A stretch of DNA of 33,905 nucleotides from Candidatus Gaiellasilicea maunaloa (lineage in GTDB: Bacteria > Actinomycetota > Thermoleophilia > Gaiellales > Gaiellaceae), in assembly GCA_024330215.1 (NCBI GenBank), contig JANDLU010000032.1, forward strand, positions 1 to 33,905, read 5' to 3'. Below are positions 1 to 33,905 of this stretch, in pieces (the stretch's first letter is position 1; every line of letters starts with the position of its first letter). The translations under genes were made by a program, and so were the position numbers. The notes under the pieces are model-generated. The model did not search any database. It saw only the letters and a program-made list of their open reading frames with translations, and was not told where the DNA came from.

Positions 1-44
1 GGTCTCCGCGGACCGCGAGAGGGCGCCTCGCCCCTGTGCGCGTC

Positions 45-275
45 CTACCGGGCGAGGAAGTCGATGATCACCGGGCAGCCCTCGAGGCCGAGCTCCTCCC
101 GGAGCCGGTTTTCGACGTAGTAGACGTAGTCGCGCGTGATCAGCCGCCGGTCGTTGACGGTGATCCGGAACCGTGGTGGCCGCGTCTCGACGATGTCCCA
201 CTTCGAGACGACGACGATCGTTGGCGCACCCCGCCTTCCGAGCTTCGTCCGTGACCGCCAGCCAGAGCCCTTCAT
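45..275 (-). pseudogene. Der (EngA) GTPase C-terminal remnant
   Basis: The last ~45 residues match the KH-like C-terminal domain of Der, the double-GTPase ribosome assembly factor: a TRPPRF entry, then a VYYVENRLREELGLEGCP segment and a short basic tail before the stop at 45-47. Immediately before TRPPRF sits VVVSKWD, which resembles the G4 (NKxD) motif of the second GTPase domain. In intact Der these two segments are about 90 residues apart, and no Walker A or G3 region exists upstream on this strand. What is visible is therefore a 3' remnant with an internal deletion. The nominal ATG at 275 lies in unrelated sequence and is unlikely to be a real start. A functional der must be elsewhere if this organism has one. 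Confidence 0.6.
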
Positions 276-361
276 CGTCCGCGCGGCCGCGACCGCGCCG
301 TGGTTCTACGAGGGCACCGGGTCTCGGCGACGGCGCGAGCTTCGGTCAGGAGCTCGCTGGC
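268..361 (+). pseudogene. Fragment of a dimethylformamidase-beta-like gene
   Basis: This short stretch encodes PFIVRAAATAPWFYEGTG and then, after one extra T at 322, LGDGASFGQELAG. The same peptide, with small differences, occurs near the C-terminus of the intact secreted protein at 2786-4660 (PFIVRAAGTAPWFYEGTG, then LGDGSSFGQELGG). By eye the nucleotide match is roughly 80%, with most differences at third positions. It is therefore a piece of a diverged paralogue and not a recent copy. It is on the opposite strand to the Der remnant and abuts it. It has no start and is frameshifted. Confidence 0.65.
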
Positions 362-363
362 GC

Positions 364-474
364 GAGCGCGGTGCCGAGATCCAGTTCCCGGAGACGCGAC
401 ACTACGTCGAGCGCGTCCAGAAGCTCAAGCAGGTCTACACGGATGCGCACGGCTCCGAGCTGGCTCTCCGCTAG
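364..474 (+). pseudogene. Lytic transglycosylase (SLT) C-terminal remnant
   Basis: The frame ending with TAG at 472-474 encodes IQFPETRHYVERVQKLKQVY followed by about a dozen residues. The pattern PETRxYVxxVxxLxxxY is typical of the last helix of soluble lytic transglycosylases of the SLT family, which cleave peptidoglycan glycan strands. None of the catalytic Glu-Ser motif or the rest of the fold precedes it; the sequence runs straight into the dimethylformamidase-like fragment. Its 3' end overlaps the C-terminal codons of the tetR gene on the other strand. The call rests on one short motif and is moderate. Confidence 0.4.
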
Positions 475-1030
475 CCGGCCCTCTGATCGCGTCGCCGACG
501 AGCTGCAGGATCTCGGTTGCGTCGGGAGGGGGGAAGCCGGCGGCGAGTCGCATCGCGAGCCCGTCGACGACGAGGCCGATGAAGCGCCCGATCGCGTCCA
601 GTGAGATGTCGTCCCGGATCTCTCCCGCGTCGCGGGCCCTCTCGAGCCGGGCCTTGATCTCCTCCTCGACCTCCGGTGCCCGCCTGTCCCAGCGCTCCCG
701 GAAGGCGGCATCCGTCCGCAGGCGTCGGCCGACCTCGAGATAGGCGCCGAGCCAGGCCGGATCCTCGCCGACCAGCGCTCGGACAACCGCATCGAGACCC
801 TCGTCCGCCCAGAGCCGCCCGAGGCGATTCGCATCGCGCTCGGCCAGTGCGAGGAAGAGCTCGTCCTTCGAGGGGAAGTAGTTGAAGATCGCGCCACGGG
901 AGAGCCCGGTTGCCTGCTCGAGCCGGACGACCGTCGCCTTCTCGTAGCCGTAGGCCGCAAAGCAGCCCCGCGCGGCTTCGAGGATCTCGTCTCGGCGTCG
1001 GTTGCGGGCCTCCTCGCTGATTCTTGGCAT
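425..1030 (-). CDS. TetR/AcrR-family transcriptional regulator
   Basis: A 201-residue one-domain repressor. Residues ~10-60 form the TetR N-terminal helix-turn-helix (RRRDEILEAARGCFAAYGYE, then GLSRGAIFNYFPSKDELFLA); the remainder is the helical ligand-binding region. The start at 1030 is supported by a TAAAGT -10 box (1037-1042 on this strand) exactly 6 nt before the ATG, implying a leaderless mRNA. It diverges from the MFS transporter, and an inverted repeat lies in the shared promoter, the usual layout for autoregulated control of an efflux pump. The final ~15 residues (rich in Arg, Ser and Pro) run into the gene debris at 425-474, so the native C-terminus may have been replaced by recombination. 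Confidence 0.85.
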   Translation of the reverse strand: MPRISEEARNRRRDEILEAARGCFAAYGYEKATVVRLEQATGLSRGAIFNYFPSKDELFLALAERDANRLGRLWADEGLDAVVRALVGEDPAWLGAYLEVGRRLRTDAAFRERWDRRAPEVEEEIKARLERARDAGEIRDDISLDAIGRFIGLVVDGLAMRLAAGFPPPDATEILQLVGDAIRGPASGEPARSRAHPCRPA

Positions 1031-1036
1031 CGAGCC

Positions 1037-1067
1037 ACTTTACAAAACCGTACGGACGTTTTATATT
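1037..1067. promoter_or_regulatory. Overlapping divergent promoters with TetR-type operator
   Basis: On the plus strand TTTACA (1039-1044) and TATATT (1062-1067) are separated by 17 bp, a near-consensus sigma-70-type promoter for the MFS gene. On the minus strand TAAAGT (1042-1037) is the -10 of tetR. Between the plus-strand boxes is AAAACCGTACGGACGTTTT (1044-1062), with AAAAC/GTTTT outer arms and an 8-bp CCGTACGG palindrome. Binding here would block both promoters. Operator identity is inferred from position. Confidence 0.65.
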
Positions 1068-1101
1068 CCAGGCGTGTAGCTGCTCCTCAGACGGAGATCA
1101 G

Positions 1102-2358
1102 ATGAGCCTCTACCGCACGCGCGGCGTTCGGCCGCTGCTCCTCGCCGAGATCGTGTCGTCGCTGGGATCGCAGATGACGTTCCTGGCCCTGCCCTGGTTC
1201 GTGCTCGTGACCACTGGCTCGCCGGCGAAGATGGGGATCGTCCTCGCCGCCGAGTTGCTTCCCGTCGCGCTCTTCGGCATCCCGAGCGGAGGAGTCGTTG
1301 GACGGCTCGGCGCCCGACGAACGATGCTCGTCGGTGACGCGGCGCGGGCGCCGCTTCTGCTCGCGATTCCGCTGCTCCACGCGGCCGGCCTCCTCAGCTT
1401 CCCGCTCTTGCTCGTCTGCGTCTTCCTGATCGGCGTTTTCATCGCGCCGTACTTCTCGGCCAGCGGCTGATCCTGCCCGAGCTCGTCGGTGAGGACGAGC
1501 GCGTAGTCGCCCAGGCGAACGCCTTCGTCGAGGGTGCGACGCGAGCCACCTCGCTGCTCGGCCCCGTTTCCGCGGGCGTCCTGATCGGTCTCTTTGGCGC
1601 GACGAACGTCCTCTACATCGACGCTGCCACTTTTGGGTTCGCGTTTCTGATGCTCCGCTTCTTCGTGCCCCACCGTCCCCCGCTCGCGCCGAGCGACGAG
1701 AGCAAGGGGATTCTCGCGGGCGTGCGCTTCCTCGCGCGACCGCCTGCTCGCCTCGCTCGGCGTCACCGCGCTCTTCCTGAACGCCTTCGGCCAAATGCTC
1801 TTCGCAACGCTGCCCGTGCTCGCATTCGAGCACTTCGGCGAGAGCTCGCGGGTCGCGGGTGGCTTCTTCGCAGCCTTCGGGGCCGGCGCAGTGCTCGGCA
1901 GCCTGATGGCGATGAAGGCGATCCACCGCTTCGATCCGATCCGGCTCGGCGCCTTTTCGCTCGTGGCGTTGACACTCCCGATCTGGATCCTGCCGCTCGG
2001 GCTCCCGGCGCCGGGCGTGATGGCGGTTCTCTTCGTATCCTCGATCTTCGGGCCACTCGTGAACGCCCCGCTGATCGGGGTGATCACGACGCGTACGCCG
2101 GAAGCGCTGCGCGCGAAGGTGATGACTGCGGTGCTCACGTTCGCGCTGCTCGCGGGCCCCCTCGGGTTGCTCGTCGTAGGCCCGCTGGTCCAGGGAATCG
2201 GGGTCTACAAGGTCTTCCTCGTGATCGCGACCGGGCAGACGCTCGCCTCTGCAATCTTCGGGGTCGCTGCGCTCAGGCAACCCGCTGCTCAGCCGCTCGA
2301 GGAAGGGCCCGTCGAGAGCCGGAGCGAGAGCTCGCCGACGCCTACGGCCTCGTTGTAG
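1102..2358 (+). pseudogene. MFS transporter with two compensating frameshifts
   Basis: A 12-helix-type major facilitator (drug/solute efflux subfamily) broken into three frames. It starts at ATG 1102 behind GGAG (SYRTRG-RPLLLAEIVSSLGS onward). Near 1458-1461 one base appears missing: the reading stops at TGA 1468-1470, while the next frame continues as QRLILPELVGEDERVVAQAN through FVEGATRATSLLGPVSAGVL. Near 1737-1741 one base appears added, and the original frame resumes as DRLLASLGVTALFLNAFGQM and runs to TAG 2356-2358. The two changes restore the frame, so only the middle ~93 codons are out of phase. Sequencing error is possible, as is genuine inactivation. The last ~70 bp overlap the convergent acetyltransferase gene. 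Expected regulator: the divergent TetR protein. Confidence 0.75.
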
Positions 2359-2810
2359 TCGCATCCCGTCAGGTCGGCAATGACGGCACGCCAGAACGCG
2401 AGCGCAGGCAGGTTGCGATCGACCACGCTCAGGTTCCAGGTGCCTTGGAACGCCTGGAGCGTGTCCAGCGCAGCGGCCCGCCCCACTCCACGGCGCCGGT
2501 ACGGCGCGGCGACGAAGAACTCCGCGAGGTGGTAGTCGACGTCTCGCGGCATGTACGGGAACGGCGTCTCGGCCACGAGCGCGAATCCCGCGGGGCGACC
2601 GTCCGCGCGGATCAGCAGCGAGTGCGAGCCCGGCCGGGTGAGCCAGTCCTCGAGGTAGGACGGCTGCCACTGGGCATCCTCGTCGAGCGCGTAGTGCTCG
2701 GTGAACGCCGAGAGATCGTGGAGGTAGAGGGGATAGAGACGGCGCAGCGCGGCCAGGTCGCGGTCGCCCGCAGCCGGCGCCACCTCTACGGTCGGCTCAG
2801 GCGCGTCCAC
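2289..2810 (-). CDS. GNAT-family N-acetyltransferase
   Basis: A 173-residue acetyl-CoA-dependent acetyltransferase of unknown substrate. The acetyl-CoA pyrophosphate-binding motif A is RRRGVGRAA, after the beta-4 strand LAEFFVAAPY; the C-terminal part (NLPALAFWRAV) has the usual motif B arrangement. The start is GTG at 2810, which overlaps the last 25 nt of the upstream secreted-protein gene, so the two are probably translationally coupled. The 3' end overlaps the convergent broken MFS gene by about 70 bp. Confidence 0.85.
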   Translation of the reverse strand: MDAPEPTVEVAPAAGDRDLAALRRLYPLYLHDLSAFTEHYALDEDAQWQPSYLEDWLTRPGSHSLLIRADGRPAGFALVAETPFPYMPRDVDYHLAEFFVAAPYRRRGVGRAAALDTLQAFQGTWNLSVVDRNLPALAFWRAVIADLTGCDYNEAVGVGELSLRLSTGPSSSG

Positions 2811-4660
2811 AGGTTCTCGAGCAGCCGGTGCACCGATGGCAATCTCGCCGTGCCGCCGAAGTCGATCGTGCCGGCTGCGAAGACCTTCGCGCCCTGCGGT
2901 GTCTCGTAGTAGGTCATCTGGGCGGTCAGGCCGGGGCCGTAGAGGTCGGGCACCTCGGCGAGGACGATCGTTCCGGGTGGTGAGAAGGACGTGGTGGCAT
3001 CGATCTCGATCCCGTAGCCGCCGAGCTCCTGGCCGAAGCTCGAGCCGTCGCCGAGCCCCGTACCCTCGTAGAACCAGGGCGCCGTCCCGGCAGCGCGCAC
3101 GATGAACGGCCTCTGGATCTTGCCGTCGTCGTTCGCGCGGTACTGGACGCCGAGTACGGCCGACTCCGGCCGGCCCTGATCCCGCCAGAGCCGCGTCCGC
3201 CTGAGCACGCGCCCCTCGAGGCGCACCTCCCAGAAGAAGTTGTTCGCCGAGAGGAAGGCGAGGTTGCCGCCGAGGTCACGGTAGTTCCGGATCAGGTCGA
3301 ACTCGTGCCGGGTCGAATATTCGGTGTGGCCGGGGAAGATGACGACGTCGTAGAGCCGGATCAGCTCCTCGGCCGTGCGAATCGTCTCGAGGTCGGACTC
3401 GGTCAGGATCTCCGGCTGCTTGCCTGTCAGGTTCAGCCAGCGGAGGAAGCCGACGTCGTACTTGCGCCACTGCGGCGGCACACCGCGGCGGATGTACGCA
3501 CGGCCGAGCGCGGCCGTGCTCTGCGCGCCCTTCGCGTACCAGGTGTCGCCCCAGCCGTTCCCATCGGCGTCGCGGAAGTTGTACGCCTGCCAGGTGTTTG
3601 TCGGCATCACGACGGCGACGCGGCTCGTGGCGCCGAGCACGGTCGGCCGGACGACGAAAGGGGCGTAGCCGATGCGGCCGTCGTCGGCGGTCAGCTTGAC
3701 GAAGTAGACGCCCGAGGGCCATGGGCCGACGGCGTAGTTGAGCGTCGCGCGCCGATGGCGAGCCTTCCAGGGGATCGTAACCGGTGGGTTCACCGGCACC
3801 CCGTTCATGAGCGTGTCGCTGTGGGTCGGCGCATCCTCCGGTCCAGCCCGGAACGTCTGCAGCGTCAGCGTCGTCGCATCGGTCTCGATCGCGAGACGCG
3901 CCGCGCTCGAGGCGACGTAGCTCTCGCCGGTGAAGCCCGCGTCGACGCCGAGCACGCGCACGACCGCCGATCTGAGCCGCCTCCCCTCGCGGGCGTCGTC
4001 GGCCCCGTAGGTGCGGCTGTTGCCCGCCCCGTCGATGGTCGTGATCCGGACGAGGTAGGTACGTGCGCCGATCGCTTTCGGCGGGTGCCACGTAAACGTG
4101 TTCCGACCCGGCCGCAGGTTCGCGGTCAGCTCGTAGATCGTCTGAGGGGCGCTGACGGTCCGCGCCACCTGGAAGCGCACGCGGGCCCGCTCGTTGAGCG
4201 TGAACCGAATCTTGGCGGCATCGCGCAGCCTGTCGCCGTTGGGCGAGATCGTGGTCAGGCGCTGGCTGTCGCCCTGGAATGGATCCCGGCTCCGGTTGCC
4301 CACGTCGAAATTCGTGACGCGCGGCGCCGTCCGGTCGATCCGAAGCGGGGTGGACGCGATCGCACGTGAGCCAGCCACGAGCCGCACGAGGTAGCTGCCG
4401 TCCGGCACCGCGGCTCCGCGCAGGCGGGCGTTCCAGCGTAAGGTGAGGAAGCGGCGAAGCTGCGGCTCGACGATCCAGCCCAGCGGCCGGCCCTCCTGGG
4501 TGGCGAGCTGGAGACCGACCCGCTTCGGCTTCGGTAGAGCAACCTGAACGCGAAGTCGCTCCGCCTTCGGCGAGAAGTCGCGCGGCTTGACGGTGAGGTC
4601 GGCTGCGACGGCGGTGGGTGCGCAGACGAGCGCGAGGACCACGAGGGCAAGTCGGCGCAT
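2786..4660 (-). CDS. Secreted N,N-dimethylformamidase-beta-like protein
   Basis: A 624-residue exported protein. Residues 1-20 are a Sec signal peptide (MRRLALVVLALVCAPTAVAA). Residues ~25-225 hold two Ig-like beta modules resembling FlgD/Big folds (DGSYLVRLVAG; RPGRNTFTWHPPKAIGARTY). From ~230 to the end is the domain family named after the N,N-dimethylformamidase large subunit C-terminus (MPTNTWQAYNFRDADGNGWG; VVIFPGHTEYSTRHEF; NLAFLSANNFFWEVRLEG). In actinobacteria this domain is mostly found in uncharacterised secreted proteins, so amidase activity should not be assumed. The start at 4660 is chosen because the signal peptide begins there and TACGAT (4668-4673, minus strand) ends 7 nt upstream, implying a leaderless message. 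A fragment of a paralogue lies at 268-361. Confidence 0.85.
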   Translation of the reverse strand: MRRLALVVLALVCAPTAVAADLTVKPRDFSPKAERLRVQVALPKPKRVGLQLATQEGRPLGWIVEPQLRRFLTLRWNARLRGAAVPDGSYLVRLVAGSRAIASTPLRIDRTAPRVTNFDVGNRSRDPFQGDSQRLTTISPNGDRLRDAAKIRFTLNERARVRFQVARTVSAPQTIYELTANLRPGRNTFTWHPPKAIGARTYLVRITTIDGAGNSRTYGADDAREGRRLRSAVVRVLGVDAGFTGESYVASSAARLAIETDATTLTLQTFRAGPEDAPTHSDTLMNGVPVNPPVTIPWKARHRRATLNYAVGPWPSGVYFVKLTADDGRIGYAPFVVRPTVLGATSRVAVVMPTNTWQAYNFRDADGNGWGDTWYAKGAQSTAALGRAYIRRGVPPQWRKYDVGFLRWLNLTGKQPEILTESDLETIRTAEELIRLYDVVIFPGHTEYSTRHEFDLIRNYRDLGGNLAFLSANNFFWEVRLEGRVLRRTRLWRDQGRPESAVLGVQYRANDDGKIQRPFIVRAAGTAPWFYEGTGLGDGSSFGQELGGYGIEIDATTSFSPPGTIVLAEVPDLYGPGLTAQMTYYETPQGAKVFAAGTIDFGGTARLPSVHRLLENLWTRLSRP

Positions 4661-4710
4661 CCGCGGGATCGTAGTCGGGAGCTGTGACGGATCGGTGAGA
4701 AAACGGGGTT

Positions 4711-5196
4711 CTAGCTCTCGCTCGTCCGCTGCTCCAGCTCGTTCGCCTTGCTCGTGAGCGCGGCGAAGCCCGCCTGGAGGAAGTCGTTCGCAGCCGAGGC
4801 CGCAAGCGACCAAGTCACCAGCCGACCCGTTCGTGGGGCGACGGTCTGAAGCGAGACGACGCCCGCGGCTGCCCACATCCCGATGCAGCGCGAGCACGTC
4901 AGTAGCTCCCCGATTGCCTGGCGCGGGCCGCCGTCCTCGATCGGCTTCTCGTCGCCCTCGTGCGCCTTCTCCTTGACGAACGGATCGCGCAGGAAGCTCG
5001 TCACCTCGTCGTCTGTGATCGTGCGCGAGGCCTTGAAGGTCGCTGCCGCGAGCACTGCGAGGTCGAGCGCGCCGAGCCGCTCCGGTCGCCGGCCGAGCAG
5101 CGTCGTGAGCGCCGCGATGCCCGTCGTCCCGGCGCCGAAGATCCCGACGAGCGATGCGTACGACTTGTACGGCGGAGCCTGGGTCGCGGTTGCCAC
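4711..5196 (-). CDS. DUF1360 family membrane-associated protein
   Basis: A 161-residue protein of the DUF1360 family, function unknown. Family hallmarks are KASRTITDDEVTSFLRDPFV and the LLTCSRCIGMWAA segment (CxxC with a conserved Trp), plus a weakly hydrophobic N-terminal stretch (SLVGIFGAGTTGIAALTTLL). I place the start at GTG 5196 because homology begins right after it (YKSYASLVG) and a TAGAGC near-consensus -10 box lies 7 nt upstream. The frame stays open to ATG 5364, but those 56 extra residues are basic and look non-native. It lies 50 bp upstream of the secreted dimethylformamidase-like gene on the same strand. Confidence 0.75.
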   Translation of the reverse strand: MATATQAPPYKSYASLVGIFGAGTTGIAALTTLLGRRPERLGALDLAVLAAATFKASRTITDDEVTSFLRDPFVKEKAHEGDEKPIEDGGPRQAIGELLTCSRCIGMWAAAGVVSLQTVAPRTGRLVTWSLAASAANDFLQAGFAALTSKANELEQRTSES

Positions 5197-5389
5197 GGGG
5201 AACGCTCTACCCGGCTCCGCCGAACTCAACCTCGAGACCTCAGCGTCGGCACCTAGCGCTGCTCGTAGCGGTAGCAGGCCGGCCAGAGCAGGATCGCGAG
5301 CGGCGGGCTGCACCCAGCGCCTTGACCGGGGCGAGCGGACGCTTCCACACTCCTTGGTTCTCACCAGCCTCGGCCATCGACATGCATAA

Positions 5390-5415
5390 CGGAACAGATG
5401 TTCGGCCGGTATCCT
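5390..5415 (+). promoter_or_regulatory. LexA-type SOS box and -10 box of uvrB
   Basis: CGGAACAGATGTTCGG (5390-5405) contains the GAAC-N4-GTTC core recognised by LexA in actinobacteria and Bacillus. TATCCT (5410-5415) follows and ends 7 nt before the uvrB ATG, so the box sits in the promoter spacer and would block transcription. The outer arms deviate from a perfect palindrome at one pair. No clear -35 is visible. Confidence 0.75.
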
Positions 5416-5422
5416 GGAACCG

Positions 5423-7432
5423 ATGGCGGAGTTGAAGACTGCGGCGGCATATCTCCCGACCGGCGACCAGCCGACGGCGATCGAGGAGCTGACGCGCTCG
5501 ATCCGGGAGGGGAGTCGCTACCAGACCCTGCTCGGCGCGACCGGGACCGGCAAAACCGCGACGATGGCCTGGATCATCGAGCAGACCCAGCGGCCGGCGC
5601 TCGTGATCGCCCACAACAAGACGCTCGCCGCGCAGCTCTGCAACGAGTTCCGCGAGTTCTTCCCGACGAACGCCGTCGAGTACTTCGTCTCCTACTACGA
5701 CTACTACCAGCCCGAGGCGTACGTCCCGCAGGCCGACCTCTACATCGAGAAGGACAGCTCGCGGAACGACGACATCGACCGGCTCCGCCACGCGGCCACC
5801 TCGAACCTGCTCTCGCGGCGGGACACGGTGATCGTCGCCTCCGTCTCGTGCATCTACGGCCTCGGCTCGCCGGAGGAGTACGAGAAGCGCGTCGTCTTCC
5901 TGACAGTCGGCGAGGAAACCGACCGCGACGTGATGCTGCGGAAGCTGATCGACATCCAGTACGTCCGTAACGACACGCTGCTCGGCCGGGGCCGCTTCCG
6001 CGTCAAGGGCGACGTCTTCGAGATCCAGCCGGCGTACTCCGAGACCGCGTACCGCGTGTCCATGTTCGGCGACGAGGTCGAGGCGATCAGCCACTTCGAC
6101 CCGCTCACCGGCGAGGTGTACGGCAAGCTCGACACGATCACGGTCTTCCCGGCGACGCAGTACGTGACCTCGAAGCCGACGATCGAACGCGCGCAGGACG
6201 AGATCAAGCACGAGCTCGAGCAGCAGGTGGCGCTCTTCGAGAGCCAGGGCCGGCTGCTCGAGGCGCACCGGATCCGTCAGCGCACCGAGTACGACCTCGA
6301 GATGATGCGCGAGCTCGGCTTCTGCAACGGGATCGAGAACTACTCGCGGATCCTCGACGGCCGGCCGGCGGGCTCGGCGCCGCACACGCTGCTCGACTAC
6401 TTCCCCTCCGACTACGTCGTCTTCGTGGACGAGTCGCACCAGACGATCCCGCAGATCGGCGGCATGTACGAGGGCGACCGCTCGCGCAAGCAGACGCTCG
6501 TCGATCACGGCTTCCGGCTTCCCTCGGCGCTCGACAACCGACCGCTCCGCTTCGACGAGTTCCTGAACAAGGTGCCGCAGCTCATCTTCGTCTCCGCGAC
6601 CCCGGGCGCCTACGAGTTGCGCCACTCGACGGTCGTCGCCGAGCAGCTGATCCGCCCCACCGGGATCGTCGATCCCGAGGTCGAGCTGCGTGCGACGAAG
6701 AACCAGATCGACGACCTCTTGAACGAGATCCGGCGGCGCGCGGACGTGGGCGAGCGGGTGCTCGTGACGACGCTGACGAAGAAGATGTCCGAGGACCTGA
6801 CCGACTACCTGCTCGAGGCGGGCGTCAAGACGCGCTACCTCCACTCAGAGGTTGACACGCTCGAGCGGATCCAGATCATCCGCGAGCTCCGGCTCGGCGA
6901 CTACGACGTGCTCGTCGGCGTCAACCTCCTCCGCGAGGGGCTCGACCTGCCGGAGGTCTCGCTCGTCGCGGTGCTGGACGCCGACAAGGAGGGCTTCCTG
7001 CGCGGCAAGACGGCGTTGATCCAGACGATCGGGCGCGCCGCGCGGAACGTCAACGGGCGCGTCCTCCTCTATGCGGACAAGCTGACCGAGGCGATCAAGG
7101 GCGCGCTCGACGAGACCGAGCGACGGCGGGCGAAGCAGCTCGCGTACAACGAGGAGCACGGGATCACGCCCGAGAACATCGTCAAGGGAGTCTCTGACAT
7201 CGCCGAGTTCCTTTCCCTGGGGTCGCCGACCGTGCCGCGAGGCCGGCGCGCGGGGGGCTCGAAGGTCGAGGGATTGAGCCGCGAGGAGCTCGAGAAGCTC
7301 GTGATCACGCTGGAGGAGGAGATGTTCGCCGCCGCCGAGGAGCTCCGCTTCGAGTACGCGGCGAAGCTCCGGGACGAGATCAAGGACCTGAACCGCGAGC
7401 TGATGGCCCTCGCGAGCACGAGCGCGGCGTAG
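5423..7432 (+). CDS. uvrB: UvrABC excinuclease subunit B
   Basis: A 669-residue helicase-like damage-verification subunit of nucleotide excision repair, full length for the family. Walker A is GATGTGKT at residues 38-45. The damage-probing beta-hairpin region reads [20 protein letters not shown]. Further signatures are [20 protein letters not shown], the SATPG motif and helicase motif VI ([19 protein letters not shown]). The C-terminal UVR domain ([20 protein letters not shown]) binds UvrC/UvrA. The ATG at 5423 lies 7 nt after a TATCCT -10 box, which implies a leaderless transcript. The LexA-type box just upstream suggests DNA-damage induction, as for uvrA at 13279. A long open frame on the opposite strand is a codon-bias shadow. 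Confidence 0.97.
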
Positions 7433-7448
7433 CGTTCGGCTGACACGG

Positions 7449-7465
7449 TGCTATACTCTATGTAT
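7449..7465 (+). promoter_or_regulatory. Extended -10 promoter of the toxin-antitoxin pair
   Basis: TGCTATACT (7449-7457) is an extended -10 box ending 6 nt before the antitoxin ATG, so the mRNA should begin at or next to the start codon. ATAC (7453-7456) and GTAT (7462-7465) form an inverted repeat around the transcription start, a plausible autorepression site for the ribbon-helix-helix antitoxin. The operator role is inferred. Confidence 0.55.
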
Positions 7466-7715
7466 GTCCAGGATGATCACACTCCGTGTTTCCGAAGAGC
7501 AGCTGCGGAAGGTCGACGAGGCGGTCGTCCGGGGCGGCTTCCCGACGCGCGCGGCAGCGCTGAAGACTGCGCTCGATCGGCTCGTCGCCGAGGACGAGCG
7601 ACGGGCGATCGACCAGGCGATCGTCGAGGGTTACACCCGCATTCCGCCCACGGCGGAGGAGGACGCCTGGGCGGAGTGGTCGACCACCGAGTCGATCCGC
7701 GACGAGCCCTGGTGA
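7464..7715 (+). CDS. Ribbon-helix-helix antitoxin (MazE/CopG-like)
   Basis: An 83-residue protein. The N-terminal ~45 residues (MITLRVSEEQLRKVDEAVVR, then FPTRAAALKTALDRL) fit a ribbon-helix-helix DNA-binding fold. The acidic, tryptophan-containing C-terminus (EEDAWAEWSTTESIRDEPW) is the type of tail that wraps a MazF-type toxin. It is followed after 7 nt by the toxin gene, the usual antitoxin-first order. Its own promoter has an inverted repeat suited to autoregulation. The mRNA is probably leaderless. Confidence 0.85.
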   Translation: MSRMITLRVSEEQLRKVDEAVVRGGFPTRAAALKTALDRLVAEDERRAIDQAIVEGYTRIPPTAEEDAWAEWSTTESIRDEPW

Positions 7716-7722
7716 GGACGTC

Positions 7723-8037
7723 GTGAGGCGCGGCGAGGTCTGGTGGGTGGAGAGACCCGGAGTGGGCCGCCGCCCCCATCTCGTGTTGACGCGCGACGCT
7801 GCCGTTCCGGTGCTGAACTCGGTTCTCGCCGTTCCGGCAACGACAACGGTTCGGGGAATCGCGACAGAGGTCGAGCTCGACAGAGAAGACGGGATGCCGA
7901 CGCACTGTGCGTTGTCTCTCGACAACCTGCGCGTCCTTCGCAAGTCCTACTTCGCGAACAGGATCTGCTCGCTGGATACCCGCAAGATGGCCGAGGTCTG
8001 TCGCGCGCTTGGCCGCGCGGCGGGCTGCGACGGCTAG
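7723..8037 (+). CDS. MazF/PemK-family toxin endoribonuclease
   Basis: A 104-residue MazF/PemK-type toxin, expected to cut single-stranded mRNA at short motifs and arrest growth unless bound by the antitoxin. Visible features are the N-terminal RRGEVWWVERPG strand, RPHLVLTRDAAVPVLNSVLA with AVPATTT (the family's conserved Arg-Pro and Thr-rich strand), CALSLDNLRVLRKSYF, and a C-terminal helix. The start is GTG at 7723, 7 nt after the antitoxin stop. Cleavage specificity cannot be read from sequence. Confidence 0.88.
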   Translation: MRRGEVWWVERPGVGRRPHLVLTRDAAVPVLNSVLAVPATTTVRGIATEVELDREDGMPTHCALSLDNLRVLRKSYFANRICSLDTRKMAEVCRALGRAAGCDG

Positions 8038-8059
8038 AGACGACCGAGGAGGAGTCCCC

Positions 8060-8341
8060 ATGTGTCGCAACATCAAGACGCTCCACAACTTCGAGCCGCC
8101 GGCAACCGCCGACGAGATCGAGGCCGCCGCGCTTCAGTACGTGCGCAAGCTGAGCGGGGCGACGAAGCCATCGAAGGCGAACGAGGCCGCATTCGCGCGC
8201 GCCGTGGACGAAGTAACGGCAGCCTCGACGCGCCTGCTCGCAGCGCTCGTCACCGCCGCGCCGCCACGCGACCGCGAGCTCGAAGCGGCTCGCGCCCGGG
8301 AGCGATCGCGGCAGCGGTTCGAGACCGCGCGCACCGGGTAG
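8060..8341 (+). CDS. DUF2277 family protein
   Basis: A 93-residue protein with the strongly conserved DUF2277 opening MCRNIKTLHNFEPPATADEI and the middle block LQYVRKLSG...KPSKANEAAF. Function is unknown. A strong Shine-Dalgarno (AGGAGGAG, 8046-8053) sits 6 nt before the ATG, so this gene uses a leadered start, unlike the antitoxin gene upstream. It follows the toxin gene by 22 bp on the same strand and may share its transcript. The C-terminal 20 residues are Arg/Glu-rich. Confidence 0.88.
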   Translation: MCRNIKTLHNFEPPATADEIEAAALQYVRKLSGATKPSKANEAAFARAVDEVTAASTRLLAALVTAAPPRDRELEAARARERSRQRFETARTG

Positions 8342-8351
8342 TCCGGTCTCC

Positions 8352-8663
8352 GTGTTCAGCGCAATCATCGGCATCCTCATCTCCGGTCTGATCGTCGGGA
8401 CACTCGCCCGCTTCGCCCTCCCGGGCCGTGACGCGCTCTCGATCTGGAGAACGATCCTGCTCGGGATCCTGGGCTCGATCGTCGGCGGGTTCGCCGCCGC
8501 CCTGACGGGCGTGATCGACCCGACGCCGCCCGAGGGCGAGGAACTGACCGGCGGCGAGCTCGTCACCGGCTTCCTCTTCGCGCTCGCCGGTGCGGTCGTG
8601 CTGCTGATCCTCTACCGTCGCTTCGTGAAGAAACGCAGCATCACGGGACCCGACGCGGGCTAG
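8352..8663 (+). CDS. GlsB/YeaQ/YmgE-type small membrane protein
   Basis: A 103-residue integral membrane protein of the transglycosylase-associated/YeaQ group, three predicted helices: FSAIIGILISGLIVGTLARF, ILLGILGSIVGGFAAALTGV and GFLFALAGAVVLLILYRRF. The Gly-rich G-GS-GG-A pattern of helix 2 is typical. These proteins are linked to general stress but have no proven enzyme activity. The start is GTG at 8352, 10 nt after the DUF2277 stop. A second paralogue lies at 10472-10744; the two flank the M32 carboxypeptidase gene. Confidence 0.85.
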   Translation: MFSAIIGILISGLIVGTLARFALPGRDALSIWRTILLGILGSIVGGFAAALTGVIDPTPPEGEELTGGELVTGFLFALAGAVVLLILYRRFVKKRSITGPDAG

Positions 8664-8830
8664 CGGCGCTCGGAGTCGAGCCGGACGCCCGCCGTTCACC
8701 ATGGCGTAGCGCCACAGCACAGCATCGGAGCCACCTGGTTGCTCCCGCAGCCCCGGCACCGGGGCATCAGGTCGGCGCCGACACGCCCTGGCCAGCCGGA
8801 ACGCGAGAACTGGTCGGCGTCCACCGGGGG

Positions 8831-10345
8831 CTACGCTGCTGCCAGCGCCCCCAGCTTCTCCGTCAGGTAGCGGACGTACGGTTTCGCGTCGATCTGACCT
8901 CCGACGACGCGCTCGAGCGTCTCCTGCGGCGTGAACTTCCGGCCGAGCACGTAGAGGTTGGAGCGAAGCCAGGCATGGAGCTCGCCGAACTCGCCCGCCT
9001 CGAACTGCGCCGGCAGATCGGGCAGCTCCGAGGCGACCTTGTCCCAGATCTGGACCGAGACGATGTTGCCGAGCGTGTAAGTCGGGAAATAGCCGAAGCC
9101 GCCGCCGGACCAATGCACGTCCTGGAGGACGCCGACCGTGTCGCTCGGGATCGGGATCCCGAGGTATTGCTCGAAGCGCGCGTTCCACGCCTCCGGCAGA
9201 TCCGCTAGCGCGATCGTGCCCGCGATCAGCTCCTGCTCGAGCTCGAAACGGAGGATGACGTGGAGGTTGTACGTCGCCTCGTCGGCGTCGACGCGGATGT
9301 AGCTCGGCTTGACGCGGTTGATCGCCCGGTAGAAGGCGTCCTGCTCGACGTCCCGGAGTGTGTCCGGGAACGCCGCCTGGACCTGCGGGTAGAAGTAGTT
9401 CCAGAAGGGTCGGCTGCGGCCGACGATGTTCTCCCAGAGCCGGCTCTGCGACTCGTGCAATGCCGATGAGACCCCGCTGCAGAGCGGCGTCCGCTCGAGG
9501 GTCTGCGAGATCCCGTGCTCGTAGAGTCCGTGCCCGCACTCGTGCATCGCGGTGAAGAGCGAAGTGAGGTCGTTGTCGGTGTAGCGCGTCGTCAGCCGGA
9601 TGTCCTGGGTGCCCGAGCTCGCCGCGAAGGGATGGACTGTGAGATCGAGTCGGAAGTACTGCGGGTCGTAACCGAACCGCTCGATCACCCGCAGCGACGT
9701 CTCGTGCTGGGCGTCGATCGGAAACGGGCCGCGCATGAAGCCGTCGTCCTCGTCCGACGAGGCGACCTCGGCGATCAGGGGCACCAGCGAGGCCTTCAGC
9801 TCGTCGAAGACCGCCCGTACCTCGGCCGTCTTCATCCCGGGCTCGTAGTCGTCGAGCAACACGTCGTAGGGCTCCGCGTAGCCCTCGAAGCAGTCGATGT
9901 AGCGCCGCTTCAGCTCGACGGCGCGCTCGAGATGGGGGAGAAAGCTGGCGAAGTCGTTCTCCTCGCGCGCCTTCGCCCAGATGTCGTGGGCCTCCGCGGC
10001 GGCCCCGACCATCTCGGCCGCGAGATCGGCGGGCACGCGGCGCGCTTTCTCCCAGTCGCGCCGGCTCGTCCGGATCAGCGAGGCATCGTCGGAGTCGTAG
10101 TCGAGGCTCTCCTCGTAGGAGGCAAGACCGTCGAGCAGCCGCCCGACCTCGGGCACCACGAAGCGCTCGTGGGCGATCCGATCGATCGTCGTCAGCTGGG
10201 CTCCGCGCACCGGCCCGCCGCCGGGAGGCATCATCACGGTCTGATCCCAGAAGAGCACCTCCTGGGCGCGGCGGAGGTCGTGGATCTCCGCCAGCCGGCT
10301 CCTCAGCTCGGCAAGCTCGTTCGGTTCCGCAGGACGATCGGGCAT
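8831..10345 (-). CDS. M32 family metallocarboxypeptidase (Taq-type)
   Basis: A 504-residue cytoplasmic zinc carboxypeptidase, normal length for the family. The zinc motif HExxH reads HECGH at residues 268-272 inside TAMHECGHGLYEHG. The downstream block HESQSRLWENIVGRSRPFW supplies the third zinc-binding Glu. Another family motif is DIRLTTRYTDNDLTS. The enzyme removes C-terminal residues from peptides with broad specificity. The ATG at 10345 is preceded by a purine-rich Shine-Dalgarno (GGAGAG). It converges with the YeaQ-type gene, with a 167-bp gap in which I see no element like those at 11908 and 22021. Confidence 0.95.
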   Translation of the reverse strand: MPDRPAEPNELAELRSRLAEIHDLRRAQEVLFWDQTVMMPPGGGPVRGAQLTTIDRIAHERFVVPEVGRLLDGLASYEESLDYDSDDASLIRTSRRDWEKARRVPADLAAEMVGAAAEAHDIWAKAREENDFASFLPHLERAVELKRRYIDCFEGYAEPYDVLLDDYEPGMKTAEVRAVFDELKASLVPLIAEVASSDEDDGFMRGPFPIDAQHETSLRVIERFGYDPQYFRLDLTVHPFAASSGTQDIRLTTRYTDNDLTSLFTAMHECGHGLYEHGISQTLERTPLCSGVSSALHESQSRLWENIVGRSRPFWNYFYPQVQAAFPDTLRDVEQDAFYRAINRVKPSYIRVDADEATYNLHVILRFELEQELIAGTIALADLPEAWNARFEQYLGIPIPSDTVGVLQDVHWSGGGFGYFPTYTLGNIVSVQIWDKVASELPDLPAQFEAGEFGELHAWLRSNLYVLGRKFTPQETLERVVGGQIDAKPYVRYLTEKLGALAAA

Positions 10346-10401
10346 TGTTCTCTCCTCTTCCGGGACGGTGCCAGGACTCTAGAGGAGCGAACGGTTTGCG
10401 G

Positions 10402-10423
10402 CACCTGTCCCGTGGGGACGGTG
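10402..10423. repeat. Inverted repeat (hairpin) in a 126-bp divergent gap
   Basis: CACC-T-GTCCC / GGGAC-GGTG forms a 9-bp stem with one bulged T and a 3-nt loop. It lies between the M32 start (10345) and the second YeaQ-type start (10472), so it is in a promoter region and not at a gene end. Function unknown. Confidence 0.45.
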
Positions 10424-10471
10424 GGGGCGAGGGGCGAGCTGGCACCGCCCTGCTACGAAACGGGAGGTTCC

Positions 10472-10744
10472 ATGGGCATCATCGCGTTCATCATCCTCGG
10501 CGCGATCGCAGGTGCGATTGCGAAGGCGCTCCTCCCCGGGGACGATCCCGGGGGTTTCATCATCACGACGATCATCGGGATCGTGGGAGCGCTCCTGGGA
10601 GGATTCCTGGCTGCCGCGATCTTCGGCGGCGACCCGCTCGACGAGTTCTTCGACATCAGCACCTGGTTGACCGCGATCGTCGGCGCGATCATCCTGCTCG
10701 TGATCTACCGGGCGGTGGCGGGCCGCAGCGGAAGAACGGTCTGA
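10472..10744 (+). CDS. GlsB/YeaQ/YmgE-type small membrane protein (second copy)
   Basis: A 90-residue paralogue of the protein at 8352-8663, with helices MGIIAFIILGAIAGAIAKAL, FIITTIIGIVGALLGGFLAA and LTAIVGAIILLVIYRAVAG. The GDDPGG loop between helices 1 and 2 is typical of the group. A clear GGAGG (10463-10467) lies 4 nt before the ATG. The gene converges with the metallophosphoesterase, leaving only 8 bp between stop codons. Confidence 0.87.
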   Translation: MGIIAFIILGAIAGAIAKALLPGDDPGGFIITTIIGIVGALLGGFLAAAIFGGDPLDEFFDISTWLTAIVGAIILLVIYRAVAGRSGRTV

Positions 10745-10752
10745 CGGAAACC

Positions 10753-11577
10753 TCAGCTTGCGTTGAAGGCCAGTGCCTCACGGCCGCGCGGGAACGTCCG
10801 CACGGCCGTGAGGCCCCAGCCGTCGTCGCGCCAGATGTAGGTGAGGATCCTGAGCGCGGCTTCCGCCACCTCATAGACATGGAGGCCGCGGGCCTCGCCA
10901 CGGCGATCCGGACGGGGCTGGCCGAAGCCGGGTGCGATCGACGCCACGACGGCCCGCTCTCCGCCCGGGGTCGAGATCTCGAACTCCCTTCGCTCGGCGA
11001 TCGTGCTCTGGTGGATGTGTCCGGCGAGGATCAGCTCGGCGCCCGCCTCGACGAAGCTCCCGAGTACGCGGTTGCGGTTGGCGACCGGCCGCTTGCCCGA
11101 GCGCCAAGGAGCGCCGAGGAGGTGATGGTGGAGCACGACGATCCGGAGCGCCCCGGCCGGCGCCTCGTCGAAGACCTTCGCCGCGTGCACGACCTGCGCG
11201 GGCCGCACCTTTCCCGACTGATGCCGCCACGGCCGCACCGAGTTCAGCCCTGCCGCGACCACCGTCTCCGAGGAGTAGACGGGTTGCGTCGTCTCCCAGT
11301 GGCGCTCGAACTCGGCCCAAGGCTTGGTGAAGCGCTTCGGGAAGCTGTACGGGATGTCGTGGTTGCCGGGCACTGCGAGCAGCGGGAGCTGCAGTCCGAG
11401 CAGAAACTCGGCCGCGCGATCGTGCTGCGAGCGCAGCCCGCGGTGGGTGAGGTCGCCGGAGGCGATCACGAGCTCGGGGTGCACCTCCTCGATCAGCCGC
11501 GCGAGCGCGTCGATCGGCTGCGGCTTGACGTTGCGTCCGAAATGAAGGTCGGAGATATGCAGGACGCGCGTCAGCAC
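10753..11577 (-). CDS. Calcineurin-like metallophosphoesterase (CpdA-like)
   Basis: A 274-residue class III phosphodiesterase-type protein. The dimetal motifs are in order: DLHFGR (D-x-H), GDLTHRG (GDxx), GNHDIPY (GNHD), HHHLLGAP and AGHIHQS (GHxH). It resembles CpdA/Icc cyclic-nucleotide phosphodiesterases, but the substrate cannot be told. I choose GTG 11577 (VLTRVLHISDLHFG) over the longer frame to 11607, because TACGCT (11590-11585) ends 7 nt upstream and no homology lies before it. The mRNA is then leaderless. It diverges from the small membrane protein gene at 11641, with the two -10 boxes about 40 bp apart. Confidence 0.88.
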   Translation of the reverse strand: MLTRVLHISDLHFGRNVKPQPIDALARLIEEVHPELVIASGDLTHRGLRSQHDRAAEFLLGLQLPLLAVPGNHDIPYSFPKRFTKPWAEFERHWETTQPVYSSETVVAAGLNSVRPWRHQSGKVRPAQVVHAAKVFDEAPAGALRIVVLHHHLLGAPWRSGKRPVANRNRVLGSFVEAGAELILAGHIHQSTIAERREFEISTPGGERAVVASIAPGFGQPRPDRRGEARGLHVYEVAEAALRILTYIWRDDGWGLTAVRTFPRGREALAFNAS

Positions 11578-11626
11578 TGGCACGAGCGTACCCCCCGCCG
11601 GGGGCATGAGAACCGCCGATCCCGGC

Positions 11627-11634
11627 TATACACT
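11627..11634 (+). promoter_or_regulatory. -10 box for a leaderless small gene
   Basis: TATACACT contains TACACT (11629-11634), which ends 6 nt before the ATG at 11641. No Shine-Dalgarno is visible. Confidence 0.5.
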
Positions 11635-11640
11635 CGTTTC

Positions 11641-11907
11641 ATGACGGATCGAGCACCCGACAGCGCAGCGGCGGACGAGGCGCCCGAGATCTTCGACGAT
11701 CTCTACCTCGGCCTCCGCGCCGGCGGCGCCCTCCGCAAGCAGCGTCGCGGCGAGCCGCTGACGAGGGACGAGCAGGACGCCCTCGGGCGCTGGCAGCGGC
11801 TCTCCGTCGGCCGCAAGACGCTTGCGATCGGCGCCTTCGCGATCGGTACCTTCGGGCTCGGCTTCACCCTCGGCGGGCTCATCTTCGGCCGCTGGCGCAA
11901 AGCCTGA
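11641..11907 (+). CDS. Small single-pass membrane protein, unknown function
   Basis: An 88-residue protein that I cannot assign to a named family. The N-terminal ~50 residues are acidic then basic (DEAPEIFDDLYLGLRAGGAL, KQRRGEPLTRDEQDALGRW). A single Gly-rich hydrophobic helix near the C-terminus (LAIGAFAIGTFGLGFTLGGL) ends in a short basic tail, FGRWRKA. The likely topology is N-terminus inside with a C-terminal anchor. Start ATG 11641 fits the leaderless pattern. The stop at 11905-11907 abuts the palindromic element at 11908-12062. Confidence 0.7.
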   Translation: MTDRAPDSAAADEAPEIFDDLYLGLRAGGALRKQRRGEPLTRDEQDALGRWQRLSVGRKTLAIGAFAIGTFGLGFTLGGLIFGRWRKA

Positions 11908-12062
11908 CTCCTCGCGTCCCTGGCCGGCGGCGCCTCCCGGCCGGCGGAGCCGGCCTCCGGCGCCGCCTCGCGCGCCTGAGCGCACGCGGCTCTGCGGGTC
12001 TGGCCTAGCGGCCTATCCCCTCCGGCCGCGCACGCTCAGCCACGCGCCAGGAGCACGAGGAG
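11908..12062. repeat. 155-bp three-stem palindromic element, copy A
   Basis: Fills most of the gap between convergent genes. P1: CTCCTCGCGTCCCTGGC (11908-11924) pairs with GCCAGGAGCACGAGGAG (12046-12062), 14 Watson-Crick and 1 GU of 17. P2: GGCCGGC-GGA-GCCGGCC (11939-11955), extended by GGCGGCGCC/GGCGCCGCC (11926-11934 with 11959-11967). P3: GCGCG and CTGAGCG (11970-11982) pair with 12033-12047, continuing as CGCGGC/GCCGCG (11985-11990 with 12025-12030). Copy B at 22021-22174 has the same architecture. No T-rich tract follows either arm. Confidence 0.75.
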
Positions 12063-12085
12063 AGCGGGAATTCGCTCTCAGGCTC

Positions 12086-13213
12086 TCAGGCGGTCTCGGA
12101 GTCGGCCGGTGAGAAGATCACCGTCGGTACGTCTTCCTCGGCGGGATCCTTGCCGCGCACGATCACGTCGATCAGCGTCGCGAGCACGGCGGCGAGCGGG
12201 ATCGCGAGGAGGACTGCGAACTCGCCGAAGAGGAGCGCCACGCTCGTGATCGAGAAGAGCACGAGCAGTGGCGAGAGCCCGACGGCCTCGCCGAGCACGC
12301 GCGGGATCACGATGTAGTCCTCGAGCAGCCGGACGACGAGGACAGTCACTCCTGCGGCGAGCCCGAGCTGCCAGGACACGGTCAGGCCGGCGCCGACCGC
12401 GACCGCGCCGGCTGTGAGCGGCCCGATCACCGGCACGATCTCCACGATCCCGGCGAAGACGCCGATCAGGATCCAGTAGGGCAGGCCGATCGCCCAGAAG
12501 ACGAGCGAGAGCACAGTGCCGACGATCGCGATCAGGATCGCCTGGCCGCGCACGTAGGCCCCGAGCTTGAGGTCGATCAGATCCCAGGTGTCGCGGACCT
12601 TCTTCCGGCGCGGCCGGGGAATCACCGAGGTGACGAGACTCATCGCCTTCTCCCGCTCGAAGATCCAGTAGGCGGCGCTCGCGAAGACGAAGAAGAGCCC
12701 GATCAGGATCTCGAAGCCGAGGAAGCCGATCTCGAGCGCGGGATCGACGAGCTCGCTCGCCGAAGGCAGCTCCTCGAGGCGTTGCTGCACTCCTTCGAGG
12801 ATCTCACGGCGCATCCCCGTCGACTGGCTCGCCTCGACCTCGAGCTCCTCGGGGGACCTCGGGAGATCGCCGAGGGCGTTCGAGACCTGCTCGGTCGCTC
12901 GCGGAACGACGACCCAGAGCAAGCCTGTGATCAGCGCGAAGAAGCCGATGTAATGGATGGCGATTCCAGCTCCGCGCGGGACGCCCCGCCGACGCAGTGC
13001 CTCGATCCCCGGCCGCATCGCGGCGGCAATGATGAAGGCGAAGAAGAGGAGCGCGACGAGGACTCGGATCTTCCAGAGGGCGAGCCCCAACACGACGACG
13101 CCGCCCACGACGAGAGTCGCGAGCGCCGCGCGCTTCGCGGTTTCGGCCATCGCGGGCATCATCCCACGGCGGCTGGGTTCGCTAACCCGGGTTCGCAGGC
13201 GTCGCGAGTTCAC
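12086..13213 (-). CDS. AI-2E family permease
   Basis: A 375-residue multi-helix membrane protein of the AI-2E/PerM family (about eight helices), some of which export small molecules or act as Na+/H+ antiporters; the substrate here is unknown. Family signatures are [20 protein letters not shown] with the following [23 protein letters not shown], and a soluble stretch after helix 3 (residues ~110-165). The start is uncertain. GTG 13213 has a TACAAC box 8 nt upstream; ATG 13162 or ATG 13150 ([10 protein letters not shown]) would remove a basic extension of 17-21 residues. It diverges from uvrA, whose LexA-type box lies in the shared gap. Confidence 0.88.
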
Positions 13214-13245
13214 CGGTCACCGTTGTACGAGACATCGAAAATGGA

Positions 13246-13270
13246 CGAACACGTGTTCGCTCGCTAGGAT
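13246..13270 (+). promoter_or_regulatory. LexA-type SOS box and -10 box of uvrA
   Basis: CGAACACGTGTTCG (13246-13259) is a perfect 14-bp palindrome matching the actinobacterial LexA consensus CGAAC-N4-GTTCG. TAGGAT (13265-13270) ends 8 nt before the uvrA ATG. The box lies directly upstream of the -10, a position suited to repression. Confidence 0.85.
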
Positions 13271-13278
13271 GGATCCGC

Positions 13279-16119
<2,841 letters not shown>

Positions 16120-16120
16120 C

Positions 16121-16969
16121 GTGACGAGCGTCGCCGAACGCCGAGCTCGCTTCCGGGAGCTGCATGCCAGCGAGGGGATCTTCGTGATGCCGAACCCGTG
16201 GGACGTCGGCTCGGCCCGGCTGCTCGCGTCGCTCGGGTTCGAGGCGCTTGCGACGACGAGCGCCGGGTTCGCGTGGTCGCTCGGGCGTCTCGACCAGCGC
16301 GTGACCCGCGACGAGCTCGTTGCCCACGTGGGCGAGCTCACCGCAGCGATCGATCTGCCGCTCAACGTCGACAGCGAGCACTGCTTCCCCGGCGAGCCGG
16401 GTGGGGTCGCCGAGACCGTGGCGCAGCTCGCCGCCGCCGGCGCGGCCGGCTGCTCGATCGAGGACTACGACCCGGTGAACGATCGGATCGAAGAGCTCGA
16501 CGTCGCAGTGGAGCGTGTGGCCGCCGCGGCGGTCGCCGCGCACGAGCTTCCGGAGCCCATGGTGCTCACGGGTCGGGCCGAGAACCACCTCCGTGGCGTG
16601 CAGGATCTCGACGACACGATCCGACGGCTCGTTGCGTACCGGGATGCCGGCGCCGACGCCGTCTATGCGCCCGGCCTGACCGACCTGGGGCAGATCGGCG
16701 CGCTGGTGCGCGCAGTCGAGATTCCGGTGAACGTGCTCGTGCTCCCGGGCGGGCCCACCGTCGCCGAGCTGGCCCCCGTAGGCGTTCGCCGGATCTCGAC
16801 CGGGAGCCTCCTGGCCGCAGCCGCCTATGCCGCGCTCGTCGAGGAGGCGGAACGGTTGCAGACCGACGGAGCCGCGCCGGCCACGAGCGACCTCGTCTCG
16901 CGCAAGGCGCTCGCCGCGGCCTTCGGCGCAGAGACGGCGCCTACTAGAGAACCGCCTGCGTCTGGGTGA
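16121..16969 (+). CDS. Isocitrate lyase/PEP mutase family enzyme
   Basis: A 282-residue TIM-barrel protein of the isocitrate lyase/phosphoenolpyruvate mutase superfamily. Visible signatures are FVMPNPWDVGSARLLASLGF with ALATTSAGFAWSLG at the N-terminus, the metal-binding region NVDSEHCF, SIEDYDP and the TGRAEN block. In this subgroup the isocitrate lyase KKCGH loop is absent, so glyoxylate-cycle activity is unlikely; C-C or P-C lyase activity on a small keto-acid is possible but unproved. The start is GTG 16121, one base after the uvrA stop. The last ~25 nt overlap the convergent thioesterase gene. Confidence 0.85.
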   Translation: MTSVAERRARFRELHASEGIFVMPNPWDVGSARLLASLGFEALATTSAGFAWSLGRLDQRVTRDELVAHVGELTAAIDLPLNVDSEHCFPGEPGGVAETVAQLAAAGAAGCSIEDYDPVNDRIEELDVAVERVAAAAVAAHELPEPMVLTGRAENHLRGVQDLDDTIRRLVAYRDAGADAVYAPGLTDLGQIGALVRAVEIPVNVLVLPGGPTVAELAPVGVRRISTGSLLAAAAYAALVEEAERLQTDGAAPATSDLVSRKALAAAFGAETAPTREPPASG

Positions 16970-17348
16970 CGCGGGCGACGTGCTTCCCGGCGTCGTCGTG
17001 GAGGTCGGTCTCGACGACGATCGTCGTCCGGCCGCGGTGCAGTAGCCGCGAGCGGGCGCGGACGTGGCCGTCGCGAACGGCGTGGAAGAAGTTCGTCTTC
17101 GACTCGATCGTGGCCGTGCCGCCGGCACCGTCCGGGAGGTTGAGGAACGCGAGGTAGGCGCCTGCGGCGTCGGCCAGGGACATCAGCGCGCCGCCGTGGA
17201 GGATCCCGCCGGCGGTGCAGAGTTGCTCCTGCCATGCAAGCCTGGCTCGCACCTCGTCGGTGTCGGCCGAGACGATCTCGAGGCCGAGCGTCTCCCCGAA
17301 CGGCATCGCCGTGTTGAGCTGAGCCGTCTGCTCGGCGTCGTGCTCCAC
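16944..17348 (-). CDS. PaaI-type hotdog-fold thioesterase
   Basis: A 134-residue hotdog-fold protein. The family core is GGILHGGALMSLADAAGAYL (HGG with the central helix Asp), followed by ESKTNFFHAVRDGHVRARSR and a C-terminal strand THDDAGKHVA-like segment ending VTQTQAVL. Such enzymes hydrolyse acyl- or aryl-CoA thioesters; substrate unknown. The frame is open to 17426, but I choose GTG 17348, because TATCGT (17361-17356) ends 7 nt upstream and upstream residues show no homology. The promoter lies in a 41-bp segment repeated at 21340-21380. Confidence 0.85.
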   Translation of the reverse strand: MEHDAEQTAQLNTAMPFGETLGLEIVSADTDEVRARLAWQEQLCTAGGILHGGALMSLADAAGAYLAFLNLPDGAGGTATIESKTNFFHAVRDGHVRARSRLLHRGRTTIVVETDLHDDAGKHVARVTQTQAVL

Positions 17349-17351
17349 GAA

Positions 17352-17392
17352 GGCGACGATACCGCTCGGGCCGGGAAGCAGGGACGCGTCGC
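17352..17392 (-). promoter_or_regulatory. 41-bp repeated promoter segment, copy 1
   Basis: This 41-bp stretch differs from 21340-21380 at two positions only. On the minus strand it ends with the TATCGT -10 box of the thioesterase gene. The same -10 in copy 2 faces the lipoprotein gene. The sequence identity covers the whole presumed promoter, which is far more than two -10 boxes would require. Confidence 0.65.
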
Positions 17393-17460
17393 CACTCGGA
17401 GCAGGGGAGCGGCGGACGACCTGCAACCTTCCTGCAACGTTTCGCCTTCACGCTCTCGGG

Positions 17461-17862
17461 ATGGTGAGGGAGATCGGAGAGCTGACCGGGGCGCTCGTGT
17501 CGGCCGTTGCGCGCGGCGATGCCGGGGCAGCCGGCGCGACGTACGGGGACGACGGCAGGCTGATCGCGTCCTCCGCCGAGGTGATCGACGGACGGAGCGG
17601 GATCGAGGCGTACTGGCAGACCGGGATCTCGCTCGGTTTGGTCGGGCTCGAGCTGCGCACGCTGCATCTCGATGCGTCGAGCGACGCAGCGGTCGAGATC
17701 GGCCACTACGAGCTGACCGTGCGAAGCGACCTCGGCTATGCGGTGTCCGAGCGTAGCGCCTTCCTCACCGTCTATCGCCGGCGAGGCGACGGCTCGTGCT
17801 GCGGGGCGGTCGACGTCTTCAACGCCGGCCCACCACGGAATGGCGAAAGGAGTCGGAGATGA
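17461..17862 (+). CDS. SnoaL-like/DUF4440 small protein
   Basis: A 133-residue alpha+beta-barrel protein of the SnoaL/NTF2-like superfamily: an N-terminal helix (IGELTGALVSAVARGDAGAA), the GRLIASSAEVIDGRSGIEAY segment where ligand-pocket residues normally lie, then paired strands ending in AVDVFNAGP. Family members include polyketide cyclases, isomerases and many proteins of unknown activity. ATG 17461 is the first plausible start; I see no clear -10 or Shine-Dalgarno. The stop overlaps the ATG of the next gene (ATGA at 17859-17862), so the two are translationally coupled. Confidence 0.75.
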   Translation: MVREIGELTGALVSAVARGDAGAAGATYGDDGRLIASSAEVIDGRSGIEAYWQTGISLGLVGLELRTLHLDASSDAAVEIGHYELTVRSDLGYAVSERSAFLTVYRRRGDGSCCGAVDVFNAGPPRNGERSRR

Positions 17863-19029
17863 ACAGACTGATGCGGCTTGGGGGACTCGGGTACGGCGCG
17901 TGCTCGTCGCCGGCTCGATCTGCGCCGTGGCGTGCGCGACCGGCCTGACACTCGGAGGCGGCGCCGATGCTGCGTCTCGCGTGACCGTCCTGGCCAAGAA
18001 CCTCAACAGCCCGCGGGGCCTGAACTTCGCCCCCGAGGGTCACCTGATCGTGGTGGAGAGCGGCAACGGCGCGGCTCCGTGCGCTGTGGGCGCCGGCATC
18101 ACCGTGCCGCCGCGCGACGTCCCGGGGTGCGTCAACGCGACAGGAGCCATCGTCGTCCGCTCTCCCGGCTCGACGAGGTTCGAGCGGTACCACACGGGGT
18201 GGCCCTCCTGGCGGACGAGCGTCGCGGGGCAGCCGAGTGAGGTGACCGGTCTCCACGACATCGGCTTTCCCGGCCTCGCGAAGGCCTATGTCACGATCGG
18301 TTGGGATGCCACTCCGGCTGCGCGCAGCGGCGGCGGCTCGGCGCGCCGCAGCTTCGGTCGTCTCGTGAAGACGGGTCCCGACCGCGGCAAGCTGGTAATT
18401 GCGGACCTCGCCGCCTTCGAGCAACGTCGGAATCCGGCCGGCGGCCCGGTCGACTCGAACCCGTACGGCCTGTTGGCCGAGGCACGGAGCACCTTCGTCG
18501 CCGACGCCGGTGCCAATGCCCTCTACGAGGTGAAGCGCAACGGCAACGTCTCGCTCGTGACGACGTTCCCCCTCACGACCAACCCGCCGACCTGCACACT
18601 TCCGGGCGGCGAGGCCGGGCCGCCCGCGTCGGACCCGGTGCCGACGACGGTGGTTCGCGGGCCCGACAAGGCGCTCTGCGTCGGTGAGTTGACGGGCTTT
18701 CCGTTCTGCGCCGGCGTCGCGCGCGTCTGGCGCGTCGTCCCCGGTGCGAAGCCGAAGGTGCACCGGACCGGCTTCAAGATGATCATCGACATGGCGTTCG
18801 CGAAGGACGGGACGCTGTACGTCCTGCAGTTCGCCTCGAGCCCAGCCTGCCGGGAGGGCCGGGTCAGATCGTCCGGGTGCGCCGGAACGGACAACGGCAG
18901 GTGCTCGACACCGGCCAGCGGCTCCAGCAGCCGGGCGGGATCGCGGTCGGGCCCGAGGACGGCGCGCTGTACGTGACCAACAACATCATGGGGCCCGGCC
19001 GCGGCGAGGTACTCCGCATCGTTCCGTAG
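17859..19029 (+). pseudogene. ScyD/ScyE-like secreted beta-propeller gene, frameshifted twice
   Basis: The sequence encodes a secreted beta-propeller-like protein of the ScyD/ScyE type. The start ATG 17859 follows AAGGAG and overlaps the SnoaL-like stop, but after MNRLMRLGGLG the signal peptide continues one frame away (RRVLVAGSICAVACATGLTL). The body then reads cleanly: VLAKNLNSPRGLNFAPEGHL, SNPYGLLAE, VADAGANALYEV, VGELTGFPF and MIIDMAFAKDGTLYVLQFAS. Near 18842-18850 a second shift occurs; the ending GGIAVGPEDGALYVTNNIMG to TAG 19027-19029 is in the next frame. Both shifts look like single-base losses. A truncated product could start at GTG 17900. Either sequence errors or a recent pseudogene. 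Confidence 0.75.
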
Positions 19030-19035
19030 CATCGA

Positions 19036-20754
19036 GGATCGGCTGGTCGCCGTGGGCGGGTCGCGCACCCGGCAGCGGGCGTTGCTCGCCTTGCTTGCGC
19101 TCGAGCGCGGTCGGGTGGCTCGACGGACCGCCTCACAGACGAGCTCTGGGACGGCAAGCCTCCCGGCGGCGCCTCGGCAACGCTTCGTACCTACGTCTCG
19201 AAGCTGCGGTCGACGCTCGGTCTCGACGTGGTCTCCTCGCGCCGCGGCGGCTACGTACTCCACCTCGCTCCCGACAGCCTCGATGTCGCGCGGTTCGAGC
19301 AGCTCGCTCGCGAAGGGGAAGAGGCGCTCGCGCGTGGCGCCGCCGGCCTCGCTTCGGCCCGGCTCTCTGCCGCTCTCGGGCTCTGGCGCGGCGCAGCCTT
19401 CGCCGATGCGAGGGAGGGCGGGCTGCTCGCGTTCGAGGCGGCGAGACTCGATGAGCTACGCCTCGTCTGCTCCGAGCAGCGGCTCGAGGCAGAGCTCTTG
19501 CTCGGACGTCACGCGACCGCCATCCCGGAGCTCGAGCGCCTCGTGGCCGAGGAGCCGCTGCGCGAGCGGTTCTGGTTCCACCTCGTCCTGGCGCTCTACC
19601 GGTCGGGGCGAAAGGCCGATGCGCTCGAGGCGTACCGTCGGGCGCGCACGCTCCTTCACGACGAACTCGGCCTTGAGCCGAGTGAAGAGTTGAAAGGAGC
19701 TCGAGCGGGCCGTCCTGAGGCACACAATCGCGGCCGTGCCCCTTCCCGTCGAGCGGCACAACCTGCCGTCCGCAGTTACGAGCTTTGTCGGGAGAGCGAC
19801 CGAGCTCGCCCAGCTCGCAGACCTCCTGCGCAAGCACCGCCTCGTCACCCTGAGCGGTCTTGGCGGCGCGGGGAAGACACGCCTCGCGCTCGAGGTCGCG
19901 CACCGTCAGATCGGATTGGAGCGGCGGAGTGTGGCTCGTCGATCTCACCGCCGTAACGGATCCGACGCTCGTCCCGTCGCTCGTGGCAGCGACGCTGGAC
20001 CTGAACGACCAGTCGGCTGCGGCGAGGGAGACGCTGCCCACGCTGCTCCGCGACGCCGAGCTCCTGCTCGGGTGCCGTCCGCGAGTACGAGCGGAGTCTG
20101 TCGCTGTACCTGGCGCTCGACGACGAATGGGGAATCGTGCACCTGCGACACCGCCTCGCCGTCGAGGCGCTCGGTCGCGAGGACTGGGACGCCGCGCGGG
20201 CGGTGCTCGAGGAGAATCGCCGGCGGGCCGAGACGCTCGGATCCGACCTTCTTCTCGGCGAGGTCTTCGCCGGCCTCAGCTGGATCGCTCGCTCGGAGGA
20301 GAATCTCGAGGACGCATTCTCGCTCGACCTGCGCAGCCTCGAGCACTTCCGCGCCTGCGGCTTCGTGTGGCTCGAATGCTCGCTCCTCTGCGATCTTGCG
20401 GAGCTGGCCGTCACGCTCGGTCGGTGCGAGGAGGGCGAGGCGTATGCGCGCGACGCGCTTCGCCTCGCTCGTCGCATGAACGATCGGCGCCATGCGGCGT
20501 ACGCGCTCGCCGAGCTCGCTCGAGGCGCCCTGGGGCGGGGAGAGGACGAGCAGGCTGGGACGATCTGGGGTGCGATCGAGGCGGAGGAGGCGCGGGCGCC
20601 GCTTGGAGACTGGCCGCAGTACCGCGCGGCTTACGCCGAGCAACTCGCGCGCCAGGAGGGCGGCGAGCTCGAGCGCGGCCTGCGCGCCGGGCGCAGCCTC
20701 TCGTTCGACACGATGGTCGCGCTGGTGCTGGCGTCGCCCGCGGGCGGTGATTAG
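19036..20754 (+). pseudogene. BTAD/AfsR-type (SARP) regulator, decayed
   Basis: Remnant of a large regulator with an OmpR-type DNA-binding domain, a BTAD domain, an NB-ARC-like ATPase and TPRs. The first ~12 residues and start codon are missing; homology begins with LVAVGGSR...QRALLALLALERGR. A shift near 19120 leads to DRLTDELWDGKPPGGASATL and the BTAD region up to [15 protein letters not shown] (about 19690). An extra base near 19697 leads to [12 protein letters not shown] and Walker A GLGGAGKT. Another shift near 19920 leads to [20 protein letters not shown]. After RDAELLL (about 20070) the rest of the ATPase is gone, and the sequence jumps to C-terminal repeats ([17 protein letters not shown]) ending at TAG 20752-20754. 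Several shifts plus a deletion argue for true decay. Confidence 0.8.
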
Positions 20755-21284
20755 AGACAGCGTTCGGGCGTGAAGGCCTGGTGGCCGTGGCCTTGCTGGC
20801 AGCGCTGCGACCAGAACGCGGAGTCGATCCGCCAGGTGCCGTCCGGTCGCTTCATGAGTGTGAGGTCGTACCGACGCGCCCGGATCGAGTCGTCGAGCAA
20901 CCCGTCGAGTTGGAGCGAGGCGCTCGTCGGGCCACCGCCCTCCGGGCCGCTCGCCGCCTGAAACGAGACGTTCGGCGCCTCGAGCTCCTCGAACCCGATG
21001 AACTCTCGCGCCGTCGACGCGACGTCGCGCTCCCACGACTCGTCGACGCGCTCCGCGTGGGCGTTGAAGGGATCCACCGGCAGAGTGCCGTCCGCCGCGA
21101 GCGGCTCAGGCAGGCCAGTCCACTCTTCCGCCGGGATGGTTGTCGATTGGGTCGTCGTCGCGGTCGTCTCGGTGACAGTGATCGTGGACGCGCTCGTGAC
21201 AGTGACCGTTCTCATCGCCGACTCGTCGTCGTCCGCGCAGGCGCTCGCCAGCAGGACGGCGAGGAGGGCGGTCAGCCTGCGCAT
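20751..21284 (-). CDS. Putative lipoprotein, unknown function
   Basis: A 177-residue secreted protein. The N-terminus MRRLTALLAVLLASAC is a lipoprotein-type signal peptide, with Cys16 as the probable lipidation site (lipobox ASAC, slightly off consensus). A Thr/Ser-rich linker follows (TVTVTSASTITVTETTATTT), then a C-terminal domain (residues ~75-177) with alternating strands and YDLTLMKRPDGTWRIDSAFW, reminiscent of NTF2-like or DUF-type extracellular domains. I do not recognise a specific family. The stop overlaps that of the decayed BTAD gene by 3-4 nt. A 16-codon open frame ends 2 nt before this ATG (see 21287-21337). Confidence 0.7.
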   Translation of the reverse strand: MRRLTALLAVLLASACADDDESAMRTVTVTSASTITVTETTATTTQSTTIPAEEWTGLPEPLAADGTLPVDPFNAHAERVDESWERDVASTAREFIGFEELEAPNVSFQAASGPEGGGPTSASLQLDGLLDDSIRARRYDLTLMKRPDGTWRIDSAFWSQRCQQGHGHQAFTPERCL

Positions 21285-21286
21285 CC

Positions 21287-21337
21287 TCAGAGCGCGCCTT
21301 GCGACTGCTCAGTCGTCTGCCCGGCTTCGTGGGTCAC
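21287..21337 (-). CDS. Putative leaderless leader peptide before the lipoprotein
   Basis: GTG 21337 lies exactly 6 nt after a TATCGT -10 box (21349-21344) and opens 16 codons, VTHEAGQTTEQSQGAL, ending in TGA at 21289-21287, two bases before the lipoprotein ATG. If transcription starts at the GTG, ribosomes would reach the lipoprotein by re-initiation. This may instead be an untranslated leader. Confidence 0.35.
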   Translation of the reverse strand: MTHEAGQTTEQSQGAL

Positions 21338-21339
21338 GG

Positions 21340-21380
21340 GGCGACGATAGCGCTCGGGCCGGGAAGCTGGGACGCGTCGC
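21340..21380 (-). promoter_or_regulatory. 41-bp repeated promoter segment, copy 2
   Basis: Matches 17352-17392 at 39 of 41 positions. Read on the minus strand it ends in the TATCGT -10 box facing the lipoprotein operon. The divergent Yip1-like gene's own -10 (TAGGCT, 21381-21386) begins right at its other edge. Confidence 0.65.
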
Positions 21381-21392
21381 TAGGCTCATCCG

Positions 21393-22016
21393 ATGAGCTC
21401 CGACCGGCAATGGTGGCTCCGTGTGCCGGCCGTGTTCCTCAGCCCCGGCTCGGTCTTCGCGGCGCTGCGGAACGAGGAGCAGGAGGACGTCGATGCGCGG
21501 CAGGAGCCGATTCTCGCGCTCGTCTATCTCGCCGGGATCGCGGCTGTACTCGGCACGTCGACGGCCGGAAGCCTCCTCGACGACGGCGAGTACGACTCGC
21601 TGCTGGTCGCAGTCTGGGCCGTGATCGCCGGCGGGATCTACGGCCTGGCCGGCTACTTCATCATCGGCGGCGCGCTCTACCTCGGCGCCCGCGGGCTGGG
21701 GAGTCTCGGCACCTATCGTCGAGCTCGCCATCTGCTCGGGTTCGCGGCTGCGCCGCTCGCGCTCTCGCTCCTCTTCGTCTGGCCGGTGGAGCTCGCCGTT
21801 CTCGGCAGCGACGTCTTCCGCACCGGCGGCTCGGACGACGGCACGGCAGACCTCGTCTTCGACGGACTGGAGCTCGGCTTCGCGCTCTGGTCGGCCGCGT
21901 TGCTGCTCCTGGGCGTCCGCGCCGTCCACGGCTGGAGCTGGTGGCGCTCCCTCGGCGTGATGGGGCTCGTCGCGCTCTTCCTCGCCGCCTTCGCGTACCT
22001 CCCCTCTGTCCTCTAG
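21393..22016 (+). CDS. Yip1-family membrane protein
   Basis: A 207-residue integral membrane protein with a Yip1-like domain. The short cytoplasmic N-terminus has the family pattern WWLRVPAVFLSPGSVFAALR; about five helices follow (ALVYLAGIAAVLGTS, VAVWAVIAGGIYGLAGYFII, LLGFAAAPLALSLLFVW, ALWSAALLLLGVRAV, LGVMGLVALFLAAFAYLPS). Bacterial Yip1 proteins have no established role. ATG 21393 is 6 nt after TAGGCT, so the mRNA is probably leaderless. The stop at 22014-22016 is followed 4 nt later by the palindromic element at 22021. Confidence 0.8.
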   Translation: MSSDRQWWLRVPAVFLSPGSVFAALRNEEQEDVDARQEPILALVYLAGIAAVLGTSTAGSLLDDGEYDSLLVAVWAVIAGGIYGLAGYFIIGGALYLGARGLGSLGTYRRARHLLGFAAAPLALSLLFVWPVELAVLGSDVFRTGGSDDGTADLVFDGLELGFALWSAALLLLGVRAVHGWSWWRSLGVMGLVALFLAAFAYLPSVL

Positions 22017-22020
22017 CGCC

Positions 22021-22174
22021 GTCTGAGCGTCCCTGGCCGGCAGCCCTCCCGGCCGGCGAAGCCGGCCTCCGGGGCACCGCGCGCCGCTCGCGCCGCCTCC
22101 AGCCGCGGTCCTCGTATTCCCATACTGTGGCCACGGCCTACACGACGCGAGCGACGCGCCAGGAACGCTCAGAC
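22021..22174. repeat. 154-bp three-stem palindromic element, copy B
   Basis: Fills the gap between convergent yip1-like and panB genes. P1: GTCTGAGCGTCCCTGGC (22021-22037) pairs with GCCAGGAACGCTCAGAC (22158-22174), 16 of 17 positions. P2: GGCCGGC-GAA-GCCGGCC (22051-22067). P3: GCGCGCCGCTCGCG (22079-22092) pairs with CGCGAGCGACGCGC (22146-22159), 13 of 14, then GCCGCGG/CCACGGC (22102-22108 with 22131-22137). The right P1 arm contains the panB stop codon. The left third is nearly identical to copy A (about 43 of 47 at 22027-22072); the rest differs in sequence but keeps pairing. Confidence 0.8.
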
Positions 22175-23062
22175 CCGATCTGTTGTCCAGCTCTCGAACA
22201 GCGCCAGCTCCTCGTCGGGCATCGAGTAGGTGTGCTGCTCCTCGGGGAAGCGGCGCTCGCGGACGTCGGAGACGTAGGCAGAGACGGCCCTCGTGATCTC
22301 GGTCGCGAGGTCGGCGTACTGCTTGACGAAGCGCGGCGAGCCGCCCTCGTAGAGGCCGAGCAGGTCATGCCAGACGAGCACTTGGCCGTCGCACCCCGCG
22401 CCGGCACCGATCCCGATCGTCGGAATCGAGAGCAGCTCGGTGATCCTGGCGGCGACCGGCGCCGGCACGGCCTCGAGCACGAGCGCGAAGACCCCTGCGG
22501 CCTCGAGCGCGATCGCGTCTTCCACGAGCCGTCGAGCCTTCTCCGCCGTTCGGCCCTGAGCCTTGAAGCCGCCCAGCATCGTCGCCGACTGCGGCGTCAG
22601 CCCGATGTGACCCATCGTCGGCACTCCGGCACCGACGAGCGCTCGAACACGCGAGAGAGTGGCGCCCGCGCCCTCGACCTTGACGGCGTCCGCGCTCGCC
22701 TCCTTGAGGAAGCGGATCGCGTTTCCGAGGGCCTTCTCGTCGGAGATCTGGAAGGAGCCGAACGGCATGTCCGCGACGACGAGCGGACGCCTGGCGCCCC
22801 GGTTGACCGCCCGCGTGAGCACGATCATCTCGTCCATCGTCGCCGGCACGGTCGAGTCGTGCCCGAGCACGGTCATCGCCGCGGAATCGCCGACGAGGAG
22901 GATGTCCGCGCCTGCGGCATCGGCGAGCCTGCCGGACGGGGCGTCGTACGCGGTGATCATGGCGATCGGCTGGCGGCGAGCCTTCAGCTCGGCGAGCTCG
23001 GTGAGAGCGAGCTTGCCGGGAGCGGGGGTGCCCGGCGCTGGCTTGCGAGGACGAGTGGTCAT
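22169..23062 (-). CDS. panB: 3-methyl-2-oxobutanoate hydroxymethyltransferase
   Basis: A 297-residue ketopantoate hydroxymethyltransferase, first committed step of pantothenate synthesis (methylene-tetrahydrofolate plus alpha-ketoisovalerate). Family blocks: MITAYDAPSGRLADAAGADI, LLVGDSAAMTVLGHDSTVPA (metal-binding Asp), DMPFGSFQIS, VKVEGAG, MGHIGLTPQSA and the catalytic-Glu segment LVLEAVPAPVA followed by SIPTIGIGAGAGCDGQVLVW. The N-terminus has ~20 extra Pro/Lys-rich residues. ATG 23062 overlaps the panC stop (ATGA), so translation is coupled. The stop lies in the right arm of palindromic element B. Confidence 0.96.
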   Translation of the reverse strand: MTTRPRKPAPGTPAPGKLALTELAELKARRQPIAMITAYDAPSGRLADAAGADILLVGDSAAMTVLGHDSTVPATMDEMIVLTRAVNRGARRPLVVADMPFGSFQISDEKALGNAIRFLKEASADAVKVEGAGATLSRVRALVGAGVPTMGHIGLTPQSATMLGGFKAQGRTAEKARRLVEDAIALEAAGVFALVLEAVPAPVAARITELLSIPTIGIGAGAGCDGQVLVWHDLLGLYEGGSPRFVKQYADLATEITRAVSAYVSDVRERRFPEEQHTYSMPDEELALFESWTTDRV

Positions 23063-23841
23063 GGCTTCTCCTTGTCGAGGACGACGTTGTCGATCAGGCG
23101 GGTGGAGCCGACGCGGACGGCGGCGGCGAGGACAGGCGGGTCGAGATCGACGACCTCGACGTAGTCGACGTCGAGTCCGGCAAGCCGGGCTCGGGCGGAG
23201 TCGAGATCGCGAGTGGCGAGAGCTCGCGGCAGGGCGAGCGCGCGCTCGCGCTCGGCCGCCGTGAGCTGCGCGTTGCGCGACGAGAAGGCGAGCCCGTCGT
23301 GGTCGCGGACGGTCGGCAGCACCCGCAGCTCGAGCTCGAGGTCGAGATCGAGGTCGCGAATCATCCGCCGGAGCACCGCCACCTGTTGCGCGTCCTTCTG
23401 CCCGAAGTACGCGCGCGCGGGCCGCACGAGATTGAAGAGCTTGAGGCAGACGGTCGCGACCCCGCGGAAGTGACCCGGCCGGTGCTCCCCCTCGAGCCGG
23501 CGGCCGAGCTCCTCGACCTCGACCCAGGTCTGGTAGCCGGGCGGGTAGAGCTCGGCCGCATCCGGCGTGAAGAGCAGTTCGATCCCGGCTGCCTCGGCGA
23601 ACACGGCGTCGGCCCCGGGATCGTGTGGATAGCCGGCGAGATCGGAGCCCGCCTCGAACTGGGCCGGGTTGACGAAGAGGCTGACGACGACGGTGTCGCA
23701 CTCCTCGCGGGCCGCGCGGAAGAGCGAGCGGTGGCCGGCGTGGAAGGCGCCCATCGTCGGCACGAGCCCCACCGAGTCGCCGCGGCTGCGAGCAGGCGCG
23801 AGCGCCTCGCGCAGATCGGCGATCGTCGCGACCGTCGTCAC
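23059..23841 (-). CDS. panC: Pantothenate synthetase (pantoate-beta-alanine ligase)
   Basis: A 260-residue ATP-dependent ligase joining pantoate and beta-alanine. The HIGH-type nucleotidyltransferase motif is PTMGAFHAGHRSLFR. Other blocks are VVVSLFVNPAQFEAGSDLAG, YPHDPGADAVF, YFGQKDAQQ and the KMSKS-equivalent LAFSSRNAQL. It is slightly shorter than the usual ~280 residues, with a compact C-terminal domain. The start is GTG 23841, overlapping the DUF2520 stop (GTGA); the 3' end overlaps panB. This gives a tight DUF2520-panC-panB operon. Confidence 0.96.
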   Translation of the reverse strand: MTTVATIADLREALAPARSRGDSVGLVPTMGAFHAGHRSLFRAAREECDTVVVSLFVNPAQFEAGSDLAGYPHDPGADAVFAEAAGIELLFTPDAAELYPPGYQTWVEVEELGRRLEGEHRPGHFRGVATVCLKLFNLVRPARAYFGQKDAQQVAVLRRMIRDLDLDLELELRVLPTVRDHDGLAFSSRNAQLTAAERERALALPRALATRDLDSARARLAGLDVDYVEVVDLDPPVLAAAVRVGSTRLIDNVVLDKEKP

Positions 23842-24503
23842 AGGAGCTCCTTCGTCGTCGCGGCGAGCGTCGTGTACATCGACTCGAGCTTCGGTCGCTC
23901 GCGGCGGATCGCGGCGACATGCGTCTCGACCGTTGCCCAGTCGCCGCGCGCGATCGGCCCGGTCAGCTCGAAGCCGTTCTCGATCGTGCGCCGCATCAGC
24001 GGGTCGAGCGCTGCCGGCGGCGCGCCGGCGGACTCGAGGAGCGACCCGGCGGCGCGACGCAGCGTGACGAGGTAGTTCGAGGCGATTGCAGCGCCCGCGT
24101 GGTAGGCGTCGCGCTTGTCCTCGGGGAGCTCGAAGGGCTCGAGGCCGAGCGTGCGGGCGAGCCAGAAGCCGAGCTCCCGCGCCTCCTCGGTCTCGGCGGT
24201 CACGGCTGCGAATGCGCCGTCGAGCTGCTCGGCGCCGCGACCGCGCGTGAACGTCTGCAGCGGATGGAGGCCGAAGCGGCGGACGTGCGGAGCGAGCGCG
24301 GCGAGCGGCGTCGCCCCGCTCACGTGAACGACCCAGGGGCCAGGCTCAACAGTCCTCGCGACCTCGGCGATCGCCCGATCGGGGACGCAGAGCAGGACGA
24401 GGTGGGGACCATGCTCGGTCAGGGGGAGGCCGCGCTCGGCGAGCCTTGCGGCCAAAGCCGAGCCGACACGCCCCGCGCCGACGACATGAATGCTCGTAAT
24501 CAT
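23838..24503 (-). CDS. Rossmann-like DUF2520 protein
   Basis: A 221-residue NAD(P)-binding protein. The N-terminus has a dinucleotide fold (IHVVGAGRVGSALAARLAE, GxGxVG at 9-14), with VSGATPLAAL and FGLHPLQTF between. The C-terminal DUF2520 domain (DAYHAGAAIASNYLVTLRRA) is all-helical and resembles that of ketol-acid/6-phosphogluconate-type dehydrogenases. In many bacteria this family sits just upstream of panC, as here; a reductase step in pantothenate synthesis (ketopantoate reduction) is an attractive but unproven role, since no panE is present in the window. ATG 24503 follows GGAG at a long spacing. It diverges from the hydrolase gene 54 bp away. Confidence 0.88.
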   Translation of the reverse strand: MITSIHVVGAGRVGSALAARLAERGLPLTEHGPHLVLLCVPDRAIAEVARTVEPGPWVVHVSGATPLAALAPHVRRFGLHPLQTFTRGRGAEQLDGAFAAVTAETEEARELGFWLARTLGLEPFELPEDKRDAYHAGAAIASNYLVTLRRAAGSLLESAGAPPAALDPLMRRTIENGFELTGPIARGDWATVETHVAAIRRERPKLESMYTTLAATTKELL

Positions 24504-24557
24504 CTCGATTGGCTCCAGTTCCGCGATCCGGATACCGGGCGGCGTTAGTCTAGCGCG

Positions 24558-25421
24558 GTGCGCATTGCGGTCGGCGACACGCGGCTCTACTTCGACGTGG
24601 ACGGCGCCAAGCTCGTTCCGGACGGTCCCTGGATGCGCGAGCGGCCGACCGTGCTCCTGCTCCATCCCGGGCCGGGATTCGACCACGGCCTTTTCAAGGT
24701 GCAGGTGGGGCCGACGCTCACGCCGCACGCCCAGGTCGTCTATCTGGACCAGCGGGGAGGGGGCCGGAGCGATCCCGCCGACCCGCACGAGCTGCGGCTC
24801 GAGCGCTGGGCCGAGGACGTGCGCGAGTTCACGGACGCGCTCGGGATCGAGCGTCCGATCGTCCTCGGCCTCGGCTTCGGCTCGCTCGTCGCGATCCGCT
24901 ACGCGGCCCGGTATCCGACCCATCCGCGCGCGCTCGTGCTCGCCGCACCCGTCGCGCGGCTCGTGCCGGAGCGGTCGATCGCTGTCTACGAGCGGCTCGG
25001 CGGGCCCGTTGCCCGCGAGATCGCAGAGCGCTTCTACGGTGCGTTCGATGAGCAGGCGTTCGCCGACTTCCTGCGCGTCTGCTTTCCGCTTCTCTCGAGC
25101 TACGAGCTGACGAGCGACGTGATCGTGCGCGCGGAATGGCGGCCCGACGCGTTGATCCGGTGGATGCGCGGGGAGTCGCGCGAGCTCGACCTCCGCGACG
25201 AGCTCGCCGCGATCGAGGCGCCGACCCTGGTGCTCGCGGGAGAGGACGACGCCTGGGCGCCGCTCTCCTCCGTGCAGGAGGTCGTCGAGCACCTGCCCGA
25301 GGGGACGCGGTTCCGGAGCTTCCCCGGAGCCCGCCACTCGGTCTTTCGCGACGCCCCCGGAGCCAACCAGGAGCTGCTCCTCTTCCTCGAGCGTCTGCGG
25401 ACGGAGGAGTCGGCGGTGTAG
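24558..25421 (+). CDS. Alpha/beta hydrolase lacking the nucleophile serine
   Basis: A 287-residue alpha/beta-hydrolase-fold protein of the proline iminopeptidase-like type. It has the oxyanion segment LLLHPGPG (36-40), DQRGGGRSD (64-72), a cap domain (~120-200), the acid Asp in LAGEDDAWAPLS and the His in GARHSVF. The nucleophile elbow, normally G-x-S-x-G, reads GLGFG (104-108): position 106 is Gly (codon ggc), so no nucleophile is visible. It may be a pseudoenzyme or have another activity. GTG 24558 follows TAGTCT by 6 nt, a leaderless start. Its 3' end is followed by tandem repeats and a hairpin. Confidence 0.85.
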   Translation: MRIAVGDTRLYFDVDGAKLVPDGPWMRERPTVLLLHPGPGFDHGLFKVQVGPTLTPHAQVVYLDQRGGGRSDPADPHELRLERWAEDVREFTDALGIERPIVLGLGFGSLVAIRYAARYPTHPRALVLAAPVARLVPERSIAVYERLGGPVAREIAERFYGAFDEQAFADFLRVCFPLLSSYELTSDVIVRAEWRPDALIRWMRGESRELDLRDELAAIEAPTLVLAGEDDAWAPLSSVQEVVEHLPEGTRFRSFPGARHSVFRDAPGANQELLLFLERLRTEESAV

Positions 25422-25485
25422 AGGCTCGCGTGCGCCGGATCGAGCTCTTCTTCGATGCTCACGGCTCGAAGCGCGCCCCGAATGG

Positions 25486-25524
25486 TGCTCCTCCTACATG
25501 CTCCTCCGACATGCTCCTCCTATA
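25486..25524. repeat. Three tandem 13-bp repeats
   Basis: Units TGCTCCTCCTACA, TGCTCCTCCGACA and TGCTCCTCCTATA follow without gaps. On the minus strand each unit reads as GGAGGAGCA followed by TG, a Shine-Dalgarno-like run next to an ATG in two of the three. The 227-bp gap at 25422-25648 holds no convincing gene on either strand. Confidence 0.7.
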
Positions 25525-25543
25525 TACGGGGCGGCGATCCGGC

Positions 25544-25561
25544 GGCGGCGATGTCGCCGCC
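25544..25561. terminator. Possible bidirectional terminator hairpin
   Basis: GGCGGCGA-TG-TCGCCGCC, an 8-bp palindrome (effectively a 7-bp stem with a 4-nt loop) between the convergent hydrolase and ferritin-like genes. No T-tract follows on either side, so intrinsic termination is possible but not shown. Confidence 0.45.
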
Positions 25562-25648
25562 CGCTACTTCACCGACCCCACCGAGTCCGCCCGCAGGGAG
25601 AAGGCCGCGGGCGACAGGAGCCAGGCCCTGCCGCCCGCTGCGCGTCGG

Positions 25649-26593
25649 TCAGCCGTGACGCGGTCCGGCGTGACCGTCGTTCCGGTGCTCGTCCTTCTTC
25701 TCGTGCTTGTCCTTCTTCTCGTGCTCGTCCTTCCCGTGGCCGTTCGAACCGCCATGGGTATCGCAGGTGTCCGGCGTCCGCTGGTTGACATCGGGATCGT
25801 CGGGCGTCCGGCGGCTGACCTCGTCGAAGTCGTAGAACTGGCCCGGCTGAGCTCCCGGCTCCCCGAAGCCGAAGCCGGCTGCCTGCAGTTGCGCGACCGC
25901 GACGAGCACGTCACAGAAGCCGCGCTGGCCGGCGTTGGGCGCGTCCTTTGCTCCTTCCGGATCGTCCAGCTTCATGAAGACGCGGTCGTTGCCGAGCTTG
26001 CCGAGGGACTGCCGCGCCAACGCCCGGTGGACCGCCTCCGCCCCCATGAACTCGCTCGCGATCAGGGCGAGCGTCCCGTTCCCCGCGTTCCCGAACGTCA
26101 GCGTCGCGATGAGGTACGCGTTGACGAAGATCTGATCGCCCACCTCGAGCGTACTGAGGAGGTTCGTCCGGTTGGCGAAGACCGAATCCGGAATCCAGAT
26201 GCGCTTCGACGCAGGCTTGCCGCCCGTTGCGACGAGCACCTGGTAGTGGATGAGCTCCTCGCGGGCAGCCGCCTTGATGTTCCGCTGCGTGACGGCGTCG
26301 CCGCCGAGCCCACGCTCCCAGCCCACGGTGTTGACGATCGTCGCGAGCACCTCGGCACTCGCGGCCACGTTGAGGATCGTCTGAGTGTCGTTTGCCTTCG
26401 TCTGGCCGGTCTTGCCGAATGCCGCGGACGGTGCGAGTAGCGTCCCGGCGCCCACGAACGCGCCGGCGCCGATCCCGGCCTTGCGGAGGAAGCTCGAGCG
26501 TGTCTGTACCGCCTCGAACACTCCCTCCGGTGTCGACCGTCCCGTCCGGAGGAGCTCGTTCTCGAGCGAGAACGTTCCCGATGTGCGATCCAT
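25649..26593 (-). CDS. Exported ferritin-like protein with His-rich tail
   Basis: A 314-residue ferritin-like domain protein (PF13668 type, kin to desiccation-related proteins). A Tat-like signal with a single arginine pair variant (TRSSFLRKAGIGAGAFVGAG) lies at ~30-60. The four-helix bundle spans ~75-270, with metal-ligand candidates in REELIHYQVL and SEFMGAEAVHRALA. The C-terminal ~45 residues are low-complexity and rich in His, Lys, Asp and Glu (HGKDEHEKKDKHEKKDEH), encoded by 18-bp imperfect repeats; this tail may bind metal. ATG 26593 has GAGGAGAAG just upstream; an in-frame ATG at 26692 would add 33 residues before the signal and is less likely. Confidence 0.85.
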   Translation of the reverse strand: MDRTSGTFSLENELLRTGRSTPEGVFEAVQTRSSFLRKAGIGAGAFVGAGTLLAPSAAFGKTGQTKANDTQTILNVAASAEVLATIVNTVGWERGLGGDAVTQRNIKAAAREELIHYQVLVATGGKPASKRIWIPDSVFANRTNLLSTLEVGDQIFVNAYLIATLTFGNAGNGTLALIASEFMGAEAVHRALARQSLGKLGNDRVFMKLDDPEGAKDAPNAGQRGFCDVLVAVAQLQAAGFGFGEPGAQPGQFYDFDEVSRRTPDDPDVNQRTPDTCDTHGGSNGHGKDEHEKKDKHEKKDEHRNDGHAGPRHG

Positions 26594-26658
26594 GCCGTCT
26601 TCTCCTCGTGCGTCGCCACGAGCTGCGGAAGCGCAGGCTCGTGTGAGTGTGCAGTGTC

Positions 26659-26676
26659 GACCGCCTCTGGGCGGTC
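26659..26676. terminator. Hairpin between GNAT and ferritin-like genes
   Basis: GACCGCC-TCTG-GGCGGTC is a perfect 7-bp stem with a 4-nt loop, 107 bp after the GNAT stop and 65 bp before the ferritin-like ATG (minus strand). It could end the GNAT transcript or form a leader structure for the ferritin-like gene. Confidence 0.4.
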
Positions 26677-26782
26677 CAATCGGGTCTGACATAGGCGCGT
26701 CTCCCTTCGTCGCAGGAAAGGGGTCGATCGCCAGCCGCATCCCGTGTATGTCCTCCCGGCTCAGGACGAAACCCGGACTGAG

Positions 26783-27382
26783 TCAGTGAGCGGCGCGCCG
26801 GCCGAGCCGGCGAAGCAGGTTCTCGCGCACCTCGGGCCACTCCTCGGCGATCACGCTGTACCAGGCCGAGTCGCGATTCTCGCCGTTTCGGACGAGCATG
26901 TGGCGCCGATGCACGCCCTCGAACTGGGCCGGCAGTGCTTCCATCGCTGTGCGGGAGCGCTCGTTCAGCGCGTCGGTCTTCAGCTCGACGCGACGGCAGC
27001 CGAGCCGCTCGAAGGCATCGCCCAGCATCAGCAGCTTGGCCTCGACGTTCGCGCCGGTGCGCCACAGCTGCGGGTCGAGCCACGTCCAGCCGATCTCGAG
27101 GCTGCCGTGCTCGGGGCGGAGAGCCAGGAAGCGGCTGCTGCCGACGACCCGGCTGTCGCTCTGCCTGACGGTCGCGAACGGCAGCTCGATCCCGGCGCCG
27201 GCGTTCGCGAGGGCGAGCTCGACGTATTCGTGCAGCTCCTCGGGCGACCGCGGCTGAACGATGCTCATCCACTCCCAGATCCGGGCGTCACGGGACGCCT
27301 CCCAGAGGCCGGCCTCGTGCTCGGGTGAAAGCGGCTCGAGCCGAACGAGTTCGCCTACCAGGGTCGTCGCCGTCCAGGTCAT
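26783..27382 (-). CDS. GNAT acetyltransferase, RimJ/RimL-like
   Basis: A 199-residue acetyltransferase of the RimJ/RimL (GNAT_3) type. The opening LVGELVRLEPLSPEHEAGLW, the strand GSLEIGWTWLDPQLWRTGAN and the helix VEAKLLMLGDAFERLGCRRV with ELKTDALNERSRTAMEAL are typical; the acetyl-CoA loop is atypical (no RGxG). Members acetylate protein N-termini or small molecules; the target is unknown. ATG 27382 is only 19 bp from the divergent GTG of the EncFtn-like gene, so the two promoters must overlap each other's coding start. Confidence 0.87.
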   Translation of the reverse strand: MTWTATTLVGELVRLEPLSPEHEAGLWEASRDARIWEWMSIVQPRSPEELHEYVELALANAGAGIELPFATVRQSDSRVVGSSRFLALRPEHGSLEIGWTWLDPQLWRTGANVEAKLLMLGDAFERLGCRRVELKTDALNERSRTAMEALPAQFEGVHRRHMLVRNGENRDSAWYSVIAEEWPEVRENLLRRLGRRAAH

Positions 27383-27401
27383 AGGTCATAGAGTGCCGAT
27401 C

Positions 27402-27722
27402 GTGCCCTTCGACCAGTACCACGAGCCGCCGGACGAGCTGCCCGAGGAGACACGGACTTTCGCGCGGATCTGCGCCTCGCTGATCGAGGAGGCCGAGGCG
27501 ATCGGCTGGTACGAGCAGCGGCTGGCAGTCGAGCGGGACGCCGAGGCCCGGGCAATCATGGAGAATGTGCAGGGCGAGGAGTTCAAGCATTTCGCGATGA
27601 ACCTCGAGTTCCTCGGCCGCCGGAAGCCCGTGTGGGCGGACGTGCTCGAGCAGGTCCTGTTCAAGCCGGGTGACATCGTCGAGCATGGCGAGAAGGCCGA
27701 AGAGGAACTGGACGCAGGGTAG
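27402..27722 (+). CDS. EncFtn-like (encapsulated-ferritin family) protein
   Basis: A 106-residue protein of the encapsulated ferritin-like group. The opening YHEPPDELPEETRTFARICA and the core SLIEEAEAIGWYEQR...VQGEEFKHFAM match EncFtn; residues E32, E60 and H63 align with the ferroxidase ligands known in Rhodospirillum rubrum EncFtn (E32, E62, H65). The fold is a two-helix half-ferritin that dimerises to build the iron site. Two things differ from classical systems: no encapsulin shell gene is adjacent, and the C-terminus (IVEHGEKAEEELDAG) lacks an LTVGSL-type cargo peptide. The start is GTG 27402, 7 nt after TAGAGT (27389-27394). Its TAG stop is part of the -10 box of the next gene. Confidence 0.8.
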   Translation: MPFDQYHEPPDELPEETRTFARICASLIEEAEAIGWYEQRLAVERDAEARAIMENVQGEEFKHFAMNLEFLGRRKPVWADVLEQVLFKPGDIVEHGEKAEEELDAG

Positions 27723-27731
27723 GATTCGCGC

Positions 27732-27950
27732 ATGCCGATCTACGAATACGCATGCATGGAGTGCGAGTCGCATTTCGAGGAGCTCGTCCGAAACGCCGAG
27801 CAAGCAGTTGCGTGTCCGGACTGCGGCGCGGGTGACGTGTTGAAGCAGATGTCGAGCTTCGCGGTCGCCGGCGTCTCCTCGCAGCCGCGCCCGAGTGGCG
27901 GCGGCGGCGGCGGCGGCGGCTGCTGCGGCGGCTCTTGCTCCTCTTGCTAG
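27732..27950 (+). CDS. FmdB-family zinc ribbon protein
   Basis: A 72-residue protein with the FmdB-type zinc ribbon: MPIYEYACMECESHFEELVR and CPDCGAGDVLKQMSSFAVAG (CxxC pairs at 8-11 and ~28-31). A poly-Gly linker of eight glycines leads to CCGGSCSSC at the C-terminus, a cysteine tail common in actinobacterial members. Role unknown; sometimes called a regulator, without evidence. ATG 27732 follows TAGGAT (27720-27725) by 6 nt; the TAG of that box is the stop codon of the upstream EncFtn-like gene. Confidence 0.88.
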   Translation: MPIYEYACMECESHFEELVRNAEQAVACPDCGAGDVLKQMSSFAVAGVSSQPRPSGGGGGGGGCCGGSCSSC

Positions 27951-27964
27951 GACGCTGACTCGCA

Positions 27965-29512
27965 ATGTGTGCGGCGCCGTGTCACGGTGTCGGCATGGCC
28001 GTCGGCGGCAAGCTCGAGGCGGGACAGGACGCGCTCGCACGCGGCGCTTGGGCTGAGGCCGCTTCAGCCTTCGAGGCGGCTCTCGCGACCGCCGAGGACG
28101 GGATCGCCCTCGAGGGACTGGCCACCGCCTGCTGGTGGCTCGACGATGCAGAGCGCACGCTTGCCGCTCGCGAACGCGCGTTTCGACGCTACCGGCGGCT
28201 CGGTGACTCGCTCGGCGCGGGGCGAGTCGCGACATCGCTCGCCTGGGACTCGATCCTGTTCGGGGGCCGAGAGGTCGTCGGCCGCGGTTGGCTCGATCGT
28301 GCGCGCAGGCTGCTCGAGCCGCTCGCCGCCGCTCCGGAGCACGGCTGGCTTGCCGTGCGCGAGGCGGAGTTGGCACTCCGACTGGAGCGCGATCCGATCG
28401 TCGCTCGCGAGCACGCTGCGAGGGCCGCGGAGATCGGCCGGACGCTCGGCAAGCCCGACCTCGAGGTCGTCGGGCTCGCGCTCGAGGGACTTGCTCTCGT
28501 CAACGCAGGCGAGGTGCACGACGGGATGCGCCGGCTCGACGAGGCGGTCGCCGCGGCAACGGCCGGCGAGGTGCCCGAGCTGATGTGGGTCGGGAAGGTG
28601 TGCTGCTTCATGATCTACGCCTGCGAGGGCGCCCGCGACTACGACCGCGCCTCTCAATGGTGCGAGGAGGTGAGCGCTTTCTGCAGACGCTGGGACCTTC
28701 AGCCTCTCTTCTCGGTCTGTCGAACGCAGTATGCATCGGTGCTGATCGCACGCGGTGTCTGGGACGAGGCCGAGCACGAGCTCGAATCCGTGCTCGGCGG
28801 GCTCGGCGACAGCCGCCGCGAGGTCGCGATGGAGGGAGTTGCGCGCCTCGGAGAGCTCCGGCGCCGGCAGGGGCGTCTCGACGAAGCGGCGTCGCTCTTC
28901 GCTCAGGCGCACGAGCATCCGCTTGCGAGATTGGGTCGCGCCGAGCTCTCGCTCGCGCGAGGCGACGCGGCGACGTGCGCCGAGGTGGCCGAGACCCTGC
29001 TGCGGCGCACTCCTGTCGTCCACCGGCTCGCGCGGGTCGGCGCGCTCGAGCTGCTCGTCCGTGCGGAGGTCGCTCGGCACCGGCCCGAAGCAGCCTCACC
29101 TGCGGTGGCGGAGCTCGCCGACACGGCCGCGGCCGTCGGCACGGAGCCGTTGCGGGCCGCCGCGCTCTTCGCGCAGGGACTCGTCGCGGCGGCGACCGGC
29201 GACCTCGCCCACGGCCGCCGGCTGCTGAGCGACGCGGCTGAGCTCTACGCACGCAGTGGTTCCGCCTACGAGGCGGCGCGCGCCGACGCGGAGGCGATGC
29301 GACGCGGTCAGGAGGCGCCGTTGCAGGCGCTGACGCGCCGTGAGTCCGAGGTGCTCCGGCTGGTCGCGCGTGGGTTGAGCAACCGCGAGATTGCCGCGGA
29401 GCTCGTTCTCAGCGAGCACACCGTGCACCGCCACGTCGCCAACATCCTGCGCAAGCTCGCGGTACCGACGCGTGCCGCAGCCTCTGCCGCCGCGATCCGG
29501 CTGGGTGTCTAG
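27965..29512 (+). CDS. LuxR-family regulator with TPR-like region
   Basis: A 515-residue regulator. Residues ~15-440 are TPR-like helical repeats rich in Ala, Glu and Arg (GAWAEAASAFEAALATAEDG onward). The C-terminal LuxR/FixJ helix-turn-helix is LTRRESEVLRLVARGLSNRE then IAAELVLSEHTVHRHVANIL. No P-loop ATPase is present, unlike MalT/LAL proteins. The start may be ATG 27965 or, better aligned with the first repeat, ATG 27995 (MAVGGKLEAGQDALARGAW); neither has a clear ribosome site. It is followed by two hairpins and a tautomerase gene, which may be a target or co-regulated partner. Confidence 0.87.
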   Translation: MCAAPCHGVGMAVGGKLEAGQDALARGAWAEAASAFEAALATAEDGIALEGLATACWWLDDAERTLAARERAFRRYRRLGDSLGAGRVATSLAWDSILFGGREVVGRGWLDRARRLLEPLAAAPEHGWLAVREAELALRLERDPIVAREHAARAAEIGRTLGKPDLEVVGLALEGLALVNAGEVHDGMRRLDEAVAAATAGEVPELMWVGKVCCFMIYACEGARDYDRASQWCEEVSAFCRRWDLQPLFSVCRTQYASVLIARGVWDEAEHELESVLGGLGDSRREVAMEGVARLGELRRRQGRLDEAASLFAQAHEHPLARLGRAELSLARGDAATCAEVAETLLRRTPVVHRLARVGALELLVRAEVARHRPEAASPAVAELADTAAAVGTEPLRAAALFAQGLVAAATGDLAHGRRLLSDAAELYARSGSAYEAARADAEAMRRGQEAPLQALTRRESEVLRLVARGLSNREIAAELVLSEHTVHRHVANILRKLAVPTRAAASAAAIRLGV

Positions 29513-29521
29513 GTCGCTCCT

Positions 29522-29563
29522 GGCCCGATCGGGCCATCTTTCGTGACGGGCCGGATCTGGCCC
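29522..29563. terminator. Two hairpins after the LuxR gene
   Basis: GGCCC-GATC-GGGCC (29522-29535) is followed by ATCTTTC, a short terminator-like structure 9 nt after the luxR stop. GGGCC-GGATCT-GGCCC (29548-29563) follows closely. They may end the luxR transcript or, given their shared GGCCCGGATC-like arms, act as binding sites ahead of the tautomerase gene. Confidence 0.45.
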
Positions 29564-29635
29564 GGATGGGCGAAGTCGTGCCACCGCGTCTGCGCGACGA
29601 TCGTGCGGTCAATCGAGCCGAAGGAAGGAGCCGAC

Positions 29636-29860
29636 ATGCCGCTGATCAACGTCAAGCTGATCGAGGATGTGTTCACGCAGGAGCAGAAGCAGCAGATGAT
29701 CGAGCGTCTCACGGACGCGATGGTCTCGATCGAGGGCGAGTCGATGCGTGGTGTCACCTGGGTTACGGTCGAGGACGTACCGAGCGGGCAGTGGGGGATC
29801 GGCGGCAACGCGCTGACCACGGCGGACGTGCACGCGCTGCAGGCCGGCGCGCCCGCCTGA
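29636..29860 (+). CDS. 4-oxalocrotonate tautomerase-family protein
   Basis: A 74-residue small tautomerase. Pro is second, so after Met removal it becomes the catalytic N-terminal proline (PLINVKLIEDVFTQEQKQQM). The C-terminal family block is GQWGIGG. Compared with classical 4-OT, the two active-site arginines (Arg11 and Arg39) are not seen: the aligned residues are Val and Thr, and Phe50 is Trp. It therefore probably acts on something other than 2-hydroxymuconate. Similar proteins are common in actinobacteria. ATG 29636 is preceded by GGAAGGAG, a strong Shine-Dalgarno. It lies 123 bp after the LuxR regulator. Confidence 0.87.
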   Translation: MPLINVKLIEDVFTQEQKQQMIERLTDAMVSIEGESMRGVTWVTVEDVPSGQWGIGGNALTTADVHALQAGAPA

Positions 29861-29883
29861 GCGTCTGCCTGCGGGGATCGGTG

Positions 29884-29911
29884 GGGCGCCCGCGGTGCGC
29901 CGCGGGCGCCC
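29884..29911. terminator. Strong GC hairpin after the tautomerase gene
   Basis: GGGCGCCCGCGG-TGCG-CCGCGGGCGCCC is a perfect 12-bp stem with a 4-nt loop, starting 23 bp after the tautomerase stop. No T-tract follows, but GC-rich actinobacteria often use such hairpins. A terminator is the likeliest role. Confidence 0.65.
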
Positions 29912-29962
29912 TCCGGCGTGAGGCCCGTGAAGACGTCCGCTCGAGGCTCTAAGCTTCCCGCC

Positions 29963-30619
29963 GTGACGGATGCGCTCGCCGACTACCGCGACGAGACCCT
30001 GGGCTGCACCCGCTGCCCGCTCGCGGCCACCCGAACGCAGGTCGTCTTCGGCTCGGGCGACCCGCACGCCGAGCTGATGTTCGTCGGGGAGGCGCCGGGC
30101 TTCCACGAGGATCAGAGCGGGATCCCCTTCGTCGGTCAGGCAGGCAAGCTGCTCGAGAAGCTGCTCGGCGGGATCGGGCTCACGCGCACGGACGTCTATG
30201 TCGCGAACGTGATCAAGTGCCGACCTCCCGGAAACCGCGATCCGCATCCGGAGGAGATCGAGGCGTGCGAGTCGCACCTCTTCCGCCAGATCGAGCTGAT
30301 CCGGCCGACGCTCGTCGCGACGCTCGGCAACTTCGCGACGAAGCTGCTCTCAGGGAAGCCGGCCGGGATCACTCGCGTACACGGGGTCGAGCAGCAGGTC
30401 GTACTCGGCGGCAACGCGGTCACGCTGTACCCGCTCTTCCACCCTGCCGCGGCGCTCTACACCCCGTCGATGCAGAAGGTGCTCGAGCAGGACTTCGCCC
30501 GAATCCCGGAGCTGCTCGGCAGGCCTTGTGTTTCAGAAACACAAAGTCTGGTCGCGCCCGCCGCCAGACCTGCGCCAACCGAACCGGTGGGCCCGGCCGT
30601 GCAGCTCGGGCTGTTCTAA
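29963..30619 (+). CDS. Uracil-DNA glycosylase, Fe-S family 4 type
   Basis: A 218-residue glycosylase that removes uracil from DNA. Motif 1 [20 protein letters not shown] (42-61) and motif 2 HPAAALY are those of family 4. Cysteines C15, C18 (CTRC), C86 ([10 protein letters not shown]) and C102 (EIEAC) form the expected [4Fe-4S] site. The last ~35 residues are a Pro/Ala-rich tail containing a palindromic insert at 30526-30544. GTG 29963 lies 7 nt after TAAGCT (29950-29955), a leaderless start. No LexA box is seen, so unlike uvrA and uvrB it is probably constitutive. Confidence 0.94.
30526..30544. repeat. AT-rich perfect palindrome inside the UDG tail
   Basis: TTGTGTTT-CAG-AAACACAA is an 8-bp perfect inverted repeat with a 3-nt loop, strikingly AT-rich in a ~70% GC gene. 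It encodes part of CVSETQSL in the poorly conserved tail. It could be a dispersed repeat inserted in frame or a protein-binding site. Confidence 0.6.
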
Positions 30620-30635
30620 CGCCTACGATCGTCGT

Positions 30636-30863
30636 GTGACGATCGAGCTCGCCCCTCATGACCGGCTTTGGGCGCAGCGCTTTCGAGCAGAGGCCCTCAC
30701 CATCCGAGAGGCGCTCGGTGCCGTGGCGGTCGAGATCGAGCACGTGCGCAGCACGTCTGTCCCCGGTCTAAGCAAACGCTTCTGCAGGAGCGCGACGACT
30801 GGTACCGCGGAGCGCACAAGCAGACGTTCATCGAGGAGGTTCTCGCGCAGGCTCGACCTGTAG
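30636..30863 (+). pseudogene. GrpB-family nucleotidyltransferase remnant
   Basis: GTG 30636, 6 nt after TACGAT (30624-30629), opens with VTIELAPHDRLWAQRFRAEA and EIEHVRSTSVPGLS, the N-terminus of GrpB/DUF-type nucleotidyltransferases (normally ...EHVGSTSVPGL-x-x-KPxIDI). The catalytic middle is missing: the sequence jumps, one frame away, to LLQERDDWYRGAHKQTFIEE with VLAQAR, the family's C-terminal helix. About 75 of ~170 residues remain. The C-terminal piece runs in frame into tsaE without a stop. The still-intact leaderless promoter may now drive the tsa operon. Confidence 0.65.
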
Positions 30864-30868
30864 CAAAG

Positions 30869-31363
30869 GTGCTCTCCTCGTCGCCCGAGGAGACCGAGGC
30901 GCTCGCGGGCAGGATCGCGCAGGAGCTGCGCGTCGGCGACGTCGTCACCGTTGCCGGCGAGCTCGGGGCCGGCAAGACGATCTTCGTCCGAGGCGCCTGT
31001 CGGGCGCTCGGCGTGACGGCGCCGGTGACGAGCCCGACCTACACGATCGGGCATCGCTACGAGGGCGAGCCGGACGTCTCGCACCTCGACCTCTATCGCT
31101 TCACCGGTGTCTCCGCCGCCGAGTGGGGCGACCTGGAGCCGTACTTCGAGGCCGCGATCGTTTTCGTCGAGTGGCCCGAGGCGGCGGGGTCGGCCCTCCC
31201 GGCCGCGCGGCTGCACGTCCGGCTGGAGCACGTCGACCCCACGACCCGCTCGATCCGGCTCGACGGGGCGGATGCCAGGTTGGTAGAACGACTCGGACGT
31301 GCTGATCCTGGCGTTCGACACCGCAACCGACCGGGCGACGAGCGCACTCGTCGCCGACGGTGA
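30869..31363 (+). CDS. tsaE: tRNA t6A synthesis ATPase TsaE
   Basis: The P-loop ATPase of bacterial t6A37 tRNA modification, which works with TsaB and TsaD. Signatures: Walker A GELGAGKT (30-37), SPTYTIGHRYEG, HLDLYR and EWPEAAG. I place the start at GTG 30869 (VLSSSPEETEALAGR), where family homology begins, but the frame is open upstream into the GrpB remnant, so a longer fused product is possible. The family core ends near residue ~140; the last ~20 residues overlap the start of tsaB by 65 nt and are probably not conserved. Confidence 0.88.
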   Translation: MLSSSPEETEALAGRIAQELRVGDVVTVAGELGAGKTIFVRGACRALGVTAPVTSPTYTIGHRYEGEPDVSHLDLYRFTGVSAAEWGDLEPYFEAAIVFVEWPEAAGSALPAARLHVRLEHVDPTTRSIRLDGADARLVERLGRADPGVRHRNRPGDERTRRRR

Positions 31364-31883
31364 GGTGCTCGGCGAGCGGGTCTCGCGCGCCTCGACCCTG
31401 CTCGAGGACGTCGACGCGCTGCTCCGGCGAGCGGGCGCGCACGCGAACGACCTCGAGGCGCTCGCGGTCGGCGTCGGCCCCGGCAGCTTCACCGGAACGC
31501 GGATCGGACTAGCCGCGGCACAGGGTCTGGCGCTCGCGCTCGACATCCCCGCCGCCGGGGTCTCGACGCTCGACGCGCTCGCCGCCGGAGCTCCGGGTGC
31601 GCAGACGGTGATCGACGCCAGACGACGCGAGATCTTCGTTGCCGGCCCGCGTGTCCTCGCACCTGCCGACCTCGCCCTCGAGCACGGCACCGTGCTCGTC
31701 GGCGACGGCGCGATCCGGTATCGCGAGCTCCTCGAGGCCGCTGGCGCCGAGGTGCCGCCGGACGACGACGAGCGCCACCTGCCGCGCGCCCGCTTCCATG
31801 CCGCGCTCGCCCGCAACTTCGGCCCCGCCGAGCTCGTCGAGCCGCTGTACGTGCGTCAGCCCGACGCCCGGCCGGACAAGTGA
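31299..31883 (+). CDS. tsaB: tRNA t6A synthesis scaffold protein TsaB
   Basis: A 194-residue paralogue of TsaD that forms its heterodimer. The N-terminus ILAFDTATDRATSALV is the ASKHA phosphate-1-like motif; VGVGPGSFTGTRIGLAAAQG is the family signature. The DIPAAGVSTLDALAAG segment follows. The metal-binding histidines of TsaD are absent, as expected for TsaB. GTG 31299 lies inside the 3' end of tsaE (65-nt overlap). It is followed after 25 bp by rimI. Confidence 0.92.
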   Translation: MLILAFDTATDRATSALVADGEVLGERVSRASTLLEDVDALLRRAGAHANDLEALAVGVGPGSFTGTRIGLAAAQGLALALDIPAAGVSTLDALAAGAPGAQTVIDARRREIFVAGPRVLAPADLALEHGTVLVGDGAIRYRELLEAAGAEVPPDDDERHLPRARFHAALARNFGPAELVEPLYVRQPDARPDK

Positions 31884-31908
31884 CAGTCTGTTACCTGGCG
31901 CTCGTCAG

Positions 31909-32394
31909 ATGAACGCGGAGCTGCGGAAGCTCGAGCTGCGCGACCTGTCCGCGATCGAGACGATCGAGCGCGCCTCCTATCCGACACCGTGGTCGCGCTC
32001 GATGTTCGCCAGCGAGCTCGCGAAGCCGTCGTCGCTCTCGCTCGGCGCGTTCGACGCAGAGTCGAAGGAGTTGCTCGGCTACCTGATCATCTCCCGCTAT
32101 GTCGATGCGTGGCACGTGATGAACGTGGCCGTCGCGGAATCGCAGCGTCGCCGCGGGATCGCGCGGATGCTCCTCGACCGGCTCTTCGAGGTGACCTCGA
32201 ACGACGAGCGGCGGGGCTACACGCTCGAGGTGCGCGTCTCCAACAAGGGCGCGATCAAGCTCTACGAAGGCCTCGGCTTCCACGCCCGAGGCGTCCGTCG
32301 CGGCTATTACACGGACAACCGCGAAGACGCCGTGATCATGTGGCGCGATCCCGTGCGGGGGCAGGCCGAGGCTGCGGCAGTTGATGCGTCGTGA
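31909..32394 (+). CDS. rimI: Ribosomal protein S18-alanine N-acetyltransferase
   Basis: A 161-residue GNAT enzyme of the RimI type, which acetylates the N-terminal alanine of ribosomal protein S18 in E. coli. Motifs: ERASYPTPWSRSMFASEL, GYLIISRYVDAWHVMNVAVA, the acetyl-CoA loop ESQRRRGIARMLLDRL and LEVRVSNKGAIKLYEGLGFH, GYYTDNREDAVIMW. Its place between tsaB and tsaD is the usual one. The stop overlaps the next gene's GTG by 4 nt (GTGA). Confidence 0.93.
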   Translation: MNAELRKLELRDLSAIETIERASYPTPWSRSMFASELAKPSSLSLGAFDAESKELLGYLIISRYVDAWHVMNVAVAESQRRRGIARMLLDRLFEVTSNDERRGYTLEVRVSNKGAIKLYEGLGFHARGVRRGYYTDNREDAVIMWRDPVRGQAEAAAVDAS

Positions 32395-32900
32395 TCGTCT
32401 GGATCAACGGGCCGTTCGGCGTCGGGAAGACGAGCGTTGCCCGCGAGCTGGCGGTGCGGCTGCCTGGGGCACTCGTCTTCGACCCGGAGCTGATCGGGAC
32501 GTTCGTCCGTGGTCTACTGCCGGATGAGCTCCAGGCGGCTGACTTTCAGGACATCGCGCTCTGGAGAGAGCTCACGCGCCACGTCGCTGAATCGATCTCG
32601 ACCATGTACGACCGGCCCCTCGTTATCCCGATGACTCTGGTGGTCAGGGATTACTTCATCGAGATCGTCGGGTCGCTCCAGAGATCGGGAATCGATGTCC
32701 GGCACTTCACCCTGCTCGCGAGCAGAGAGTGCATTCTCGAGCGGCATCGCGGCAGGGCTGACTACCAGGAATGGGGTGAACAGCAGCTCGACCGCTGCTT
32801 GCTGGCGCTACACGAGCCCGCATTCGGGGCTCACCTCGACACCGAGGGCAAGTCGCCCGCCCGGATTGCGGGCGAGATCGTCGCCGGGCTTGACACATGA
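32391..32900 (+). CDS. TmrB-like P-loop ATPase
   Basis: A 169-residue ATP-binding protein resembling TmrB of Bacillus subtilis, which gives tunicamycin resistance. It matches along its length: IVWINGPFGVGKTSVARELA (P-loop GPFGVGKT), LVFDPELIGTFVRGLLPDEL, DIALWRELT, VIPMTLVVRDYFIEIVGSLQ and HFTLLASRECILERHRGRAD. It starts at GTG 32391 overlapping rimI and ends overlapping the tsaD ATG (ATGA at 32897-32900), so it is fully built into the tsa operon, where rimI and tsaD are normally adjacent. Whether it protects against any nucleoside drug or has a housekeeping role cannot be told. Confidence 0.85.
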   Translation: MIVWINGPFGVGKTSVARELAVRLPGALVFDPELIGTFVRGLLPDELQAADFQDIALWRELTRHVAESISTMYDRPLVIPMTLVVRDYFIEIVGSLQRSGIDVRHFTLLASRECILERHRGRADYQEWGEQQLDRCLLALHEPAFGAHLDTEGKSPARIAGEIVAGLDT

Positions 32901-33859
32901 TCCTGGGCATCGAGACCTCGTGTGACGAGACGGCCGCGGCGCTCGTCACCCTGGACGGCGAGATCAAGGCGAACGTCGTCTCTTCGCAGGCCGACCTGCA
33001 CGCACGCTACGGCGGGGTCGTGCCCGAGGTGGCGTCGCGGCGGCACCTCGAGCTCGTCATGCCGGTGCTGCGCGAGGCTCTCGACGAGGCTGGTGCGACG
33101 CTCGACGAGGTCGAGCGCGTGGCGGTGACCCAGGGACCTGGGCTCGTCGGGGCGCTCCTCGTCGGCCTCTCGACTGCGAAGGCTCTCGCCTGGGCGCGCC
33201 GGTTGCCGCTCGTGCCTGTCGACCATCTACATGGGCATGTCGCCTCGCTCTACCTCGAGCCCGATCCCGTCGAGCCACCCTTCATCTGCCTGCTCGCGAG
33301 CGGGGGGCACACGCTGCTCCTCGATGTGCGCGCGTACGGCGGCTTCGACGTCCTCGGGACGACGCTCGACGACGCCGCCGGCGAGGCGTTCGACAAGGGC
33401 GCGCGCCTGCTCGGGCTCGGCTACCCGGGCGGAGCGGCAATCGACCGGCTCGCTCGTGGCGGCGACGCGACGGCGTTCTCGTTCCCTGTCGCGCGCCTCG
33501 ACGGTCTCGACTTCTCCTTCTCGGGTGTCAAGACCTCGCTGCTCTATGCGATCCGCGATCTCGGCGATCGCCTCGAGGCGTGCCGCTCCGACCTTGCGGC
33601 ATCGTACCAGCGCGCGATCGTGCGGGCGCTCGTCCAGGGCGCACTCGCCGCTGCGGAGCAGGCCGGGCGCGACACGATCGCGGTTGTCGGTGGCGTTGCA
33701 GCCAACTCCGAGCTCCGCGCGGCTCTCCCCGGCGCCCGCTTCGCCCCGCTTGCCCTCTGCACCGACAACGCGGCGATGATCGCCTCTGCCGGCCGGTACA
33801 GCAGACCGCTTCCCTATCCTCGGTACCTTGACCTCGACGCCTACGCCTCACGTGTCTGA
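32897..33859 (+). CDS. tsaD: tRNA N6-adenosine threonylcarbamoyltransferase TsaD
   Basis: A 320-residue ASKHA-fold enzyme that transfers threonylcarbamoyl to A37 of ANN-decoding tRNAs. Motifs: ILGIETSCDETAAALV, the VVPEVASRRHLE segment, TQGPGLVGALLVGLSTAKAL, metal-binding HLHGH with H110 and H114, LLASGGHTLLLDV, GEAFDKGARLLGLGYPGG, VVGGVAANSELR and CTDNAAMIA (metal-binding Asp). Full length. ATG 32897 overlaps the TmrB-like stop. The TGA stop (33857-33859) lies inside the first unit of a 15-bp tandem repeat. Confidence 0.96.
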   Translation: MILGIETSCDETAAALVTLDGEIKANVVSSQADLHARYGGVVPEVASRRHLELVMPVLREALDEAGATLDEVERVAVTQGPGLVGALLVGLSTAKALAWARRLPLVPVDHLHGHVASLYLEPDPVEPPFICLLASGGHTLLLDVRAYGGFDVLGTTLDDAAGEAFDKGARLLGLGYPGGAAIDRLARGGDATAFSFPVARLDGLDFSFSGVKTSLLYAIRDLGDRLEACRSDLAASYQRAIVRALVQGALAAAEQAGRDTIAVVGGVAANSELRAALPGARFAPLALCTDNAAMIASAGRYSRPLPYPRYLDLDAYASRV

Positions 33860-33905
33860 CCGCCCCGTGTCTGACCGCCCCGTGCCTGACCGCCCCGTGC
33901 CTGAC
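33852..33905 (+). repeat. 15-bp tandem repeat across the tsaD stop
   Basis: Units GTGTCTGACCGCCCC (33852 and 33867) and GTGCCTGACCGCCCC (33882 and, cut by the window edge, 33897). In one frame each unit encodes V-S/P-D-R-P and starts with GTG, so the array could supply several alternative start codons for a following gene that lies outside the window. The repeat continues past the edge. Confidence 0.75.

Follow-up and report, generated by a model that had tools for sequence, protein, structure and literature searches.

A folded repeat at gene ends in Candidatus Gaiellasilicea maunaloa and its relatives, probably a MITE/REP-like mobile element

Results and discussion

Two copies of a folded element between convergent genes

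The window, by which we mean the whole 33,905-nucleotide stretch of Candidatus Gaiellasilicea maunaloa DNA that was analysed, contains two copies of an intergenic element. Copy A (11908-12062) is preceded by a plus-strand gene without a Pfam family (10345-11907), whose own stop codon abuts the element, and is followed by a minus-strand gene for an AI-2E family transporter (12086-13213; PF01594, E 4e-42). Copy B (22021-22174) lies between a plus-strand gene for a Yip1-domain protein (21393-22016; PF04893) and the minus-strand panB gene (22169-23920), which has a C-terminal ketopantoate hydroxymethyltransferase domain. Both copies are assigned to the minus strand, on which copy A reads, in order, P1 5' strand, P3, P2 and P1 3' strand. 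The outer stem P1 of copy A comprises 17 positions, with 11908-11924 paired to 12046-12062. It encloses P2, a GC-rich hairpin (11926-11967) recognised from folds and conserved alignment columns, with a conserved GGA/GGGA internal loop in the minus-strand reading, and P3, a long interrupted stem (11970-12045) recognised from folds and covariation. The counterparts in copy B are P1 (22021-22037 paired to 22158-22174), P2 (22038-22079) and P3 (22081-22157), and the high-coordinate arm of P1 contains the current stop codon of panB, a TGA on the minus strand at 22169-22171. The panB product of the window genome now ends in ...ALFESWTTDRV, and its last residues are unlike those in G001, a genome of the same genus, because of the insertion of copy B. 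Copy A has a possible tail at 12063-12081, which together with position 12062 reads GAGAGCGGGAATTCGCTCTC and forms a foldback between the element end and the AI-2E stop codon (12086-12088); judged from this sequence, the insertion may extend beyond 12062 and into the foldback. The probable tail of the copy B insertion, the CCGATCTGTTGTCCAGCTC region at 22175-22193, is missing at the empty site in G001.

The original prediction had proposed this architecture of outer stem, GC-rich hairpin and long interrupted stem for both intervals, and folding confirms it, since none of 200 dinucleotide shuffles matches the fold of copy A or copy B on either strand. The prediction had read the plus strand, but the fold is stronger on the minus strand: -127.2 kcal/mol (z -9.16) versus -108.7 kcal/mol (z -5.97) for copy A, and -120.0 kcal/mol (z -9.45) versus -93.9 kcal/mol (z -7.18) for copy B. 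The C-A mismatch in P1 that was said to be shared is indeed present in both copies on the plus strand; on the minus strand, it is a U.G pair. Across 82 full-length copies from the family described below, this position reads CA 65, TA 10, CG 3 and GC 2 times on the plus strand, and a standard pair is formed in 80 of the 82 copies on the minus strand versus 15 on the plus strand. Among all modelled P1 pairs, C.A on the plus strand outnumbers G.U by 26 to 4, or by 23 to 4 (p = 0.0003) when each genome and position is counted once, although the copies share ancestry and such counts are not fully independent. The wobble strand bias in P2 and P3 is not significant. From the fold energies and the P1 wobble, the structured strand is the minus strand, and on the same two grounds a plus-strand RNA is rejected. 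As G.T pairs also occur in single-stranded DNA, the P1 wobble fixes the strand better than it separates RNA from DNA. A structured RNA spread by retrotransposition, in the manner of a SINE, would combine a one-strand fold with a tail and variable duplications, and the minus-strand G.U bias in P1 agrees with it, as do the varying tails and direct repeats described below. However, the reverse transcriptase family PF00078 is absent from all 25 family genomes searched (the window genome and 24 relatives), control genomes being positive, and retrotransposition is rejected on this evidence as extremely unlikely.

A lineage-specific family with compensatory changes

A DNA search of the window's own genome returns at least 30 matches to the element, and a covariance model built from 16 copies returns at least 31 at E up to 0.1, about 20 of which are full length. 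Model R1 matches copy A at 11909-12061 (134.2 bits) and copy B at 22022-22173 (104.7 bits), both copies belonging to its training set. Element length is about 150-175 nt, and a short form of about 80 nt, which lacks P3, occurs in several genera (L050, L073 and L087). Of 24 other genomes in this taxonomic family, 17 contain copies, with the highest number, at least 31, in G021; by model search, 16 genomes of three sister families have none. In a sample of the class, 35 of 249 genomes have matches under stricter filters, which make these counts lower bounds, and all 35 belong to one family. An exact P3 pattern searched against 84,980 species genomes matches only actinobacterial metagenome-assembled genomes, among them one from Thermoleophilia as well as genomes from soil or sediment. 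The same pattern, which represents only part of the family, matches none of 2.9 million viral contigs.

That pairing was kept while sequence changed, an argument first made from the two window copies, is upheld across 97 aligned copies, in which both sides have changed at 45 of 49 pairs and P1 shows double changes at all 11 modelled pairs. In this alignment, which was fitted to the model and to that extent favours structure, 92.5% of cells are paired, compared with 72.4% when shuffled, and the covariation score is 0.410, compared with 0.122 for shuffles and 0.03-0.06 for slid partners. None of 500 shuffles reaches the observed value of any measure, and sliding the partner by one to three columns abolishes the signal. 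Given how large the effect is, and given the folds obtained independently for copies, there is little doubt as to family-wide covariation, and the prediction was right in describing a selected-looking structure with compensatory changes. Paired changes could also arise without selection if template switching corrected the palindromes at replication. Consistent with this, wobble pairs are few (110 G.U and 113 C.A of about 3,700 scored cells in full copies); but internal loops and the asymmetric P1 wobble have been conserved rather than perfected, and all three stems stay paired across some 17 genera, which renders this explanation improbable.

Empty and occupied orthologous sites

G001 lacks copy B at its orthologous Yip1/panB junction, although the sequences flanking it align closely between the two genomes, and eight more copies have empty orthologous sites in G001. 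Most of the G021 copies amenable to comparison are missing from G057, and copies in G046 have empty orthologous sites in G002, G006, G009 and G010. The site of copy A holds no element in G002, G018 or G044, a short form in G021 and what may be a remnant in G013. Other sites are filled in two genomes (L041/L091, L048/L090, L053/L080 and L099/L120), and in one of these pairs, L048/L090, the G001 copy has a broken P2 hairpin. On the strength of these empty, two-genome and broken-P2 sites, we conclude that elements arrive, persist for a while and decay. In these genomes, mostly draft assemblies, which break at repeats, the nearest relative of 51 of 76 copies from multi-copy genomes lies within the same genome (11.6 of 81 expected).

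Two pairs of copies bear on genome structure. Near-identical copies L041 and L046, at the ends of own-genome contigs C48 and C170, lie no more than about 600 nt apart when mapped to G001; the two contigs are therefore likely to be neighbours, the assembly having broken at the repeats. Copies L032 and L042 (G000:C141:3637-3790 and 5364-5517), 1.7 kb apart, flank apparent duplicated ABC-2-type permease genes; the region shows 73% identity over about 1 kb, element included, and element and permease gene may have been duplicated together.

The original prediction had offered three options: a structured RNA, a bidirectional terminator or attenuator, and a REP/MITE-like family. The first two amount to a non-mobile RNA or terminator selected at these gene pairs, which would account for the strong fold and covariation, for the position of both window copies between convergent stops and for the occupation of some sites in more than one genus. 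Nevertheless, orthologous sites are mostly empty, the P2 hairpin is broken in G001 at a shared site, gene contexts are highly varied, and the fold is not followed by a T-run and corresponds to no Rfam family. A search of Rfam 15 at the gathering score gave no match in the window, and one at E up to 1 over eight loci gave one tRNA and two sub-threshold chance matches, nothing relevant. A fixed regulatory RNA or bidirectional terminator at these sites is rejected on the empty orthologous sites and varied contexts, and we regard it as very unlikely. An absence of further copies from relatives, or a failure to maintain the stems at homologous positions, had been named in advance as evidence against the proposal; relatives in fact contain many further copies, while the orthologous positions are mostly empty, as expected for a mobile element and unlike a conserved local RNA. 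The REP/MITE-like option is the best of the three. The element is dispersed and lineage-specific, has inserted recently at many sites, folds on the minus strand and is located at gene ends. We therefore consider it quite probable that it is a non-autonomous, MITE/REP-like mobile DNA repeat, an explanation that would include mobilisation by an enzyme acting in trans and translational coupling.

Insertion at gene ends

Gene contexts were taken from a simple codon-usage caller. On the structured strand, 47 of 102 copies (46%) have a sense-gene stop codon no more than 45 nt to their 5' side, versus 4.5% of control positions, and 27 of the 102 (26%, versus 4.8%) have an antisense-gene stop at their other end. 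Stops on both sides, sense on one and antisense on the other, are found in only 7 of 102 copies, which, together with the missing T-run, speaks against a bidirectional terminator; the convergent setting that had been emphasised holds for both window copies but is atypical of the family. Where the context could be called, copies mostly lie between codirectional genes or at the end of a single gene. Placement at start codons (47% of copies versus 30% of controls) barely exceeds background, start codons being less informative because GTG is common in GC-rich DNA. In addition, 8 of 95 copies begin between -3 and +1 nt from a tRNA 3' end, with the same element end and orientation each time. Insertion places comprise RTGA stop/start overlaps, stop codons and exact tRNA 3' ends, frequently accompanied by short direct repeats, and landing at gene ends usually leaves both neighbours intact. 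In G011 and its genus relatives (L110, L111, L113, L114 and L082), most examined copies are at tRNA 3' ends, and tails at these tRNA sites often contain CGATTC, reminiscent of the tRNA T-loop.

Direct repeats of at least 9 nt flank 7.7% of copies, versus 1.2% of mismatched pairs, and CTCAY is found on both sides of 19 copies, versus 8.1 expected, shared ancestry again making these counts less than fully independent. Individual cases range widely. Repeats are absent at L045 and L053. L034 has TCAC, L036 has CTCAC, L054 has about 10 nt, L047 has 14 nt and L111 has 22 nt, the 3' end of a tRNA-Ala gene. Overall, the lengths are 0, 4-6, about 10, 14 and 22 nt, with RTGAGC among the short ones, and with repeats varying from none to 22 nt, a single uniform insertion chemistry is not demonstrated. 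Many copies have tails of about 10-28 nt after one P1 arm, and the short-form L053 was inserted tail-less. The insertions of L053, L050 and copy B carried in both P1 arms, a point against the explanation preferred here.

A tyrosine recombinase of the integrase type, recombining short cores of element and target, would favour tRNA 3' ends and leave variable repeats. The exact insertion at eight tRNA 3' ends in constant orientation and the duplicated 22-nt tRNA-Ala end at L111 are in its favour. However, a comparable duplication is absent from the other tRNA copies, and only about 5 nt are shared with many protein-gene targets, so that we consider such an enzyme unlikely.

Insertions at stop/start overlaps in G046

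The best-resolved insertions are those of G046 (public records VAWW01...). At least seven copies there closely resemble one another, and their right ends take the form RTGAGCRAGCTCAY. To illustrate, L303 reads ...GACGCATGAGC / TTGCTCACGTTCC ... GTGAGC / GACTTGCGC... on the structured strand, and the corresponding empty sites read ...GGGATGAGC / GACGAGGAG... in G010 and ...CCGGTGAGC / GAGCCGGGG... in G009. L314 and L308 show the same pattern when compared with empty sites in G006 and G002. The empty sites of these three copies are RTGA overlaps, with (R)TGAGC at two of the loci and GTGA at the third, and the comparison indicates that the ancestral G046 junction is an overlap of stop and start codons at RTGA. 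In the occupied sites, host (R)TGAGC is followed directly by GCTCA of the element, and the element ends in RTGAGC. After insertion, the TGA of the upstream gene is kept and the downstream gene starts at the RTG (GTG or ATG) of the element end. Element-supplied start codons akin to these also occur in the window genome, at L050 and L053. A fixed short target whose motif recurs at the right end is seen in the G046 subfamily; L045, L053 and copy B do not show it clearly.

Transposases of the IS200/IS605 type (Y1, or HUH), such as those associated with REPs, cut hairpins 3' of a short, guide-paired target. In IS608, a member of this group, the target is kept in the left flank, the guide lies 5' of the hairpin and the right cleavage site is inside the element (PMC5934647). 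The arrangement of host TGAGC, element GCTCA and end TGAGC in G046 matches these three features, and most copy-bearing genomes have Y1 genes. In a search of 41 genomes, however, no Y1 gene was detected in G007, G011 or G023, which contain 2, 8 and 8 copies, and genomes without copies also have Y1 genes. When Y1 loci were scanned for copies, none of 30 examined had a credible one (best E 0.18), and the 14-nt and 22-nt direct repeats would be unexpected for this chemistry. In the absence of a link between Y1 loci and copies, a RAYT partner is rejected. Mobilisation by a Y1 enzyme is nonetheless judged the most likely mechanism within the preferred explanation of a mobile repeat, a serious possibility that falls somewhat short of an even chance. 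A simple left-end pattern searched in the own genome for a parent element matched exactly only the element copies and, by chance, one coding-like sequence; this search found no autonomous partner with the same ends. Separately, a Y1 (IS200-like) domain occurs just upstream of uvrA in three genera (G002:C26:57444, G010:C202:3719 and G017:C358:1745), at most about 550 nt from the query match, reflecting either a conserved neighbourhood or an overlapping reading frame.

A possible route of insertion and tolerance

We propose that an enzyme acting in trans recognises the folded minus strand in single-stranded DNA, with target choice perhaps aided, by analogy with IS200/IS605, by pairing of the target with the P1 5' strand. 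Where insertion is best resolved, the element sits 3' of RTGAGC at an RTGA overlap, and (R)TGAGC recurs at its opposite end. In the mRNA, P1 would pair the stretch just past the upstream stop codon with CCAGGGACGYGAG, holding the downstream start, and a terminating ribosome could open P1 and so keep the two genes translationally coupled. Such coupling would make the insertion tolerable, and coupling and transposition together would keep P1 paired. Only tentatively do we suggest that the element is specialised for stop/start overlaps, remaking RTGA at both ends, bringing its own start codon, coupling operon genes through the fold of the transcript and choosing its site through the pairing of a stem arm with the target. 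The proposal suggests how compact, operon-rich genomes may harbour a selfish element, which would insert at the meeting points of stop and start codons and restore the two. For annotators, the element accounts for unusual start codons and altered protein ends at junctions of this kind, for instance that of panB in the window. Should translational coupling through P1 hold true, the mobile element would bring with it a ready-made RNA device for operons.

Comparison with known repeats

Repeats of the bcr1 type are about 155 bp long and generate a fixed TTTAT duplication. In the Bacillus cereus group, bcr1-type repeats are interspersed, intergenic and MITE-like in structure and function, many residing in UTRs or operon intergenic regions, and bcr10 and bcr18 have conserved secondary structure (PMC3446304). 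The present element belongs to another phylum, targets a gene end or RTGA overlap and has variable repeats; the likeness to bcr1 is one of layout, by description. REPs share with it a high copy number, extragenic position, palindromic sequence, lineage specificity and suspected mobilisation in trans as single-stranded hairpins. However, REPs are 20-50 nt long with GTAG 5' of the hairpin (PMC8266576), whereas the element is 150-175 nt long, has three stems and lacks an association with Y1 genes; no conserved GTAG was found in the aligned copies or at copy ends. A further REP type is tagged by CGTC (PMC3733652) and likewise has no dedicated transposase; CGTC is found in some P1 arms, although there it does not tag a CCA-tailed stem of 8-9 bp. 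Members of IS200/IS605, with IS608 as the model, and their non-autonomous derivatives resemble the G046 subfamily of the element in inserting 3' of a short target, in possible guide pairing and in the matching sequence at the far end. The element differs from them in having no transposase gene, one closed outer stem instead of two subterminal hairpins, and (R)TGAGC and variants as its target. Classical DDE MITEs are similarly short and non-coding, with inverted ends and direct repeats, but in many copies of the element the P1 arms are not outermost, given one-sided tails of about 10-28 nt, and repeat length is not fixed. Searches of open-licence literature returned no description of such a repeat in the actinobacterial class concerned, nor of MITEs with translational coupling. 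Because the size, GTAG and RAYT features of REPs, the fixed duplication of MITEs, Rfam and the literature are all unmatched, we place the element among the MITE/REP-like non-autonomous mobile elements as a new family with an unusual choice of target, not assigned to any named family. With it, a little-studied actinobacterial class gains mobile folded repeats of a kind not described before.

Other repeats in the window

Two further repeats were noted in the window. A tandem 15-base repeat (CGTGTCTGACCGCCC-like) at 33851-33905 runs off the contig end and is probably the reason that the assembly stops there. A 41-nt sequence (GGCGACGATAnCGCTCGGGCCGGGAAGCnGGGACGCGTCGC) occurs twice with 95% identity, at 17352-17392 and 21340-21380, apparently outside called genes, and could represent a leader motif or one more small repeat of the dispersed kind.
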